A stretch of 64,000 bases of DNA. Source: Novosphingobium sp. CECT 9465 (GTDB lineage: Bacteria > Pseudomonadota > Alphaproteobacteria > Sphingomonadales > Sphingomonadaceae). The stretch is taken from NCBI RefSeq assembly GCF_920987055.1, contig NZ_CAKLBX010000001.1:3458501-3522500 (forward strand), in the 5' to 3' direction. This document shows positions 1 through 64,000 of the stretch, one piece after another (the stretch's first letter is position 1; every line of letters starts with the position of its first letter). Made by a program: the position numbers and the translations under genes. Below the pieces are notes generated by a model. The model saw only the letters and a list, made by a program, of their open reading frames with translations, had not been told where the DNA came from and did no database searches.

Positions 1-1209
1 CTGCTGGCCGGGGTCTATCCCGATTTTGCCGAGAACGCGGTCCTGCTTCATTTCGATGATGGCATCGAAAACCCGGCCATTGCCTTCGTCGGCGGCAAGC
101 TGGCGGCGGAATGCGGAACCGAAAGCTCGATCGAACGGCTGAGCCAGGTGCCGGGCCGCTCGCTGCTGTCGCGCATCACCGATCACTACATGCAGATCAT
201 CGCCAATCAGGCGCCGATCGGGTTCGAGGCGGAATTCGTCAACCAGCATGGCCGCACCATCCTCTATCGCGGCATCCTGCTGCCGTTCTCGTCCGACGGG
301 CTGCAGATCGATTACATCATGGGGGCCATCAACTGGAAGGAACTGGCCGATCAGGCGACGACCGACGAACTGCTGCAAGCCATTGGTCAAGTACTCGACG
401 CCGAGCCTCAGCAGACGCGTTCGCGCCGCCCGCTGATCGAGGCGACCGATGCGTGGGCCGATGGTCCTGCGGCGCTTGACCTTGGTGCATTCCCCCAGCC
501 GGTTTTCGGCCTCGACGATGTTGCGCTGGACGATGCCGGGCTGGACGATGCCGGGCTGGACCATGATAGTCTGGCAGCGCCGGGGGCCTTGCCCGCGGAA
601 GAACCGGAAGAGCTGGCCGACTGGCTGGCATCGGCCCGCGATCTGGCACTGGTAGCCAATTCAAGCGAGGACCGCACCCGCAGTGCACTTTACGCCGCAA
701 TCGGCCGTGCGTGGGACTTTGCCCTGGCGGCTCAGGACGCGCCTGAAGATTTTGCTGAACTGCTGGAAGACGCGGGCCTGACGATGCAGGAACGCGCGCC
801 GATGACGCCGGTGGTGAAGCTGGTGTTCGGGGCCGATTACGACAAGACCCGCCTGACCGAATATGCCACCGCGCTCACCCATGCCCAGCGCATCGGTCTG
901 CCGCGTGGTGGCCTGGGGCAATATCTGTCCGATGCGCCCGGTGGTCTCAAGGGTGTGGTCAATACCGAACGGCGCCTGCGCCGCGAGGAAGCGGGCAAGG
1001 CGCTCGCCAGGCGCGGACCGGAAGCGCTGGTCGAATCGCTTCGTGCGATCCCGCCGCGCAAGGTCTCGGAGATCGCCTGTGCCGATGGCGCCGAATTTGC
1101 GCTGGTGGTCGTGCGGCGCCTTGAAAACGGCGAAGTCACGCTTATCGGCGAAGTGATCGAAGATCCCGCGCTGTTCGAACGTGCCGCGCGCAACCTGATC
1201 GGTCACTGA
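1..1209 (+). CDS. PAS-domain protein, 5' end outside the window
   Basis: The reading frame is open from base 1 to the TGA at 1207-1209, so the start lies upstream and 402 residues are visible. The first 110 or so residues look like a PAS_5-type sensory domain: the stretch around window residues 50-100 contains VPGRSLLSRITDHY and ends in LPFSSDG, typical of alphaproteobacterial PAS proteins. An Asp/Leu-rich linker follows, built from four imperfect 15-base repeats at 511-570. The C-terminal 230 residues are mostly helical and I do not recognise them. No output domain (kinase, GGDEF, HTH) is visible. An internal ATG at 172 exists but would cut the PAS fold, so the gene is better called partial. 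Function unknown, presumably sensing or regulatory. Confidence 0.7.
   Translation: MLAGVYPDFAENAVLLHFDDGIENPAIAFVGGKLAAECGTESSIERLSQVPGRSLLSRITDHYMQIIANQAPIGFEAEFVNQHGRTILYRGILLPFSSDGLQIDYIMGAINWKELADQATTDELLQAIGQVLDAEPQQTRSRRPLIEATDAWADGPAALDLGAFPQPVFGLDDVALDDAGLDDAGLDHDSLAAPGALPAEEPEELADWLASARDLALVANSSEDRTRSALYAAIGRAWDFALAAQDAPEDFAELLEDAGLTMQERAPMTPVVKLVFGADYDKTRLTEYATALTHAQRIGLPRGGLGQYLSDAPGGLKGVVNTERRLRREEAGKALARRGPEALVESLRAIPPRKVSEIACADGAEFALVVVRRLENGEVTLIGEVIEDPALFERAARNLIGH
511..570 (+). repeat. Four imperfect 15-base tandem repeats inside the PAS gene
   Basis: Units begin at 511, 526, 541 and 556 and read CTSGACGATGYYGSG-like; the two middle copies are identical. They encode a repeated L-D-D-A-G unit in the linker after the PAS domain. 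As a multiple of three the array can change copy number without a frameshift. Confidence 0.8.
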
Positions 1210-1261
1210 CCGACCCACAGACCGCTTTGCGGTATGCTCCGGCACTGCTAGCCCTTCTGCC

Positions 1262-2233
1262 ATGAAGCGAACGGCACCACGAACGGCACTGGGCATTTTG
1301 CGAATGGGATGGATAGGCTGGACAGCCGTCACGCTGGCGCTGCTTGCGGCAATCGGAACGATCGCCTTTCGTCATGCGCGCCAGAACAATGCCGTAGCGC
1401 TGCTCGATAGCGTGGACAGGATCTTCAACGGCGGTGACGGCGCAATCCGGCTGGTGGCCAACGTCCGCTATGGCCCGGACCCTGCGCAGAAGCTGGAGAT
1501 GTTCGTGCCCCAGAGTGCCAGCGGCGCACTCCCGATTGTCGTGTTCATCCACGGCGGCAGCTGGGCAAGTGGCGATCCGCACGATTACCGCTTCATCGCG
1601 CGCACCCTTTGCGCGCAAGGCTATGCCGTGGTGCTGGCGGGATACCGGCTCTATCCGCAGGTGCGCTACCCCGCGATGCTGGAAGACGGCGCGGCCGCGC
1701 TGCGCTGGGTACAGGACAATGCGGGCAAGCACGGCGCCGATCCGGCCCGGATGGCGTTGATGGGACATTCTGCCGGGGCCTACAATGCCGTCATGCTGAC
1801 TCTCGACCGGCAGTGGCTGCGCGGCGTCGGCCTCGATGATCGGATCATACGCGGCACGGTGGGGCTGGCAGGCCCGTTCGATTTCCTGCCGTTCGATACC
1901 AGTTCGTCGATCAACAGCTTTGGCAAGGCGCCCGATCCATCGCTCACGCAGCCCGTCAACTTTGTCCGCCGAGACGCGCCTGCGCTACTGCTGGTGACCG
2001 GCGATAGCGATAAAACGGTAAAGCCCCGCAATTCGCAATCCCTGGCCCGGCGAATGACGGAAGCAGGTGTGCCGACCGCGCCGGTTTTGCTGAAGGGCGT
2101 GACGCATGAAGACATTATCAAGCAGTTCGCGCGTCCCTATTTGCGTGATAGCCGCACGCTCGATACCGTGTTGCCCTTTCTCGCCAAGGTAACCGCACCC
2201 GCTTCAGTTGCGGTTCAGGCAGAGGGTCGATAG
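1262..2233 (+). CDS. alpha/beta hydrolase (esterase/lipase, BD-FAE type)
   Basis: 323 residues. An N-terminal hydrophobic segment at about residues 18-36 suggests a membrane anchor or signal. The hydrolase fold carries the oxyanion-hole motif HGGSW near residue 96 and the nucleophile elbow GHSAGAY with Ser near 168. The likely acid is the Asp in GDSDKT (about 247) and the likely base is the His in GVTHED (about 281). The arrangement fits carboxylesterases of the HGGxW class acting on small esters; the true substrate is not predictable. The ATG at 1262 gives a basic N-terminus before the hydrophobic stretch; an in-frame ATG at 1304 is an alternative. The next gene begins within about 10 bases of its stop. 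Confidence 0.85.
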   Translation: MKRTAPRTALGILRMGWIGWTAVTLALLAAIGTIAFRHARQNNAVALLDSVDRIFNGGDGAIRLVANVRYGPDPAQKLEMFVPQSASGALPIVVFIHGGSWASGDPHDYRFIARTLCAQGYAVVLAGYRLYPQVRYPAMLEDGAAALRWVQDNAGKHGADPARMALMGHSAGAYNAVMLTLDRQWLRGVGLDDRIIRGTVGLAGPFDFLPFDTSSSINSFGKAPDPSLTQPVNFVRRDAPALLLVTGDSDKTVKPRNSQSLARRMTEAGVPTAPVLLKGVTHEDIIKQFARPYLRDSRTLDTVLPFLAKVTAPASVAVQAEGR

Positions 2234-2243
2234 TCCCGGCATC

Positions 2244-3626
2244 GTGAACAGACGCCCCACTCTGAGCCGCTTCCTCGCCCGCGTGGGCACCGGTCTTGCC
2301 GCGCTGGCGCTGTGCATCCAACCCGCCGCCGCGCAATCGGTCCTGCGCGATGCCGAGACGGAGGCCCTGTTCCGCGATGCCGCCGCGCCGATCTTCAAGG
2401 CCGCGGGCTTCAATCCGGGTGCGGTAGAGCTGGTCCTGCTCAACGATGGGTCGATCAACGCCTTCGTGGCGGGCGGGCAGGCCATCTTCATTCATTCCGG
2501 GCTGATCGGCGCGGCAGACAGCGTCAACGAATTGCAGGGCGTGATCGCTCACGAACTTGGCCATATCACCGGCGGGCATGTGATCCGTTTTGACGAAGGC
2601 CTGAAGCCCGCCACCGGGATCACCGTGCTCAGCCTGCTGCTGGGCGGTCTTGCCGCAGCGGCCGGATCGCCCGACGCGGCCATTGGCGTGTTCATGGCCG
2701 GCCAGCAAGCGGCGCTGGGCAAGTTCCTGGCGTTCAGCCGCGCGCAGGAATCATCGGCAGACGCCGCTGGCGCGCAGTTCCTTTCCAACGCGGGCATTTC
2801 CGGGCGCGGATCGATAGAATTCTTCAAGAAGCTGCAGAATCAGGAATTCCGCTATGGCTATAACGCCAGCGCCAATCCCGATGCAGAATTCTATCGCACT
2901 CACCCGATGACTTCGGACCGCCTGACCACGCTGCAGGACGTCTATGAACGCGACCCTGCCTGGAACACCCCGCCACCGGCAGACCTGCAAGCGCGGTTCC
3001 AGCGGGTGAAGGCCAAGCTCTATGGTTACCTTGCCGATCCGCAGGACACATTGCGGGCCTACCCGGAATATCTGACCGACGTTCCCGCGCGCTATGCCCG
3101 CGCCTATGCCTTTCACAAGGAAGCCTTTGCCGACAAGGCGCTGGAGGAAACCAAGGCGCTGATCGCGCAGGACCCGGCCAATCCCTATTTCCTGGAACTG
3201 GAAGGCCAGATCCTTCTGGAATCGGGTCGTCCCGCCGAAGCGATAGAACCCTTGCGCAAGGCGACCGCAGTGACCAGCAACGAACCGCTGATCGCCACGA
3301 CGTTCGGCCATGCGCTGATCGCCACCGAAAATGCGCAGAATTTTGCCGAAGCGGAAAAAGTGCTGAAGACCGCCGTGGCGCGCGACAAGGACAATCCGTT
3401 CACCTGGTATCAGTTGGGCGTGGTTTATGAAGCCAAGGGCGATCTGCCCCGCGCGCGGCTGGCCAGCGCGGAACAGCAACTGATGAACATGCGACTGCCC
3501 GAAGCGCTGCGCAGCGCCGAAGCGGCAGAGGCCGCCTTGCCCAAGGGAACACCCGACTGGCTGCGCGCGCAGGACATTGCGATGTCGGCGCGCGCAATGA
3601 TTGAGCGGCAGCGCAAGTCGCGCTAG
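2244..3626 (+). CDS. M48-family periplasmic metalloprotease with TPR repeats (BepA/YfgC-like)
   Basis: About 460 residues from a GTG at 2244. This start gives an immediate basic N-terminus, a hydrophobic core and an AQS cleavage site near residue 31, a clear Sec signal; the in-frame TTG at 2208 would overlap the upstream gene. The zinc motif HELGH lies at about residues 102-106, and the third ligand is probably the Glu in RAQESSADAAG near 168. Residues beyond about 230 form TPR-like helices with LxxxGxxxxA spacing. In E. coli the homologue BepA assists LptD and BAM assembly and degrades stalled outer-membrane proteins; a similar periplasmic quality-control role is inferred here. Confidence 0.85.
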   Translation: MNRRPTLSRFLARVGTGLAALALCIQPAAAQSVLRDAETEALFRDAAAPIFKAAGFNPGAVELVLLNDGSINAFVAGGQAIFIHSGLIGAADSVNELQGVIAHELGHITGGHVIRFDEGLKPATGITVLSLLLGGLAAAAGSPDAAIGVFMAGQQAALGKFLAFSRAQESSADAAGAQFLSNAGISGRGSIEFFKKLQNQEFRYGYNASANPDAEFYRTHPMTSDRLTTLQDVYERDPAWNTPPPADLQARFQRVKAKLYGYLADPQDTLRAYPEYLTDVPARYARAYAFHKEAFADKALEETKALIAQDPANPYFLELEGQILLESGRPAEAIEPLRKATAVTSNEPLIATTFGHALIATENAQNFAEAEKVLKTAVARDKDNPFTWYQLGVVYEAKGDLPRARLASAEQQLMNMRLPEALRSAEAAEAALPKGTPDWLRAQDIAMSARAMIERQRKSR

Positions 3627-3637
3627 GCCCGGTGGCG

Positions 3638-4435
3638 ATGGCAGATTCCCAACCCCGGCGCCTTGGCGCTTTCGCACTTGTCGCAGCGCTGTTTGCCGCA
3701 GGGGGCGCTGGCGCGGGCTGGTGGTTCGAGAACCAGCGTTCGGACGATGCCGCCGGCAGTGATGCGCAACTCGAAGCCTCGCTTGCCAGCGCCGGTATCG
3801 ACGGAAAAGAGCGCGCCGCCATCGAAGGGCTGGTGCGGTCCTACATCCTCGAACATCCCGAAGTGCTGCCGCAAGCGATGGAACGCCTGCAACAGCGCGA
3901 ATCCGCAGCCCAGATCGCACCGATACGCGGCGCGCTCGAAACACCCTTCCCCGGCGCGGTGCTCGGCAATCCCAACGGCAAGGTCACACTCGTCGAATTC
4001 ACCGACTTTGCCTGCACGTATTGCCGCCAGAGCGTGAAGGCCCTCGAAGGCCTGATCGCGCAGAACCCCGACTTGCGCGTGGTGATTCGCGAATTGCCGA
4101 TCATCGCACCCGAAAGCGCGCCCGCCGCGCGCATGGCGCTCGCCGCGGCCGCGCAGGGGCGCTATTCCGCTTTCCACAAGGCGATGTTCGAAGGCGCGCG
4201 CCCCAGCGATGACAGCATCGCCGCTGCTGCCGGTGCCGCCGGGCTGGACCTTGGCGCCGCCCGCAACTTTACGGCGCGCAGCGAGGTTGAGGACGAACTC
4301 AAGCGGAACCTGGAAATGGCTCGCCAGCTTGGAGTCAATGGCACACCCGCATGGGTGATCGGCGAGCGGATGATAAATGGCGCAGTGCCTGCGGCCGAAC
4401 TCCAAACCGCCATCGATGCTGCGCGCAAGGGATGA
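3638..4435 (+). CDS. DsbA-family thiol:disulfide oxidoreductase, membrane-anchored
   Basis: 265 residues from the ATG at 3638; the GTG two codons earlier is in frame but less likely. One N-terminal transmembrane segment (about residues 9-29) is followed by a charged helical region with the YILEHPEVLPQAMERL motif seen in ScsC/DsbA-like proteins. The thioredoxin-fold domain carries the active-site pair C-T-Y-C at about 126-129 and the cis-proline loop GVNGTPAWVIG near the end. Known family members oxidise or isomerise periplasmic disulfides. It starts about 12 bases after the M48 protease stop, so the two envelope quality-control genes are probably co-transcribed. Confidence 0.85.
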   Translation: MADSQPRRLGAFALVAALFAAGGAGAGWWFENQRSDDAAGSDAQLEASLASAGIDGKERAAIEGLVRSYILEHPEVLPQAMERLQQRESAAQIAPIRGALETPFPGAVLGNPNGKVTLVEFTDFACTYCRQSVKALEGLIAQNPDLRVVIRELPIIAPESAPAARMALAAAAQGRYSAFHKAMFEGARPSDDSIAAAAGAAGLDLGAARNFTARSEVEDELKRNLEMARQLGVNGTPAWVIGERMINGAVPAAELQTAIDAARKG

Positions 4436-4507
4436 TCTCCACCGCTGCCTTCGCGGTCGATCGGGCAAAGGCTAGCTTCCCTGTCCGCTAACCGATACAA
4501 TCCGTTC

Positions 4508-5653
4508 ATGGCCGCGCTGCCGTTCCGCCCTACGCCGTTCTTCGGCAACAAGAACCGCGCCTTCTGGCGCCTGCAGTTCCTTGGCTGGGGCGGCGCGATG
4601 CTGCTGCGCGCGGTTTCGTCCATCGCCAATGCGCAGCCATGGTCGTTTCTCGTCATTGTGGTCATCGCCACGATTACCGGCTTTTCGATCTCGCTGATCA
4701 TGTCGGTAATCTACCGCGCGGTGATGAACCGCCGCCCGATCGTCACCTGGGGCGTGACTGCACTCGTCCTGCCGCTGTCGGTCGGCCTTTATGCGTTCAT
4801 CGATTCATGGGTGATCAGCCTTTACCGCCAGGGCGGCGATGCCAGCTTTGCGCAATTGTTCGTGGGCGTGTTCTACCTCGACCTCACCCTGCTGATTTCG
4901 TGGACAGGCCTGTATTACGCGATCAACTTCTTCCTGCAGGTGGAGGAGCAGAACGACCAGTTGATGCGGCTGGAAGCGCAGGCAACCAGCGCCCAGCTTG
5001 CGATGCTGCGCTACCAGTTGAACCCGCATTTCCTGTTCAACACGCTCAATTCCATCTCCACGCTGGTCCTGCTCAAGCAGACCGAACCGGCCAATGCGAT
5101 GCTGTCGCGCCTGTCGTCGTTCCTGCGCTACACGCTGGTCAACGAACCGACCGCGCGCGTGACCGTTGCGCAGGAGATCGAGACGCTCAAGCTGTACCTC
5201 GATATCGAACTGATGCGCTTCGAAGAGCGCCTGCGCACCGAATTCCGCATCGAGGACGCCGCCCGCAACGCCCTTATGCCCTCGCTACTGCTCCAGCCGC
5301 TGGTTGAAAACGCGATCAAGTATGCGGTCAGCCCGCTCGAATATGGCGCGGAAATAACCATCGAGGCGCAACTCGTCGGCTCCATGCTGCGGGTTACCGT
5401 GTCCGATACCGGGCCGGGCTTGCAACCGGGCACCGACCCTTCGACGGTGTTCGGCGTGAGCAGTGACTCGACCGGCATAGGATTGGCCAACATTCGCGAC
5501 CGGCTGGCGCAGGCCTATGGCGAAAACCAGCGGTTTGATATTTCCAACCGCGCGGAAGGTGGCTTTCAGGTGGTGCTCGAACTTCCGTTCGAGCCACGCG
5601 AACCTGCCTCCAACGCCATTCCTGTCCGCCGTCCAGCGGGCGTATCGGCATGA
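4508..5653 (+). CDS. LytS-type sensor histidine kinase
   Basis: 381 residues. Four or so transmembrane segments occupy residues 20-150. The His_kinase domain follows, with phospho-acceptor motif QLNPHFLFNTLNS (His near 174), then an HATPase domain with the N-box LVENAIKY and the G-box DTGPGL around 255-330. No periplasmic sensor domain is apparent, so the membrane region itself may sense. It lies about 100 bases upstream of a LytTR response regulator and together they form a two-component system of the LytS/AlgZ type. The signal is unknown. Confidence 0.9.
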   Translation: MAALPFRPTPFFGNKNRAFWRLQFLGWGGAMLLRAVSSIANAQPWSFLVIVVIATITGFSISLIMSVIYRAVMNRRPIVTWGVTALVLPLSVGLYAFIDSWVISLYRQGGDASFAQLFVGVFYLDLTLLISWTGLYYAINFFLQVEEQNDQLMRLEAQATSAQLAMLRYQLNPHFLFNTLNSISTLVLLKQTEPANAMLSRLSSFLRYTLVNEPTARVTVAQEIETLKLYLDIELMRFEERLRTEFRIEDAARNALMPSLLLQPLVENAIKYAVSPLEYGAEITIEAQLVGSMLRVTVSDTGPGLQPGTDPSTVFGVSSDSTGIGLANIRDRLAQAYGENQRFDISNRAEGGFQVVLELPFEPREPASNAIPVRRPAGVSA

Positions 5654-5750
5654 TTTCGGGAACCGAACGCCCGCAGTCCCGTCCTGCGTTCAGGGCTGCT
5701 CCAACGGGAAATCCGTCACGGGGGCGCAACGTGATCCATAAGGGAACCGC

Positions 5751-6548
5751 ATGACCATTCGCACGATCCTCGTCGACGACGAAAAACTGGCCATTCAGGG
5801 GCTGCAACTGCGCCTTGAAGCCTTCCCCGATGTCGAAGTGATCGACACCTGCTCCAACGGTCGCGAGGCCATTCGCAAGATCAAGACCGAAAAACCCGAT
5901 CTGGTCTTCTGCGATATCCAGATGCCCGGATTCGATGGTTTTTCCGTGGTCAAGGGCGTGATGGAGATCGATCCGCCCCTGTTCGTCTTCGTCACCGCCT
6001 ATTCCGAACACGCGATCAAGGCATTCGAGGCCAACGCGGTCGATTACCTGCTCAAACCGGTCGAAGTGGATCGTCTTGCCGATGCGCTTGACCGGGCGCG
6101 CACCCGCATTGCCGAAAAGCGTGGCCGGGAAGAGGCGGACAAGCTGAAAATCGTGCTTGCCGAAGTGGCGCCCGATTCCATGCCTGAAATAGAAGATGAG
6201 GGTGAGCCGGTAACCGGCCGTTTCGAAAAGCTTATCAACATCAAGGATCGCGGCCAGATTTTTCGCGTCGATGTCGACACGATCGAGCGGATCGAGGCGG
6301 CGGGCGACTACATGTGCATCTACACCGGCGACAATTCGCTGATCCTGCGCGAGACGATGAAGGATCTTGAACGCCGTCTCGATCCGCGCGTTTTCCAGCG
6401 GGTCCATCGCTCGAAGATCGTCAACCTCGATCAGGTCCGCCAGGTCCGCCCGCACACCAACGGCGAATGCTTCCTTGTGCTGGAGAGCGGCGCGGAGGTG
6501 AAGGTCTCACGCTCCTACCGCGATGTTGTGGCAAGGTTCGTTCACTAA
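5751..6548 (+). CDS. LytTR-family response regulator
   Basis: 265 residues. The receiver domain (about 1-120) has the acidic pair VDDE at 8-11, the phospho-accepting Asp in LVFCDIQMPG (about 54) and the conserved Lys in YLLKPVEVDRL. A linker of 40 residues leads to a LytTR DNA-binding domain with the signature VHRSKIVNL near the C-terminus. An ATG at 5751 preceded by AAGGGAACC gives a good Shine-Dalgarno. It is paired with the upstream kinase. LytTR regulators bind two direct repeats; no such site could be assigned here. Confidence 0.92.
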   Translation: MTIRTILVDDEKLAIQGLQLRLEAFPDVEVIDTCSNGREAIRKIKTEKPDLVFCDIQMPGFDGFSVVKGVMEIDPPLFVFVTAYSEHAIKAFEANAVDYLLKPVEVDRLADALDRARTRIAEKRGREEADKLKIVLAEVAPDSMPEIEDEGEPVTGRFEKLINIKDRGQIFRVDVDTIERIEAAGDYMCIYTGDNSLILRETMKDLERRLDPRVFQRVHRSKIVNLDQVRQVRPHTNGECFLVLESGAEVKVSRSYRDVVARFVH

Positions 6549-6577
6549 GCCCCGCTTCTGCCAAAAATGCCAGATAC

Positions 6578-6689
6578 CCGTTCATCCTGAGCTTGTCGAA
6601 GGACTCGCGAAACAGTAGCGACCTGACGCATATGCAGCGTTCGTAGTTCCCGCCCTGCGCGCGTCCTTCGACAGGCTCAGGACGAACGG
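6578..6689. repeat. Palindromic intergenic repeat (REP-like), TTCGTCCTGAGC family
   Basis: Two arms of about 26 bases face each other: 6578-6603 (CCGTTCATCCTGAGCTTGTC...) and 6664-6689 (...GACAGGCTCAGGACGAACGG). A single family relative occurs at 45455-45531. Such elements are scattered through sphingomonad genomes. The right arm ends two bases before an in-frame GTG and its last bases supply the GGAG that would serve as ribosome-binding site for nadC. Confidence 0.85.
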
Positions 6690-6699
6690 AGTGGGTGAC

Positions 6700-7578
6700 A
6701 TGGAAGAATTTGAAATCCCCGGCTTCGATCTTGAAGCCTTCGTCGCCGCCACGCTTGCCGAAGATCTGGGTGAAGGTCTGCCCGGCGGCGGGCATGACGT
6801 GACTTGCGAAAGCGTGATCCCGGCTGACGCGCGCTTTACCGGCGTGATGGATAGCCGCGATGCGATCACGGTTTGCGGGCTGCCGATTGCCGCAGCGTTC
6901 TTCCGCGCGCTCGACCCGGCGATGTCCATCGAGATTCTGGTTCGGGAAGGCGCACAAGTAACGCCCGGATCAGACCTGATGCGGCTGGAAGGCAATGCCC
7001 GCGCGATGCTGACGGCGGAACGCAGCGCGCTGAACACTGTCCAGCACTTGTCCGGCGTAGCGACTCTGACCCGTCAGTATGTCGATGCGATCGAGAGTTT
7101 CGGGGGCGACACGAAAGCCCGCCTGCTCGATACGCGCAAGACTATCCCCGGCCTGCGCCATCTGGAAAAGTACGCGGTGCGCACCGCCGGTGGCACCAAT
7201 CACCGCATGGGCCTGTGGGATGCGGCGATGATCAAGGACAACCACGTCCTCGTTGCGGGCGGCGTGGCCGAAGCGGTACGTCGTGCGCTGTCGGCGGGCG
7301 TGAACGACGTGATCTGCGAAGTGGACCGAATCGAACAGATCGAACCAGCGCTTGCCGCAGGTGCCACTCGCCTGCTGCTCGACAACATGGGGCCGGACCT
7401 GCTGCGACAGGCGGTGGCACTGGTTGGCGGACGTGTGCCATGCGAGGCTTCGGGCGGTGTGCGGCTCGACACGATCGGTGCGATTGCCGCATCGGGCGTC
7501 GATTACGTTTCCGTCGGCCGTCTGACGCAAAGCGCGCCTGCGGCGGATATCGGTCTCGACTTCACACCGCTGGCCTGA
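6700..7578 (+). CDS. nadC: Nicotinate-nucleotide pyrophosphorylase (carboxylating)
   Basis: About 292 residues. It converts quinolinate and PRPP to nicotinate mononucleotide in de novo NAD synthesis. Family motifs seen: LNTVQHLSGVAT, the PRPP/quinolinate loop LLDTRKTIPGLR near residue 143, the HRMGL...KDNH stretch with substrate-binding His and Lys, EVD, and the C-terminal EASGGVRLDTI and DYVSVGRLTQSAP phosphate loops. I chose the ATG at 6700, nine bases after a GGAG; the GTG at 6691 is the alternative. No nadA or nadB is present in the window. The ribosome-binding site abuts a palindromic repeat. Confidence 0.95.
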   Translation: MEEFEIPGFDLEAFVAATLAEDLGEGLPGGGHDVTCESVIPADARFTGVMDSRDAITVCGLPIAAAFFRALDPAMSIEILVREGAQVTPGSDLMRLEGNARAMLTAERSALNTVQHLSGVATLTRQYVDAIESFGGDTKARLLDTRKTIPGLRHLEKYAVRTAGGTNHRMGLWDAAMIKDNHVLVAGGVAEAVRRALSAGVNDVICEVDRIEQIEPALAAGATRLLLDNMGPDLLRQAVALVGGRVPCEASGGVRLDTIGAIAASGVDYVSVGRLTQSAPAADIGLDFTPLA

Positions 7579-7610
7579 CAGTCTGTAGGGGCAATGACAG
7601 GGGATTTTTG

Positions 7611-8033
7611 ATGCGTCCGGCTTCCATCCAGTGGTTCGAGCGGATTTACTTTGCAACGCTCGCCATCGGGCTGATCAACCTGCTGATCCATTACGGCACC
7701 CTGAGCGAAGTATTGGGCGGTAGCGGTCAGACGATGGGTATTGTGCTGATCAGCTTCCTTGCTGGTATCGCGATCTCATTGGTATTCTGGTATCTCGTCG
7801 CACGCCGTGCCAGCACCATCGCCAAATGGTTTCTGGTCGTCCTCGTGGTGATCGGCCTCATCGGGTTACCCGGCGGCTTTGCGATGACCGAGACGCTGGG
7901 CATCGCTTACGTTGGCATCGGCGCGCTTTCCACGCTGCTGCAGGCCATCGCCACCGGACTGTTGTTCACGCCAGAATCGCGCCGCTGGTTCGCCAGCAAG
8001 GGTGCACCAGCCGGACCCGAAACCTTCGAATAG
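7611..8033 (+). CDS. Small integral membrane protein, unknown function
   Basis: 140 residues with four predicted transmembrane segments (roughly 13-30, 43-63, 72-92 and 100-122), short loops and a soluble C-terminal tail. The ATG at 7611 is preceded by ACAGGGG at a suitable distance; longer in-frame versions beginning near 6873 lie inside nadC and are rejected. I recognise no family beyond a conserved hypothetical membrane protein. It sits between nadC and an RNase T2 gene and its stop is one base from the next start, suggesting co-transcription. Confidence 0.7.
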   Translation: MRPASIQWFERIYFATLAIGLINLLIHYGTLSEVLGGSGQTMGIVLISFLAGIAISLVFWYLVARRASTIAKWFLVVLVVIGLIGLPGGFAMTETLGIAYVGIGALSTLLQAIATGLLFTPESRRWFASKGAPAGPETFE

Positions 8034-8034
8034 C

Positions 8035-8736
8035 ATGATGCGCACGGTAATTGCCTGTGTCCTGGCGGTCGGCGCCACCCCCGCCATCGCCCAGGGGTGG
8101 CAATGCCGGGTGCCGCCCCAAATCTCCGTACCGCCCCTGCCCAAACCGGACGCCCCGCCGCGCGTGGTGCCGACGACCGGCTATACCCTCGCGCTGAGCT
8201 GGTCTCCAGAGTTCTGCCGTACCCGCAAGGCCGATCCCGCGCATGCCACGCAATGTTCGGGATCGATGGGGCGCTTCGGTTTCGTACTGCACGGGCTTTG
8301 GCCCGAAGGCAAGGGCGGGGCCTATCCCCAATGGTGCCCGGTGCGGCGCGCGCCAGATGCGCAGACGCTGCGAGAAAACATGTGCGCCACGCCATCTGCC
8401 GATCTGCTGGTCCATGAATGGGCCAAGCACGGCAGTTGCATGACGCGCGATCCCGCAACCTATTTCGACAAGGGCCGCGCGCTGTTCCAGGCGATGCAGT
8501 TTCCCGATATGGCCCGGCTTTCCCGGCAGGAGGGCCTTGATGCAGGGATGGTACGGCAAGCCATGGTCACTGCCAACCCGCGCCTGAAGCGCGATATGAT
8601 CAGGCTTCTGCTGGGCCGTGACGGCTGGCTGCGTGAAATCCATGTGTGCCATGGGCGCACCCTGAAGCCCGCGCGGTGCCCGCAGGGCACTGGCCCTGCC
8701 GATAGCGTTCCTGTCAGGATCTGGCGCAGTTTCTGA
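8035..8736 (+). CDS. Ribonuclease T2 family protein, secreted
   Basis: 233 residues from ATG 8035 (a second ATG follows at once). A Sec signal peptide ends near AIAQG (about residue 19). Both catalytic signatures are intact: CAS1 as GFVLHGLWPE (His near 86) and CAS2 as VHEWAKHGSC (about 127-136). Six or more cysteines match the disulfide-rich fold. T2 enzymes cleave single-stranded RNA by a 2',3'-cyclic phosphate intermediate; bacterial ones (RNase I type) are periplasmic and scavenge RNA. The preceding membrane-protein stop is one base away. Confidence 0.9.
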   Translation: MMRTVIACVLAVGATPAIAQGWQCRVPPQISVPPLPKPDAPPRVVPTTGYTLALSWSPEFCRTRKADPAHATQCSGSMGRFGFVLHGLWPEGKGGAYPQWCPVRRAPDAQTLRENMCATPSADLLVHEWAKHGSCMTRDPATYFDKGRALFQAMQFPDMARLSRQEGLDAGMVRQAMVTANPRLKRDMIRLLLGRDGWLREIHVCHGRTLKPARCPQGTGPADSVPVRIWRSF

Positions 8737-8763
8737 AGCCCGGACATACTGCGAAAGGCCGGA

Positions 8764-9429
8764 TCATGCTGGCCGTTCCTGCGGACTGCCAGCAAATGGA
8801 TCGGGATGTGCAGCGATCCCCTGCAAGACCAGCGTGACGACGTGGGTGCGCCAGCGATCGATCATCTCGTCGCAGGTGAAGTCGGTTCCGCAGCTCTCGA
8901 TCATGGCCCAGGCTTGCGTGAATACGGACGTGGCAAGCGTAAACAGCGTCCAGTAAAGCATGAAGGGATCGATCCCCGGTCGAAAGAATCCCTCGGCAAC
9001 ACCCCGGTCCACGATGGGAATCATCCTGGCGTTGACGAACTTGCGAACGGTGGGGATGTACTGTGATCGGCGCGTTATATGCTCACCCTGATGCAGGTCC
9101 TGATCGAGCATCATCCCGGCAAGGTAGGGACGCTCACGGAAACTCTGCATGATGCGGGTAACCAGCAGTGCAATGGCTTCGGGCGGTGTGCAATCGTCGT
9201 AGTCACTGCTGTCGAGCATGATATGCGAATCGCGCGAGATAAGGTCGAGCACAACGCCGTAGAGTTCTTCCTTCGACTTGTAATAGTGATAGACCAGTTG
9301 CTTGGTGACGCCTGCGGCCTTGGCAATGGCATCAAGCCGCGCTCCGTCGAACCCGTTCTGCGCAAACTCGGCGCGGGCAGCCGCCAGTATTTTCTCCAGT
9401 GTGACAGCCGCGGAATGGGGGCGCGCCAT
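8764..9429 (-). CDS. TetR-family transcriptional regulator
   Basis: 221 residues. An N-terminal TetR helix-turn-helix occupies about residues 8-58 (ILAAARAEFAQNGFDGARLD ... VTKQLVYHYYKSKEELY). The C-terminal ligand domain resembles the TetR_C group with a WTLFTLATSVF helix. It is convergent with the RNase T2 gene and stands at the left edge of the catabolic island, so it may control the divergent genes at about 10 kb, though the nearest promoter palindrome is 640 bases away. Ligand unknown. Confidence 0.88.
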   Translation of the reverse strand: MARPHSAAVTLEKILAAARAEFAQNGFDGARLDAIAKAAGVTKQLVYHYYKSKEELYGVVLDLISRDSHIMLDSSDYDDCTPPEAIALLVTRIMQSFRERPYLAGMMLDQDLHQGEHITRRSQYIPTVRKFVNARMIPIVDRGVAEGFFRPGIDPFMLYWTLFTLATSVFTQAWAMIESCGTDFTCDEMIDRWRTHVVTLVLQGIAAHPDPFAGSPQERPA

Positions 9430-9628
9430 GACCTAGCGCTCCGCGCCAGTGGCCGCACCGCTGGGCGATGCCTGCCCACAAACATGACATCCCTTCCCCA
9501 TGGCTGGCAATTGTCCCTCGCCAAAACCTGCCGGCATCGCGCCGGTCCCGAACAGCATTCTTCATCCCGTCCCGACCGGGGGCCACGCGCCGGGGGCAGC
9601 CTGGCCACCCCTATGGCGCAACGGCCAT

Positions 9629-10006
9629 TCAGAACCCCTTTGCCGTATCGAAATAGTCACGCCAAGCGAGGATTTTCGGCCCGTCCATTTCAAAAACGCC
9701 CATCAGCGGGATCGAGAGGACGAGATTGCCGTCCTTGTCATAAAAGTTGTCGATCCGTTCAGTCAGAACGGCATTGCCCGCCGCAGCAATGTGATGAACA
9801 ATCACTTCACCGCTCTCGATCGGGTTGGCGCCTGCAAAGGCTTCCATGAACGCCTTTGCCTGCGCGAAGCCCACCGTCCGCGAAATGCCGACATTTTCCC
9901 ATACCGTCTCGTCGGTAAAGCGTTTTTCCATCGAAGTGAGCATGGCGGCCAATGTCGGCTTCCATTCATCGAAAAAGGCCAGAACTTCCGTCACGGGGTC
10001 GCTCAT
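9629..10006 (-). CDS. Limonene-1,2-epoxide hydrolase-like NTF2-fold protein
   Basis: 125 residues from the ATG at 10006, behind GGAGCGTTGGAGC. NTF2-like fold. The Asp-Arg-Asp triad known for limonene-1,2-epoxide hydrolase (LEH) appears to be kept: TERID supplies the Arg and Asp on one strand and WRDYFD the second Asp near the C-terminus. LEH opens epoxides of cyclic terpenes and steroids in one step. A related SnoaL-type isomerase function cannot be excluded. The gene is divergent from the Rieske gene at 10128, sharing a 121-base region with an AT-rich palindrome. Confidence 0.75.
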   Translation of the reverse strand: MSDPVTEVLAFFDEWKPTLAAMLTSMEKRFTDETVWENVGISRTVGFAQAKAFMEAFAGANPIESGEVIVHHIAAAGNAVLTERIDNFYDKDGNLVLSIPLMGVFEMDGPKILAWRDYFDTAKGF

Positions 10007-10062
10007 TGCTCCAACGCTCCTTTGCACAACCTGTCCGGCCCAAAAGCCAGCCTTTTCGGAGA

Positions 10063-10095
10063 ATTGACAATTAAATTGCCATATGTCAATTTAAT
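10063..10095. promoter_or_regulatory. AT-rich palindrome in the divergent promoter region (probable operator)
   Basis: A perfect 9-base inverted repeat ATTAAATTG (10070-10078) and CAATTTAAT (10087-10095) surrounds an 8-base centre. A second pair, ATTGACA (10063-10069) and TGTCAAT (10084-10090), overlaps it. The first contains a TTGACA that could be a -35 element toward the Rieske gene. The location between divergent catabolic genes and the size fit a TetR-family operator. No regulator can be assigned from sequence alone. Confidence 0.55.
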
Positions 10096-10127
10096 GCCAA
10101 TGAAGTCTGGGAGAAAGCGAGTCGTTA

Positions 10128-11045
10128 ATGCCAGCGAATGCGTGGTGGGCCGTCGCACGGTCTGAAGAGATTACCGCGACCAAGCCGATCAATGTCGATA
10201 TTGGAGATCAGCCGATAGTGCTGTGGCGCGACAATGGTGTTGTCCGCGCGCTGGAGGATCGCTGCCCTCATCGCCGCGCGCCGCTTTCGCTGGGTTGCGT
10301 GCTGGGCAGCGGCAAGATTCAATGCGGCTATCACGGCTGGACCTTTGATGGGAAGGACGGCCAGCTGGTCGATATCCCCAACCTCAAGAGCGACCGCAAA
10401 TTCCCGCCCGTCTATCGCGCCCGCGCCTTTGCGGTGGCGGAAAGCGGTGGCTTTGTTCGCGTGAACCTTGACGCCAAGGCAGCAGCACCTGCGCCTCTGG
10501 CCGAAACCCTGCCGCTGGCAGGCACCGAGAATGTCGCTCTGGGCCACGAACACTTCATCAATGCCCTGTTCGACAATCCCGCACTGGTCATCGCCATCCG
10601 CGGCATCAAGTTCACGCCATATCTCATGGCCGAACTGGTCGAACAGGATGGCCGCCTCGTGCTTGAACGGTCATGCCAGTGGTCGACGCCGAGCTGGCCC
10701 GCTCCGTTCATCTCTGATTTTCCCGTGACTCTGCGTATCTCGACCGATGCGATAACCGGCGAAAGCGAGCTGTTGCTGCGCGACGATGCCTTCATGCCGC
10801 TGTTGCGCGCCACCATTGCGCCGGTTCCAGCTGCGCGCGGCGTCACGCAGGTTCGCTGGCGGGCAAAGCTGGAGGCCGGGCGTCGCAGCCTTGCCGCGAA
10901 AGCCATGGCACTGGGCGCACCGTTCCGCGTCCTGCCGACGGTGGACGGTGCCGAACTTCGCGTCACCAAACCATCTGCTTCCATCCACGCGGCTGATTTG
11001 CGCCGCGAAATTGCCAACCGCGCCGACAGCGCCGTCGCTGCCTGA
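10128..11045 (+). CDS. Rieske [2Fe-2S] protein of the ring-hydroxylating oxygenase family, without visible catalytic iron motif
   Basis: 305 residues. The N-terminal Rieske domain is intact: C46-x-H48 in CPHRRAPLSLG and C66-x2-H69 in CGYHGWTFDG, as in VanA/KshA-type oxygenases. The C-terminal 200 residues resemble the oxygenase catalytic fold, but the usual D-x2-H-x4-H motif is absent; the equivalent place reads GHEHFINALFDNP. It is followed after 19 bases by a gene with the opposite pattern (iron motif kept, Rieske ligands lost). I infer an electron-transfer subunit of a split oxygenase. The start ATG at 10128 follows GGGAGAAAG by 11 bases. Confidence 0.8.
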   Translation: MPANAWWAVARSEEITATKPINVDIGDQPIVLWRDNGVVRALEDRCPHRRAPLSLGCVLGSGKIQCGYHGWTFDGKDGQLVDIPNLKSDRKFPPVYRARAFAVAESGGFVRVNLDAKAAAPAPLAETLPLAGTENVALGHEHFINALFDNPALVIAIRGIKFTPYLMAELVEQDGRLVLERSCQWSTPSWPAPFISDFPVTLRISTDAITGESELLLRDDAFMPLLRATIAPVPAARGVTQVRWRAKLEAGRRSLAAKAMALGAPFRVLPTVDGAELRVTKPSASIHAADLRREIANRADSAVAA

Positions 11046-11064
11046 TCTGGAAAAGGAGATCGCA

Positions 11065-12126
11065 ATGCTCGATATCAATGACAGTGCGCCGACCCTCGAC
11101 TACGAGGATCCGATTTCCTCCGATCCGCGCACGTTTGCGGCAAAGGTCAATTCCTGGGTTCCGCACGACATCGTGCTCAAGGATGCCTGGTTTCCGCTTG
11201 CCCACAGCTTCGCGGTGGAAGCAAAGCCTGTCCGTCGTGCGGTCTATTCGCAGCCCTATTTCCTGTGGCGGGAAAACGGCCTTGCAGTTGCTTCGGAATT
11301 TCATCCTGCCGAAGGGCTGCAGGGGGCAAAAACCGCATTTTCCGATGCCGCCGGACGCTATCCGGTGATCGAGAAGTATGGCTATGTCTGGGGCTGGTTC
11401 GGCAATCCCGCCAATGCCGCCCCGGAACATGTGCCAAGCATCCCCTACCTGCCTGAAGACGGCGGCCTGCCCCTGCACATGCTGGGCACGGTGCGGTTCG
11501 ATTGCTGCGCCCCGCTAAGCCTCGAAAACCTGATCGATCTCACGCATGCCGATTTTCTTCATGCCGATGTCGTCGGCGACGAGAAGATGGACAAGGAAAC
11601 GGTCGAGGTGTTTCACGACAGCGAAACCATCACCATGGTCCGTACCTGCGTGAACAAGTCGGTCGCGCCGGTGATGAAACTGTTCGGCGGCGTGAAGGCC
11701 GATGTCCAGCAGGTCCGTCAGGTGATCCGCATTTACCTGCGCAGCCACGCCGCCATTGCCTATGGCCGGTTCAGCCCCGGTGATAACGTGCAGTTGTTCC
11801 ACCCGTGCGTACCCGAAACGCGCGACAGGACCCGGCTCGACTATGCGATGAACACGAGCAACGTGAAGAAGAGCAATCCCTTCCGCTACGTGATGCCCAA
11901 GGCCAGCTACAAGGTTTCGCGGCAGGACAGTTCGATGACCAGCCCGCAAAGCCCGCGCTACATGCACAGCGAACCGCGCAAGGACCTGCATTCGCCACTG
12001 GATGAAGCAGGACAGAAATATCGTGTGCTGATGCTGGCACTGGCCGAACGTCAGGCGCGCGGCGATTTTGCCTATCGCGACAATGTCAGCACGGATTGCA
12101 GCGAAATCATCGGGTATCAGAAATAA
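11065..12126 (+). CDS. Rieske-oxygenase catalytic subunit lacking the Rieske cluster ligands
   Basis: 353 residues from ATG 11065, preceded by AAAAGGAGA. The protein aligns in outline with single-component ring-hydroxylating oxygenases: DAWFPLAHSF and YFLWRENG at the N-terminus, then IEKYGYVWGWFGNP. The two loops that normally hold C-x-H and C-x2-H are missing between about residues 65 and 105. The mononuclear iron motif is present as D158-x2-H161-x4-H166 in NLIDLTHADFLH. Caffeine-degradation NdmC is a known precedent for a Rieske-less oxygenase needing a partner cluster. The adjacent upstream gene is the natural partner. It overlaps the next gene (TAATG). Confidence 0.8.
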   Translation: MLDINDSAPTLDYEDPISSDPRTFAAKVNSWVPHDIVLKDAWFPLAHSFAVEAKPVRRAVYSQPYFLWRENGLAVASEFHPAEGLQGAKTAFSDAAGRYPVIEKYGYVWGWFGNPANAAPEHVPSIPYLPEDGGLPLHMLGTVRFDCCAPLSLENLIDLTHADFLHADVVGDEKMDKETVEVFHDSETITMVRTCVNKSVAPVMKLFGGVKADVQQVRQVIRIYLRSHAAIAYGRFSPGDNVQLFHPCVPETRDRTRLDYAMNTSNVKKSNPFRYVMPKASYKVSRQDSSMTSPQSPRYMHSEPRKDLHSPLDEAGQKYRVLMLALAERQARGDFAYRDNVSTDCSEIIGYQK

Positions 12127-13184
12127 TGACCAGCCTATTGAATGCAACCGGCGGCGAGCGTCGCTGGTGGGGCGTCATGCCCGTGCTTCCCGCGCCGGTC
12201 ATGGGCGGTATTGCCAAACAGATGGAGGCCGTAGGCTTCGAGGGATGCTTTTCCTTGCAGATCTACGGTCCTCCGTTCGTGCCGATGGCGGCAGTCGGTG
12301 CGATGACCGACAAGCTGAAGGTATCGACCGGTATTGCCGTGGCGGGGACCCGCAGTCCGGTCGAGACCGCATTTGCCGCGATGGAAACCGACACGATCAC
12401 CCAGGGCCGCTTCATCCTCGGCTTGGGGACCTCGCTGCACAGCGCGGTGTGCGGTATCTACGGCGAACCCAAGCGCAAGCTGCTGACGCATCTGCGCGAA
12501 GTCGTGAAGGTCGTCCGCTATGTAAACGCCAACGCGCACAAGGGGATGGAGCCGATTCACGGCGAATACTTCAACGCCGAATGGACCGAGATGATGATGA
12601 CCGCACCTCCGGTGCGCGAACGCATTCCGATCTGGATCGCCGCACTGAAGGACAAGCTGACCAGCCTCGCGCTTGAAATCAGCGATGGCCTGATGGTCCA
12701 TGCGCTGTGGACGGTTGATTACACCGTCCAGAAAAAGGCGTTCATCGAGGCTGAACTGGCCCGTTTCGGCCGCCAGCGCAGCGACGTGGAAGTCAACGCC
12801 TGGCCCTGGATCGCGATCAACGACGACAAGCAGCAAGCCATCGACGACAGTCGCGCAACCGTTGCCGGTTATATCGGTTACAAGGAATACGAGCCGTTCT
12901 TCGACGCGATCGGGTTCGGTGATCTGGCCCGTTCATGCCAGCTGGCGGCGGGCGAACATGGCGATGTTTCCAGCGTCATCAAGAATGTCAGCGACGAGGT
13001 CGTCCAGGCCTTCGTCAAGTGCGGGTCGGTGGACGAAGTTCTCGAACAGATCGAGCCGTTCTGGACGGTGGTGGATTCGCTGTGCCCGATGACGCCGTAC
13101 CGCAATCTCAGCCAGGAAAAGCTGATGACCTATAACGAAGGTCTCTACCGGATGGTTGCCGAGGCCAAGCGCCGGGCCGCCTGA
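12126..13184 (+). CDS. LLM-class (luciferase-like) flavin-dependent oxidoreductase
   Basis: 352 residues. TIM-barrel luciferase-like fold with hallmark stretches KVSTGIAVAGTRSPVETA, ITQGRFILGLGTS, the HGEYF motif and RIPIWIAALKDK. Members use reduced FMN or F420 for monooxygenation or dehydrogenation; which cofactor is used here is not visible. The ATG at 12126 shares its A with the stop of the Rieske-less oxygenase gene, so the three genes from 10128 are one transcription unit. A strong hairpin follows its stop. Confidence 0.85.
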   Translation: MTSLLNATGGERRWWGVMPVLPAPVMGGIAKQMEAVGFEGCFSLQIYGPPFVPMAAVGAMTDKLKVSTGIAVAGTRSPVETAFAAMETDTITQGRFILGLGTSLHSAVCGIYGEPKRKLLTHLREVVKVVRYVNANAHKGMEPIHGEYFNAEWTEMMMTAPPVRERIPIWIAALKDKLTSLALEISDGLMVHALWTVDYTVQKKAFIEAELARFGRQRSDVEVNAWPWIAINDDKQQAIDDSRATVAGYIGYKEYEPFFDAIGFGDLARSCQLAAGEHGDVSSVIKNVSDEVVQAFVKCGSVDEVLEQIEPFWTVVDSLCPMTPYRNLSQEKLMTYNEGLYRMVAEAKRRAA

Positions 13185-13205
13185 TACTTCGGACGATCAG
13201 GGCGA

Positions 13206-13245
13206 CCCCGGACCTTCCAGCGCACGGAGCGCGGAAGGTCCGGGG
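13206..13245. terminator. Bidirectional hairpin terminator between convergent genes
   Basis: Perfect 13-base arms CCCCGGACCTTCC (13206-13218) and GGAAGGTCCGGGG (13233-13245) flank a 14-base loop. The hairpin lies between the convergent LLM gene and KstD-like gene. There is no long T-run on either side. Confidence 0.7.
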
Positions 13246-13254
13246 TTCGCCCCT

Positions 13255-14904
13255 TCATAAGCTTGCGATTGCCTTCCCGGCGATATAGCCGGTCACCATG
13301 GCGGGACCGACGTTGCAACCGTGAGCAGGCGATTTGCCCTGCCAGATCGAGTTTGCATCCAGTCCGGCCGCCCACAATCCGGGGATCGGCTGGCCATCTT
13401 CACCGCGGACCCGGCACTTTGCATCGATCTTGACGCCGACGGTAGTCGAGCCATCGCCGGGGAAAATCTGGATGGCATAATACGGACCATCGCCAAGCGG
13501 GCCAAAGCATGGATTTGGCGCATGGCCCGGATCGCCGATTTCCTGATCGATCAGCGTATCACCCTTTCCGAATGCGGTATCCTTGCCGGTAGCCGCATCG
13601 GCATTCACCCTGGCTGCCGTGGCCACCAACCCGGCGGCGTTGACACCAATCCGCGCAGCCAGTTCCTCCAGGGTTTTCCCGCTCTTCAGATAGCCGCTTG
13701 CCAGAAGCTCCTTGAGCCGTCCGCCACCCGGCAGAACCAGCCCCATGCCATACTTCTTCACGTTCTTCGCGCTGGCAATGATATGTGCCGGTACGGTGCC
13801 GGTGGCGTGCATGGCGCTGACGAAATGCTGGCTCGCCTCGTTGGCGAAACGCGCACCCTGGTTGTTCACGGCGATGCAGCCGGGCTTCGACATGTCGATC
13901 AGGTGGGCGTAACGCTCTACATAGCCATTGGCGAGCGTGTTGGTCGAAACCACCGCCCAGACCGCATTGACATGATTGTCCGCGCCCATCGCCGCGCCAA
14001 CCGCCTGACCTGCGGCGATTCCATCGCCGGTATTGGTATAGGGCAGGATCGAAATGTGCTGGTCGGGATAAGGGATGAACGCCTTGCGCAATTCTGCACT
14101 GGCGGAGAACCCTCCCGATGCCAGCACGACGCCGCGCGCAGCCTTCAGGTCGGTGCTCTTTCCATCAATCGTGGCGCGAACCCCGACGACCTTGCCGTCC
14201 TCTACCAGCAAGCGCTCGACCGGCGCATTCTCGCGCAATTCCACCCCGGCATCGATGGCCGACTTGAACAGGCGTCCGGCCAGCGCCGTGCCCATGGTCA
14301 ACCGCGAACCGCGTCCGAGCTTGCGCTTGTCGAGTGCGAACCGGACCGCGATCTTGGCCATGTGCCACAGTGCGCCCGGCGCCGGCAGACGCGCGATATA
14401 GGGCAAATCGAACAGATCGATCATCATGCCACCCGGCGCGTTGAACTCCTCGCGCGGCTTCGACAGGCGCGAAAAATCAGCCCCCAGGGTCTTGCCGTCG
14501 AACTCCGCCGGTGCGAGCAGCCGCCCTTCATGCGCCGATCCCGGTACTTCTGGATACCAGTCCGAGGACGGCGGCGAGAGCAGGAAGTGAACCGAGGTGT
14601 TTGCGCCAAGCCATGCCACCATTTCGGGACCGACCGCCATGTACGCTTCGATGATCTCGCGCTCCGCGCGATTGCCGACGACGGCAAGAGCGTAGTCGCG
14701 CGCCTTTTCCACGCTATCGTCGATGCCCGCGGCGATGGCCTGCGGGCTTCCGGGAATCCACACGCCGCCACCGGAAATTGCGGTGGTCCCGCCGAAATGG
14801 CCAGCCTTTTCCAGCAGCACGACCTTCAGCCCGGACTTCGCAGCGGTCACCGCCGCAGTCAGGCCGGCAGCTCCCGATCCCATGACAATCACATCGTAAT
14901 TCAT
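13255..14904 (-). CDS. KstD-like FAD-dependent dehydrogenase (FAD_binding_2 family)
   Basis: 549 residues. Rossmann FAD motif GSGAAGLTAA at 9-18, followed by VVLLEKAGHFGGTTAISGG, typical of the fumarate reductase/3-ketosteroid-delta1-dehydrogenase group. Near the C-terminus PYYAIQIFPGDG and GLWAAGLDANSIW are conserved, but the catalytic tail usually seen in KstD (Y-x-G-P-G before the GPAM helix) is SPAHGCNVGPAM here. The enzyme probably introduces a C=C bond into a cyclic ketone or acts as a related dehydrogenase; a true steroid substrate is uncertain. It lies in the island but is transcribed opposite to the oxygenases. Confidence 0.8.
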   Translation of the reverse strand: MNYDVIVMGSGAAGLTAAVTAAKSGLKVVLLEKAGHFGGTTAISGGGVWIPGSPQAIAAGIDDSVEKARDYALAVVGNRAEREIIEAYMAVGPEMVAWLGANTSVHFLLSPPSSDWYPEVPGSAHEGRLLAPAEFDGKTLGADFSRLSKPREEFNAPGGMMIDLFDLPYIARLPAPGALWHMAKIAVRFALDKRKLGRGSRLTMGTALAGRLFKSAIDAGVELRENAPVERLLVEDGKVVGVRATIDGKSTDLKAARGVVLASGGFSASAELRKAFIPYPDQHISILPYTNTGDGIAAGQAVGAAMGADNHVNAVWAVVSTNTLANGYVERYAHLIDMSKPGCIAVNNQGARFANEASQHFVSAMHATGTVPAHIIASAKNVKKYGMGLVLPGGGRLKELLASGYLKSGKTLEELAARIGVNAAGLVATAARVNADAATGKDTAFGKGDTLIDQEIGDPGHAPNPCFGPLGDGPYYAIQIFPGDGSTTVGVKIDAKCRVRGEDGQPIPGLWAAGLDANSIWQGKSPAHGCNVGPAMVTGYIAGKAIASL

Positions 14905-15472
14905 CGCTTAATCCCCCGCGCACATCATGGCGCTTATCTGTTTATCATCAATTCCTGATTGATCGGTGCGGTCGGACCTTCGTGCAGGAATCCCGTCCAG
15001 CAATGTCCGCCCCGTTCGTTGGCAACGGCAACGTCGGACAAGACACTTGCGGTCGTTGTGCGATCACGCTGGGCCATGCGACAACTTTACCTGCATCAAA
15101 ACATTTCCGACCTTCGACCACCGCTTCCACGCAGATGGCGCAGATCTCACGACAGGCGTTCCGGCCTGCTCACAAATTCCGCAATGGGCTGCAAACGCTG
15201 GGTTTCGGGCGATCTTGCGGACAAACGCCCTGGTTTCCAGCCCTTCCTCCATCGCGATCTCCTGCATCCATGCCCCTTCGCATCATCGGCACGAGACACT
15301 GAAGCGCGCCTTCCCTTGGACAGGGTGCGCAAGCCGCACGGGGCGGGGGAGCGGCAGGCAATGGCACATGCCCCTGCCGCCATCGGACTTGATTGGTTGC
15401 CAACGCAAAAGGGGGAGGCCTTGCGGCCTCCCCCCAATGCATCGACAGACGCTTCCTGAGCGGAAGACCGTC
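14905..15472. other. 568-base intergenic region without a convincing gene
   Basis: It holds the promoter side of the KstD-like gene and, at its right end, the terminator of the SnoaL-like gene. Open frames here (up to 166 codons on the plus strand) have no recognisable protein features or ribosome-binding sites. No tRNA or riboswitch is apparent. Confidence 0.6.
15411..15435 (-). terminator. Rho-independent terminator of the SnoaL-like gene
   Basis: Inverted repeat GGGGGAGGCC (15411-15420) and GGCCTCCCCC (15425-15434/15435) with a short loop. On the minus strand the stem is followed by CTTTTGCG, a modest T-tract. It lies 40 bases beyond the stop of the gene at 15473. Confidence 0.8.
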
Positions 15473-16003
15473 TTACTTGTAGGGATCCACCGGCTGCGGC
15501 GCTTCGATCACTTCGAGGTCGATCAGCATCGAGAGCACGTCGGAGATCGAGTAGATGTGCACGATCTTGTCGCCGTCGAACTTGATCCAGCTGAACCAGA
15601 GCACGTCGAGCTGGTTGCCGGTTGGCTGGACGCCCATGTAAGGGCCGCCGGTGTGTTTGCCGTGGTGGTGGCACAGTACGCAGATTTCGTCGTCGCCACG
15701 GCCCCACGCCTTGAGCGTGCGATAAAGGCTGGGCGGGAAGGTCTTGTAGAGGGCGACAGGCGATGTCGACCACTGCTCGAACGTTCCGAGATCAGGACGA
15801 TTGGGGTTGTCGTAAGTCATCTTCGACTTGTCCATGAACTGGTCGAAGCCGCTCCAGTCACCCACGTTCAGCTTGTCGTGCAGATTCATCCACTGGTTGA
15901 CCATGAACGCCTGGCGTTCGGTCAGACCTTCGGTGATTTCGGCGCGCTTTTCAGCCGAGAGCGTGAAGTCTGCTTCAGTGAAGGGCGGGATACGTCCAGC
16001 CAT
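15473..16003 (-). CDS. SnoaL/NTF2-fold protein, unknown enzyme
   Basis: 176 residues from ATG 16003, with GGAG in TTTTGGAGAATTGAC. The protein has the NTF2-like pattern LTERQAFMVNQWMNLHDKLNVGDWSGFDQFMDK followed by strands and ending in YSISDVLSMLIDLEVI. SnoaL relatives act as cyclases, isomerases or hydrolases in polyketide and steroid pathways. The ORF could extend upstream to 16108 but that part has no ribosome-binding site. It is a second NTF2-fold gene in the island besides the one at 9629. Specific reaction unknown. Confidence 0.75.
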   Translation of the reverse strand: MAGRIPPFTEADFTLSAEKRAEITEGLTERQAFMVNQWMNLHDKLNVGDWSGFDQFMDKSKMTYDNPNRPDLGTFEQWSTSPVALYKTFPPSLYRTLKAWGRGDDEICVLCHHHGKHTGGPYMGVQPTGNQLDVLWFSWIKFDGDKIVHIYSISDVLSMLIDLEVIEAPQPVDPYK

Positions 16004-16388
16004 GTCAATTCTCCAAAATAGTATCCGCATGTAGCGGTGGTTTATGTCTGAGCACCAACTGCGCCTGCGCGCCAACTTGTGTTCGGGGCGGCTTTTCAGG
16101 GCTATCACCGAATGTGCAACCTACCTTCGGAAAGGACATTGCGGCCCTGTTCGAGATCGCGCCTATCTTTCGGGACGGAAAATGCCGAAGACATGCCAAG
16201 GGTGGGTGGGCTTCCATACCGAAGGAAGCCCGTCGCGCGATGTCTGGATGGAAGCGCCCGGACGGCCACCGGCATAAACAAGGCACAAACAAGGCAAGGG
16301 CGGCCAGTCAGATACTGGCCGCCCCCGAATCTCCTGAATTGAATCCCCTGAAGCAAGTCACCGCATCATGCAGCGCGGCATCGATCCC
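16004..16388. other. 385-base intergenic region between SnoaL-like and ferredoxin genes
   Basis: It contains the ferredoxin terminator (16298-16324) and presumably the promoter of the SnoaL-like gene. A 77-codon plus-strand frame from 16044 shows no protein character. Nothing else is recognised. Confidence 0.6.
16298..16324 (-). terminator. Hairpin terminator downstream of the ferredoxin gene
   Basis: Perfect 10-base arms GGGCGGCCAG and CTGGCCGCCC with a 7-base loop. On the minus strand it lies 65 bases after the ferredoxin stop and is followed by TTGCCTTGTTTG, a weak T-rich tail. Confidence 0.7.
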
Positions 16389-16601
16389 TCAGGCAGGGAC
16401 GACCTTTATGGCGTTCTGCGGACAGGCATCGGCGCCTTCGCGAGCGCGATCCTCAAGGCCTTCGGGCACGATTTCCTCATCGACATAGACGATGCCGTTC
16501 TCGTCCAGTTTGTAGACCTCAGGGCAGATTTCTGCACAAACTCCGTAGCCGCAGCACGCAGGCTTGTTAATGACAACCTTCAACTTTCCCTCTCCGCTCA
16601 T
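16389..16601 (-). CDS. P450-type single-cluster ferredoxin ([3Fe-4S] or [4Fe-4S])
   Basis: 70 residues. Cluster ligands follow the CYP-associated pattern C-x2-?-x2-C ... C-P: C16, variable residue Tyr19, C22, and C60 in ACPQNA. C26 occupies the place that is often Ala in this family. A non-cysteine at the variable position usually means a [3Fe-4S] cluster. Genes of this type normally serve a cytochrome P450 encoded nearby; the P450 at 22948 is the best candidate, with the reductase at 31154 as possible donor. It is divergent from the ring-hydroxylating oxygenase alpha gene. Confidence 0.88.
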   Translation of the reverse strand: MSGEGKLKVVINKPACCGYGVCAEICPEVYKLDENGIVYVDEEIVPEGLEDRAREGADACPQNAIKVVPA

Positions 16602-16708
16602 GGCGAAACTCCGTATGCTCGTGACGCCTCAACTTACATGTTGAACACCTTCCATACAATATGTATATCTCGAATCAGATAGAAAAGAACCCCCGAGGAG
16701 AAGCTGCC
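16602..16708. promoter_or_regulatory. Divergent promoter region, ferredoxin versus ring hydroxylase
   Basis: 107 bases between two divergent starts. It contains the 13-base palindrome ATACA-ATA-TGTAT at 16654-16666, a plausible operator half-way between the genes, and GAGGAGAAG at 16695-16703 as ribosome-binding site for the alpha subunit. No clear -35/-10 pair could be fixed. Confidence 0.5.
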
Positions 16709-18097
16709 ATGCTCCAGAAAACCAGCCTGGTATTGCGTGATGGAACGTCGCTCGACGATCTCGTCAAACGTGATACGAATGAAGTGTCTTTGCGGGTAAT
16801 GACCGACGAAGAGCTTTATCATCATGAAATGGAACGGATTTTCGCCAAGACTTGGCTGCTTCTCGGCCACGAGAGCGAGATTCCCGACGTCGGTGATTTC
16901 ATCGTGCGCGACATGGCCGAAGACAATGTCATCGTCGCTCGCGGACAGGACGGCGACGTTCATGTCTCGCTGAATGTGTGCCCGCATCGCGGCATGCGTG
17001 TGTGCCTGGGTGAGGCTGGCAACAAGCGTATTCACCAGTGCATCTACCACGGCTGGGCGTTCCGCCCGAACGGCGATTTCATCGGTGCGCCGGTCGAAAA
17101 AGAGAAGATGCACGGCAACGATGTCGACAAGTCCACGCTCGGCCTGAAAAAGGCGCGGGTCTACCTTTACGGCGGCCTGATCTTCGCAACGTGGAATGTG
17201 GATGGCCCCTCGTTCGAAGAATACCTAGGCGACATCAAGTTCTACCTCGACCAGCTGTTCTGCCGCACGGACAACGGCCTGGAACTGCTTGGCCCGCCGC
17301 AGCGCTTCGTGCTGCCCTGCAACTGGAAGGTTCCGGGCGAACAGTCCGGCTCGGACGGCTTCCACACGTTGACGCTCCATCGCTCGCTGATGGAAGGTGG
17401 CGTGATGGGCGGCACGGCCGAAACGATCTACGATCAGGCTCCCGGCATGTATGGTGTCGATGTTTCCTGCAAGCAGGGCCACTCGCTGCGCTGCCTTGAA
17501 GCTGAAAAGACATTCAAGATGTTTGCCGACGTGCCGTTCGAAGGCAAGTCGACAGAAGAGCGCCTCAATCTGCTGACGCCTCCCGGCATCACCAAGGACA
17601 TGATTCCGCAGCTGTTCAAGAACCTCAGTGAAGACCAGGTTCGCCAGCTTGCGACAATTCCGCCGCAGGTTGGCGGCATGTTCCCGAACGTGCTGATCGC
17701 GTTCATCTTCGCACCGCGCACCGATGGCGGTTCGTCGGGTGCGCTGACGCTGCACACCTACATGCCCAAAGGCCCGGACAAGGTGGAGTTCATCAACTAC
17801 ATCTTCGCCGAAAAGGACGCGCCGGAACAGATGAAGCGCGACATGCTTCAGAATTCGATCTGGAACACTGGCACTTCGGGCGTGATCGAACAGGACGACG
17901 CCGACGTATGGCCCGTGATCATGCGCAATGCGCGTGGCGCAGTGAGCAAGGACATCACCCTGAAGTATCAGGCCCTGCACGGCCATGAACGGCCTGAAGG
18001 CTGGGTGGGTGAAGGCCTGCTTTATCCCGGCTTCACCAAGGATGACACGCAGTGGAACTGGTGGATGGCCTATTACGATCTGATGAGCGAAGCCTGA
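16709..18097 (+). CDS. Aromatic-ring-hydroxylating oxygenase, alpha (large) subunit
   Basis: 462 residues. Rieske ligands C91-x-H93 (CPHRGMRVCLG) and C111-x2-H114 (CIYHGWAF); mononuclear iron ligands D216-x2-H219-x4-H224 in SDGFHTLTLH. The bridging Asp between clusters is therefore present, while the preceding Asn common in naphthalene and biphenyl enzymes is replaced (GEQSGSD). Length and order match alpha subunits of two-subunit dioxygenases. The beta subunit follows after 14 bases and a flavin reductase and SDR follow that, giving a dioxygenase-like operon that would make and oxidise a dihydrodiol or hydroxyl product. Substrate unknown. The start at 16709 is set by GAGGAGAAG. Confidence 0.92.
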   Translation: MLQKTSLVLRDGTSLDDLVKRDTNEVSLRVMTDEELYHHEMERIFAKTWLLLGHESEIPDVGDFIVRDMAEDNVIVARGQDGDVHVSLNVCPHRGMRVCLGEAGNKRIHQCIYHGWAFRPNGDFIGAPVEKEKMHGNDVDKSTLGLKKARVYLYGGLIFATWNVDGPSFEEYLGDIKFYLDQLFCRTDNGLELLGPPQRFVLPCNWKVPGEQSGSDGFHTLTLHRSLMEGGVMGGTAETIYDQAPGMYGVDVSCKQGHSLRCLEAEKTFKMFADVPFEGKSTEERLNLLTPPGITKDMIPQLFKNLSEDQVRQLATIPPQVGGMFPNVLIAFIFAPRTDGGSSGALTLHTYMPKGPDKVEFINYIFAEKDAPEQMKRDMLQNSIWNTGTSGVIEQDDADVWPVIMRNARGAVSKDITLKYQALHGHERPEGWVGEGLLYPGFTKDDTQWNWWMAYYDLMSEA

Positions 18098-18111
18098 GCG
18101 AGGGACAAGAC

Positions 18112-18693
18112 ATGACCTGGATCACCAAATCGACCGCCGCTCCAGACGCCACCACCATCATGCGCGGCCTTACCGCAAAGGTCCGCGTTCCGCTGGGTTC
18201 GGAAATCTACAACCGCATCCTCGAAACGCTTTACGACGAGGCTGCCCTTCTCGACGAGCGCCGGTTCGACGATTGGGTAGCGATGCTTGCGCAGGACATC
18301 ATCTATCAGGCGCCAATCCGGCTGACGCGTACCGGTGCACATCGTGACCGCGATGTGATGCGGACGATGTTCCACTTCGACGAGGATTACGGTTCCTTGC
18401 TGATGCGCACCGGCCGTATGCAAAAGAGCGCCTGGGCCGAAGACCCGCCCTCGCGCTGCCGCCGCTTCGTGACCAACGTGCGTATCGGCGAAACCGAAGC
18501 GGCAGGCGAATACGAAGTTGTCAGCTATCTGTTCCTTGAGCGCAGCCGTGGCGACAATCCCCACAACGAGCAGATGACCGCCGAACGCCGCGACATATGG
18601 CGCGATGTTGACGGTATCTACAAGCTTGCCCGGCGTGAGATCATCGTCGATCAGGCGGTGCTCGGCATGTCCAACTTCGCCGTGTTCCTCTGA
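18112..18693 (+). CDS. Aromatic-ring-hydroxylating oxygenase, beta (small) subunit
   Basis: 193 residues, NTF2-like fold without metal ligands. The pattern ETLYDEAALLDERRFDDWVAML, the FVTNVRI strand and C-terminal YKLARREIIVDQAVL are typical of ring-hydroxylase beta chains, which stabilise the alpha3beta3 assembly. The ATG at 18112 follows GAGGGACAAGAC. It lies 14 bases after alpha and 5 bases before the reductase gene. Confidence 0.9.
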   Translation: MTWITKSTAAPDATTIMRGLTAKVRVPLGSEIYNRILETLYDEAALLDERRFDDWVAMLAQDIIYQAPIRLTRTGAHRDRDVMRTMFHFDEDYGSLLMRTGRMQKSAWAEDPPSRCRRFVTNVRIGETEAAGEYEVVSYLFLERSRGDNPHNEQMTAERRDIWRDVDGIYKLARREIIVDQAVLGMSNFAVFL

Positions 18694-18698
18694 TCGCT

Positions 18699-19865
18699 AT
18701 GACGGGCCAAGCTGCCCCAACCATCGTCGTCGTCGGAAGCGGTCTTGCCGGCTTCGGGGTCCTGCGCGAGTTGCGCAGGCTTTCCCCCGAAGCCCGGCTG
18801 GTATTGGTGACCGGCGAATCCGGCCACTTCTATTCCAAGCCTGCGCTGTCCACGGCCCTGGCCAAAGGCAAGAACGCGGCAACCCTGGTGACAACGCCAG
18901 CGGAAAAGATGATTGCCAACCTCAGGCTCGATGCGCGCATTGGCCGTGAAGCCGAGGCGATCGATCGTAACGCAAAGGCTCTGCTGACCACCGGTGGTCC
19001 CATCCCTTACGATGCGCTGATACTGGCAACAGGTGCCGAGCCTGTTGTCCCGCCGATCGGTGGCGAGGCCGCGCACCGCGCCATAGCCGTCAACCAGCTC
19101 GATCATTACGACAGGTTTCGCCGTGAACTGCCCGAAGGCGGGCGCGTTCTGGTGATCGGATCAGGTCTGGTTGGCACTGAATTTGCCAATGATCTGGTTT
19201 CGAGCGGATACAATGCGACAGTCGTCGACCTGATGCCGCAGCCGCTGGCGCAACTCGTGCCTGCGCAAGTGGGCGAACGGGTCCGCGATGCTCTGGCTGA
19301 CAAGGGCGTTGACTGGCACCTTGGCCGCAGGGTCGAGACGATCGACTATCGGCAAGGAACGCCGGGCTATGTCGCCCGTCTCGACGATGGCACCGTGATT
19401 GAATCAGACCTTGTCCTGTCGGCGGTGGGGTTACGTCCAAAGGTGGATCTGGCGCGCGAGGCCGGTCTTGATGTCGGACGTGGCATCCGCGTCGATGAAT
19501 TTGGCCGGACAAGCGATCCTTCCATTTTCGCCATCGGAGACTGTGCGGAATACCCCCACGGGCTATCGGCCTATGTCACGCCGATCATGGCCGCAGCGCG
19601 GGCCATTGCGCCCGGTGCGCTGGGAACACCGACAGCGATGCGTTTTCCGCCGCTTTCGGTTCAGGTCAAGACAACGCTCTATCCGATCAATCTGCTGCCG
19701 CCTGGTGCCGCAACGGTCGGAGAATGGCGCACGATCGAGGACGACGAGACTGGCGGGAAATATGTTTTCGTCGATCAGGCAAACGTGGTTCGCGGTTATG
19801 TGCTGACGTGTGACAAGTGCGAAGAACGCATGGAAATGGATAAGATCGTGGGAGAAACTGCATGA
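18699..19865 (+). CDS. FAD-dependent rubredoxin/ferredoxin reductase
   Basis: 388 residues. Two nucleotide-binding motifs are visible: GSGLAGFG at about 11-18 for FAD and GSGLVGTEF near 150 for NAD(P)H; AIGDCAEY closes the FAD site. Overall it resembles rubredoxin reductase (RubB/NorW group), with the SKPALSTALAKGK motif after the FAD loop. No rubredoxin domain is fused, but a C-terminal C-D-K-C pair is present. In this operon it presumably passes electrons to the ring hydroxylase, perhaps through the ferredoxin at 16389. The ATGA overlap with the SDR gene indicates translational coupling. Confidence 0.88.
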   Translation: MTGQAAPTIVVVGSGLAGFGVLRELRRLSPEARLVLVTGESGHFYSKPALSTALAKGKNAATLVTTPAEKMIANLRLDARIGREAEAIDRNAKALLTTGGPIPYDALILATGAEPVVPPIGGEAAHRAIAVNQLDHYDRFRRELPEGGRVLVIGSGLVGTEFANDLVSSGYNATVVDLMPQPLAQLVPAQVGERVRDALADKGVDWHLGRRVETIDYRQGTPGYVARLDDGTVIESDLVLSAVGLRPKVDLAREAGLDVGRGIRVDEFGRTSDPSIFAIGDCAEYPHGLSAYVTPIMAAARAIAPGALGTPTAMRFPPLSVQVKTTLYPINLLPPGAATVGEWRTIEDDETGGKYVFVDQANVVRGYVLTCDKCEERMEMDKIVGETA

Positions 19866-20677
19866 ACCGCTTGCTTGAGGGCAAGGTCGTCATCGTCACC
19901 GGCGGTGCGAAGGGACTTGGCCATGGCATCTCCCGGTGCATGGCCCGCGAAGGGGCATCGGTCCTGATTACCGGGCGCGATGGTGCGGCTACCGAAGCCG
20001 TGGCCGCAGAAATCCGCGCCGAATTTGGCACGGCAGCCATTGGCATGTCCGCCGACATGCGCTCGAAGGAGCAGGTTGAAGCCATGGTCCAGCGCGCCGT
20101 CGATGAATTTGGCGGGCTGGACACGCTGGTGACCAATGCCTCGCAACTTTCGCCCAACGTGCTGCTGGAACACAAGACCGACGAAATGCTCGCAGATACC
20201 CTTGCAATGGGAGTCTGGGGCACATGGTGGGCAATGCGGGCAGCCATGCCCCACATGAAGAAGCGCGGCGGTGGCAGCGTCGTCAATTTCTATTCCATCG
20301 ATGCCAATACCGGCGCGTGGCTGCATAGCGATTACAACATCAACAAGATGGGCATTCTCGGCCTGACGCGCAGCGCAGCCGTGGAATGGGGGCGGTTCAA
20401 CATCCGTGTCAACGCGATCGCCCCAACCGGAATGGGTCAGGTTTTCGCGCAACTGGTCAAGGACGTTCCGGGCTTTCTCGACATGGCCACATCGACCAAC
20501 CCGCTGAAGCGGGCGGGGGATCCGGAAAAGGATATCGGTCCGGTCGTGGTGTTCCTTGCTTCGGAAATGTCGCGGTTCGTCACGGGCGAAATGATCAATG
20601 TCGACGGGGGCCAACACCTGCCGGGTTACGTCAGCATTCCGCATAATCTCGAAGAAATGGAAAAGGACGGGGCATGA
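19862..20677 (+). CDS. Short-chain dehydrogenase/reductase (SDR)
   Basis: 271 residues. NAD(P) motif TGGAKGLGHG at 15-24, TNAS in place of the common NNAG, and catalytic Y158-x3-K162 in YNINK. The C-terminal FVTGEMINVDGG is the classic SDR ending. As the gene directly downstream of a ring hydroxylase it may be the dihydrodiol or alcohol dehydrogenase of the pathway. Its ends overlap both neighbours by 4 bases. Confidence 0.9.
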   Translation: MNRLLEGKVVIVTGGAKGLGHGISRCMAREGASVLITGRDGAATEAVAAEIRAEFGTAAIGMSADMRSKEQVEAMVQRAVDEFGGLDTLVTNASQLSPNVLLEHKTDEMLADTLAMGVWGTWWAMRAAMPHMKKRGGGSVVNFYSIDANTGAWLHSDYNINKMGILGLTRSAAVEWGRFNIRVNAIAPTGMGQVFAQLVKDVPGFLDMATSTNPLKRAGDPEKDIGPVVVFLASEMSRFVTGEMINVDGGQHLPGYVSIPHNLEEMEKDGA

Positions 20678-21300
20678 AATTCATACCGGACGAACCCATT
20701 GCAACGATTGGTCCCGGCAGCGAACTTGAATTGACGCCCAGCGTCATCAAGATCCTTTCCGGTGCACTGGATGCGATTGCAGCACGGGGAATCCGGCGCC
20801 TTTCGATGAGCGACATCATCGAGGCCAGCGGCGTTTCGCGCGGCACCTTGTACCGCTATTTCTCGAACAAGGACGATGTTCTGGCTGCTGTGGCCGAATA
20901 CGTCTGCGTCGGGTTTGAAACTGGTCTTGCCGCCTGTGCCAACGGCATCACCGATCCGACGGAACGTTTTCGCCGCGTCATGCAATTCTACTCGCGCTAT
21001 ACCAACGAAAACTCACCCGATCGTGTGTTTGAAGTGGAACCGCGCTTCCATCTGGAGTTCTTTCGCAGTCGCTTTGCGCGCTACAATGCCGCAGTCAGCG
21101 CCGCGCTCCAGCCGACGTTCGCGCATTTCGAAAGCCTGATCGGGACCGAACTCGACCATGAGGCATTCGTCGAAACCCTGGTCCGGCTCCAGTTGAGCAC
21201 CTTGCTTGTCCCGGCCACCGAAGCCTGGACGATGCGGTGGGACGAAGCGCCGGAAGTTATAGAGAATTGGGTGCGTCGCGTCGCGCGACAGCACGCCTGA
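20674..21300 (+). CDS. TetR-family transcriptional regulator (second)
   Basis: 208 residues. The helix-turn-helix lies at about 25-75 (LDAIAARGIRRLSMSDIIEASGVSRGTLYRYFSNKDDV). It is the last gene of the alpha/beta/reductase/SDR operon, overlapping the SDR by 4 bases, and is likely to autoregulate that operon. The palindrome at 16654-16666 is a candidate site. Ligand unknown. Confidence 0.9.
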   Translation: MKFIPDEPIATIGPGSELELTPSVIKILSGALDAIAARGIRRLSMSDIIEASGVSRGTLYRYFSNKDDVLAAVAEYVCVGFETGLAACANGITDPTERFRRVMQFYSRYTNENSPDRVFEVEPRFHLEFFRSRFARYNAAVSAALQPTFAHFESLIGTELDHEAFVETLVRLQLSTLLVPATEAWTMRWDEAPEVIENWVRRVARQHA

Positions 21301-21326
21301 TTTAGATAGATGTGATTTAGATAGAG
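21299..21326 (+). repeat. Tandem 13-base direct repeat before the flavoprotein gene
   Basis: TGATTTAGATAGA occurs at 21299-21311 and again at 21314-21326, separated by two bases. The second copy runs into the GAGAGGAAA ribosome-binding site of the gene at 21333; the first begins in the stop codon of the TetR gene. Confidence 0.8.
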
Positions 21327-21332
21327 AGGAAA

Positions 21333-22568
21333 ATGGAGATGGCTACCGCATCGTTGCCCAGAACGAACGAGGGTCTGTCGACCTGGGCCAGCAAGGAAAC
21401 CGCCGATGCGCTGGTAGCGCGGGCGAAAGAGTTGCGCCCCTTTCTGATGGAGCAGGCGCCCGAAGGCGAACGGCGACGCAATCCTACAGAGGCGGTGGAC
21501 CGGATGCTCAAGGAAGAAGGCTTCCTGCGCATGCTCCTGCCCCAGCGGCTGGGCGGGTTCGGTCTTTCACCCACCGATTTCTGCCGTGTGCAAATGGAGA
21601 TCGCCAAGGGTGATCCGGCAATCAGCTGGGTTGTGCAGATCGTGAACGGCACCAGCTGGATCACCAGCCTTGCGCCCGATGGTGTGCAGGATGCGGTATT
21701 TGCCAACGGCCCGGCTGCGGTGTGCGGTGCCTACAATCCTCCGGGCAAGGCCCGCAAGGTGGACGGTGGCTGGATCATCAACGGTGCCTGGCCATATACG
21801 TCCGGGTCGCGCCAATCGACCTGGGCACAGCAGGGCGTGGTGCTTGAGGGCTACGAAGGGCCGGTCGTACCCGGAATTTCGATGTGCTACATCCCGTTCA
21901 GCGACCTTACCATCAAGGATTCCTGGTATGTCACGGGCATGCAGGGCACAGGATCCGATACCAGCATTGCCACGGATGTCTTCATCCCCGATGCGCAAAT
22001 GGTGCTGATGGACGAGCGGGCCGGCCAGATCGACCGGACGAAGCGCCATTTCGGCGCGCCATCCGATCTGCTTCCCGCCGTGCCTGTAGTCCGCACCACG
22101 GGGATCGCCCAGCTTATTGGCGCGGTCGAGGCGATGTTCGAAATCGTTCGTGCGGAAGCACCCAAAAAGCCGGTGCTGACCACGATCATCGGCCCGCGCA
22201 CCAGTTCGGGGGCTTACATGCGGGATCTGGGCGAAGCTGCTGCCCTGATCGAAACTGCCAAGCTGATTCTGTTCGACCTGACGGCAGAACTCGACGCGGT
22301 TGGCCTCGGTGCCGAGCTTACGCTTGAGACCAAGGCTCGCGGTCGGGGGCAGTGCGGCAAACTGATCGAGCTGACCCATCAGGCGAGCGAATCGCTGATG
22401 TTCCTTGCAGGAAGTTCGGCCTTTTCGCTCGACAAGCCGATTTCGCGCTATTGGAAGGATGTTTCGATGGGCCTTCGCCACATCCAGAACATCCCCGCAA
22501 TCGGCTATGAAATCTTTGGCCGCAACCTTACCGGGGCTACCCCGATCTCGCCTCCGGGCGCCTACTGA
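21333..22568 (+). CDS. Acyl-CoA dehydrogenase-fold flavoprotein (class D flavin monooxygenase, HsaA/HpaB-C2-like)
   Basis: 411 residues. N-terminal helical domain, central beta domain with GDPAISWVVQIVNGTSW and GAWPYTSGSRQSTWA, then a C-terminal helical bundle ending HIQNIPAIGYEIFGRN. The lack of the acyl-CoA dehydrogenase base Glu and the length match two-component monooxygenases such as HsaA or HpaH-C2, which use FMNH2 or FADH2 from a separate reductase. No flavin reductase gene is next to it. An acyl-CoA dehydrogenase role remains possible. ATG 21333 and ATG 21339 both follow GAGAGGAAA. Confidence 0.8.
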   Translation: MEMATASLPRTNEGLSTWASKETADALVARAKELRPFLMEQAPEGERRRNPTEAVDRMLKEEGFLRMLLPQRLGGFGLSPTDFCRVQMEIAKGDPAISWVVQIVNGTSWITSLAPDGVQDAVFANGPAAVCGAYNPPGKARKVDGGWIINGAWPYTSGSRQSTWAQQGVVLEGYEGPVVPGISMCYIPFSDLTIKDSWYVTGMQGTGSDTSIATDVFIPDAQMVLMDERAGQIDRTKRHFGAPSDLLPAVPVVRTTGIAQLIGAVEAMFEIVRAEAPKKPVLTTIIGPRTSSGAYMRDLGEAAALIETAKLILFDLTAELDAVGLGAELTLETKARGRGQCGKLIELTHQASESLMFLAGSSAFSLDKPISRYWKDVSMGLRHIQNIPAIGYEIFGRNLTGATPISPPGAY

Positions 22569-22947
22569 TCCACTGACGGGAATCCTGCGCGCGGCAACAG
22601 CAACATGTTGCCCGTGACAGGATTCCGCCCGGTCCGGCAACGCACCATCACCGTGCTGTCCCACGCCTTTCAGATGGCGTGTAGCGTAGTGGCCGTGACT
22701 GTTCCGGTCGCGCAACCGGACGGATGGCAACAGGCCGCAGCTGTTTCCTGCACATCGCACTTCGGCTTACGCAAACCTGCGCGATATTTCCGCTGACCCG
22801 GTCTCCGGGCAGAGCGTCCGAACTTTGCCATCCCGGCGCGCAAGCGCTTTACGGCATTCAAAAGACTTGCCTTCAGGCAGATGGCCGTGCGGACTAGAAC
22901 GATCAGGCGTCAGTTTCGCCTGCGGGCGTAGGGAACGAGTGGAAACG
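22569..22947. other. 379-base intergenic region before the P450 gene
   Basis: A stem-loop candidate at 22578-22630 (GGAATCCTG ... CAGGATTCC, with an inner GGCAAC/GTTGCC pair) may terminate the flavoprotein transcript. The rest should hold the P450 promoter. Small frames on both strands show no protein character. Confidence 0.55.
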
Positions 22948-24234
22948 ATGAACAAGAACGAAGCCATGCTCGACCAGATGGTCGCCGACTATTCTCTGGT
23001 GACCAACGGCTATTCCGGCAAGGCACCGAGCAACCCCTATCCGATGTTTGCCGAAATGCGGGGGAAATGCCCTGTGATGCACGGCGATCTCCTGATCCAG
23101 AACAATATCCCGTCAATGGCCGACTACATGATGTCCGGCCGTCCTGTCGTGACCTTGCTGCGGTACAAGGACATCCATCAGGTCCTGATGAACCCGGCTG
23201 ACTGGCAGAGCTATATCGTGGGTGACGGCTTCGGTGCGGCGGTGGACAACATGCTGCTGACCGCGATGGACGGGGAGGAACACGACAAGTTCCGCGCCAC
23301 CTTGCAGAAGCCCTTCATGCGCAGCGAGATCCGCAAGCTGATCGACACGCTGATCCGCCCGGTCGTGGTCGAGGAATTCATCGCCAAATTGCGTCCTGCG
23401 GGCAAGGCCGACCTGTTGCGCGAATTCGCCCTGCCGTTCCCGATCCGGGCGATGTACGCCTATTTCGGCTTTCCCCATGACGAGGACCTGCTGGGCAACC
23501 TTGCCAGTTGGGCGATTCAGGTCGTCGCCGCGCCGCAAACCGACCCCGAAGTTGCCAAGATCACCATTCCCCAATCGATGGTTGCGGGCCAATCGATGTA
23601 TGACACGCTGCTGCCGATCGTTCAGGCGTACCGTGCGCGTGGCGAAATGCGCGCAGACATCCTCGGCTACATGATGCAGGTGGAACACGAAGGAAAGCGC
23701 TTCACCGACGCCGAAATCGCCGCCTTTATCCGCATGCTGCTGCTTGCTGCCGGTGAGACGACCACGCGCAGCTTTGCCAACATGATGGTCCAGCTTCTCG
23801 AAAATCCCGATGTGCTGGACGAAGTACGGCAGGACCGTAAGCTCATCCCCAAGGCGGTCATGGAAACGATGCGCCGCGATCCTACGGCTGGCGCCGTGGC
23901 GCGCGTTGCTGCGCGTGACATGGAAGTGGGCGGACAGGTCATTCCCAAGGGCACCGCGGTCCTGCTCTCGATCGCATCGGCCAACCGCGATCCTGAAACC
24001 TACGAAGATCCTGACCGGTTGTGGCTGAAGCGGCCGATGCGCCCGCTGCTCAGTTTCGGCTTCGGCCCGCACATGTGCATGGGCATGCATATGGCACTGG
24101 CCGAAATTGAAGTCGCGCTCGATGCGATGCTCGATTTGCCGAACCTGCGTTTCGACCCGGCCTATCCCCACCCGCAGATTCGCGGCCTGAACATGCGTGG
24201 ACCTGATGCGATCCACGTGCTGTGGGACGCATAG
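22948..24234 (+). CDS. Cytochrome P450 (bacterial class I)
   Basis: 428 residues from ATG 22948. Oxygen-activation motif AGETT in helix I (Thr271/272), E306-x2-R309 of helix K (ETMRR), and the heme-binding loop FGFGPHMCMGMHMALAE with Cys377. The soluble, unanchored form is a class I P450 needing a ferredoxin and a reductase. The nearest ferredoxin gene is at 16389 and a P450-type reductase is at 31154. The protein hydroxylates an unknown hydrophobic substrate in the island. Longer in-frame starts from 22825 have no ribosome-binding site. Confidence 0.95.
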   Translation: MNKNEAMLDQMVADYSLVTNGYSGKAPSNPYPMFAEMRGKCPVMHGDLLIQNNIPSMADYMMSGRPVVTLLRYKDIHQVLMNPADWQSYIVGDGFGAAVDNMLLTAMDGEEHDKFRATLQKPFMRSEIRKLIDTLIRPVVVEEFIAKLRPAGKADLLREFALPFPIRAMYAYFGFPHDEDLLGNLASWAIQVVAAPQTDPEVAKITIPQSMVAGQSMYDTLLPIVQAYRARGEMRADILGYMMQVEHEGKRFTDAEIAAFIRMLLLAAGETTTRSFANMMVQLLENPDVLDEVRQDRKLIPKAVMETMRRDPTAGAVARVAARDMEVGGQVIPKGTAVLLSIASANRDPETYEDPDRLWLKRPMRPLLSFGFGPHMCMGMHMALAEIEVALDAMLDLPNLRFDPAYPHPQIRGLNMRGPDAIHVLWDA

Positions 24235-24244
24235 CCTGATTCCG

Positions 24245-24271
24245 GTCCGGCGCTGCAAAGAGGCGCCGGAC
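24245..24271 (+). terminator. Hairpin downstream of the P450 gene
   Basis: GTCCGGCGC (24245-24253) and GCGCCGGAC (24263-24271) form a 9-base stem just after the P450 stop, followed by TGGTCTTGA. The T-tract is weak. Confidence 0.6.
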
Positions 24272-24359
24272 TGGTCTTGACAGGTGCCCATTGCCTGCGA
24301 TGGCGCCAATTTTGCCAACACCACACCCATGGGAAAACCACGCGGCTTCCCTGATCGGC

Positions 24360-24395
24360 AAAAAAAGGGGGCCAACTTGCGTCGGCCCCTTTGAA
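24360..24395 (-). terminator. Rho-independent terminator of the trmL transcript
   Basis: On the minus strand AAAGGGGCC, a ten-base loop and GGCCCCCTTTTTTT form a GC stem with a run of seven Ts. It lies about 135 bases beyond the trmL stop. Confidence 0.85.
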
Positions 24396-24526
24396 AGTTT
24401 GGGAGAGGATGCCTGAAAGGCCTGTCCTGTTTGCTCAATGACTGCCGCTATCACAAGTGCGTTTACAGCAAAGTAAGTTGCATTTTACGCAAACGCGGCT
24501 GCCGAAATGCCGCCGATATGCAAGAC

Positions 24527-24979
24527 TCATGATCCTGCTTGTTGCGTTTGACGCAATGCCTCGCCCAGAGCCAGGGCTGCCGCCGTGGCAAGGTTCATCG
24601 AGCGTACCTGCGGCCGCATCGGTATGCGGATGCAGGCGTGACAGGCATCGGCCACAGCACCGGGTACGCCTGCGCTTTCCTTGCCGAACAGCAGGACATC
24701 GTCTGGGCGAAAGCTGAAGTCATAAAGTGTTTGCTGGCTTTTCGTGGTGAAGAGGATCAGCCGGTGAGGGCTGACCTTTGCTGTGAACGCAGCGAAATCG
24801 GGATGGCGCGCGATAGTTACATGATCGATGTAATCCATGGCCGTTCGACGGACCCGGCGATCGTCCCACTGGAATCCCATCGGCTCGATCAGATCCACTG
24901 CCGCCCCCAGGCAAGCGCCCAGACGCAACACCGCCCCCACGTTTCCGGCAATCTCAGGTTCGTACAAGGCAACGCGCAT
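24527..24979 (-). CDS. trmL: tRNA (cytidine/uridine-34-2'-O)-methyltransferase
   Basis: 150 residues, SPOUT class. Begins MRVALYEPEIAGNVGAVLRL, the SPOUT motif 1 with Asn and Gly; LLFGKESAGVP is motif 2, and IPMRPQVRSMNLATAAALAL is motif 3 forming the SAM knot. TrmL methylates the wobble ribose of tRNA-Leu. The start is the ATG at 24979, 40 bases downstream of tadA. Pairing with tadA makes a small tRNA-modification operon. Confidence 0.9.
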   Translation of the reverse strand: MRVALYEPEIAGNVGAVLRLGACLGAAVDLIEPMGFQWDDRRVRRTAMDYIDHVTIARHPDFAAFTAKVSPHRLILFTTKSQQTLYDFSFRPDDVLLFGKESAGVPGAVADACHACIRIPMRPQVRSMNLATAAALALGEALRQTQQAGS

Positions 24980-25019
24980 CGCGGCTGATTGGCGCTGATA
25001 TGGCCGCATTGCAAGCCGC

Positions 25020-25481
25020 CTATGATCCTCTTCGTTCACGGAAGAAGGTGCGCAGCAGGTCGGCCGATTCAGCCTCGCCCATGCCTGGATAGACTTCGGG
25101 GCGGTGCAGGCAGGCGGGCTGGTCGAACAGGCGCGCCCCATGCTCCACCGCGCCGCCCTTGGGATCGGGCGCCGCGTAGTACACCCTGACAATGCGCGCG
25201 TGAACGATCGCACCTGCGCACATCGCGCAAGGCTCCAAAGTGACCCACAAGTCGCAATCGTCGAGCCGTTCCTGCCCCAGCGCCGTGGCAGCAGCGCGAA
25301 TCGCCAGCACTTCGGCATGGGCGGTGGGATCGCATTGCGCCCGCGGGCGGTTGTGCGCGCGGGCGACGATCCGGCCGTCCTTGACCACGACCGCGCCAAT
25401 CGGCACTTCGCCTTCATCGCGCGCGCGCGCCGCTTCATCCAGCGCGGCGCGCATCGGTTCGGGAAGGGGCCAGCGGGTCAT
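25020..25481 (-). CDS. tadA: tRNA-specific adenosine-34 deaminase
   Basis: 153 residues. Zinc ligands and catalytic Glu are in AHAEVLAI (H55, E57) and PCAMCAGAI (C85, C88). TadA converts A34 of tRNA-Arg(ACG) to inosine and is essential in most bacteria. Alternative substrates such as guanine cannot be ruled out from motifs but the length and the C-terminal FFRERR tail favour TadA. First gene of the minus-strand pair with trmL. Confidence 0.92.
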   Translation of the reverse strand: MTRWPLPEPMRAALDEAARARDEGEVPIGAVVVKDGRIVARAHNRPRAQCDPTAHAEVLAIRAAATALGQERLDDCDLWVTLEPCAMCAGAIVHARIVRVYYAAPDPKGGAVEHGARLFDQPACLHRPEVYPGMGEAESADLLRTFFRERRGS

Positions 25482-25527
25482 GGGCTGGCGCTAATGCGCG
25501 CCACGGCATTTCGCAACGTGCGAATCC

Positions 25528-25555
25528 TTGACTTCGCCCGTTGAATCGATAAGAG
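25528..25555 (+). promoter_or_regulatory. Probable rpmB promoter
   Basis: TTGACT (25528-25533), 16-base spacer, TAAGAG (25550-25555). It is followed at 25567-25581 by the perfect palindrome CGATAA-GTG-TTATCG in the 5' leader of rpmB, which may be structural or an operator. Confidence 0.45.
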
Positions 25556-25603
25556 CCGCGCCTTCCCGATAAGTGTTATCGAACAGCCAAGCGAGTTTTA
25601 GCC

Positions 25604-25888
25604 ATGTCGCGTATCTGCGAACTGACCGGTAAGGGCCGCCAAGTCGGTCACAACGTAAGTCACGCCAACAACAAGACCAAGCGCCTGTTCCTGCCCAACC
25701 TGCAGAACGTCACGCTGATGAGCGAGAAGCTGGATCGCAGCTTCAAGTTCCGCGTTTCGACGCACGGCCTGCGCTCGGTCGAGCACAACGGCGGTCTCGA
25801 CAACTGGCTGCTCAAGCAGTCGGACACCAAGCTCAGCTCGCGCGCCCTCAAGGTGAAGCGCGACCTGGTCAAGGCGACCGCAGCCTAA
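25604..25888 (+). CDS. rpmB: 50S ribosomal protein L28
   Basis: 94 residues beginning [20 protein letters not shown], with the L28 signature [12 protein letters not shown] and the C-terminal [12 protein letters not shown]. Component of the large subunit. The form seen has no zinc CxxC pairs, i.e. the C-minus type. It is a single-gene unit with its own promoter and a strong terminator. Confidence 0.97.
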
Positions 25889-25916
25889 GACCTGCCTCCC
25901 GCAAGGGACGAATTTC

Positions 25917-25952
25917 AAAAGCCCCCTTTCCCATCGCGGAAAGGGGGCTTTT
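25917..25952. terminator. Strong bidirectional terminator after rpmB
   Basis: AAAAGCCCCCTTTCC and GGAAAGGGGGCTTTT form a 15-base perfect stem with a 6-base loop. A-run and T-run flank it, so it can end rpmB on the plus strand and the esterase-like gene on the minus strand. Confidence 0.92.
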
Positions 25953-25964
25953 GGTCTGTGCGGT

Positions 25965-26987
25965 TCATTCCTTCGGCGGCAGTCTGGCCGGATCAAGCCA
26001 CAGTTGCATCACCCGCGTTTCCTGGAATGCCGTATCGTTGGCATCCGAAATGAGCCAGACTCCCACGCGCCCGTCCGCCTCCGTTCGAATCGCCATGCCC
26101 TCGTAATTTTCGCGCAAGGCCGGGCCTTCGATGCGGGCAAGTTCCTGCGTTGCCAGTGGGCGCTTTGGATCGATCGTCGCCATGTCTGCCAGCACGATAC
26201 GGCTGGTGAAGCGGGGCGGAAACAGGTTGAAGCCGCGCGTCAGGATCAGCAGGCGCCCATCGGGCAGCGGCGCCATATCGACCGGATCAAACCCCGCAGG
26301 TGTCAATATCCCGAATTTCTGCGAGGGCGACAGGCCGGGACGGCCTGCAAACAGCAGCCCCAGATGCAGCCCCCCGCGTCCGCCGCCACACGATTCGCAC
26401 AGCATGATCCAACGCCCGTCGGCCAGCCGCGCCATCGCTTCGGCGCCTCCGTTTTCGGGCCAGTCAACCAAAGGCGGCACTGCATGGAAGCCCGCCAGTC
26501 CTGTTTCAGGATCAATCCGCGCGACGTGCCACTCGCTTTCCAGCCCGGTCCAGAGCGAGCCATCCACCGGATCGCGCACGACAGATTCGACGTCGAAGGA
26601 TTCATTCGGCCCTTTGCGCAACCTTCGCACCAGCGTCCGCCCGGTAGGCATTACGTGCGCTCCAGCACCAAGCTGCGGGCCGAAGCCCAGCCAGCCATTG
26701 CGATCACTGACGGCAAGGAAATGGCCCGATGGCAGCGCTACCAGCGCGGAATATCCGCCAAAGCGCTGATTGTCGGACTGCAACCGCCAAAGTCCCTGCA
26801 AGGTGAACGCACCCAGTGCTGCCCGTTCCGCAGGCGGGACCTGGGGTGTCAGCCAGTCAACGCGGACGCGGCTGCTGTCCCCATCGGGCGGAAGCGGCTT
26901 CCATGCCCAGGTGAGCCACAGCAACGGGAGCAGCAGGAAAACAATGGCGAGAAACTTGCGCACGATTTCCCGATGGCAGATCGCCAT
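25965..26987 (-). CDS. Esterase-like activity of phytase family protein
   Basis: 340 residues. One N-terminal hydrophobic anchor or signal (about 12-30) followed by a beta-propeller-like domain. Family features include FGGYSALVALPSGHFLAVSDRNGW, FDVESVVRDPVDGSLWTGLES, NGGAEAMARL and the ending ENYEGMAIRTEADGR...WLISDAND. Named for esterase activity reported in one phytase; the physiological reaction is not known. Predicted periplasmic. It lies between rpmB and msrB, with msrB 49 bases upstream on the same strand. Confidence 0.8.
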   Translation of the reverse strand: MAICHREIVRKFLAIVFLLLPLLWLTWAWKPLPPDGDSSRVRVDWLTPQVPPAERAALGAFTLQGLWRLQSDNQRFGGYSALVALPSGHFLAVSDRNGWLGFGPQLGAGAHVMPTGRTLVRRLRKGPNESFDVESVVRDPVDGSLWTGLESEWHVARIDPETGLAGFHAVPPLVDWPENGGAEAMARLADGRWIMLCESCGGGRGGLHLGLLFAGRPGLSPSQKFGILTPAGFDPVDMAPLPDGRLLILTRGFNLFPPRFTSRIVLADMATIDPKRPLATQELARIEGPALRENYEGMAIRTEADGRVGVWLISDANDTAFQETRVMQLWLDPARLPPKE

Positions 26988-27035
26988 TTAGCGTCAATGA
27001 CTTTGCTTCGGGAAAATCTGGCCGCCCGAATTGAA

Positions 27036-27542
27036 TCAGGCAGGCCGGAATTTCAGGGCATCGCCGTTGATGCAATACCGCAACCCGGTGGGTTGAGGCC
27101 CATCGTTGAAAACGTGGCCCAGATGGCCGCCGCACTGCGCGCAATGCACTTCGGTGCGGGACATGCCCAACGAACGGTCCGTGGTTGTCCCCACCGCGCG
27201 CGGCAGCGGCTTCCAGAAGCTGGGCCAGCCGGTGCCACTCTCAAACTTGGTGGACGAGGCGAACAGCGCGCTGCCATCTGCCGCACAGACGAAGGTGCCC
27301 TTGCGCTTTTCCTTGAGCAGTGCGGACGTGCCGGGGCGTTCCGTGCCTTCCTCGCGCAGGATATAGAATTGTTCGGGCGTCAGCACCCGCTTCCATTCCG
27401 CTTCGGTCTTCTGGATCGGGAAGGTGCCCTTGGCCGCGGGCTTTGCGCTGCAGGCACTGGCCAGCGGCATCGCGACGCCCGCTCCCAGCAAGGCCAGAAA
27501 GCGACGGCGGGGCACATATCGAGAAACCGGTTCATGCATCAT
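27036..27542 (-). CDS. msrB: Peptide-methionine (R)-S-oxide reductase, exported
   Basis: 168 residues from ATG 27542 (or 27539). The N-terminus [20 protein letters not shown] combines a Tat-like twin arginine with a lipobox Cys, suggesting export as a lipoprotein. The MsrB domain has [25 protein letters not shown] and the catalytic Cys in [11 protein letters not shown]. The first zinc pair, normally C-x2-C, is C-A-A-D here while the second is intact. MsrB reduces methionine-R-sulfoxide; here probably in the periplasm or membrane. Confidence 0.9.
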
Positions 27543-27690
27543 TGCGGCAACCTTGGTGTGTCCTGCCGATGGGCCGGAAGGGTGAGAAACCCGGGGGGCG
27601 GTGGCCCACCGGCAAGACATGGCAAAGACTAACCACAGCCCGCCATTCCCGTCGTGATGAATATCATAGGTGAGAAGAAATTGCCGTCTT

Positions 27691-28941
27691 TCAAGCCTTC
27701 CGGCGATTTTGCGCGGATCGGCCGAACAGACGGGAAAAAACGCGCCCGCGCGATGTCCTGCCCCGCGAAGGGCCGGATTTCATCACTGTCCGGCGAAACA
27801 TCTGCGCGCCTGCGCGCACGATCAGCACAACCCATAGTACCTGCCAACCCAGTGCCACCAGATGCGGCCAGACTTCTTCATGCTGCGCCGCACGCGCCAG
27901 CATGGCATAAGGTGAACTGACGGGGAAAATCCACGATGCCCATTCGACCCAGGTGCCCGCCGCCGTCAGTGCATAACTGGAAAAGAAGAACACCATCAGC
28001 TGGAACATCGAAACCGGCATCGACAGCGTCTGCACCTCGCGTACGGTGCTGGCCATGCCGCCGATGGACAGGAACAACGATCCCATCAGGAGATAGGCCA
28101 TGGCAAAATAGAGGAAGCCCAGCACGAGGAACAGCGGCCAGCCCACCGCAGGCGTGGCCATTGTGGGCAACCCCTGCCCCCCTGCCAGCACAAGGCCCCC
28201 GCCAACCGCACCCCACACCACGATGCCGACCATGCTGACGCCAAGCATCGCAAACAGCTTGCCCATGAACATCGCATCCATCGGAATGGCCGCCGCCAGC
28301 ACCTCAATGATCTTGTTGCCCTTTTCCTCGACCAGATTGGACAGGACCATGCCTGCAAGCAGCATCGTCAGCAGGAACAGCAGCACTTGCCCGCCCTGCG
28401 CGGTATAGGCCTGGCCGGTCCGTACCTTGGCGACGCTGCCGGTCACCTCCTCCACCGCCACATCGGGATAGACCATGGCCGTGCCAGAGCGCGCATGGGC
28501 GGCAAGGTTCGAGACAAGCCCCACCCATTGCCGCACGCGTTCCTTCGGACCCGCCAGGGTCGGCGCATCGAGCGTCCCCCCCACCACGGCGGTCACCTGC
28601 CGGCCGCTGTCCGCCAATGCGGCGCGGGCGTCAAACTGTTCGCCTGGTTCCAACCGCCGGATCACGACGACCTGCGGGATCGTTCCGGCAAGACGGCCGG
28701 AAAGCTCCTCGCGGGCCGCCAGCATCCGGTCGGCGTCGGCACCGCTCATCGCCAGACCGATGGTCGGGCGATCGACGTTCTGCTGGACCTTGGCGCCGAT
28801 GTTCCCGGCAAGCCCGCCGACGAGCACCGGAAACGCCGGGCCGATCAGGAAGAAAATGAAGGTCTTGGACCAGATCACCGCCACGAAATCGCGCCGGGCG
28901 ATTACCAGCGCCGCGCGCAGCTTTTCGGAAAGGCCGGTCAT
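27691..28941 (-). CDS. ABC-2 type transporter permease (NatB-like)
   Basis: 416 residues. One transmembrane helix near residue 30, a large extracytoplasmic domain (about 50-180), then five C-terminal helices (about 190-390), the NatB/ABC2_membrane_3 topology. Overlaps the ATPase gene by 4 bases. NatAB exports sodium in Bacillus; here the substrate is unknown. Confidence 0.85.
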
Positions 28942-29927
28942 CGGGCTTCGCCCCCCTCTTCTTCAAGCGCCCTTGCCGCCGCCTCGCCCGCGATGGCAAC
29001 GAAGGCATCGTGCAGTCCTGCCCGCTCGATAGACAGGCTGAGAATGCCCGCATCGCCTTCGATCAGCGCGCGCAGCAACGGTTCGACGCCCGTTTCAGGC
29101 AGCGTGAAATACCACAATGCGCCTTCGTGCCGCGCATCGGCGGGCAGTGCCGCGCGCCAAGGGCCGTCCTGCGCACGCGTTTCCAGCCGCACCTGCGGGC
29201 GCAAGCGGTCTCGCGCCACGTCGACCGGGCCTGCGAAGGGCACCTTGCCGCCTGCGATGATCGCGACAGAATCACACAGCCGTTCGGCATGGGCGATGAC
29301 GTGGGTCGAGAAAATCACGGTCGTGCCCCGCTCTGCCAGCGCACGGATCATGCGTTCGAGCTTGCCCTGGTTAAGCGCGTCGAGACCTGAAAAGGGTTCA
29401 TCGAACACGACAAGATCGGGCTGGTGGACCAGCGTGCCGAGCAACTGGACCTGCTGCGCCATGCCTTTCGACATCTGACGGATCTGGCGGTCTGCGGCAT
29501 AGCCCAAGCCATGCTCTTCCAGCATTTCGCGGCCCCGGCGGCGCCCTTCCTTGAGCGGCACCCCGCGCAGGGCGGCCAGAAAGGCAATCGCCTCATAGGC
29601 TTTCATCGCTGGATAGAGTCCACGCTCTTCGGGAAGATAGCCGATGCGGCGCGCAACGTCCGTGGGGTGTTCGCAGCCAAGTACGCGGCGATAGCCTTCA
29701 TCGGGATCGATGATGCCCAGAAGCATCCGCAAAGTGGTGGTCTTGCCCGCACCGTTCGGCCCAAGGATACCGTAGATCGAGCCTTTGGGCACCGAAATAT
29801 CCACGCCATCGACGGCGGTGAAGCCATCGAAGCGCTTGACCAGACCGCGCGCCTCGATCGCGAGTTCTACGCCGTGGGCCTCAACGCCGTTGCCGGACAC
29901 GGGCCATTCCCCTAGCTCGATTTTCAT
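28938..29927 (-). CDS. ABC transporter ATP-binding protein (NatA-like)
   Basis: 329 residues. Walker A GPNGAGKTTTLRML, signature loop RQMSKGMAQQVQL (a variant of LSGGQ) and Walker B LVVFDEPFSGLD, followed by the switch His in FSTHVIAHAE. A C-terminal 80-residue extension is common in DrrA/NatA proteins. Couples ATP hydrolysis to the permease encoded next to it. Confidence 0.9.
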   Translation of the reverse strand: MKIELGEWPVSGNGVEAHGVELAIEARGLVKRFDGFTAVDGVDISVPKGSIYGILGPNGAGKTTTLRMLLGIIDPDEGYRRVLGCEHPTDVARRIGYLPEERGLYPAMKAYEAIAFLAALRGVPLKEGRRRGREMLEEHGLGYAADRQIRQMSKGMAQQVQLLGTLVHQPDLVVFDEPFSGLDALNQGKLERMIRALAERGTTVIFSTHVIAHAERLCDSVAIIAGGKVPFAGPVDVARDRLRPQVRLETRAQDGPWRAALPADARHEGALWYFTLPETGVEPLLRALIEGDAGILSLSIERAGLHDAFVAIAGEAAARALEEEGGEAR

Positions 29928-30000
29928 GGATCATGGCCCTAGCGATAGCGGATGAACGAGCGAGGCAGCAAGGTTGGTTAACGGCGCGACAGGGTTTCTG

Positions 30001-31047
30001 ATGGACCGGCTGAAGGCGGAGGCCGCGCGCCTTGGCTTTGCCGCCTGCGGAATCGCGCCTGCCACCGATGATCCGCAGCTTGGCGCGCGGCTGGAACAAT
30101 GGCTGGGCGATGGCCACCACGGCACGATGGAATGGATGGAGACGCGGCTCCACCACCGACGCGGGCCGCAATCGCTGTGGCCGCAGGCGCGCAGCGTGAT
30201 CGCGCTGGGGATGAGCTATGCCCCCGCCGCCGATCCGCGCGCGCTCGAAGCCCATCCCGATCGCGGACGCATTTCAGTCTATGCGCAAGGCGGCGATTAT
30301 CATGACGTGGTGAAGCGCAACCTCAAGGCGCTCGCGCGCTGGCTGGTGGCGCAGGCACCGGGCGAAGAGGTCAAGGTCTTCGTCGATACAGCGCCGGTGA
30401 TGGAAAAGCCGCTGGGGCAGATGGCGGGGATTGGCTGGCAGGGCAAGCACACCAACCTTGTCAGCCGGACGCACGGTTCCTGGCTGTTCCTCGGCGCGAT
30501 CTACACCACGCTGGAGTTTGCCCCGGACCAGCCGCATCCAGACCGCTGCGGATCATGTACCGCCTGCCAGGCCGCCTGCCCGACGCAGGCCTTCCCAGCG
30601 CCCTATCGCCTCGATGCGCGGCGCTGCATTTCGTATCTGACGATCGAACACAAGGGACCGGTGCCAGAGGAGTTCCGCGCCGCGATGGGCAACCGCATCT
30701 ATGGTTGCGACGATTGCCTTGCCGCCTGTCCATGGAACAGCTTTGCCGCCAGCGCACAGGCCAACCGCGCGTTCCTGCCCCGCGCGGAACTGGCCGCACC
30801 GCGACTGGCGGAACTGCTCACGCTTGACGATGCGACATTCCGCAAGGTGTTCAGCGGTTCCCCGATCAAGCGGATCGGGCGCGACCGCATGGTCCGCAAT
30901 TGCCTTTATGCCGCAGGCAACAGCGGGGATCTGCGGTTGTTGGCGCCCGTATCCGCATTGCTCGACGATGCCGATCCAGCGGTGGCAGATGCGGCACGGT
31001 GGGCTTTGAAAATGTTCGCGCAAAGACCGCAGAGAAACAGCGCATAG
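30001..31047 (+). CDS. queG: Epoxyqueuosine reductase
   Basis: 348 residues from ATG 30001; a TTG at 29974 is in frame but less likely. Cobalamin-binding N-terminal domain and two [4Fe-4S] clusters: [16 protein letters not shown] and [18 protein letters not shown] and [13 protein letters not shown] are QueG signatures. It performs the last step of queuosine synthesis, reducing epoxyqueuosine in tRNA. The last eleven codons lie in a dispersed inverted repeat (31019-31133), so the C-terminus is repeat-derived. Confidence 0.93.
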
Positions 31048-31133
31048 GCGCTGGCACAATTCGGACATCAGGCCAGAGTTTGCTGTAAAACTCCGCCGCG
31101 ACGCGACCTGCCCTTAACTCTGCGGTCTTTGCG
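31019..31133. repeat. 16-base inverted repeat overlapping the end of queG
   Basis: CGCAAAGACCGCAGAG (31019-31034) and CTCTGCGGTCTTTGCG (31118-31133) are perfect complements 83 bases apart. The left arm is coding for the queG C-terminus; the right arm lies between queG and the convergent reductase gene. It resembles a short dispersed element rather than a simple terminator. Confidence 0.8.
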
Positions 31134-31153
31134 GCCTCTGCGCGAGCAAATTC

Positions 31154-32401
31154 CTACGTCGCCATTTCCTTCAGCGGCACACTGGCATCAGCGAGCAATT
31201 CGGGCGCGATCTGGGCGCGGGCTTCGACCAGTTTCTTGCCCTGGACATAATCCCTGACCATGTTCACGCAATCGAGCGCAATGACCTTGCCCGCTTTGAG
31301 ATAGACCACCGAGAACGAGCGCGTTGCCGGATCGCCGCGCAGCACGGCGTTGTCATGGCCGGTCGAAAGCCCAACCGTTTGCAGCTTGAGGTCATACTGG
31401 TTCGACCAGAACCACGGCGTTGCCTTGTAAGGCACAGGCGCGCCGCAGATATCCTTGGCTGCAACCGTCGCCATATCGTTGGCATTCTGCACCGATTCGA
31501 GCCGGATCACCGCGCCGTCGGCAAAATCGTTGGCATGCGCCGCGCAATCGCCGATCGCATAGATATCGGGCAGGGATGTGCGGCAGAATTCATCCACGTC
31601 CACGCCGTTGCCCCCCGATGCACCCGCCGTGATCAGCGGCCCGATGCAGGGGATGATGCCGATGCCGACGATCACGATGTCAGCGGGAAGCACCGATCCA
31701 TCTGCCATGCGTACGCCGGTCACCTTGGTGCCATCGCCTTCGATGCAGTCCATCGCCGCACCCGTGCGCAGATCGACGCCATGGGCGCGGTGTTCGGCCT
31801 GGTAGAATTCCGAGAGCGATTCACCCGCCACGCGCGCCAGCACACGCGGCAGCGCTTCAAGCAGGGTCACATGCACATCGAACTTGGTCAGCACCGCGGC
31901 TGCTTCCAGACCGATATAGCCACCGCCGATCACCACCGCGCGCCTGGCTCCGGCGTCAAGTTCGGTCATCAGCCGGTCGGCGTCTTCCTTGGTACGCACG
32001 GCGTGAACACCGGCCAGTTCGGCGCCCATGCACGAAAGACGGCGCGGATCGCCGCCGGTCGCCCATATCAGCTTGCCATATTCCACTTGCGAGCCGTCGC
32101 TCAGCGTCACAGTGTGTGCAGACGGATCGAGCGAGACGACTTCCGTACCCAGCTTCATCTCGATGTTCTTGTCGACCCAGAACTGCGCAGGGCGGATGCA
32201 GATGCGTTCGAAGGTCTTTTCGCGGGCAAGATATTCCTTGGACAGCGGGGGACGTTCATAGGGAATTTCGGGTTCGCGCCCGATGACCAGCACACGACCT
32301 TCAAAACCGTTCTGACGCAGCGCAATGCCCGCTTGCGCCCCGCCATGGCCTGCGCCGACAATGATGACATCCGCACGTTCCATCTGCGTATTCCCAGCCA
32401 T
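31154..32401 (-). CDS. NAD(P)H-dependent ferredoxin reductase of the P450 type (ArR-like)
   Basis: 415 residues. FAD motif [18 protein letters not shown], the [18 protein letters not shown] loop, NAD motif [13 protein letters not shown] near 160, and [11 protein letters not shown]-terminal [15 protein letters not shown] is typical of putidaredoxin-reductase-type enzymes. From memory it closely resembles ArR, the reductase serving several Novosphingobium aromaticivorans P450s. It may therefore feed the ferredoxin at 16389 and the P450 at 22948, although they are 7-15 kb away and those systems use a [2Fe-2S] ferredoxin. Confidence 0.9.
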
Positions 32402-32533
32402 TCGAATCCTCCCAGCTTTCCGCCCGGTTTGGCCAAAAGCGCGCCTTCGTCAACTGACCGGCGTCAAAAATACCCACCGTTGCCAACTTTCTTGCGCCCG
32501 ATGATTCCGCGCCTCCTCGTCAACCGTGCGCTC

Positions 32534-33151
32534 TCAGACTTCGACGATCAGCCCAGCCAGCCGCACGACTTCCGCGCGGTCATGGCTGACGTAGAGGATC
32601 GGCAAGCGCAATTCGTCGCGCAAACGCTCGATCACGGCCAGGACTTCCTCGCGCCGCGAACGATCCAGCGCCGCCAGAGGCTCGTCCATCAGCAGAAAAC
32701 GCGGGCCGCTCAAAAGCGCGCGCCCGATGGCGACACGCTGCGCTTCTCCACCCGACAGCGTCTTGGGCCAGCGCTCAAGCAAGGCGCCGATACCCAGGAA
32801 ATCCGCCGCATCTTCCAGCGACATCAACGCCTGCCCATGGGCACGGTCCGCGCCATAACGCAAGTTGTCGCGCACCCGCATGTGCGGAAACAGACGCCCG
32901 TCCTGAAACACATACCCCGCGCGCCGCTCCTGCGGCGAAAGATCAATGCCTGCCGCGCTGTCGAACAGGACTTCGCCACCCACCGCGATGCGCCCGGCAT
33001 CGGGCCGCAACAACCCGGCGGCCATGTTCAGCAGCGATGTCTTGCCCGCACCCGAAGGGCCGAACAGCGCGGTCAGGCCTGCCCCGGCGTCGAAATCCGC
33101 CGATACGGATGCATCGCCCAGTTGCCGCTGCACACGTATTTCAAAGGACAT
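32534..33151 (-). CDS. modC: Molybdate ABC transporter ATP-binding protein
   Basis: 205 residues. Walker A GPSGAGKTSLL, signature LSGGEAQRVAIGRAL, Walker B FLLMDEPLAALD and the switch His in YVSHDRAE. E. coli ModC is about 350 residues with a C-terminal Mop (TOBE) domain; that regulatory domain is absent here. Last gene of modABC; overlaps modB by 11 bases. Confidence 0.88.
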   Translation of the reverse strand: MSFEIRVQRQLGDASVSADFDAGAGLTALFGPSGAGKTSLLNMAAGLLRPDAGRIAVGGEVLFDSAAGIDLSPQERRAGYVFQDGRLFPHMRVRDNLRYGADRAHGQALMSLEDAADFLGIGALLERWPKTLSGGEAQRVAIGRALLSGPRFLLMDEPLAALDRSRREEVLAVIERLRDELRLPILYVSHDRAEVVRLAGLIVEV

Positions 33152-33833
33152 GGCCGCCCCTTCCCGTACGCCGGGCGAGCGCTTCGGACACGATCAGCGC
33201 GGCCAGCGAAAGCAGGACCGAAACCACCGCAAGCCTGACGACCTGCGGCTCTGCTCCGGGAACCTGAAGCGCGCTGTAGATCGCCAGCGGCAGGGTCTGG
33301 GTCTCACCCGGAATGTTCGAAACGAACGTGATCGTCGCACCGAATTCGCCCAGCGACCGCGCAAACCCCAGGACTGTCGCCGCAATCACGCCGGGCAAAG
33401 CCAGCGGCAGGGTGATCGTGCGGAACGTGCGCCAGCGCGATGCGCCCAGTGTCATCGCTGCCTGTTCCAGCCGGGGATCGACCGCTTCGATCGACAGGCG
33501 CATCGCCCGTACCATCAGCGGCAGCGCCATTACCCCAGCCGCCAGCGCCGCGCCGGTCCAGCGGAACATGAACGTCATGCCGAACCACGCTTCAAGCCAG
33601 CGCCCGGCCGGCCCTTGCGGCCCGAAGGCGATCAGCAGCAGCCATCCCATGACCACGGGCGGCAGGACCAGCGGCAGATGCACCAGGGCATCGAGCACGA
33701 CCTTGCCGGGAAAGCGCCCCCGCGCCAGCGCCCACGCCAGAGCGAATGCCAGCGGCAGACACAGGCCAACCGCGACGGCGCCGACCTTCAGCGAAAGGCG
33801 GACGACCTCCCATTCCTCCGGTCCCAGCGTCAT
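33141..33833 (-). CDS. modB: Molybdate ABC transporter permease
   Basis: 230 residues, five to six transmembrane segments, with the EAA-like loop AAMTLGASRWRTFRTITLPLALPG conserved in ModB and CysT/W. GEFGATITFVSNIPGETQTL is a ModB signature. Inner-membrane channel of the molybdate importer. Starts directly after modA. Confidence 0.93.
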   Translation of the reverse strand: MTLGPEEWEVVRLSLKVGAVAVGLCLPLAFALAWALARGRFPGKVVLDALVHLPLVLPPVVMGWLLLIAFGPQGPAGRWLEAWFGMTFMFRWTGAALAAGVMALPLMVRAMRLSIEAVDPRLEQAAMTLGASRWRTFRTITLPLALPGVIAATVLGFARSLGEFGATITFVSNIPGETQTLPLAIYSALQVPGAEPQVVRLAVVSVLLSLAALIVSEALARRTGRGGHVL

Positions 33834-34604
33834 TCAGCGCGCACCAAAGCCTCGGCGGGCAAGGATAGTCCGGCCTTCGCGCGAGATGAGGAATCGGCGA
33901 AACGCTTCGGCCTCGCGATGGCTCGACGTCTTCAACAGCGCCACCGGGTAGGTGATCGGCGGATGACTGCTGGCGGGAAACATTCCGATCACCCGCACTT
34001 TGCCCGATGCGCGCGCATCGGTGGCGTAGACCACGCCGAGCGGCACCACCCCGCGTTCCACCAGCGCCAATGCCGCGCGAACATTTTCGGCAGGCACGAT
34101 CCGCCCCGCGATGTCGCGCCAGACGCCCAGCCGTTCCAGCGCGGCCTTGGCATAGCGGCCCGCCGGAACGGTCGCCGGATCAGCCAGCGCCAGGCGTCCG
34201 CTGCCCAGTGCGCGGCCCAGTGCAAAACCCGGCGTGATACGCAGCTTGAGCGCGCTCGTTCCCGGAGCCACCAGCACCAGCCTGTTTTCGGTCAATCGCG
34301 CCCGCGTTCCCGCCCGCAGCAACGCCTTGCCCTGCAAGTAGTCCATCCATTCTTCGTCCGCCGAAACGAACAGATCGGCCTTCGCGCCGGCTTCAACCTG
34401 CCGTGCAAGCGCGGAAGAGGCGGCAAACGAAAGGACGGGGCGCGGATGGTTCAAGGCCGCCCAGCGATTGGCAGCGTCGGTCAGGGCTTCCTGCATGCTC
34501 ACGGCGGCCAGGACCAGCGGTCCCCGCTCCTGCGCGGATGCATGGCCGGTCACCATAAAGCTGGAAAATGCGAGAACCAGCAGCATTCGAACGAGGAGGA
34601 TCAT
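33834..34604 (-). CDS. modA: Molybdate-binding periplasmic protein
   Basis: 256 residues with a signal peptide (VRMLLVLAFSSFMVTGHASAQE). ModA features: AAVSMQEALTDAANRW, SFAASSALARQVEAGAKADLFVSADEEWMD, LGVVYATDA. Binds molybdate or tungstate. ATG 34604 has GGAG six bases upstream. A ModE-type palindrome lies 17 bases before the start. Molybdenum demand in the window itself is not evident. Confidence 0.92.
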   Translation of the reverse strand: MILLVRMLLVLAFSSFMVTGHASAQERGPLVLAAVSMQEALTDAANRWAALNHPRPVLSFAASSALARQVEAGAKADLFVSADEEWMDYLQGKALLRAGTRARLTENRLVLVAPGTSALKLRITPGFALGRALGSGRLALADPATVPAGRYAKAALERLGVWRDIAGRIVPAENVRAALALVERGVVPLGVVYATDARASGKVRVIGMFPASSHPPITYPVALLKTSSHREAEAFRRFLISREGRTILARRGFGAR

Positions 34605-34620
34605 GCAGACTCCGGCAAGG

Positions 34621-34640
34621 CTATATACCTGCGTATATAG
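34621..34640. promoter_or_regulatory. ModE-type operator upstream of modABC
   Basis: Perfect 20-base palindrome CTATATACCTGCGTATATAG, i.e. TATATA-N6-TATATA. The E. coli ModE site is close to TATATA-N6/7-TATATAA. It lies 17 bases before modA, where repressor binding would block transcription when molybdate is sufficient. No modE gene is in the window. Confidence 0.8.
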
Positions 34641-34700
34641 ACAGGCCGTGCCTGAACCAACCCCTTTCCCTCCAATGGCTTTCGCGGCCCACGCCGATTT

Positions 34701-37700
34701 TCAGCGCCCCAGCAGCGTTCGCGCTTGACTGGCGACTTGCGCCAGCATCGCCGGACCGACCGTGGCCGCCGCCTGCGCCCGCGCCACCAGACTGCGGAAC
34801 TGGCGTACCGAACCGCCATTCGCGGCCAGCCAATCGGCCACGAAAACACCGGGGGCCGCACCTTGCGAGCGCATCAGGAAATCGAGCCTCATCTGCTGGA
34901 AATCGCGCGCAAGGCCCGCCACCAGCAGGCGTTCCCACGGATCGGACGGATTCATCCGGCGCGCCGCCTGCTGCGCCCAATCCACCCCTAGTGCCGCACC
35001 AAGATCGGCAAAGGCCCCGGTAAGTGCGCCGGCATCGACATTCAGAACACCCGCCAGATGGGCGAGGCCGATTGCGCCATCCATGTCATACAGATGGACA
35101 AGCCGCGCGGCGATTTCAGGCGGGGTTCCGGCAGCCGCCAGTTCCTGCGCCATCTGCCGCGCCTGCGCCTGCGCCTCACCCCGCAGCAATTGCGCGGCGG
35201 TGTGCGACAGCAGCGCGACGCCGCCGGACAGGTCTTCGAGCAGGATAGCTGGCTGGAGTGTGCCGCGCCCGGCGCGCACCACATCGGCGATATGGCCGCG
35301 CAATCCTTGCCCCATGCGTTCGAACAGCGCCAGCCGCAGGGCTTCGGGCATGGCACCCTGATCGAGCAAATCCCATGTAGTGCGCAGATCGAGCAGACGC
35401 TCCGCGGCGACAAAGGCCGACGCCACTTGCGCCAGCGAACAGCCTTCTTCCTCGCACAGTTCGAACGGATGGACCGGACCCATGCGATTGACGATGCGGT
35501 TGGCCAGCTTGGTCGCGATGATCTCGCGACGCAGGCGGTGGTGCGTGATCTCGGTCTCGAAGGCTTCGCGCATCTGTGGCGGGAAGGCCGCCATCAGTTC
35601 TTCTTCCAGAACCGGATCGTCTACAACCGGGCTTTCCTCAAGTTCACGTTGCAGCACCAGCTTGCTGCTGGACAGCAGCACCGCCAGTTCCGGCCGGGTC
35701 ATGCCCTGCCCGGACGCAGCGCGACGGGCGAGATCTTCCGGTCCCGCAAGACCCTCGGTCTTGCGATCAAGATCGCCGCCCTCTTCGAGGACGTCGATCA
35801 GCCGCGACCATGATGGCATAGCTGCGACCCCTCCACGCTCGGCGATGGAGAGCGCCAGCGCCTGCAACCGGTTGTCTTCCAGCACGATGTGCGCGACATC
35901 GTCGGTCATCGATACCAGCAGGTCGACGCGCGCATCCTCGGTCAGCCTGCCCGCGCGTTTTGCGGCGGCAAGTGCGATCTTGATATTGACCTCGTTGTCC
36001 GAACAATCGACGCCTGCCGAATTGTCGATGAAGTCGGTGTTGATCCTGCCGCCGTTCAGCGAGAACTCGATACGCGCCGCCTGCGTGGTGCCAAGGTTCG
36101 CACCCTCGCCAATCACCTTCGCGCGCACTTCATCGGCCGAAACGCGCAAAGAATCATTTGCCGGATCGCCAACATCGATATTGTTCTGCTGGCTGCCCTT
36201 CACGTATGTGCCGATGCCGCCAAACCAGAGGAGATCGACCGGCGCGCGCAAAATGGCCGAGATCAGCGATTCGGGGTCCAGTTCCGCCTCGACCACGCCA
36301 AGCATGGCCTGCACCTCAGCCGAAAGCGGGATCGCCTTCATCGAACGCGCGAACACGCCGCCGCCCGCCGAAATCAGGCTCTTGTCGTAATCGTCCCAGC
36401 TTGAGCGGGGCAATGCGAACATGCGCGCGCGCTCTGCCCAGCTTGCCGCCGGATCGGGTTCGGGATCGAGGAAGATGTGGCGATGATCGAACGCGGCAAC
36501 GACCTTGAGCGCTTTTGACAGCAACATCCCGTTGCCGAAAACGTCACCCGACATATCGCCGCAACCGGCCACGCGAACGGGTTCGGTCTGCACATCCACG
36601 CCCATTTCAAGGAAGTGACGACGTACTGACAGCCACGCGCCGCGCGCAGTGATGCCCATCGCCTTGTGATCGTAGCCCTTCGATCCGCCGCTGGCGAAAG
36701 CATCGTCGAGCCAGAAGTCCTTCGATTCGGCGATGGCATTGGCAACGTCGGAGAAGGTCGCGGTGCCCTTGTCGGCCGCGACCACGAAATAGGGATCTTC
36801 GCCATCGCGCACGACGATCTGCGGCGGATGCACCACATTGCCCTCGACGATATTGTCGGTAAGCGACAGCAGTGTGCGGATAAATACCTGATAGCTCGCC
36901 TTGCCCTCGGCCAGCCAGCCTTCGCGGTCTTTCACCGGGTCGGGCAATTGCTTGGGATAGAAGCCGCCCTTGGCCCCGGTCGGCACGATCACGGCATTCT
37001 TGACCCGCTGTGCCTTCATCAGGCCGAGCACTTCCGTGCGGAAATCATCGCGACGATCCGACCAGCGCAAGCCGCCGCGTGCCACCGGCCCGGCGCGCAG
37101 GTGGATGCCCTCCACGCGCGGGGAATAAACAAAGATTTCACGCCATGGCAGCGGCTTGGGCAAACCCGGCACACCTGCGGAATCGATCTTGAAGGCCATC
37201 GCCTCGGCTGCCGCGGGGGCGAATGCGTTGGTGCGCAGAATCGCAAGAACCAGCGCACGGAACTGGCGCAGCAAGCGGTCGTCATTGATCGCCGCGACAC
37301 TCGCAAGACCTGCGCGAATATGTTCTTCGGCAGCGATGAAAGCCGCTTCGCGATCCCCATCAAAGCCCGGATCGTGGCGGGCGACAAAGGCCTCGATCAA
37401 TCCGCGCGTGACGTTCGGCGCATTCTTCAGCGCTTCGACCGCGGTGGGAATGCCAAAGGTCATGCCAGCCTGCCGCAAATAGCGATAGAACGCGCGCAGC
37501 CAGTTGGCCTCCACCGCGCTGAGACCAGTCGCCACGATCAGGCGATTGAAGGCATCGTCCTCGGCCGCCCCATTCAGCACTGCGGCTAGCGAGCTTTCGA
37601 TGGCACCTGCGCGCCGCACCAGATCGTCCACATTGCTGTCTGCCGGATGGGCGACGAGGAAATCGTGAATATAGCCGAGCCGGCCACCGTCCAGCGGGGT

Positions 37701-39416
37701 GGGCATTTCTTCCAGTACGCGGAAGCCGAAGTTTTCCAGCACCGGCACGGCGTCGGACAGGATGATCGCCCCTTCGCGCTGGTACAGTTTCAGCCGCAGC
37801 GCGGCCTCACCCGCATTGCGATGGAGGCGCACGGCACGGCGGGGTGCCTTGCTGCCTGAAAGCGTACGCAACACCCTTATGTCACGCGCTGCTTCTGCCG
37901 GGCCTGCGGCATTGCGATAGGCGACAGGGAAGGCTTCGGCATAACGCGCGGCAATGGCCGCAGCGCGCGAAGGGTCCTCGACGGTGGCGAGTTCCGTCTC
38001 GACCGCGCCGGCCCAGCCGCGAACCATCGCCTGCAATTGCATGTCGAGCGCTGCTTCGTCTGCCTTGATCGCCTGATCGCGCACATCAAGGACGAAACGC
38101 AGCATCGCCAGCGTGCTGCCCTCCACTTGCAGCGCCCAGTCGAGCACTTGAGCGCCCGCGCCCGCTTCGAGCATGTGCTGGACGGCAAGGCGCACATCGG
38201 TGGAAAGCGCATCGCGCGGCAGCCAGACGAAGGCGAACAGATGCCGCTCAAGCGGTGCCTGCACCAGCGCAAGGCGCGGACGCGGGCGATCCACCAAGCT
38301 CATCATCGCCGTGGCCACCCGTTCCAGATCGGCGTCGGCGAAACTGGCGAGCAGATCGTGCGGCAGCGCGGTCATCGCATGGACCAACGCCTTTCCGGCA
38401 TGGCCGGCGGGCGAGAAGCCGAACTTGTCCATCAGCATGGACAACTGGCTGCGCAGGCGGGGAATACGGTCTGGCGCCGCAGCGAGCGCCGCACTGGTCC
38501 ATACGCCCGCATGGACGGAAAGCGCAGTAACCTTGCCATCATCAAGCCGCGGCACGATGAACAGGTCCAGTGGCACACGGCGATGCACATTGGCGATGCG
38601 ATTGGCCTTGACGATCAACGGCACACGGCCCCGCCCGTCGATCCCGGCCTGATCGAACCAGCGGAAAGCGCGTTCGTACGATGTTGGCGCAAGCAGGTCT
38701 TCGGCACTGGCGCGGCAGATGCCAAGTGGGCGCTCCTGCGTTCCATCGCGGTGACGGACAACGCAGCCGAGTTGCGTCAGCATGCCATCGGCAAGCCAGC
38801 GCAACAGGGCCGCGCCTTCGGGATCGGCCAGGTTTGCGGCATCATCGCGCATCGCCGCCTGCATTGCGGGCCAATCGACCACCGCGGCACGGACATCGGC
38901 CAGTGTCGTTTCAAGCGCGCCGATCAATGCCCGGCGCTGGCGGGCATCGGCGCGCACTGTCTCAAGATAAACGATCGATTCGCGGCGTTCGCCTGCGGCA
39001 TCACCTTCGGGAAAATCGATCAGGCCACCATCGCCATCGCGGCGTACGGCAACCACGGGATGAACCATGCGATCGATCGCAAGGCCTTGCGCGGTGATGG
39101 TCGAGGCGATCGAATCGACCAGGAAGGGCATGTCGTCATTGATTACGGCGATGCGCAGGTGGCGCGCGCCGCTATCCGAACCGCTTACGCTTTCGATGGC
39201 GATGGCGGGATCGCTGCCCTTGCGAACCGTTGCTGCACCGACCGCGAACAGTGCCGCCTCGGCCAGCCGTCCGGCATCGAATTCGCGCGCTTCATCGGGC
39301 AGGAGCGCGCCCATGAAGCGCGCCATCAGCGCGGCGGCAAGCGGATTGGCAATATCCTGTGCGCCCTCTGACGGGACACTGGCGGACGACGACTGCACTG
39401 CGGACTTCGACGCCAT
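34701..39416 (-). CDS. gdhB: NAD-specific glutamate dehydrogenase, large (180 kDa) class
   Basis: 1571 residues. Class of very large NAD-GDHs first described in Streptomyces and Pseudomonas. The N-terminal ~600 residues are regulatory ACT-like segments. The catalytic domain (about 720-1200) includes the substrate Lys loop GARGGLRWSDRRDDFRTEVLGLMKAQ, VIVPTGAKGGFYPKQLP, and the NAD region VRVAGCGDMSGDVFGNGMLLS. It oxidatively deaminates glutamate to 2-oxoglutarate during amino-acid catabolism. ATG 39416 follows AGGAG. Single-gene transcript. Gene symbol usage varies (gdhB/gdh2). Confidence 0.93.
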   Translation of the reverse strand: MASKSAVQSSSASVPSEGAQDIANPLAAALMARFMGALLPDEAREFDAGRLAEAALFAVGAATVRKGSDPAIAIESVSGSDSGARHLRIAVINDDMPFLVDSIASTITAQGLAIDRMVHPVVAVRRDGDGGLIDFPEGDAAGERRESIVYLETVRADARQRRALIGALETTLADVRAAVVDWPAMQAAMRDDAANLADPEGAALLRWLADGMLTQLGCVVRHRDGTQERPLGICRASAEDLLAPTSYERAFRWFDQAGIDGRGRVPLIVKANRIANVHRRVPLDLFIVPRLDDGKVTALSVHAGVWTSAALAAAPDRIPRLRSQLSMLMDKFGFSPAGHAGKALVHAMTALPHDLLASFADADLERVATAMMSLVDRPRPRLALVQAPLERHLFAFVWLPRDALSTDVRLAVQHMLEAGAGAQVLDWALQVEGSTLAMLRFVLDVRDQAIKADEAALDMQLQAMVRGWAGAVETELATVEDPSRAAAIAARYAEAFPVAYRNAAGPAEAARDIRVLRTLSGSKAPRRAVRLHRNAGEAALRLKLYQREGAIILSDAVPVLENFGFRVLEEMPTPLDGGRLGYIHDFLVAHPADSNVDDLVRRAGAIESSLAAVLNGAAEDDAFNRLIVATGLSAVEANWLRAFYRYLRQAGMTFGIPTAVEALKNAPNVTRGLIEAFVARHDPGFDGDREAAFIAAEEHIRAGLASVAAINDDRLLRQFRALVLAILRTNAFAPAAAEAMAFKIDSAGVPGLPKPLPWREIFVYSPRVEGIHLRAGPVARGGLRWSDRRDDFRTEVLGLMKAQRVKNAVIVPTGAKGGFYPKQLPDPVKDREGWLAEGKASYQVFIRTLLSLTDNIVEGNVVHPPQIVVRDGEDPYFVVAADKGTATFSDVANAIAESKDFWLDDAFASGGSKGYDHKAMGITARGAWLSVRRHFLEMGVDVQTEPVRVAGCGDMSGDVFGNGMLLSKALKVVAAFDHRHIFLDPEPDPAASWAERARMFALPRSSWDDYDKSLISAGGGVFARSMKAIPLSAEVQAMLGVVEAELDPESLISAILRAPVDLLWFGGIGTYVKGSQQNNIDVGDPANDSLRVSADEVRAKVIGEGANLGTTQAARIEFSLNGGRINTDFIDNSAGVDCSDNEVNIKIALAAAKRAGRLTEDARVDLLVSMTDDVAHIVLEDNRLQALALSIAERGGVAAMPSWSRLIDVLEEGGDLDRKTEGLAGPEDLARRAASGQGMTRPELAVLLSSSKLVLQRELEESPVVDDPVLEEELMAAFPPQMREAFETEITHHRLRREIIATKLANRIVNRMGPVHPFELCEEEGCSLAQVASAFVAAERLLDLRTTWDLLDQGAMPEALRLALFERMGQGLRGHIADVVRAGRGTLQPAILLEDLSGGVALLSHTAAQLLRGEAQAQARQMAQELAAAGTPPEIAARLVHLYDMDGAIGLAHLAGVLNVDAGALTGAFADLGAALGVDWAQQAARRMNPSDPWERLLVAGLARDFQQMRLDFLMRSQGAAPGVFVADWLAANGGSVRQFRSLVARAQAAATVGPAMLAQVASQARTLLGR

Positions 39417-39623
39417 GGGTAAGGCTCCTGGCTCTCCTGCGAGAGAGTTTATTGCTCTCTCTTGTAATTAAATGCCACAATTTTGTAGCAATTGTACGGA
39501 TGCTAGACCAGCCGGTGCGACGGGGCAAGTCCGGTTGAGCGCAGCGGGCGGGTTAACCCGCCGTCGGAAACCGTGTGCCTGGCAAGCGATCGAGGGCCGC
39601 ATGGCAAGTATGCCCTTGCCGCT

Positions 39624-40616
39624 TCAGGCCGGCACCAGCCCGTTTGCCGCCTGCATGGTCAACCGCAGCGACCGCAGCCGCGCGGTCTGGTCGAAGATCG
39701 AGGCGGCGGCGATGATCTCGTCGGCACCCGTCCGCTCGGCAAAAGCCGCAAGGCCCTTGCGAACCGTCTCGACCGTGCCCACCGCGCTGACCCGGCGAAC
39801 GCTTTCGAGCATGGCGATGGCGGGGGCGGGAAGATCATCCCGGTAATTGGGCACGGGCGGCTGGAGCTTGCCGGGCGTACCGGTGCGCAGCGCGACAAAG
39901 GATTGATCCATGGATGAGGCCAGCAGGTGCGCTTCCTCGTCAGTGTCGGCGGCAATGACGTTTATCGCAGCCGCGCAATAGGGCTGCGCAAGGGTTTCGG
40001 ATGGTTCGAATCGTTCGCGATATATCCTGAGCGCTTCATCGAGATGCCGGGGCGCGAAATGCGAGGCGAAAGCATAGGGCAGACCCAGCATCGCGGCCAG
40101 TTGCGCGCCGAAAAGGCTCGATCCCAAAATCCATATCTGCGGCTTGGCATCCTTGCCCGGAACAGCTTGCAAAGGCACCCGCGGGTCGCCCGCGAACTGG
40201 GCCTGCAACTCGACCACATCGGCGGGGAATTCCTCCGCCGCGCGATTGGTGTCCTTGCGCAAGGCGCGCACGATGCGCTGGTCGGCGCCGGGCGCGCGCC
40301 CAAGGCCAAGATCGATGCGGCCCGGAAACAGCGCGTCAAGCGTGCCGAATTGTTCGGCGATCACCAGCGGGCTGTGATTGGGCAGCATGATTCCGCCCGA
40401 ACCGATGCGGATGGTCGAGGTGGCATGGCCGATATGGGCCAGCACGACCGAGACGGCCGCACTGGCGATTCCTTCCATGCCGTGATGCTCGGCCACCCAA
40501 TAGCGCTGGTAACCGCATTCTTCCGCCACTTTTGCAGCGGCGGCGGAATTGGCGAGCGCATCGCGGACCGTTCCGCCCTCGACCACGCTGACCAGATCGA
40601 GAACGGATAGTTTCAT
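39624..40616 (-). CDS. LLM-class flavin-dependent oxidoreductase (MsnO8-like)
   Basis: 330 residues. Luciferase-like barrel with [60 protein letters not shown] and [13 protein letters not shown], a common housekeeping LLM subgroup of unknown substrate. Overlaps the TPR gene by 4 bases. Third gene of the hydrolase/TPR/LLM operon. Confidence 0.85.
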
Positions 40617-41530
40617 GGGGCTGGCGTCTTTTCTGTTGCTGGCGTTGCGGCAGATGTGGGGGCATCCCCAAGCTGTTCAAGGTATTCCTTTGCAACCTTT
40701 CCGAAATCGCCATCGGGATCGGCGGTTACAACCGATGTCCACGATTTACGTGCCGCGTCGTCGCGCCCGTCGAGCACGGCGATCACGCCCGCTTCCAGCC
40801 CGATGCGCGGATCGCGCGGGGCATAGTTGGCGGCAATCTCGATATCGCGTTGCGCGCGCGGCAAATCGTCATTGCGCCGCGCCAGCGTGGCTGAAAGCAG
40901 CCAGCCCTCGGCATCTTCGGGCGCAAGCCGGTGTACCTCATCCAGGGCGCCGCCCGCCTCCGCCAGCCGCCCCAGCGCCACCAGGGTCCGCGCCCGGTCT
41001 GCCTGTATTCCCGCCAGCGCCGCGTTGTCGGCATAGCCCTTCACCGCGAGCGCGCGATCGAACCAGCCCAGCGCGTCCTCCGGCTTGCCGCCTGCCAGCG
41101 CCGCGTTCCCTGCCATGGCCATCAGCGGCACAGCGGCGACTTCCTGTTCGGCAGGGATGCCCGCCACGCCTTGCGCAAAAGCGTCCAGCGCCCCGTCAAA
41201 ATCACCAGTGTTTGAAAGGATCAGTCCGAGGCACTGGTTGGCGCGCACGTTCTGCCCGGCATCGCGGCCTTCGGCGGCCCAGCTTCGCGCATCGGCAAGC
41301 GCGGCTTGCGGATCGCGCGCAGCCTTGGCGATGCAGGCCGTGAGGCGATCCTGTTCGGGCAGATCGGGCCGCACCAGCCCGGCTTCTGCCTCGACATCGG
41401 CCTGCTTGCGGCGGCGCGGGATCGGCAAGGGCGATACTTGGCCGGGCGAGGGGTTCGGTCCCACCTGCATCAATTGCGCCTCTTGCACCATCTCGACCGC
41501 AAAGGGCTGCGGCGGGGGCAGGTCGATCAT
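40613..41530 (-). CDS. TPR-repeat protein, probably cytoplasmic
   Basis: 305 residues from ATG 41530, which has AAGGA seven bases upstream; an in-frame TTG at 41545 would overlap the hydrolase. Tetratricopeptide helices from about 75 to 290 (e.g. [41 protein letters not shown]). No signal peptide. Conserved hypothetical; likely a scaffold. Five bases after the hydrolase stop. Confidence 0.75.
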
Positions 41531-41534
41531 CGCT

Positions 41535-42269
41535 TTATCCTTCAAGATCGGCCAGTTCGCGCAGCAGCAGGGCGATGTCGCTTTCCCGCGAGAGCCGGTG
41601 GTCGCCGTCCTTGATCAGATGCACCTGCACATCGGCTGAACGCAATGCCCGCGCAAGACGCAACGAAATTTCCCACGGCACGTCGGCATCTTCCAGCCCG
41701 TGCAGCAGCCGCACCGGCCCATCGAACGCCACCCCTGCCGCCAACCGCTTGTTGCGCTCTCCATCGGACCAGAACCGCGCGTGAGTCGGCGTCGGTTCGG
41801 GGCCGTAAGGGTTGTCCTCGAAGATCGTGCGCCCTGCCGCCAGCGCAATCCGCTGCGATTGCGAAAAACCCCATTCGGTGAAATCGGGCGCGGATGCGAT
41901 CCCGATAAGCGCCTTTGCCCGGTCACCCAGTGCTTCGGCCACCAGCAGCATCAGCCAGCCGCCCATGCTCGATCCGACAAGCTGGACCGATTCGATGCCA
42001 AGATGAACGATCAGCGCCACCACCTCGTCGCGCCATCGGGACAAGCTGCCGTCCGCGAACGCGCCGTCGCTCTGCCCGCAGCCGGTATAGTCGAGCAACA
42101 GACAGCCCCGCCCCCTTCGCTGCGCCCATTCCATAACCGCCTGCGCCTTTCCGCCCGCCATGTCGGACATATAGCCGGGGAGGAAGACGATTGTCGGCGC
42201 AGTCCCGGCAAGATGGCGATAGGCCATCTGCTGGCCGGATGGCAGGTTGAAGCGGGCAAGGTCGGTCAT
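41535..42269 (-). CDS. alpha/beta hydrolase (serine esterase/thioesterase-like)
   Basis: 244 residues. Nucleophile elbow GSSMGGWL (Ser near 97), earlier FLPGYMSDM oxyanion loop, late GLEDADVPW acid and KDGDHRLS His near 227. Resembles ABHD10-like hydrolases. Begins the minus-strand operon hydrolase-TPR-LLM. Substrate unknown. Confidence 0.85.
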   Translation of the reverse strand: MTDLARFNLPSGQQMAYRHLAGTAPTIVFLPGYMSDMAGGKAQAVMEWAQRRGRGCLLLDYTGCGQSDGAFADGSLSRWRDEVVALIVHLGIESVQLVGSSMGGWLMLLVAEALGDRAKALIGIASAPDFTEWGFSQSQRIALAAGRTIFEDNPYGPEPTPTHARFWSDGERNKRLAAGVAFDGPVRLLHGLEDADVPWEISLRLARALRSADVQVHLIKDGDHRLSRESDIALLLRELADLEG

Positions 42270-42306
42270 GCCCCGGTCATGGCCTGCGCCTTGCCTGCGG
42301 GCAAGA

Positions 42307-42480
42307 TCACATCAACGCCAGCAGCGGCAGAGTGAGCGAGACGCGCGGGGCACTGCGTTCAACGGGCGTGGCGGGACGCTCTGGTTTCCCCCGCTTGCTG
42401 GCAGACATCGATGCGGCGGTTACACCAATGGCGATGGCCAGCCACATTCCGGCATTCCGCGCATTCCGGTTGCACATCAT
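42307..42480 (-). CDS. Small hypothetical protein, 57 residues
   Basis: Starts with ATGATG two bases after the XRE gene stop, with AAGGGG eight bases upstream. The product has one hydrophobic stretch (GMWLAIAIGVTAA) followed by a basic Lys/Arg/Pro region. No family recognised. Tight linkage with the XRE gene and a good ribosome-binding site are the reasons to annotate it. Could be spurious. Confidence 0.45.
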   Translation of the reverse strand: MMCNRNARNAGMWLAIAIGVTAASMSASKRGKPERPATPVERSAPRVSLTLPLLALM

Positions 42481-42482
42481 GG

Positions 42483-42677
42483 CTATTCCCCTTTCTCGAA
42501 TATCTGTTCGATCGGCAGTTCGAACAACTCGGCGATGCGGAACGCAAGCGGGAGCGAGGGGTCGTATTTCCCGGTCTCGATCGCGTTGACGGACTGGCGG
42601 CTGACCTCCAGCTTTTCGGCAAGATCGGCCTGGCTCCAGTTGCGCATCGCACGCAGCACCTTGAGGCGGTTCTTCAT
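42483..42677 (-). CDS. XRE-family helix-turn-helix regulator (small)
   Basis: 64 residues: MKNRLKVLRAMRNWSQADLAEKLEVSRQSVNAIETGKYDP, the compact Cro/C1 type often encoded with a small membrane protein. Overlaps the membrane-protein gene by 4 bases (ATGA). Probably represses its own operon through the paired CAAG-N4-CTTG sites at 43104-43136. Confidence 0.9.
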   Translation of the reverse strand: MKNRLKVLRAMRNWSQADLAEKLEVSRQSVNAIETGKYDPSLPLAFRIAELFELPIEQIFEKGE

Positions 42678-43099
42678 TCAGCCCGGCCGCGTTTTTCGAG
42701 CACTGCGTTTATCAAACCACCAATACCAAGTCCGGCAAACCAGAAGAACGTCGCGCCAAAGCCGCCATCGTTGGAGGAGATCAGGTCAAAGTTTTGCAGC
42801 CATTCGCGCACGCTGGTGATCACCAGTGCGAACCCTGTGGCGAACAGGCATTGCCTGACCATCAACATGCGCAAGTATTCGTCGGTCTGCTCCACCAGCA
42901 GGCGCATCACCGCCCAGATCACCCCGATGATCGGCAACGCAGGCAACAGCGCCAGAACATAAGCCAAAAGCCCCTCTCCATAGCCGCGCTTGAACATCCA
43001 TTTCGAGAACACGAGCAACAGCACATAGGCGGTCATCAGCACCATCAGCCGGATCGTGTAGCGGCGCACCGCAGGGTTGTTTTTGCCGCAAGTGGACAT
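42674..43099 (-). CDS. Small integral membrane protein paired with the XRE regulator
   Basis: 141 residues with four predicted transmembrane helices (about 16-34, 43-62, 82-100 and 111-135). The arrangement of such a protein just upstream of a 60-70-residue XRE regulator is common in sphingomonads (DUF2178-like pairs). Function unknown; possibly membrane stress sensing. Confidence 0.75.
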   Translation of the reverse strand: MSTCGKNNPAVRRYTIRLMVLMTAYVLLLVFSKWMFKRGYGEGLLAYVLALLPALPIIGVIWAVMRLLVEQTDEYLRMLMVRQCLFATGFALVITSVREWLQNFDLISSNDGGFGATFFWFAGLGIGGLINAVLEKRGRAE

Positions 43100-43101
43100 T
43101 G

Positions 43102-43190
43102 GTCAAGCTTCCTTGATCTGTTGACAAGGACACTTGACTATACCTCACCCAATGTCAAGCATCATTGTCAAAGTGTCCGTGTTGCTTGAC
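43102..43190. promoter_or_regulatory. Cluster of TTGAC/GTCAA operator-like sites
   Basis: Two dyads with the same geometry, TCAAG-N4-CTTGA at about 43103-43116 and ACAAG-N4-CTTGA at 43124-43137, lie 21 bases apart (two helical turns). Three more GTCAA/TTGAC motifs follow at 43154-43190. They sit directly before the start of the membrane-protein/XRE operon, and also upstream of the divergent thrS leader. Confidence 0.6.
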
Positions 43191-43239
43191 CAGTTTGTGC
43201 GTGATGACTCGGCGCCCATAACCCGCTAAAGGCCAAGGC

Positions 43240-43311
43240 ATGGCATTACGCTCCGTCACCACCACTACAACCACTACCCCCGCGAGCCGGGGGCGGTTGC
43301 TGCTGGCGTAA
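43240..43311 (+). CDS. Threonine-rich leader peptide of thrS (candidate)
   Basis: 23-codon ORF beginning MALRSV followed by seven consecutive Thr codons (ACC ACC ACT ACA ACC ACT ACC, 43258-43278), then P-A-S-R-G-R-L-L-L-A and TAA. AAGG sequences lie 2-9 bases upstream as a possible ribosome-binding site. It is 138 bases before thrS. Length, codon run and position match attenuation leader peptides of amino-acid biosynthetic operons. Confidence 0.8.
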   Translation: MALRSVTTTTTTTPASRGRLLLA

Positions 43312-43380
43312 GGCCTGCCGCGATGCCGCCACCCGGTTCGGGTGGATGCGCATCGCCTCCCGAACCGATCCGATTTCCCC
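43289..43380 (+). promoter_or_regulatory. Candidate threonine attenuator upstream of thrS
   Basis: Four segments can pair alternatively. 1:2 is GGGGGCGG (43289-43296) with CCGCCACCC (43326-43334), one bulge. 2:3 is CCACCCG (43329-43335) with CGGGTGG (43339-43345), loop GTT. 3:4 is CGGTTCGGG (43334-43342) with CCCGAACCG (43359-43367), nine perfect pairs. The 3:4 stem is followed by ATCCGATTTCCCC, a short T-tract. Stalling at the Thr codons would mask segment 1 and favour the 2:3 antiterminator. Confidence 0.7.
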
Positions 43381-43449
43381 GGTGCGCGCCCTTTCGGCGG
43401 CGGCGCTCCTGTGGCAAGGCGCTGCCAACCAAGCGTTAGAGAGTCCTGC

Positions 43450-45441
43450 ATGTCCGAACTGCTGAAGATCACCCTGCCCGATGGTTCCGTGCGCGAAGTT
43501 GCGCCCGGCAGCACTCCGGCGGACATCGCCGCCGCCATTGGCCCCGGCCTTGCCAAGGCGGCGCTGGCGGCAAAAGTCGACGGTGAACTGGTCGATCTTT
43601 CGCGTCCTTTTACCGCCGATGCGCAGCTCGCGCTGGTGACCGCGAAGGACGAGGTCGAGGCGCTCGACCTTGCGCGGCACGACTTCGCGCACATTCTGGC
43701 CGAGGCGGTGCAGGCGTTGTTTCCGGGTACGCAGATCACCTTCGGGCCGAGCACGGACGACGGGTTCTACTATGACTTCGCACCTGCAGAGCGCCCGTTC
43801 ACGGAAGAAGACCTGCCCGCGATCGAGGCGCAGATGCGCAAGATCATCGGCGCGAACAAGCCGCTCCGACGCGAGGAATGGAGCCGCGAGCAGCTCATCT
43901 CGCGCTGGAAGCAGCAGGGCGAAAGCTTCAAGGCCGAATGGGCCGCAGAGCTTCCCGGCGACGAGCCGCTGACGGTGTACTGGTCGGGCGACGACTGGCT
44001 CGACATGTGCCGCGGGCCGCACCTGCCCTCCACCGGCAAGCTGGACCCCAACGCGTTCAAGCTGACGCGCGTTTCGGGCGCCTATTGGCGCGGCGACCAG
44101 AACAACGCGATGCTCAGCCGCATCTACGGCACCGGCTGGCTCAACAAGAAGCAGCTGGACGCGCACCTGACGCGGCTGGAGGAAGCCGCCAAGCGCGATC
44201 ACCGCAAGCTGGGCAATGAAATGGACCTGTTCCATCTTCAGGCCGAAGCCCACGGCAGCGTATTCTGGCACCCCAAGGGCTATCTGATATGGCGCGAGCT
44301 GGAAGCCTATATGCGCCGCGCAATCGATGGCGCGGGCTATCGCGAGGTCAAGACCCCGCAGGTCATGGACGCGCGCCAGTGGGAACAGTCCGGCCACTGG
44401 GGCAAGTACCGCGAAAACATGTTCGTGATCCCCGACGAAGTGCCGAACGTGGACGACGAAGGCCCGGTCATTTCGGGTGAGGCGGACTGGATGGCGCTCA
44501 AGCCGATGAACTGTCCGGCGCACGTGCTGATCTTCCGGCAGGGGCTGAAATCCTACCGCGATCTGCCGATGCGCCTTTACGAAAACGGCTGCTGCCACCG
44601 CAACGAACCGCACGGCGCGCTGCACGGGCTGATGCGTGTGCGCCAGTTCACGCAGGACGACGCGCACATCTTCTGCCGCGAAGACCAGATCGTCGACGAA
44701 GTGCAGGCCTTCTGCGAACTGGCCGACCGCGTCTACAAGCACTTCGGCTTCACGTATTCGATCAAGCTGGCGTTGCGCCCCGAAAAGCGGTTCGGCACTG
44801 AAGAAATGTGGGACATGGCCGAAAGCGAGCTGCGCGCCGCCGTGGTCCGCGCCGGGCTTGCGACCGAAGACTATGGCTGGGAAGAACTGCCCGGTGAAGG
44901 CGCGTTCTATGCGCCCAAGCTGGAATGGCACCTGACCGACGCGATCGGGCGCACCTGGCAGGTGGGCACGATCCAGTCCGACCGCGTCCTGCCCGAACGA
45001 CTCGATGCCAGCTATGTTGGCGAGGACGGCGAGAAGCACCGCCCGGTCATGCTGCACCGCGCGATCTTCGGATCGTACGAACGCTTCATCGGCATTCTGA
45101 TCGAGCACTTCGCCGGACGTCTGCCGGTGTGGCTGGCCCCGGTGCAGGCCGTGGTCGCCACCATCGTTTCGGACGCTGACGACTATGCCCGCGATGCGCT
45201 GGCAAAGCTCAAGGCCGCTGGCATTCGCACCGAAACCGATCTTCGCAACGAAAAGATCAACTACAAGGTGCGCGAACATTCGCTCCAGAAGGTCCCCTAC
45301 CTGCTGGTCGTGGGCAAGCGCGAGGCCGAAGAAGGCACCGTGGCCATCCGCATCCTTGGCGAACAGCACCAGAAGGTCATGCCGCTGGACGAGGCGATTG
45401 CCATGCTCAGGAGCGAGGCTCTGGCACCCGATCTGCGCTGA
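43450..45441 (+). CDS. thrS: Threonyl-tRNA synthetase
   Basis: 663 residues from ATG 43450. Domains: TGS (about 1-65), editing domain with [11 protein letters not shown] (H-x3-H) and CRGPHLP, class II catalytic core with [10 protein letters not shown] and [13 protein letters not shown] (motif 2), [10 protein letters not shown] (motif 3 area), and a C-terminal anticodon-binding domain. Charges tRNA-Thr and edits Ser-tRNA-Thr. An in-frame extension back to 43342 runs through the attenuator and is rejected. Upstream leader suggests regulation by Thr-tRNA level. Confidence 0.97.
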
Positions 45442-45454
45442 CGTGGCGTACATG

Positions 45455-45531
45455 TTTCGACAGGCTCAGCATGAGCGGGGGCGGCTCATACCCACCACCC
45501 GTTCGTCCTGAGCCTGACGAAGGACGCGCGC
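45455..45531. repeat. Second copy of the TTCGTCCTGAGC palindromic repeat
   Basis: Arms TTTCGACAGGCTCAGCATGAG (45455 on) and GTTCGTCCTGAGCCTGACGAAGGA (45500 on) face each other 20 bases apart. Same family as the element at 6578-6689; located between thrS and the next gene, where it may serve as terminator or mRNA end stabiliser. Confidence 0.8.
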
Positions 45532-45611
45532 TGAACTTTGCCTGATAACCGCAAATTAAGCGGTTTCCCTTAGGTGTGGCACCAATATTCGCCACCCAGG
45601 GACCGGCCACG

Positions 45612-46553
45612 ATGACCATGCAATTCCGCTCGCTTGCTGAAACGGCCGCCGCCGATGGCGAGATCGACGCCGCCGAAATCCTCAGCCTGCGCCGCACCGC
45701 ATGGCCCGACGGACGGATCAGCCCGGACGAGGCCGAAGCGATCTTCGTGGTCAACGACCGGATTGCCGCCCCCTCCGCCGAATGGAGCGACTTCTTCACC
45801 GAGGCGCTGGTGGAGTTCATCGTCAACACCGCAGAGCCGCGTGGGTACGTTTCCGAAGACAACGCCCGCTGGCTGATCGAACGTGTCCGCCACGATGGCA
45901 AGGTGTGCAGCCTGACCGAGCTGGAACTGGTCGTGCGCGTGCTGGAAAAGGCGCTGTCCGCCCCGGAATCGCTGCGCCTGTTTGCGCTCGCCCTGCTGGA
46001 ACAAGCGGTATTGACCGGGCAAGGCCCCACCCGTGCGGGCGGTGACCTTCATCCGGACAGCATCACTTCGGCCGAATGCGCGCTGATCCGCCGCACGATC
46101 TTTGCATCGGGCGGCGATCGCCCCGCCGCTGTCAGCCAGCGCGAGGCCGAACTGCTGTTCCGCCTGAAGGACGAAACGCTGGGCGCGGACAACGCGCCCG
46201 AATGGGAGCGCCTGTTCGTGCAGGGCGTCGGCAATTACCTGCAAGGCTGGCAAGGCGCGAAGGGCCTGACGCGGGAGCGCGCGGGCGAGCTGGAAGCGTT
46301 CATGAAGGATCGCACCAGCCATGTCGGCAACTTCTTCAAGCGCATGGCAAAAACCAATTCCCACGGCTTTTCGCAAGCCGTGGGCGAAATCAGCTTTGGC
46401 CGACGCAAGCCATCGCGCGACACTGCCGGAGAAGCCATGCAGGATCACGCGGTTACGGATGCAGAGAAACTATGGCTCGATGCGCGAATCGATGCGGACG
46501 ACAAGGTCGATGCGCTGGAAGAAGCGCTGCTGCGCTTCCTTGCCGAGGCCTGA
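45612..46553 (+). CDS. Conserved hypothetical protein, TerB-like helical repeats
   Basis: 313 residues from ATG 45612. Almost all alpha helix, with repeated acidic segments such as AAADGEIDAAEI, DGRISPDEAEAI and DARIDADDKVDALEEALL that resemble TerB or EF-hand-like helices. No signal peptide or membrane segment. No specific function can be given. Convergent with the suf operon end. Confidence 0.7.
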   Translation: MTMQFRSLAETAAADGEIDAAEILSLRRTAWPDGRISPDEAEAIFVVNDRIAAPSAEWSDFFTEALVEFIVNTAEPRGYVSEDNARWLIERVRHDGKVCSLTELELVVRVLEKALSAPESLRLFALALLEQAVLTGQGPTRAGGDLHPDSITSAECALIRRTIFASGGDRPAAVSQREAELLFRLKDETLGADNAPEWERLFVQGVGNYLQGWQGAKGLTRERAGELEAFMKDRTSHVGNFFKRMAKTNSHGFSQAVGEISFGRRKPSRDTAGEAMQDHAVTDAEKLWLDARIDADDKVDALEEALLRFLAEA

Positions 46554-46558
46554 TCAGA

Positions 46559-46927
46559 TCAGACGGTAAAGCTTTCACCGCAACCGCAGCTGCCCTTGGC
46601 GTTGGGGTTCTGAAACACGAACCCGGCGGTGAAATCGTCTTCCTGCCATTCCATCGTGCTGCCGATCAGATAGAGCACCGATGCGCTGTCTATGAAGAAC
46701 AGCCCGCCCGGCGTCTCGATCCGTTCGTCCATCGGATCGGCTTGCGTCACGTAGTCAACCGAATAGGCCAGCCCTGAACAGCCCCGGCGCGGCGTGGACA
46801 GCTTGACCCCGATGGCGTCGGCAGGGGCCGTGTCCATCAGATGCGCAATCCGCGCCTCGGCAGACGGCGTGAGGATCACGGCGGCGGGGCGTTGGCGGCG
46901 AACTTTGGTCGTGGCTTCGGTCATCAC
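46559..46927 (-). CDS. sufA: Iron-sulfur cluster assembly scaffold/carrier (SufA/ErpA family)
   Basis: 122 residues. HesB/IscA fold with three conserved cysteines: GCSGLAYSVDY and the C-terminal GSCGCGESF. Carries Fe-S clusters from the SufBCD scaffold to target enzymes. Last gene of the suf operon, separated from the DUF59 gene by a GC-rich palindromic repeat. ErpA rather than SufA is possible. Confidence 0.9.
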   Translation of the reverse strand: MMTEATTKVRRQRPAAVILTPSAEARIAHLMDTAPADAIGVKLSTPRRGCSGLAYSVDYVTQADPMDERIETPGGLFFIDSASVLYLIGSTMEWQEDDFTAGFVFQNPNAKGSCGCGESFTV

Positions 46928-46932
46928 GCTGT

Positions 46933-47034
46933 CTCCCCCCTCCCGCTTGCGGGAGGGGACGGGGGTGGGCCTTTACAAGATAGGGATGGTGCCGGCCTCT
47001 GCCCACCCCCAATCCCTCCCGCAAGCGGGAGAGG
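46933..47034. repeat. GC-rich palindromic repeat between sufA and the DUF59 gene
   Basis: Arms CCCTCCCGCTTGCGGGAGGG with GGGGGTGGGC (46937-46969) and GCCCACCCCC with CTCCCGCAAGCGGGAG (47000-47033). Each arm is itself a hairpin, giving a nested structure. It lies inside the suf operon. Confidence 0.8.
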
Positions 47035-47039
47035 AAAAA

Positions 47040-47528
47040 CTACAGCATTCCCAGCTCAAGCTTGGCTTCATCGCTCATTTTCTGGGGGTCCCATGCCGGA
47101 TCCCACACGAGATTGACCTCGGCATCGCGCACGCCGGGCACCGCGCTGACGCGCAGTTCCACTTCGGCGGGCATCGATTCGGCCACCGGGCAATGCGGCG
47201 TGGTCAGCGTCATGGTGACGACGACATGCGCCTCATCCGCCACTTCCACGCCGTAGATCAGGCCGAGATCGTAGATGTTGACCGGGATTTCAGGGTCGAA
47301 GATTTCCTTGAGCGCGGCAATCACGCCTTCGTAGATGTCACCACCCGGCTCGCCCGCAGAAACACCTTCGGGCTTGGCGGCAAGGAAACCTTCGAGATAG
47401 TCGCGCTTGCGCTCAAGCTTTTCGGCGGGCGTTTCCACCGGCTCTGGAATGTCATCCACGCGGGCACGCCGGGGCGCGTTCACCTCGGCCACTTCCTCGA
47501 CGACGAATTTGGGATCCTCACCGCTCAT
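47040..47528 (-). CDS. sufT: MIP18/DUF59 family Fe-S assembly protein (SufT-like)
   Basis: 162 residues. A disordered acidic N-terminus of 60 residues precedes a DUF59 domain with DPEIPVNIYDLGLIYGVEV and MTLTTPHCPVAESMP, including the reactive Cys (HCP). Family members assist Fe-S maturation. Overlaps sufS by 4 bases. Confidence 0.88.
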   Translation of the reverse strand: MSGEDPKFVVEEVAEVNAPRRARVDDIPEPVETPAEKLERKRDYLEGFLAAKPEGVSAGEPGGDIYEGVIAALKEIFDPEIPVNIYDLGLIYGVEVADEAHVVVTMTLTTPHCPVAESMPAEVELRVSAVPGVRDAEVNLVWDPAWDPQKMSDEAKLELGML

Positions 47529-48847
47529 CCGAAAATCCTCTTGGTCCTTTCGATCCCGCGCACCAGCGCGGCGATATCGCTTTCATTACTGTAGATGCCG
47601 AAGCTGGCGCGCGCCGTTGCCGGTACGCCAAGGTGCGCCATCAGCGGTTGCGCGCAATGATGCCCCGCCCGGATCGCCACCCCTTCCTCATCCAGAATCG
47701 TGCCGAGATCGTGCGGATGCACACCCTCCAGCGCAAAGCTGAGGATTCCGGCACTGTCTTCAGGCCCGAACAGCCGGATCGAGTTCATCCCCTGAAGCGC
47801 CGCGCGCGCCTTTGCCACCAGCGCGCATTCATGCGCGTGGATGGTGGCAAGGCCCTGTGCGGTCACGAAATCGACCGCCGCGCCAAAGCCGATGGCTTCG
47901 ACAATCGCGGGTGTACCGGCCTCGAACCGCTGCGGTGCGGGGGCATAAGTCGTGCGTTCGAACGTCACCTTGTCAATCATCGCGCCGCCGCCCTGCCACG
48001 GCGGCATGGCATCGAGGATCTCCGCCTTCGCCCACAGCGCACCGATGCCGGTGGGACCATAAAGCTTGTGCGCGGAAAAGACGTAGAAATCGGCGTCGAG
48101 CGCCTTCACATCCACCGTCAGCCGCGCGACCGCCTGGCAGCCATCGAGCAGGATCTTCGCGCCGACGCCATGGGCCAGCGCCACCGCGCGCGGCGCATCG
48201 AGCACCGAGCCGAGCACGTTCGAAACATGCGCGAAGGCCACCAGTTTGTGCGCCGGGGTCAGCATGCGCTCCGCCGCGTCAAGATCGATCAAGCCGTCAT
48301 CGGTCAGCGGGCAGACGTCGATGTCCACGCCGGTACGGTCGCGCAGCATCTGCCAGGGCACGATATTGGCGTGGTGCTCCAGCGTGGAAATCAGGATGCG
48401 GTCGCCTGCTTTCAGGTTGGCGACGCCCCAGGTCTGCGCGACGAGGTTGATCGCCTCGGTCGCGCCGCGCGTGAACACGAGTTCGTTCTCCGCGCCGCCG
48501 ATCAGACCTGCAACCTTGCGGCGCGCGGCTTCGAAAGCCAGCGTCATGTCAGCCGAGCGGGCATAGACGCCGCGATGGACCGTGGCGTAATCGCTGCCCA
48601 GCGCGCGCACCATCGCATCGATCACCGCTTGCGGCTTTTGCGCGGTGGCGGCGGTATCGAGATAGTGCCAGCGGCTGCCGTCGGGGTTGACGAGGCCGGG
48701 CCATTCCTGCCCGGCACGGGGAGGGGGACCACCCGCAGGGTGGTGGAGGGAACTCTCCATCAACGCAGCGCCGGAAGGATAGCCCCCTCCACCACCTTCG
48801 GCGGTCCCCCTCCCCGTGCCGGGGACGATGATGCGGTTGTCGCTCAC
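47525..48847 (-). CDS. sufS: Cysteine desulfurase with repeat-encoded N-terminal extension
   Basis: 440 residues from the GTG at 48847, which overlaps the sufD stop (GTGA). PLP Lys in FSAHKLYGPTG, active-site Cys in HHCAQPLM (about 390), HHANIVPWQ. It supplies sulfur from cysteine for Fe-S assembly. The first ~45 residues are Gly/Pro-rich and encoded by a GC-rich palindromic element (48710-48823). The usual SufS sequence begins near EWPGLVNPDGSRWHYLDTAAT. An internal ATG at 48760 is an alternative start. Confidence 0.93.
   Translation of the reverse strand: MSDNRIIVPGTGRGTAEGGGGGYPSGAALMESSLHHPAGGPPPRAGQEWPGLVNPDGSRWHYLDTAATAQKPQAVIDAMVRALGSDYATVHRGVYARSADMTLAFEAARRKVAGLIGGAENELVFTRGATEAINLVAQTWGVANLKAGDRILISTLEHHANIVPWQMLRDRTGVDIDVCPLTDDGLIDLDAAERMLTPAHKLVAFAHVSNVLGSVLDAPRAVALAHGVGAKILLDGCQAVARLTVDVKALDADFYVFSAHKLYGPTGIGALWAKAEILDAMPPWQGGGAMIDKVTFERTTYAPAPQRFEAGTPAIVEAIGFGAAVDFVTAQGLATIHAHECALVAKARAALQGMNSIRLFGPEDSAGILSFALEGVHPHDLGTILDEEGVAIRAGHHCAQPLMAHLGVPATARASFGIYSNESDIAALVRGIERTKRIFG
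48710..48823. repeat. GC-rich palindromic element inside the sufS coding region
   Basis: Arms CCCGGCACGGGGAGGGGGAC...GGTGGAGGG (48710-48750) and CCCCTCCACCACC...GTCCCCCTCCCCGTGCCGGGG (48783-48823). Same sequence family as the intergenic copy at 57939-58069. It is in frame with sufS and encodes about 38 residues. Confidence 0.85.
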
Positions 48848-49581
48848 AGGATCGCCTCCAGCGCAGCCAGCGCAGCCTCGGTCAGCGCCTCTTCATCGGC
48901 GGCGCCGACGAAGGCTTCGGCGATGAACGCCTGCAACATCAGCTTCTTGGCCTGTGCGGGAGTGAGACCGCGCTGGGCCAGATAGAACAACCCCTGCGGA
49001 TCGAGTTCGCCCACCGCGCAGCCGTGCGCGCACTTGACGTCATCCGCATAGATTTCAAGTTCGGGCCGCGCATTGGCGGTGGCCGTCCGGTCCAGCAGCA
49101 TCGCGCGGATCGACTGCGATCCATCGGTGCCGATCGCCCCGCGCGCCACGGCAACCTTGCCAAGATAGGTGCCTGTCGCGTGACCTGCGAGTACTGAGCG
49201 CACGACCTGTGTCGACACCGCATCAGGCTCTGCATGGGTAACTTCGGTGACGATCTCGGCAGTCTGGTCCCCGCCTGCGATCTGCGCCGCGCCAAGGTGG
49301 AACCGGGCACCCCTGCCCAGCGTCACCGATACCGCGATACGGCCATAGGCAGACCCGGCGTTGAGCAGGCGCAAGTCGAACGATGCGCCGTCTTCCAGCA
49401 CGATGGCAAGATCGCGCGCATCGGCGGACGCGCCATCCAGCACCAGCGCCAGCGCGCCGGTCTCACCCACAGCAATACGGATCTCCTGACGGTCCAGCGG
49501 CCAAAGCGCTTCCAGCGAAGCGATATCCGCATAACGGAACGCCTCGTCGCGGCGGGTAGGAAGGGCAAGCGTAGCGCTCAC
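48844..49581 (-). CDS. sufD: Fe-S assembly protein SufD
   Basis: 245 residues, shorter than the E. coli protein (423), as usual in alphaproteobacteria. Beta-helix SufBD core with YADDVKCAHGCAVGELDPQGLFYLAQRGL, the conserved SufD signature. Partner of SufB and SufC in the scaffold. Overlaps sufC and sufS by 4 bases each. Confidence 0.9.
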   Translation of the reverse strand: MSATLALPTRRDEAFRYADIASLEALWPLDRQEIRIAVGETGALALVLDGASADARDLAIVLEDGASFDLRLLNAGSAYGRIAVSVTLGRGARFHLGAAQIAGGDQTAEIVTEVTHAEPDAVSTQVVRSVLAGHATGTYLGKVAVARGAIGTDGSQSIRAMLLDRTATANARPELEIYADDVKCAHGCAVGELDPQGLFYLAQRGLTPAQAKKLMLQAFIAEAFVGAADEEALTEAALAALEAIL

Positions 49582-50321
49582 GCCGCCACCGCCTCGTAGC
49601 CCTGCTCTTCGAGTTCGAGCGCCAGTTCCGGCCCGCCGGTGCGCACGATCCGGCCACCGGCCAGAACGTGGACGAAATCAGGCTTCACGTAATCGAGCAG
49701 GCGCTGGTAATGCGTGATCAGCAGCACGGCCTTGTCGGGCTTGCGCATGATCGCGTTGATGCCTTCGCCGCAGATGCGCAGCGCGTCGATGTCGAGACCG
49801 GAATCGGTTTCATCAAGGATCGCCAGCTTGGGATCGAGAATCCCCATCTGCACCATCTCGGCGCGCTTCTTTTCGCCGCCCGAAAAGCCGACGTTCACCG
49901 GGCGCTTGAGCATGTCCATGTCCATGCGCAGCAGGCCTGCCTTTTCCTTGGCGAGCTTGAGGAACTCCCCGCCCGAAAGCGGCGCTTCCCCGCGCACCTT
50001 GCGCTGCGCATTGGCCGCCTCGCGCAGGAACTGCACGAAGGATACGCCGGGGATTTCAACCGGATACTGGAAGCCAAGGAACAACCCCGCCGCCGCGCGC
50101 TCATGCGGTTCCAGCGCGAACAGGTCCTCGCCTGCAAAGCTGACGCTGCCGCCGGTCACTTCATAGCCGGGACGCCCGCCGAGGGTATAGCCGAGCGTCG
50201 ATTTGCCCGCGCCATTCGGCCCCATGATCGCGTGGATTTCACCCGCGTTGATGGTGAGCGACAGACCCTTGAGGATCGGCTTGTCAGCAACAGTGGCGGA
50301 AAGGTTTTCAATGTTGAGCAT
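49578..50321 (-). CDS. sufC: Fe-S assembly ATPase SufC
   Basis: 247 residues. Walker A MGPNGAGKSTLGYTLGG, signature GFSGGEKKRAEMVQM, Walker B LAILDETDSGLD. Soluble ABC ATPase that drives conformational change of SufBD. ATG 50321 is 12 bases from the DUF559 gene stop. Confidence 0.96.
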   Translation of the reverse strand: MLNIENLSATVADKPILKGLSLTINAGEIHAIMGPNGAGKSTLGYTLGGRPGYEVTGGSVSFAGEDLFALEPHERAAAGLFLGFQYPVEIPGVSFVQFLREAANAQRKVRGEAPLSGGEFLKLAKEKAGLLRMDMDMLKRPVNVGFSGGEKKRAEMVQMGILDPKLAILDETDSGLDIDALRICGEGINAIMRKPDKAVLLITHYQRLLDYVKPDFVHVLAGGRIVRTGGPELALELEEQGYEAVAA

Positions 50322-50332
50322 CGGTTTCTCGC

Positions 50333-50830
50333 TTAGCGCCTTGGCGCACCATAAGAGCGGCTGGCAGGTCGGGCCGGGCGCGAATTTGCGCGCAGTTCTT
50401 CGTAGCGGGCCTTCATCGCGCTGATCGTGGCGCGGCCTGCGCCTTCCGGGTCGGCCAGCACTTCTTCGGCAGTGAAGCGGATCACCTTGATGCCGACTTC
50501 GGTCAGGCTCTTGTCGCGGCGGTGTTCGATTTCGGCGGGCACATCGCCTTCATCGATCAGCACCACCATTTTCAGCGGCAGGCTGGCAAAGCTGGCGATG
50601 GCCGACCCGATCACCGTGAACGCCTTGGGCTTGTACTGGCCAAGGTCTTCCTTCGCCAGTTCTTCGCTCAGCGCGGCATGCGCAGGGCTGGGATTGCGCT
50701 TCAGTTCGCGCGCCAGTTCGTGGATCGCATCCAGCCGCGATTCCGCAATGTTCCAGCCGCGCCCCTTGCGCTGAAGCTTGGGCGCGTCTTCGCGCTCGCT
50801 GACGGGGCGCAGGGTAAGGGTCTTTTTCAA
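50333..50830 (-). CDS. DUF559/Vsr-like endonuclease-fold protein inside the suf operon
   Basis: 165 residues. The domain around residues 55-130 ([41 protein letters not shown]... [21 protein letters not shown]) resembles DUF559, a PD-(D/E)xK-related fold. The typical catalytic D/E-x-K is only partly visible. It overlaps sufB by 4 bases. Role in Fe-S assembly unknown. Confidence 0.7.
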
Positions 50831-52308
50831 CCGACCGATCCTTCAAGGCTGATGCCGAGCAGCTTTTGCGCTTCGACCGCGAATTCCATCGGCAATTGTT
50901 TCAGCACTTCGCGCGCAAAGCCGTTGACGATCAGGGCGACGGCGCTTTCCTGATCCAGCCCACGCTGCATCGCGTAATAGAGCTGGTCATCGCTGATCTT
51001 GGAGGTCGTGGCCTCATGTTCGATCGTGGCGGTGGGGTTGCGCACTTCGATGTAGGGCACGGTGTGTGCGCCGCAGTCCGCGCCCAGCAGCAGGCTGTCG
51101 CACTGGGTGAAGTTGCGCACGCCATCGGCGCCCGGCGCCACGCGGACGAGACCGCGATAGGTGTTATTGCTGCGGCCCGCGCTGATGCCCTTCGACACGA
51201 TGGTCGAACGGGTGCGCTTGCCGTTGTGGATCATCTTGGTGCCGGTATCGGCCTGCTGGAAATTGTTGGTCACGGCAACCGAGTAGAACTCGCCCACCGA
51301 ATCATCGCCATTCAGTACGCAGCTTGGATACTTCCACGTGATCGCCGATCCGGTTTCGACTTGCGTCCACGAAACCTTCGACCGCTTGCCCTGGCACAGC
51401 GCGCGCTTGGTGACGAAGTTGTAGATGCCGCCAAGGCCCTCGGCATTGCCGGGATACCAGTTCTGCACCGTGGAATACTTGATTTCGGCATCGTCCATCG
51501 CAACCAGTTCGACCACGGCGGCGTGAAGCTGGTTCTCGTCACGCTGCGGGGCGGTGCACCCTTCGAGGTAGCTGACGTAGCTGCCCTTGTCGGCCACGAT
51601 CAGGGTGCGTTCGAACTGTCCGGTGTTTTCCGCATTGATGCGGAAATAGGTGGAAAGCTCCATCGGGCAGCGCACACCTTCAGGAATGTAGACGAAGGTG
51701 CCATCGGAAAAGACCGCGCAGTTGAGCGCCGCAAAGTAGTTGTCGTGCATCGGCACGACCTTGCCGAGCCACTTCTTCACATGCTCAGGATATTCGCGGA
51801 TCGCCTCGGAGATCGAGCGGAAGATCACGCCCGCCGCTTCCAGCTCCTTGCGGAAGGTCGTGGCGACGCTGACCGAGTCGAACACCGCATCCACGGCAAT
51901 CTTGCGCGCGCCTTCCACCCCGGCGAGCACTTTCTGCTCCTCCAGCGGAATGCCCAGCTTTTCGTAGATGCGCAGGATTTCGGGATCGACCTCGTCAAGG
52001 CTGCCAAGCTTTGGCTTGGCCTTGGGCGCGGCCCAGTAATAAGCGTCCTGATAATCGATCGGCGGTACGTTCAGCTTGGCCCAATCGGGCGTCGGCATGG
52101 TCAGCCAGTGACGATAGGCCTTGAGCCGCCATTCGAGCATCCACTCCGGCTCGTCCTTCTTGGCCGAGATGTAGCGGACGGTGTCTTCGGACAGGCCCTT
52201 GGGACCGTATTCCTGCTCGATATCAGATGACCAGCCATGTTCGTAATCGGCCACCCTGGCGGCGGCTTCGCGCGCAGCCTGATCCTTGATCTGTACTTCT
52301 TCAGTCAT
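50827..52308 (-). CDS. sufB: Fe-S assembly scaffold protein SufB
   Basis: 493 residues from ATG 52308. Signatures: [34 protein letters not shown], the C-terminal [15 protein letters not shown] with Glu and His near the nascent cluster. Core of the SufBCD complex. It overlaps the Rrf2 regulator by 4 bases. The longer ORF to 52449 lies within the regulator gene. Confidence 0.96.
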
Positions 52309-52745
52309 GCCAGAACCTCCGCCACCGGGGCCGCGATTGCAGCGGGACGGGACAATTGGGTAAGTGGTATTCCGGCCAGCGCGCCCCGCAATGCAGCATC
52401 GACGGCGGGCCAGTGCGGACGGATCGTGCACGCCGCTTCCAGCGTGCAATCGTGGCGCCCATGCTCGCTACAGGGCGTGAGCGCAATAGGGCCTTCGACC
52501 GCCTCGACGATATCGGCAAGCGTGATGGCGGCTGCGGGGCGGGCCAGTTGCAACCCGCCACGCGCGCCACGCACCGATTTCAGCAGCCCGGCGGCGGACA
52601 GCTTGCTGACCAGCTTCTGCACCGTGGGGGCGGGCAGCCCCGTCTCATCGGCGATTTGCTGCGCCGAAACACGAGCGTGTCCGCAATGACGCGCGGCGGC
52701 GCTCATCGTAACGACGGCATAATCGGCCATGCTGGAAAGTCGCAT
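52305..52745 (-). CDS. Rrf2-family Fe-S regulator of the suf operon
   Basis: 146 residues. Winged-helix domain (about 1-65: [29 protein letters not shown]) and a C-terminal Cys triad in [18 protein letters not shown], consistent with cluster binding as in IscR or SUF-associated Rrf2 proteins. As first gene of the operon it likely autoregulates suf expression according to Fe-S status. Operon order: regulator, sufB, DUF559, sufC, sufD, sufS, sufT, sufA. Confidence 0.9.
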
Positions 52746-53170
52746 CGTCGCCTTGGTCCCGGACGTCCGAACCTAAATCGGACCGAATCACTCCGGTTAT
52801 CTAGGCGCTTGCCCCACCATGCACAAGATGCGCCATGCCAGATGCGTCCCGAAACAAAAAAAGGGCGGCCGAGCCCTGTTAAGGTCATCGGCCGCCTTGA
52901 AGTCGAGAACCCGATACAGAATGCACCGAGCCCTTCGGGTCGCAACGCCTGACTACGCAGTTGCCCGGATGATGAATTGTATGGATTCGACAAAATAGGT
53001 TGCATTGCGGCAACATAACCCGTCAAATCGATGACAATTGCTGTCACTTTCGACACGTTCGGACTTGGCCACTGCTGTTAGCAGGCGCAATAGACAGAAG
53101 AGTCTGTGCCGTAGGCGGGTTCGCAACCGGCAGTGCATGCAACTTCAAGCTTATTCGGAACCGTTTCCCT
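52746..53170. other. Intergenic region between suf operon and pyrD
   Basis: 425 bases with the suf promoter on the left, the orphan leftward terminator at 52855-52899 and the pyrD promoter on the right. ORFs on the minus strand (to 117 codons) show no protein character. A short RNA gene on the minus strand is possible. Confidence 0.5.
52855..52899 (-). terminator. Orphan leftward Rho-independent terminator (possible sRNA end)
   Basis: On the minus strand GGCGGCCGA, a ~20-base loop, TCGGCCGCC and then CTTTTTTT. No minus-strand gene lies upstream before the start of pyrD, which reads the other way. The terminator therefore belongs to an unannotated transcript starting in about 52950-53170, or blocks antisense readthrough. 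Confidence 0.7.
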
Positions 53171-54220
53171 GTGTCGCCCTTTTCCCTGTTGCGTCCGTTC
53201 ATCTTTCGCATTCCCGCTGAACCGGCCCATCGGCTGACGATCAAGGCCCTGACGCTGTCACAGGGCGGCAGTCATGCCGCGCCAACGCCAACACTGGCGC
53301 AGCGAATCGGCGGGATCGTCTTCCCCAATCCGGTCGGAATGGCACCGGGGTTCGACAAGAACGCCGAAGTTCCCGATGCCATGCTCGGCCTCGGCTTCGG
53401 TGCGGTCGAAGTCGGTACGGTCACTCCCCTGCCGCAGGAAGGCAATCCCAAGCCGCGCCTGTTCCGGCTGGTCGAAGACCGCGCCGTGATCAACCGCATG
53501 GGCTTCAACAACGAAGGCGCACAGGCCGTTACCAACCGGCTGGTGCGGCGGCGCGAAACCGGCGCCCATGGGCTTCCCGGCGTTGTCGGGGTCAACATCG
53601 GCGCAAACAAGGATTCGTCCGATCGCATCGCCGATTATGCGCAGATGACCCGGCTGATGGCACCGCTGGCATCCTACCTCACGGTCAATATTTCCTCGCC
53701 CAACACGCCGGGCTTGCGCGCGCTGCAGGATGAAGGCGCGCTGTCGGCACTGCTCGACGGGGTGCTGGAAGCGCGCGGCAACATGACCGTACCGGTGTTT
53801 CTCAAGCTTGCCCCGGATCTGGAACCTGCCGACATTGACAGCATCTGCCGCATTGCGATGGAGAAAAAGCTGGCCGCGCTGATCGTTTCGAACACCACCA
53901 TCACCCGCCCGGCGCTGCGATCACGCCATGCTGCCGAAGCAGGCGGCCTTTCGGGCGAACCCTTGCGCGAACTGGCGTTGCAGCGGTTGCGCGATTTCCG
54001 CAAGGCCAGCGGCGGCGCGATCCCGCTGATCGGGGTCGGCGGAATTTCCACGGTCGATGATGCCTGGGCGCGAATCCGCGCGGGGGCCTGCCTGATCCAG
54101 ATGTACAGCGCGATGGTCTATGAAGGCCCCGGCCTTGCCCGCCGTCTTGTGGCCGGGCTGGAAAGAAAGGTACGCGAAGCGGGCCTGACCTCCATTGCAG
54201 AGGCGGTCGGCAGCGAATAG
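53171..54220 (+). CDS. pyrD: Dihydroorotate dehydrogenase (quinone), class 2
   Basis: 349 residues from GTG 53171. Class 2 features: N-terminal membrane-association helices (FSLLRPFIFRIPAEPAHRLTIKAL), NPVGMAPGFDKNAEV, NRMGFNNEG, SSPNTPGLRALQ with catalytic Ser, and GVGGISTVDDAWARIRAGA for FMN phosphate. It oxidises dihydroorotate to orotate with quinone in pyrimidine synthesis. The next gene begins 10 bases later. Confidence 0.95.
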   Translation: MSPFSLLRPFIFRIPAEPAHRLTIKALTLSQGGSHAAPTPTLAQRIGGIVFPNPVGMAPGFDKNAEVPDAMLGLGFGAVEVGTVTPLPQEGNPKPRLFRLVEDRAVINRMGFNNEGAQAVTNRLVRRRETGAHGLPGVVGVNIGANKDSSDRIADYAQMTRLMAPLASYLTVNISSPNTPGLRALQDEGALSALLDGVLEARGNMTVPVFLKLAPDLEPADIDSICRIAMEKKLAALIVSNTTITRPALRSRHAAEAGGLSGEPLRELALQRLRDFRKASGGAIPLIGVGGISTVDDAWARIRAGACLIQMYSAMVYEGPGLARRLVAGLERKVREAGLTSIAEAVGSE

Positions 54221-54230
54221 CTTGGGCGCC

Positions 54231-55982
54231 ATGATTTTTCTGCGCGCGCTCCGCTTCCTGTCGTTCTCCACCGTATTGCTGGCCAGCGCCTGTGTGCCGC
54301 CGCCCGGCGCGCCGGTTGCGCCGCCGGGACCGCCAGCCTCGGCAGCAAACGGTATACCCGATGGCAGCCCCGGTCTTGTTTCCGCCGCCGATCCACGCGC
54401 GGCCGAAGCAGGCGCGCAGATGCTGCGCCTTGGCGGCAGCGCAACCGATGCCGCCATCGCCACGATGCTGGCGCTGACCGTGGTGGAACCGCAAAGCTCC
54501 GGGATCGGTGGCGGTGGCTTCCTCGTTCTGGGTGACGCTGCGGGCGTTGTCGAAACCATTGATGGACGCGAAACCGCGCCAAAGGCGGCAACACCGCTGT
54601 GGTTCCATATCGATGGAAAGCCGCTGGCCTTCCCCGATGCCGTGCCCGGCGGGCGCAGCGTGGGGGTGCCGGGCAACCTGCGGCTTGCCGCGCTGGCCCA
54701 TAACAAGCACGGTCGACTGTCATGGCGCACCCTGTTTCAGCCCGCGATCCGTCTGGCCCGTGAAGGCTTCGCCATTACGCCACGGATGCGCGCATCGCTT
54801 GCAGGCGCCAGCCGCACCGGGGCGCTCGATCCCGATGCCCGCGCGCTGTTTTACGCAGCCGATGGCCAGCCGCTGCCAACGGGCGCACTGGTTCGCAATC
54901 CTGCGCTTGCCACCACGTTCGAGATCCTTGCAGCGCGCGGGGCCGACAGCTTTTATACCGGCGATAACGCCACGCTACTGGCGACAAAGGTCGGCACGGC
55001 CCCGATCAACCCGGCGCCGATGTCCACCGCCGATCTTGCCGGTTACAAGGCTGTCGAGCGACCGCCGGTATGCGGGCAATATCGCCAGTACCGCATCTGC
55101 GGCATGGGTCCGCCATCGTCCGGCGCGACCACGGTCTTCGCCATCCTCAAGCAGATCGAACGCTTCGATATCAAAGTGCTCGGCCCTGCCGATCCGCAAT
55201 CGTGGCACCTGATCGCCGAATCGCAGCGCCTCGCCTATGCCGACCGGGAACAGTATCTGGCCGATGCCGATTTCGTTTCCGTGCCAGTGGCGGGCCTTGT
55301 CGATCCCGCTTATCTTGGCGAACGCTCGGCATTGATCTCGCCAACCGCCACCCTGCCAACAGCGCTTCCGGGTACGCCGCCCGGCGCCAAGCTGGCGTTT
55401 GCGCGCGCGGCACCGCAGGAAGAGCATGGCACCACGCACTTCGTCACGGTCGATCGCTGGGGGAATGCCGCCAGCTATACCTCGACCATCGAAGGACCGT
55501 TCGGATCGGGGCTGATGGTCGGCGGCTATTACCTCAACAACGAATTGACCGATTTCAACATCATGCCTGACCGGAACGGAAAGCCCACCGCCAACCGTGT
55601 CGAAGGGGGCAAGCGCCCGCGCAGTTCGATGGCACCGACGCTGATCTATGGCCCGGACGGAAAGCTGCGGCTGGCCATCGGCGCTGCGGGAGGCACGACC
55701 ATCCCGGCGCAAGTCGCCAAGGCCATCATCGGTGTGCTCGACTGGAACCTTTCCGCGCGCGATGCCATCGCGCTGCCCGTGATTTTCGCACCCGGCGGCG
55801 ATACGGTTTATGTCGAGAAGGGTACGACGCTCGAAGCGATGATCCCGGCGCTTCAGCAACTCGGCCACGCAAAGGTCATCGCCCGCAGCCCTTCGTTCAA
55901 GGCCAATGCCATCGAGCGCATCGGCGGGTTGTGGCGCGGGGCCGCCGATCCGCGCAGCGAAGGCGCATCGGTAGCGCCCTGA
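54231..55982 (+). CDS. ggt: Gamma-glutamyltransferase, lipoprotein
   Basis: 583 residues from ATG 54231. Signal with lipobox LLASAC. Ggt signatures: SGIGGGGFLVL, the processing nucleophile Thr401 in EEHGTTHFVTVDRWGNA, and PRSSMAPTLIY, GAAGGTTIP near the C-terminus. Autocatalytic cleavage before Thr401 gives large and small subunits. Acts on glutathione and other gamma-glutamyl compounds in the periplasm. Confidence 0.93.
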   Translation: MIFLRALRFLSFSTVLLASACVPPPGAPVAPPGPPASAANGIPDGSPGLVSAADPRAAEAGAQMLRLGGSATDAAIATMLALTVVEPQSSGIGGGGFLVLGDAAGVVETIDGRETAPKAATPLWFHIDGKPLAFPDAVPGGRSVGVPGNLRLAALAHNKHGRLSWRTLFQPAIRLAREGFAITPRMRASLAGASRTGALDPDARALFYAADGQPLPTGALVRNPALATTFEILAARGADSFYTGDNATLLATKVGTAPINPAPMSTADLAGYKAVERPPVCGQYRQYRICGMGPPSSGATTVFAILKQIERFDIKVLGPADPQSWHLIAESQRLAYADREQYLADADFVSVPVAGLVDPAYLGERSALISPTATLPTALPGTPPGAKLAFARAAPQEEHGTTHFVTVDRWGNAASYTSTIEGPFGSGLMVGGYYLNNELTDFNIMPDRNGKPTANRVEGGKRPRSSMAPTLIYGPDGKLRLAIGAAGGTTIPAQVAKAIIGVLDWNLSARDAIALPVIFAPGGDTVYVEKGTTLEAMIPALQQLGHAKVIARSPSFKANAIERIGGLWRGAADPRSEGASVAP

Positions 55983-56102
55983 ATAACTCGTGCCTGAAGA
56001 ACTGGTGCCTGAACGGTTGCCGTAACAAAGCTGCGCCACTAGGTTCGCGTGCAACCACAAGGAAGCCGGACGTCCAACCGGCGCCGGGCCGAGGAACCGA
56101 AC

Positions 56103-57920
56103 GTGCAGCTTTCCGATTTCGCCAGTTTTCCCAATCTCGTCGCGATGTTTCTCGATCGCGCGGCATCGCGCGGGCAAAGCCCGTTCCTGTGGGCCAAGCG
56201 CGATGGCCAGTGGCATTCGCAAAGCTGGGCAGAGGCCGCGCGCAAGGTTTGCCTGCTGGCTGAAAACCTGCGCGCACTGGGCCTGAACCCTGGTGACCGG
56301 GTGGCGCTCGTTTCGGAAAATCGGCCGGAATGGGCGATTGCCGATCTGGCGATCATGGCCGCTGGCCTTGTCACCGTACCGACCTATATCACCAACACCG
56401 AACGCGATCACCTGCACATCCTCGAAAACTCCGAGGCGCGCGCGGTCATCGTCTCCACCTCGAAACTTTCGCACACGCTCCTGCCCGCCGCGCTCGCCGC
56501 GCCCTGCGTCGAACACGTGATCGGCATCGAACCGCTTCGCCAGATGCAAGCGGGCAAGCTGGCATTCCACGATTGGGGTGCGATGATCGCGGGCGATGCC
56601 GAAGCGGCACGGGCGGCGGTGGATGCGCGCCTTTCCACGATGGGCCGCAATGATCTCGCCTGCCTGATCTATACCAGCGGCACCGGCGGTTCCCCGCGTG
56701 GTGTGCGGCTGCACCATGGCTCGATCCTGTGCAATGTCGATGGCGCGGCCCACATTCTGACGCAGGATTTCGGCTGGGGCGACGAAGTGTTCCTGTCGTT
56801 CCTGCCGCTCAGCCACGCCTATGAACACACCGGCGGCCAGTATCTGCCGATCGGCATGGGCGCACAGATCTATTATTCCGAAGGCCTCGAAAAGCTGGCG
56901 TCCAATATCGAGGAAGTGCGCCCCACGATCATGGTCGTGGTGCCCCGCCTGTTCGAAGTGCTGCGCACCCGGATCATGAAGCAGGTGGAAAAACAGGGCA
57001 AGGTTGCGAACTATCTGATGGACCGCGCGCTCAATATCGGCACACGTAAGGCATCGGGCCGCAACCGGATCATCGATGCGCCGATGAACCTGATCCTTGA
57101 ACGCACGTTGCGCCCGAAGATCCGCGCACGCTTCGGCGGGCGGATGAAGGCGATGGTTTCAGGCGGCGCGCCGCTCAATCCAGATGTCGGCGTGTTCTTC
57201 GATGCAATGGGCCTGACCATGCTGCAGGGCTATGGCCAGACCGAAGCCGGCCCGGTGATCTCTTGCAACCGTCCCAGCGCCGGCCTTGGCATGGATACGG
57301 TCGGACCACCGATGAAGGGCGTGGAAGTCAGGATCGCCGAGGACGGCGAGATCCTCGTGCGCGGCGAACTGGTGATGCACGGCTACTGGCGCAATGACGC
57401 CGATACCGCGCGCGCCATCCCCGGCGACGGTCCGAACGCGGGCTGGCTGCACACCGGCGACATCGGCCACATCGACGTCAAGGGCCGCATCGTCATCACC
57501 GATCGCAAGAAGGACATGATCGTCAACGACAAGGGCGACAATGTCTCGCCCCAGAAGATCGAGGGCATGCTCACCCTCCAGCCCGAAATCGCACAGGCAA
57601 TGGTGTGCGGCGACAAGCGGCCCTACATCGTCGGCCTGATCGTCCCCGATCCCGAATGGGCGCTCGACTGGTCCCGCAAGCAGGGCGAACACTTCGATTT
57701 CAAGGAATTGCAGGACCTGCCCGCGTTCAAGGCCGCAATCCGCGCGGCGGTCGATCGCGTAAACAAGGACCTTTCGGTGATCGAAAGGGTCCGTCAGTTC
57801 ACGTTTGCCGACGAAGCGTTCAGCATCGACAACGAGGAAATGACCCCCAGCCTCAAGATCCGCCGCCACAAGATCAAGGCCCGGTACGGGGCGCGGGTGG
57901 ATGCGCTGTACAAGGGGTAA
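56103..57920 (+). CDS. Long-chain acyl-CoA synthetase (AMP-forming)
   Basis: 605 residues from GTG 56103 with GAGGAA upstream. ANL superfamily motifs: YTSGTGGSPRGVRL (P-loop, about 192), SFLPLSHAYEHTGG, LQGYGQTEAGPVISCNRP (A5), WLHTGDIGHID (A7) and ITDRKKDMIVNDKGDNVSP (A8 with Lys). FadD15/AMP-binding eukaryote-like class acting on long-chain fatty acids. No fatty-acid operon adjoins. Confidence 0.92.
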   Translation: MQLSDFASFPNLVAMFLDRAASRGQSPFLWAKRDGQWHSQSWAEAARKVCLLAENLRALGLNPGDRVALVSENRPEWAIADLAIMAAGLVTVPTYITNTERDHLHILENSEARAVIVSTSKLSHTLLPAALAAPCVEHVIGIEPLRQMQAGKLAFHDWGAMIAGDAEAARAAVDARLSTMGRNDLACLIYTSGTGGSPRGVRLHHGSILCNVDGAAHILTQDFGWGDEVFLSFLPLSHAYEHTGGQYLPIGMGAQIYYSEGLEKLASNIEEVRPTIMVVVPRLFEVLRTRIMKQVEKQGKVANYLMDRALNIGTRKASGRNRIIDAPMNLILERTLRPKIRARFGGRMKAMVSGGAPLNPDVGVFFDAMGLTMLQGYGQTEAGPVISCNRPSAGLGMDTVGPPMKGVEVRIAEDGEILVRGELVMHGYWRNDADTARAIPGDGPNAGWLHTGDIGHIDVKGRIVITDRKKDMIVNDKGDNVSPQKIEGMLTLQPEIAQAMVCGDKRPYIVGLIVPDPEWALDWSRKQGEHFDFKELQDLPAFKAAIRAAVDRVNKDLSVIERVRQFTFADEAFSIDNEEMTPSLKIRRHKIKARYGARVDALYKG

Positions 57921-57938
57921 TGTTCAGGTGATGAGCAT

Positions 57939-58069
57939 CCTCCCCGAAACGGGGAGGGGGACCGCCAGCGAAGCTGGTGGTGGAGGGGACCCGCCCCATT
58001 TACGAACCTCTGTAACGGAGAGACCCCTCCGTCAGCCTGCGGCTGCCACCTCCCCGGAACGGGGAGGAT
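57939..58069. repeat. GC-rich palindromic element between convergent genes
   Basis: Left arm with CCTCCCCGAAACGGGGAGGGGGACCGCC... and right arm ...CCACCTCCCCGGAACGGGGAGG, each a hairpin. The family member inside sufS (48710-48823) shares the CTCCACCACC and CCCCTCCCCG parts. Position between convergent genes suits a terminator role. Confidence 0.85.
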
Positions 58070-58074
58070 GAAAT

Positions 58075-58809
58075 CTACCGCCCGGCCATCGCCTTGACCC
58101 GCGCAAGATAGGTCCGGCCGATCCGCTGGACCGAACCGTCCACCAGTTCGGCCGACCACACGCCCAGCCCATCATGCTTCAGCCCGGCGATACGATCTTT
58201 GCGCACGATGGTCGAGCGGTGCAGGCGGATGAAGCATTCGGGATCGAGCCGCGCTTCCAGCCCGGCAATCGTGTGCAGCATCATGTAGCTGCGGGTTCCG
58301 GCATGAAGCCGCACGTAATCGCGTTCGGCATCGATGCGTTCCAGATCGGCGGCGGCCACGCGAATCAGTTCGGAGCGGTGCGGCACCCAGAATTCCTCGA
58401 TCCATTCGCTGGCGGGCTTTTCAGGCGCAAGCGACGGTTCGGCAGGCGCGGCGCGCCGCGCTTGCGCGCGTTCGACCGCGCGTTCCAGCCGCTCCTGCGC
58501 CACGGGCTTGAGGACATAATCCACCGCATCGCAATCGAACGCCTCGACCGCGAAATCATCGTGCGCGGTCACGAACACCACGGCCGGGCGATTGGCCTGG
58601 CTCGAAAGCGCGCGCGCCACGCCAAGGCCGTCAACTTCGGGCATGGTCATGTCGAGCAGCACGAGATCGGGCATCAGCGCCGCGATCAGGCGCAGCGCGG
58701 CCGCGCCATCGCTGGCGGTGCCCACCACTTGCAGCACCGGAATGCGCGAGCAAAGGATCTGCATCCGCTCCACCGCCAGCGGTTCATCGTCAACAATCAG
58801 CGTCCGCAC
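58075..58809 (-). CDS. LytTR-family response regulator (second)
   Basis: 244 residues. Receiver Asp in LVLLDMTMPE (near 53), VDDEP at the N-terminus, YVLKPVAQERL; C-terminal LytTR domain with LHRSTIVRKDRI. Encoded 10 bases after the stop of the kinase gene at 58820; the two form the second LytS/LytTR pair in the window. Confidence 0.92.
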   Translation of the reverse strand: MRTLIVDDEPLAVERMQILCSRIPVLQVVGTASDGAAALRLIAALMPDLVLLDMTMPEVDGLGVARALSSQANRPAVVFVTAHDDFAVEAFDCDAVDYVLKPVAQERLERAVERAQARRAAPAEPSLAPEKPASEWIEEFWVPHRSELIRVAAADLERIDAERDYVRLHAGTRSYMMLHTIAGLEARLDPECFIRLHRSTIVRKDRIAGLKHDGLGVWSAELVDGSVQRIGRTYLARVKAMAGR

Positions 58810-58819
58810 AAAAGTCCCC

Positions 58820-60724
58820 TCAGCATTCGTTTCGCACGATCGGCATGGTCAATACTGTCGCATAACCGCCCGCAGGCAGCGGTCCGCTTTCCACCTTGGC
58901 CTCGTCTTCCCCGAACCGCGCCGCCAGACGGCTGCGCACGTTGGCAAGGCCGATGCCGGTGCTGCCATTGACGAAGCCCTCGCCAGGGCCATCGTCCGCC
59001 ACGGACAGGATCAGGAACCCGCCGGCCTCACGCGCTGAAATGCGGATCGTGACGGGGCGGATAGTGGTGGAAACCGCATACTTGATCGAATTTTCGACCA
59101 GCGGCTGAAGGATCATGCCGGGGACGCAGGCTGACATCAGTTCGTCCGGCACGTCGAATTCGCACTTCAACCGTTCGGGAAAGCGCACCGCCTCGATATC
59201 CAGGTAATGCCGCTGCAAGGCAATCTCGTCCTCCAGCGGCATATCCGATGTGGGATCGCCCGCCAGACTGTGACGATAGAACCGCGAGATCGACTGGATC
59301 ATCCGCTCCGCCTGCTCGGCCCGCCCGACCATGACCAGCGCGGACAGCGAATTCAATGTGTTGAACAGGAAATGCGGGTTCACCTGATAGCGCAAACTGC
59401 GCAGCTCCGCCGCCTTGGCCGCCCGCGCGAACTGCCCTTCGCGATATTCCGCCGCGCGCAACTGCTCGCCATTGCCCAGCGCCAGATAGAGCGCGGCCCA
59501 GGCGATCAGGAGAAAATAGCGGCCCAGCGCCACGTCGGTCAGCTGCCGCCACAACCCCTCGCTTTCCAAACTCTGGCGGATGATCGTCACCTTGTCCGGG
59601 CCTTCGAAGTTCTCAGTAACCACATCGGACGGCGATGGTTGTGGCACTTCGGCCGCCGCAGGCACATCGGGCTGCGTCGCCCTGGCTGCCTTCGCCCGCT
59701 CGATCCGCGCGGCGACCTGCTGGCGCACCTGCTGGACGGCCTGCGCCTCGCGCAGCGCCTTTTCCGCCGCCTGCCGCGCCGCCGCGCGTGCCTTCGCGCT
59801 CGGCACGGTCGATGGTGCCGGTGGCGCCGGAAGTTCTGCCATGGTGGGCGGTTCAGGCGGTTCGGGAATATCGGCTTCCGCCAATGGCTCCACCGATTCA
59901 ACCTCGTCATCGGCATCGCTGCGGATCAGGTAGCCGCCCGTACGCACTTCGGATCGCCCGTCGGCAAAGCGCCGCACGACCAGTCCCGGCTGCGTGATCA
60001 CCATCGTGCCGTTCTCACCCTGTACGATCCTGGTGTTCTTCAGCACTTCGGCGGCAATGCGTTCGCCCATCGCCTCAAGCTCGGCCAGCGTTTCGGCGTC
60101 AATCTCTCCATCGGTCGCGGGCGTGGCCGGAACGGAGGGCGAAGGCGCGGGTCGTGGCGATACCTGCGCGCGCGGTGCCGGCGCAGGCGCAGGCGGTTCG
60201 GGCGGAACCGGCGGAACCGGGGGCACGAAGCCTTCGTCCAGCACGTCCACCAGCACGTTGCTCGCCATGTCATGGCGGATCTGCACCCCGGCGCTGCCAT
60301 CCTCGCCGCGAACGGTCACCTTGCTGGCCGTGTGCGAGTCGGTCCGTTCCTGCGTGATGCGCTCGATCATGCGCTGTTCCACCGGGGCAAAGGCCCACTG
60401 GTTGATCGCCGCCAACGCCAGCGCAGCGGGCAGCATGATCACCAGCGCGGCCGCCACACGCACCGCCAGCGAACGGCCGTCAAACCGGCGCAGCAGCGGC
60501 CAGCATGCCACCGTCACCACGATCCCCGCCGCCGTGACCGCCGCGCGCCGCCACAGCAGGTCGGAAAAATCGCCCAGTTCCACCACCAGCCCGCGCACGG
60601 TGATCAGCATGAAATAGCACAGCCATAGAGCGACAGCGGACAGCACGACTTGCCGGGCGGGAACGCGCGCAATGCCAGGATCTGTCCCCCGGTCCGTTCG
60701 GGCGTCACTATTGGCCGATATCAT
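58820..60724 (-). CDS. LytS-type histidine kinase with long Pro/Ala-rich insertion
   Basis: 634 residues from ATG 60724. Three N-terminal transmembrane helices (about 20-100), then a 290-residue segment with PPVPPVPPEPPAPAPAP, PEPPTMAELPAPPAPS and an Ala/Gln/Arg coiled coil, a further hydrophobic helix near 401, and the kinase core with QVNPHFLFNTLNS (His near 451) and LVENSIKYAV. The low-complexity insert is unusual for LytS kinases and is probably extracytoplasmic. Pairs with the LytTR regulator. Confidence 0.88.
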   Translation of the reverse strand: MISANSDARTDRGTDPGIARVPARQVVLSAVALWLCYFMLITVRGLVVELGDFSDLLWRRAAVTAAGIVVTVACWPLLRRFDGRSLAVRVAAALVIMLPAALALAAINQWAFAPVEQRMIERITQERTDSHTASKVTVRGEDGSAGVQIRHDMASNVLVDVLDEGFVPPVPPVPPEPPAPAPAPRAQVSPRPAPSPSVPATPATDGEIDAETLAELEAMGERIAAEVLKNTRIVQGENGTMVITQPGLVVRRFADGRSEVRTGGYLIRSDADDEVESVEPLAEADIPEPPEPPTMAELPAPPAPSTVPSAKARAAARQAAEKALREAQAVQQVRQQVAARIERAKAARATQPDVPAAAEVPQPSPSDVVTENFEGPDKVTIIRQSLESEGLWRQLTDVALGRYFLLIAWAALYLALGNGEQLRAAEYREGQFARAAKAAELRSLRYQVNPHFLFNTLNSLSALVMVGRAEQAERMIQSISRFYRHSLAGDPTSDMPLEDEIALQRHYLDIEAVRFPERLKCEFDVPDELMSACVPGMILQPLVENSIKYAVSTTIRPVTIRISAREAGGFLILSVADDGPGEGFVNGSTGIGLANVRSRLAARFGEDEAKVESGPLPAGGYATVLTMPIVRNEC

Positions 60725-60743
60725 GCCAGCCTGCCTAAACGCG

Positions 60744-60779
60744 AACGGCCCGACACACCAGAACGGTGGTCGGGCCGTC
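60744..60779 (-). terminator. Hairpin terminator of the fumarase gene
   Basis: ACGGCCCGAC (60744-60753) and GTCGGGCCGT (60769-60778) form a 10-base stem 23 bases beyond the fumarase stop on the minus strand, followed by TCGCGTTTAGG. Confidence 0.8.
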
Positions 60780-60801
60780 TGTGCGGTTTGTCGATGTGCG
60801 G

Positions 60802-62325
60802 TCACACCTTGAGGAGGTTTTCCTCCACAATCTTCTTCTTCCACACCAGCGGAGCCAGCTGGTGCACATTGTTCCCCTCGCTATCGACGGCCACGGTTAC
60901 CGGCATGTCCTCAACGGTGAATTCATAGATCGCTTCCATGCCCAGATCCTCGAACCCGACGACCTTCGCCTGCTTGATCGCGCGGGCGACAAGGTAGGCC
61001 GCGCCGCCCACAGCCATCAGGTAAGCGCTCTTGTGCGCGGCGATGGATTGCGTGGCGGCAGGACCGCGCTCGGCCTTGCCGACGCTGGCGAGCAGGCCAA
61101 GATCGAGCATCAGGTCGGAGAAGCTGTCCATGCGCGTGGCGGTGGTGGGACCGGCCGGGCCGACCACTTCCTCGCGCACGGGGTCGACCGGGCCAACGTA
61201 GTAGATCACGCGGCCCTTGAAATCGACGGGCAGTTCCTCGCCTTTCGCCAGCATGTCCTTGATCCGCTTGTGCGCGGCATCGCGCCCCGTCAGCATCTTG
61301 CCGTTGAGCAGCAGGCGGTCGCCCTGCTTCCAGCCCTGGACTTCCTCGGCGGTCAAGGTGTCGAGGTTGACGCGCTTCGCCGCCGAATCCGGCGCCCAGT
61401 GCACTTGCGGCCATTCATCCAGCTTCGGCCGCTCAAGATAGCTCGGTCCCGAACCGTCGAGCGTGAAGTGCGCGTGGCGCGTGGCGGCGCAATTGGGGAT
61501 CATCGCCACCGGTTTGCCCGCAGCGTGGCATGGCGCGTCCATGATCTTCACGTCAAGGATGGTCGAAAGCCCGCCCAACCCCTGCGCGCCGATACCCAGC
61601 GCGTTGACCTTGTCGAAGATCTCGATACGCATCCGCTCGATATCGGTCTGAGGCCCGCGCAGCTTCAATTGCGCCATGTCGATCGGCTCCATCAGCGCCT
61701 TCTTGGCCAGAAGCACACAATGTTCCGCCGTGCCGCCGATGCCGATGCCGAGCATGCCCGGCGGGCACCAGCCAGCACCCATCTGCGGCAGCATCTCGAT
61801 TACCCAGTCAACGATCGAATCGCTGGGGTTCATCATCTTGAACTTCGACTTGTTCTCGCTGCCGCCACCCTTGGCCGCCACATCGACGGTGATCTTGTTA
61901 CCCTTGACCATCTCGACATGAAGTACGCAGGGTGTGTTGTCGCGGGTGTTGCGGCGGGTAAAGGCGGGATCGGCCAGCACCGATGCGCGCAGCTTGTTGT
62001 CCGCATTCAGATAAGCGCGGCGTACGCCTTCATCGACCACGTCCTGCAACGACAGGTCGGATTCGAGGCGGCAATCCTGCCCCCATTCGATGAACACGTT
62101 GACGATGCCGGTATCCTGGCACAGCGGACGATGACCTTCCGCGCACATCCGGCTGTTGGTCAGGATCTGCGCAATCGCGTCCTTGGCCGCCGGGCCTTGC
62201 TCCGCGTCATAGGCATCGCCCAACGCCCGGATGTAGTCCATCGGATGGAAATAGCTGATGTATTGCAGCGCATCCGCCACGCTCTCGATCAGGTCTGCTT
62301 CCTTGATCGTGACCATTTCCGCCAT
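60802..62325 (-). CDS. fumA: Class I fumarate hydratase (Fe-S, FumA-type)
   Basis: 507 residues. Single-polypeptide class I enzyme: N-terminal alpha region with CQDTGIVNVFI and CAEGHRPLC cluster ligands and RRNTRDNTPCVLH, MGAGWCPPGMLGIGIGGTAE; C-terminal beta region with GPTTATRMDSF and YLMAVGGAAYL. Reversible hydration of fumarate in the TCA cycle through a [4Fe-4S] cluster. Its need for the suf operon nearby is likely but indirect. Confidence 0.94.
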   Translation of the reverse strand: MAEMVTIKEADLIESVADALQYISYFHPMDYIRALGDAYDAEQGPAAKDAIAQILTNSRMCAEGHRPLCQDTGIVNVFIEWGQDCRLESDLSLQDVVDEGVRRAYLNADNKLRASVLADPAFTRRNTRDNTPCVLHVEMVKGNKITVDVAAKGGGSENKSKFKMMNPSDSIVDWVIEMLPQMGAGWCPPGMLGIGIGGTAEHCVLLAKKALMEPIDMAQLKLRGPQTDIERMRIEIFDKVNALGIGAQGLGGLSTILDVKIMDAPCHAAGKPVAMIPNCAATRHAHFTLDGSGPSYLERPKLDEWPQVHWAPDSAAKRVNLDTLTAEEVQGWKQGDRLLLNGKMLTGRDAAHKRIKDMLAKGEELPVDFKGRVIYYVGPVDPVREEVVGPAGPTTATRMDSFSDLMLDLGLLASVGKAERGPAATQSIAAHKSAYLMAVGGAAYLVARAIKQAKVVGFEDLGMEAIYEFTVEDMPVTVAVDSEGNNVHQLAPLVWKKKIVEENLLKV

Positions 62326-62492
62326 ATTGCCGACTCCCTCCAGAGGCCAAAGAACTGCGCAGGCGCATTACGCGGCAATTTGCGACAAGCAAATCCCTTG
62401 GAAAGGACAAGTCGATATTCTAAGGCACTGGCGAAACGTCAAAGGCCTTGCCTGAAGCAGGCGCGCAGGCTGCTCGAAACATGAGGGTTGAA

Positions 62493-63086
62493 ATGACCGT
62501 GGTTGAAGACCGCACGGCAGCAGGCGACATGCAGATCGCGCGCCGCGCCATGATCGATAGCCAGCTTCGCGTCAGCGGCGTGAACGCGCCCGCCATTCTT
62601 GCAGCCTTTGCTGCTATCCCGCGCGAGGATTTCGTACCGGCGGATCGCCGGGCGGTGGCCTACGCAGACCGGGCAGTGCCGCTGGGCGATGGCAAGGCCT
62701 TGTCGCCTGCGCTGACATACGGCCAGATGCTCGAAGCGGCCCAGGCGGCGCGCGACGATTCCGTTCTGGTAATTTCGGGCAACGGCTACCTCGCCGCGCT
62801 GGCCGCGCAACTTTGCGACAATGTTTCGCAAGTCGCATCGCTGGAGCAGGCACAAGGTGGGCCATATTCGCTGATCCTGATCGATGGCGCGGCCGAAGTC
62901 CTGCCCGATTCGCTCGCTACGCTGCTCGCCGACGATGGCCGGGTGATTACCGGGCTGGTCGATCGCGGCGTCACCCGCCTCGCCCTTGCACGCAAGGCGC
63001 TTGGCCGGGTCGTGCCGACTGCACTGGGTGAGGCTGACTTCGCCGTCCTGCCCGAATTCGCCGCACCAAAGAGCTGGAGTTTCTGA
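62493..63086 (+). CDS. Protein-L-isoaspartate O-methyltransferase-like protein, internally deleted
   Basis: 197 residues from ATG 62493 (ATG 62481 also possible). N-terminal part ARRAMIDSQLRVSGVN, IPREDFVP and YADRAVPLGDGKALSPALTYGQMLEAA match PIMT relatives found next to tolC in sphingomonads. The SAM motif I is degenerate (VLVISGNGYLAA), and the stretch that normally carries the post-II strand (about 30 residues after VASLE) is missing before YSLILIDGAAE. Catalytic activity is doubtful. Six bases before tolC start. Confidence 0.75.
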   Translation: MTVVEDRTAAGDMQIARRAMIDSQLRVSGVNAPAILAAFAAIPREDFVPADRRAVAYADRAVPLGDGKALSPALTYGQMLEAAQAARDDSVLVISGNGYLAALAAQLCDNVSQVASLEQAQGGPYSLILIDGAAEVLPDSLATLLADDGRVITGLVDRGVTRLALARKALGRVVPTALGEADFAVLPEFAAPKSWSF

Positions 63087-63091
63087 AGTAC

Positions 63092-64000
63092 ATGTCGGCA
63101 CGCAAGGCACTGCGCCTCCTCCTTTCGGCCAGCGCTACCCTTGCCGCTGCCGCACCCGCGCTGGCCGACGATCTGCGTGAAGCGCTGACCAGCGCTTACA
63201 ATACCAACCCGACGCTCCAGGCGGCCCGGTCCACGCAGCGCGCCACCGATGAGGGTGTGCCGATTGCCCGTGCGCGCGGGCTGCCCAGCCTTTCGGGACA
63301 GGCCAACTTTACCGAATTCCTCAAGAAGAACCCGGTCGCGTTCACGGCACCCGACCGCGCGGTCACCGCCGACGTCAACTTTGGCGTGCCGCTGTTCTCA
63401 GGGGGCGCGGTCAAGAATGCTGTTCGCGCAGCGAAAACGCGGGTCGAAGCCGGACAGGAGGACTTGCGGGCGACCGAATCCGGCGTCTTCGCGCAAGTCG
63501 TCGCCGCTTACATGGACGTCATCCGCGACAGTGCGATCGTCGGCCTCAGCCGCAACAACGTCGAAGTGCTTGACGTCAATCTGCGCGCGACGAGCGACCG
63601 CTACGAGATCGGTGACCTTACCCGGACCGACGTCGCCCAGTCGAACTCGCGCCTTGCGCTGGCCCGCGCAGACCTGCGCACCGCCGAAGTGAATCTTGTT
63701 TCCAGTCGTGAGCGCTATATCCAGGTCGTGGGCAAGGCTCCGGTCGATCTTGCGCCGCCACCGCCCCTTCCCGGTCTTCCCGCGACGGCTGACGATGCAG
63801 TGGCCTTCGCGCTCGAAAACAACCCCGATCTGATCGCCGCGCGCGAACGCAGCAAGGCTGCGGGTTATGATGTCAAAGTGGCAAACGCGGCAAAGCTGCC
63901 CACCGTTTCGCTGAATACCGTAGGCAGTTACCAGGACTATCTCGGCACACTCGGCGGCGGGGTTCCCGGCGCATCGTTCCAGCAGCGCGCCACCACCGCG
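63092..64000 (+). CDS. tolC: TolC-family outer-membrane efflux protein, 3' end outside window
   Basis: Frame open from ATG 63092 to the last base (303 residues seen). Signal peptide to ALADD, then TolC features: SAYNTNPTLQAARSTQRATDEGVP, repeated helical coiled-coil regions and FALENNPDLIAARER, the start of the second half. TolC trimers form the outer-membrane duct of type I secretion and RND pumps. No inner-membrane pump gene is in the window. Confidence 0.93.
   Translation, partial: MSARKALRLLLSASATLAAAAPALADDLREALTSAYNTNPTLQAARSTQRATDEGVPIARARGLPSLSGQANFTEFLKKNPVAFTAPDRAVTADVNFGVPLFSGGAVKNAVRAAKTRVEAGQEDLRATESGVFAQVVAAYMDVIRDSAIVGLSRNNVEVLDVNLRATSDRYEIGDLTRTDVAQSNSRLALARADLRTAEVNLVSSRERYIQVVGKAPVDLAPPPPLPGLPATADDAVAFALENNPDLIAARERSKAAGYDVKVANAAKLPTVSLNTVGSYQDYLGTLGGGVPGASFQQRATTA

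Follow-up and report, generated by a model that had tools for sequence, protein, structure and literature searches.

A conserved bacterial gene pair predicted to encode a Rieske oxygenase with its two metal sites on separate polypeptides

Gene organization and motif content of the locus

The window, a 64,000 nucleotide stretch of Novosphingobium sp. CECT 9465 (contig NZ_CAKLBX010000001.1, positions 3,458,501 to 3,522,500), contains two adjacent oxygenase-like genes whose products we refer to as P1 and P2 (Table 1). An initial annotation made from the sequence alone had described P1 as keeping the four Rieske ligands C46/H48/C66/H69 and lacking D-x2-H-x4-H, and P2, which starts 19 bases past P1, as keeping D158/H161/H166 and lacking C-x-H...C-x2-H; both descriptions hold, and the residue numbers it gave are correct. 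Pfam searches at E<=1 matched P1 to PF00355 (4e-24), with PF13806 below its cut-off, and to no catalytic domain; by Pfam P1 shows a Rieske domain only, and no reductase domain. PF19112 (VanA_C; 8e-33) is the sole match to P2 at the same threshold, at which no Rieske domain is matched in P2 and the beta-subunit family PF00866 is matched in neither protein. The aspartate D288 of P2, not mentioned in the initial annotation, falls in the alignment on the acidic iron ligand (ED) that ordinary members conserve and has no counterpart in P1, and the 2-His-1-carboxylate iron site with its bridging Asp is complete in P2 (D158, H161, H166, D288).

Table 1. Positions of the P1-P2 gene pair, its functional residues and neighbouring genes in the window
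Feature	Position	Strand	Basis
P1, Rieske-only oxygenase-like protein, 305 aa	10128..11045	+	ORF; PF00355 sole family above cut-off
Rieske domain of P1, residues 6-91	10143..10400	+	Pfam range; four ligands invariant in 70/70 rows
P1 ligand codons C46, H48, C66, H69	10263-10265, 10269-10271, 10323-10325, 10332-10334	+	Rieske domain
C-terminal half of P1, residues 112-305, iron-less, probably a degenerate catalytic domain	10461..11042	+	Alignments; D149 in 70/70 rows
D149 of P1, aligned with the bridging Asp	10572-10574	+	Iron ligands not kept beside D149
Intergenic gap from P1 stop to P2 ATG, 19 bases	11046..11064	+	Sequence
Likely ribosome-binding site AAAAGGAG ahead of the P2 start	11051-11058	+	Read from sequence
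P2, mononuclear-iron-only oxygenase-like protein, 353 aa	11065..12126	+	PF19112 VanA_C alone at E<=1
Pseudo-Rieske half of P2, about residues 38-130, without both cluster loops	11176..11454	+	Motif absence and profile homology
Bridging Asp and two iron-binding His of P2 (D158-x2-H161-x4-H166)	11536..11562	+	Invariant in 70/70 rows
Third iron ligand of P2 (D288), part of the facial triad	11926..11928	+	Aligned with the conserved D of canonical oxygenases; 70/70 rows
LLM-class flavin-dependent oxidoreductase	12126..13184	+	PF00296; start and P2 stop overlap by 1 base (TAATG)
3-Ketosteroid-dehydrogenase-like flavoprotein	13255-14904		Below NCBIfam cut-offs
Second, ordinary Rieske system: alpha, beta and reductase	16661-19865	+	Rieske and Ring_hydroxyl_A (alpha); PF00866 (beta); rubredoxin-binding domain (reductase)
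Ordinary alpha/beta pair of the second system	16661-18693	+	Pfam
Cytochrome P450	22825-24234	+	

Both metal sites were found together neither in P1 nor in P2, whether by Pfam, in the 70 pairs described below or in 120 listed relatives of each protein, and because the sites lie on separate polypeptides neither protein can be filed singly as an alpha chain, and the pair only as a heteromeric variant. Among the best 120 of 1449 relatives of P1 (8000 candidates scored) the Rieske motif is present in 120/120 and D-x2-H-x4-H in 0/120, and among the best 120 of 237 relatives of P2 the figures are reversed, with D-x2-H-x4-H in 120/120 and the Rieske motif in 0/120; this split among the listed relatives of each protein places the complementary motif pattern beyond chance. 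Where the source annotations name the products, some give P1 as 'ferredoxin subunit' and P2 as 'large terminal subunit', and the pair illustrates how annotation may conceal two-gene oxygenases.

The LLM-class flavin oxidoreductase gene is probably in the same operon as P1 and P2; a member of its cluster directly follows the pair, in the same orientation, in 36/72 sources, the window included, and an SDR cluster occupies that position in 16/72. In 36 of 73 clustered sources the surroundings of the pair include a plant-type [2Fe-2S] ferredoxin-like gene; these genes fall into two sequence clusters (30 and 6), the larger checked by Pfam on one member (Fer2, locus L001) and the smaller judged by sequence; the L001 ferredoxin has five matches in the genome of the window and none inside the window itself. 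A sulfotransferase-family protein is encoded beside that ferredoxin gene (L001:3237-4517), and its cluster is found near the pair in 28 loci. Because of the neighbouring LLM-class or SDR, ferredoxin and 3-ketosteroid-dehydrogenase-like genes, one might guess at a hydrophobic substrate, perhaps terpenoid- or steroid-like. The available portion of PMC10710418 names no P1-P2-like pair in the resin-acid (dit) cluster of Paraburkholderia xenovorans LB400 (locus L073), and those of PMC8540908 and PMC8399759 name none in the bile-salt cluster of Sphingobium Chol11. The enzyme of an auxin study, in the part of PMC12633357 at hand, is an ordinary alpha3beta3 one and was set aside. The window also contains the second, ordinary Rieske system and the cytochrome P450 gene listed in Table 1, and a P450 of the same cluster lies near the pair in LB400.

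Conservation and distribution of the pair

Scanning of the named genomes with P2 peptides gave 75 loci, of which three (L070, L074 and L075) are ordinary oxygenases with both motifs in a single ORF; of the 72 relevant loci that remain, 70 have P2 immediately preceded by P1 in the same orientation. One exception is locus L012, where the P2 match begins at base 103 of the contig, and the other is L072 of Pseudomonas mandelii 29 (7950-8252), a P1-less C-terminal remnant of P2 of 101 residues that is 93% identical to the P2 of L046 and is apparently a deletion relic. Counted within the 70 is a locus from a Paraburkholderia MAG (L067:8001-9024) in which the P2 match runs on in another frame, either through a frame change within the gene or through an assembly error. 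The record titles of the loci name Novosphingobium, Sphingobium, Croceicoccus, Acidocella, Pseudomonas, Halopseudomonas, Porticoccaceae, Oxalobacteraceae, Polaromonas, Paraburkholderia xenovorans LB400 and one Verrucomicrobiaceae MAG, giving the pair a range from the Sphingomonadales to Pseudomonas, betaproteobacteria and one Verrucomicrobia-labelled MAG. Two pairs per genome are present in Pseudomonas fluorescens PS662 (L049 and L050), Croceicoccus hydrothermalis (L011 and L014), Sphingobium fontiphilum (L036 and L040), a Sphingomonadaceae MAG (L018 and L042) and one further genome (G211).

The ligands are conserved across this range. An alignment of 70 rows, comprising 69 loci and the window with L067 left out, has C46, H48, C66, H69 and D149 of P1 and E154, N155, D158, H161, H166 and D288 of P2 invariant in 70/70 rows. 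Regular expressions applied to the 70 pairs find P2 with D-x2-H-x4-H and no Rieske motif in 70/70, and P1 with the Rieske motif and no D-x2-H-x4-H in 68/70; in the two P1 exceptions (L017 and L034) the D-x2-H-x4-H lies slightly upstream and ends at the position of H140, off the canonical site in the alignment.

Since the 75 loci were found through P2 peptides they are unable to reveal P1 occurring alone, a matter that only the genome scans with a P1 profile address. The order sample contained matches to the P2 profile in 8/396 genomes (E<=1e-60) and to the P1 profile in the identical 8 (E<=1e-50), the window's own included, with 9/9 P1-P2 pairs adjacent on one strand; in the phylum sample each profile matched 1/398 genomes (E<=1e-40 for P2, E<=1e-30 for P1), in both cases the window's own. 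These figures derive from samples centred, for P1, on the genome of the window, with the five best candidates per genome scored in most rows, such that weak or second copies may escape. Profile searches with a count of adjacent pairs had been proposed in the initial annotation, which regarded homologues commonly occurring alone as evidence against a two-chain enzyme; the order (396) and phylum (398) samples searched contained no such pattern. The P1-P2 pair is a conserved unit.

Origin and divergence of the two proteins

Comparison of profiles with those of ordinary VanA-type oxygenases matched the N-terminal half of P1 to the canonical Rieske domain (prob 100), the N-terminal half of P2 to the canonical full-length profile (prob 99.0, E 4.8e-18) and the C-terminal half of P2 to the catalytic domain (prob 98.5). 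The N-terminal half of P2 is, by this profile homology, recognizable as a Rieske domain minus its loops. For the C-terminal half of P1, local profile comparison with catalytic domains was null (prob 0.2, not above 11 unrelated control families), and its description as a degenerate catalytic domain is thus founded on global alignment and on the stretch leading to D149. In the global profile alignment as in MAFFT, D149 coincides with the bridging Asp and both His positions carry other residues, and the P1 profile aligns residues 3-150 with residues 6-157 of the dicamba monooxygenase DdmC (3gb4), whose residue 157 is D. The P1 and P2 family profiles, compared directly, matched weakly (prob 37.9). 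P1 is probably an alpha chain in which the catalytic half has decayed past easy recognition.

Phylogenetic analysis places P1 and P2 in one clade each (13 rows each, support 100/100), and the two jointly outside 19 ordinary members with 80/55 support, a placement that joins long branches and drew a warning from the tool; with either P1 or P2 left out, the remaining one joins the canonical tree at the same branch. The pairwise distances of P1 and P2 are correlated across 39 non-redundant loci (r=0.954; 0/2000 permutations as high, maximum 0.34), a correlation that partly reflects shared species history. Median dN/dS values, taken from 685 to 1245 of 2415 pairs with dS of 0.2-1.5, the pairs not being mutually independent, are 0.165 and 0.364 for the N- and C-terminal halves of P1 and 0.293 and 0.194 for those of P2. 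Purifying selection acts on all four halves (median dN/dS <0.4), and in both proteins the metal-bearing half is the tighter.

The most likely history, as we infer it from these comparisons, would be one in which a complete alpha-chain gene was duplicated, the two copies reciprocally lost one metal site each, and both were inherited jointly thereafter. P2 would have retained the Rieske fold without its loops, and P1 probably some of the catalytic fold but not its iron ligands. Fission of a single oxygenase gene was rejected, since by profile comparison P2 still has a Rieske-derived N-terminal half, and so was a sequencing error or pseudogene, given that the pairs are conserved, the ligands invariant and the genes under purifying selection.

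The predicted enzyme and its relation to known systems

We consider it likely that P1 and P2 together make up one heteromeric Rieske non-heme iron oxygenase, of which both are obligate subunits, a prediction made from sequence. P1 would carry the [2Fe-2S] Rieske cluster and would be reduced by a reductase and probably a plant-type [2Fe-2S] ferredoxin; P2 would carry the mononuclear iron (H161, H166, D288) and bind O2 and substrate, and by analogy with ordinary oxygenases the electron would cross the P1-P2 interface via the bridging Asp D158 of P2 to the iron. In ordinary Rieske oxygenases each subunit is both electron donor and electron acceptor, so that one metal site is hard to alter without the other. 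A natural enzyme with its metal sites on different genes would be one in which each site could be altered or titrated separately, and the pair would show a symmetric enzyme turning into an obligate heteromer through complementary loss.

Several other readings of the pair deserve consideration. P1 could be a Rieske ferredoxin of large size, dedicated to P2 and binding it transiently, much as the Rieske domain of NdmD probably serves NdmC, with no stable mixed oxygenase being formed. Rieske ferredoxins do appear beside alpha chains among the PDB matches of P1, local profile search does not detect a catalytic domain in its C-terminal half, and NdmC/D, in the available part of PMC4408171, provides a known case of a Rieske cluster carried by a separate chain. 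We nevertheless regard this reading as unlikely. At 305 aa P1 is far from the PDB-matched ferredoxins of 104-121 aa, or the 197 aa of that of methanesulfonate monooxygenase, and its size and alignable C-terminal half of about 195 residues do not fit the single Rieske domain of about 100-120 residues of a Rieske-type ferredoxin; moreover, that half is under purifying selection (median dN/dS 0.36) and can be aligned from the Sphingomonadales to Pseudomonas, and the best PDB match of P1 is an oxygenase alpha chain, aligned to residue 150 and so far beyond the Rieske domain.

That P1 and P2 are independent enzymes, or that one is a decaying pseudogene adjacent by accident, is highly improbable and close to refuted by the adjacency in 70/72 loci, the invariant ligands and the median dN/dS below 0.4 in all four halves, even though the P1-less remnant in L072 and the frame change in L067 can be cited in its favour. 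The least probable reading is one in which P1 bears an alternative metal site in its C-terminal half and both chains are catalytic: a handful of residues there do not vary among 25 rows (D149, P151, W185, R237, T240 and W244) and H140 is kept in 59/70, but over those 25 rows there is no invariant His, Cys or second acidic residue.

A hetero-oligomer in which electrons pass from one chain to the other is the best-supported reading, given the adjacency, co-occurrence, correlated divergence and complementary conservation of halves, and in this the initial annotation, which had proposed a hetero-oligomer with electron transfer between chains, anticipated it. Its further proposal that such transfer replaces the usual neighbour-subunit route is doubtful, since ordinary trimers already pass the electron to a neighbour: CntA, in the accessible portion of PMC7948474, separates its metal sites by 44 A in one chain and by 12.2 A across neighbouring chains, with a bridging carboxylate as the link. 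Because the electron already crosses chains in ordinary trimers, the likely change is that this route has turned obligatorily heteromeric; its two ends are split in the pair, with the cluster on P1 and D158 and the iron on P2. Since a closed head-to-tail trimer is unable to alternate two subunit types, the expected assembly would be a trimer of dimers or a ring with an even number of members. We would give an even chance to the broader proposal that this bacterial lineage consists of obligate heteromeric Rieske oxygenases derived from two reciprocally disabled alpha chains, assembled as trimers of P1P2 dimers or as even-membered rings in place of the closed alpha3 ring, with electrons passing from P1 to P2 only and with the dead halves serving as scaffold or control surfaces.

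Among known enzymes, those of the VanA/DdmC type are similar to the pair in that both P1 and P2 find their best PDB match in DdmC, and P2 its sole Pfam match in VanA_C. Canonical members of this type, unlike P1 and P2, have both sites in one chain, as is so in 19/22 comparison loci (other VanA_C loci, L077-L098, from 12 genomes, with L086 and L094 being the same gene). In the three that remain, L088 and L097 lie <=0.5 kb from a contig start and the ORF of L089 starts inside the Rieske domain. L088 has a Rieske-motif ORF (570-1244) near the VanA_C stretch at the contig start, which may be another split pair or merely a neighbouring gene. The alpha3beta3 ring-hydroxylating oxygenases are also encoded by two genes, but P1 and P2 do not include the PF00866 beta subunit. 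Among the best-ranked papers of a literature search, a weak sample with subscription journals mostly outside it, no bacterial pair like P1-P2 is described.

A closer parallel is the chlorophyllide a oxygenase of Micromonas pusilla (MpCAO), in which an oxygenase likewise consists of two polypeptide chains with complementary metal sites. Kunugi reportedly found in 2013 that the two MpCAO chains divide the Rieske and iron motifs between them and that neither chain can be dispensed with. MpCAO is a eukaryotic pigment enzyme, whereas P1 and P2 are bacterial and their genes adjacent on the chromosome; and since P2 matches VanA_C alone at E<=1, its domain is not of the PaO/CAO C-terminal type, the Pfam family to which the MpCAO-type catalytic domain belongs. 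In the available part of PMC9615114 the two chains of MpCAO are suggested to form a heterodimer, perhaps a trimer of dimers.

The precedent named in the initial annotation was NdmC, which holds as a case of a Rieske-less chain with its cluster elsewhere, although it is looser than the two-chain MpCAO, which went unmentioned. As far as the accessible text of PMC4408171 goes, NdmC forms the caffeine N7-demethylase complex with NdmD and NdmE and, as P2 would, relies as an oxygenase chain without a Rieske cluster on the cluster of another protein; in that system the extra Rieske domain sits in one protein with the reductase, and a GST-like protein (NdmE) is required as well, whereas P1 is without a reductase domain. 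No GST-like (NdmE-type) partner was found in the part of the neighbours that was scanned, and a system of the NdmC type was rejected on the absence of a reductase fusion from P1 by Pfam. The comparison is consistent with, and weakly suggests, a new bacterial form of two-chain oxygenase in the P1-P2 pair, with MpCAO and NdmC as its precedents.
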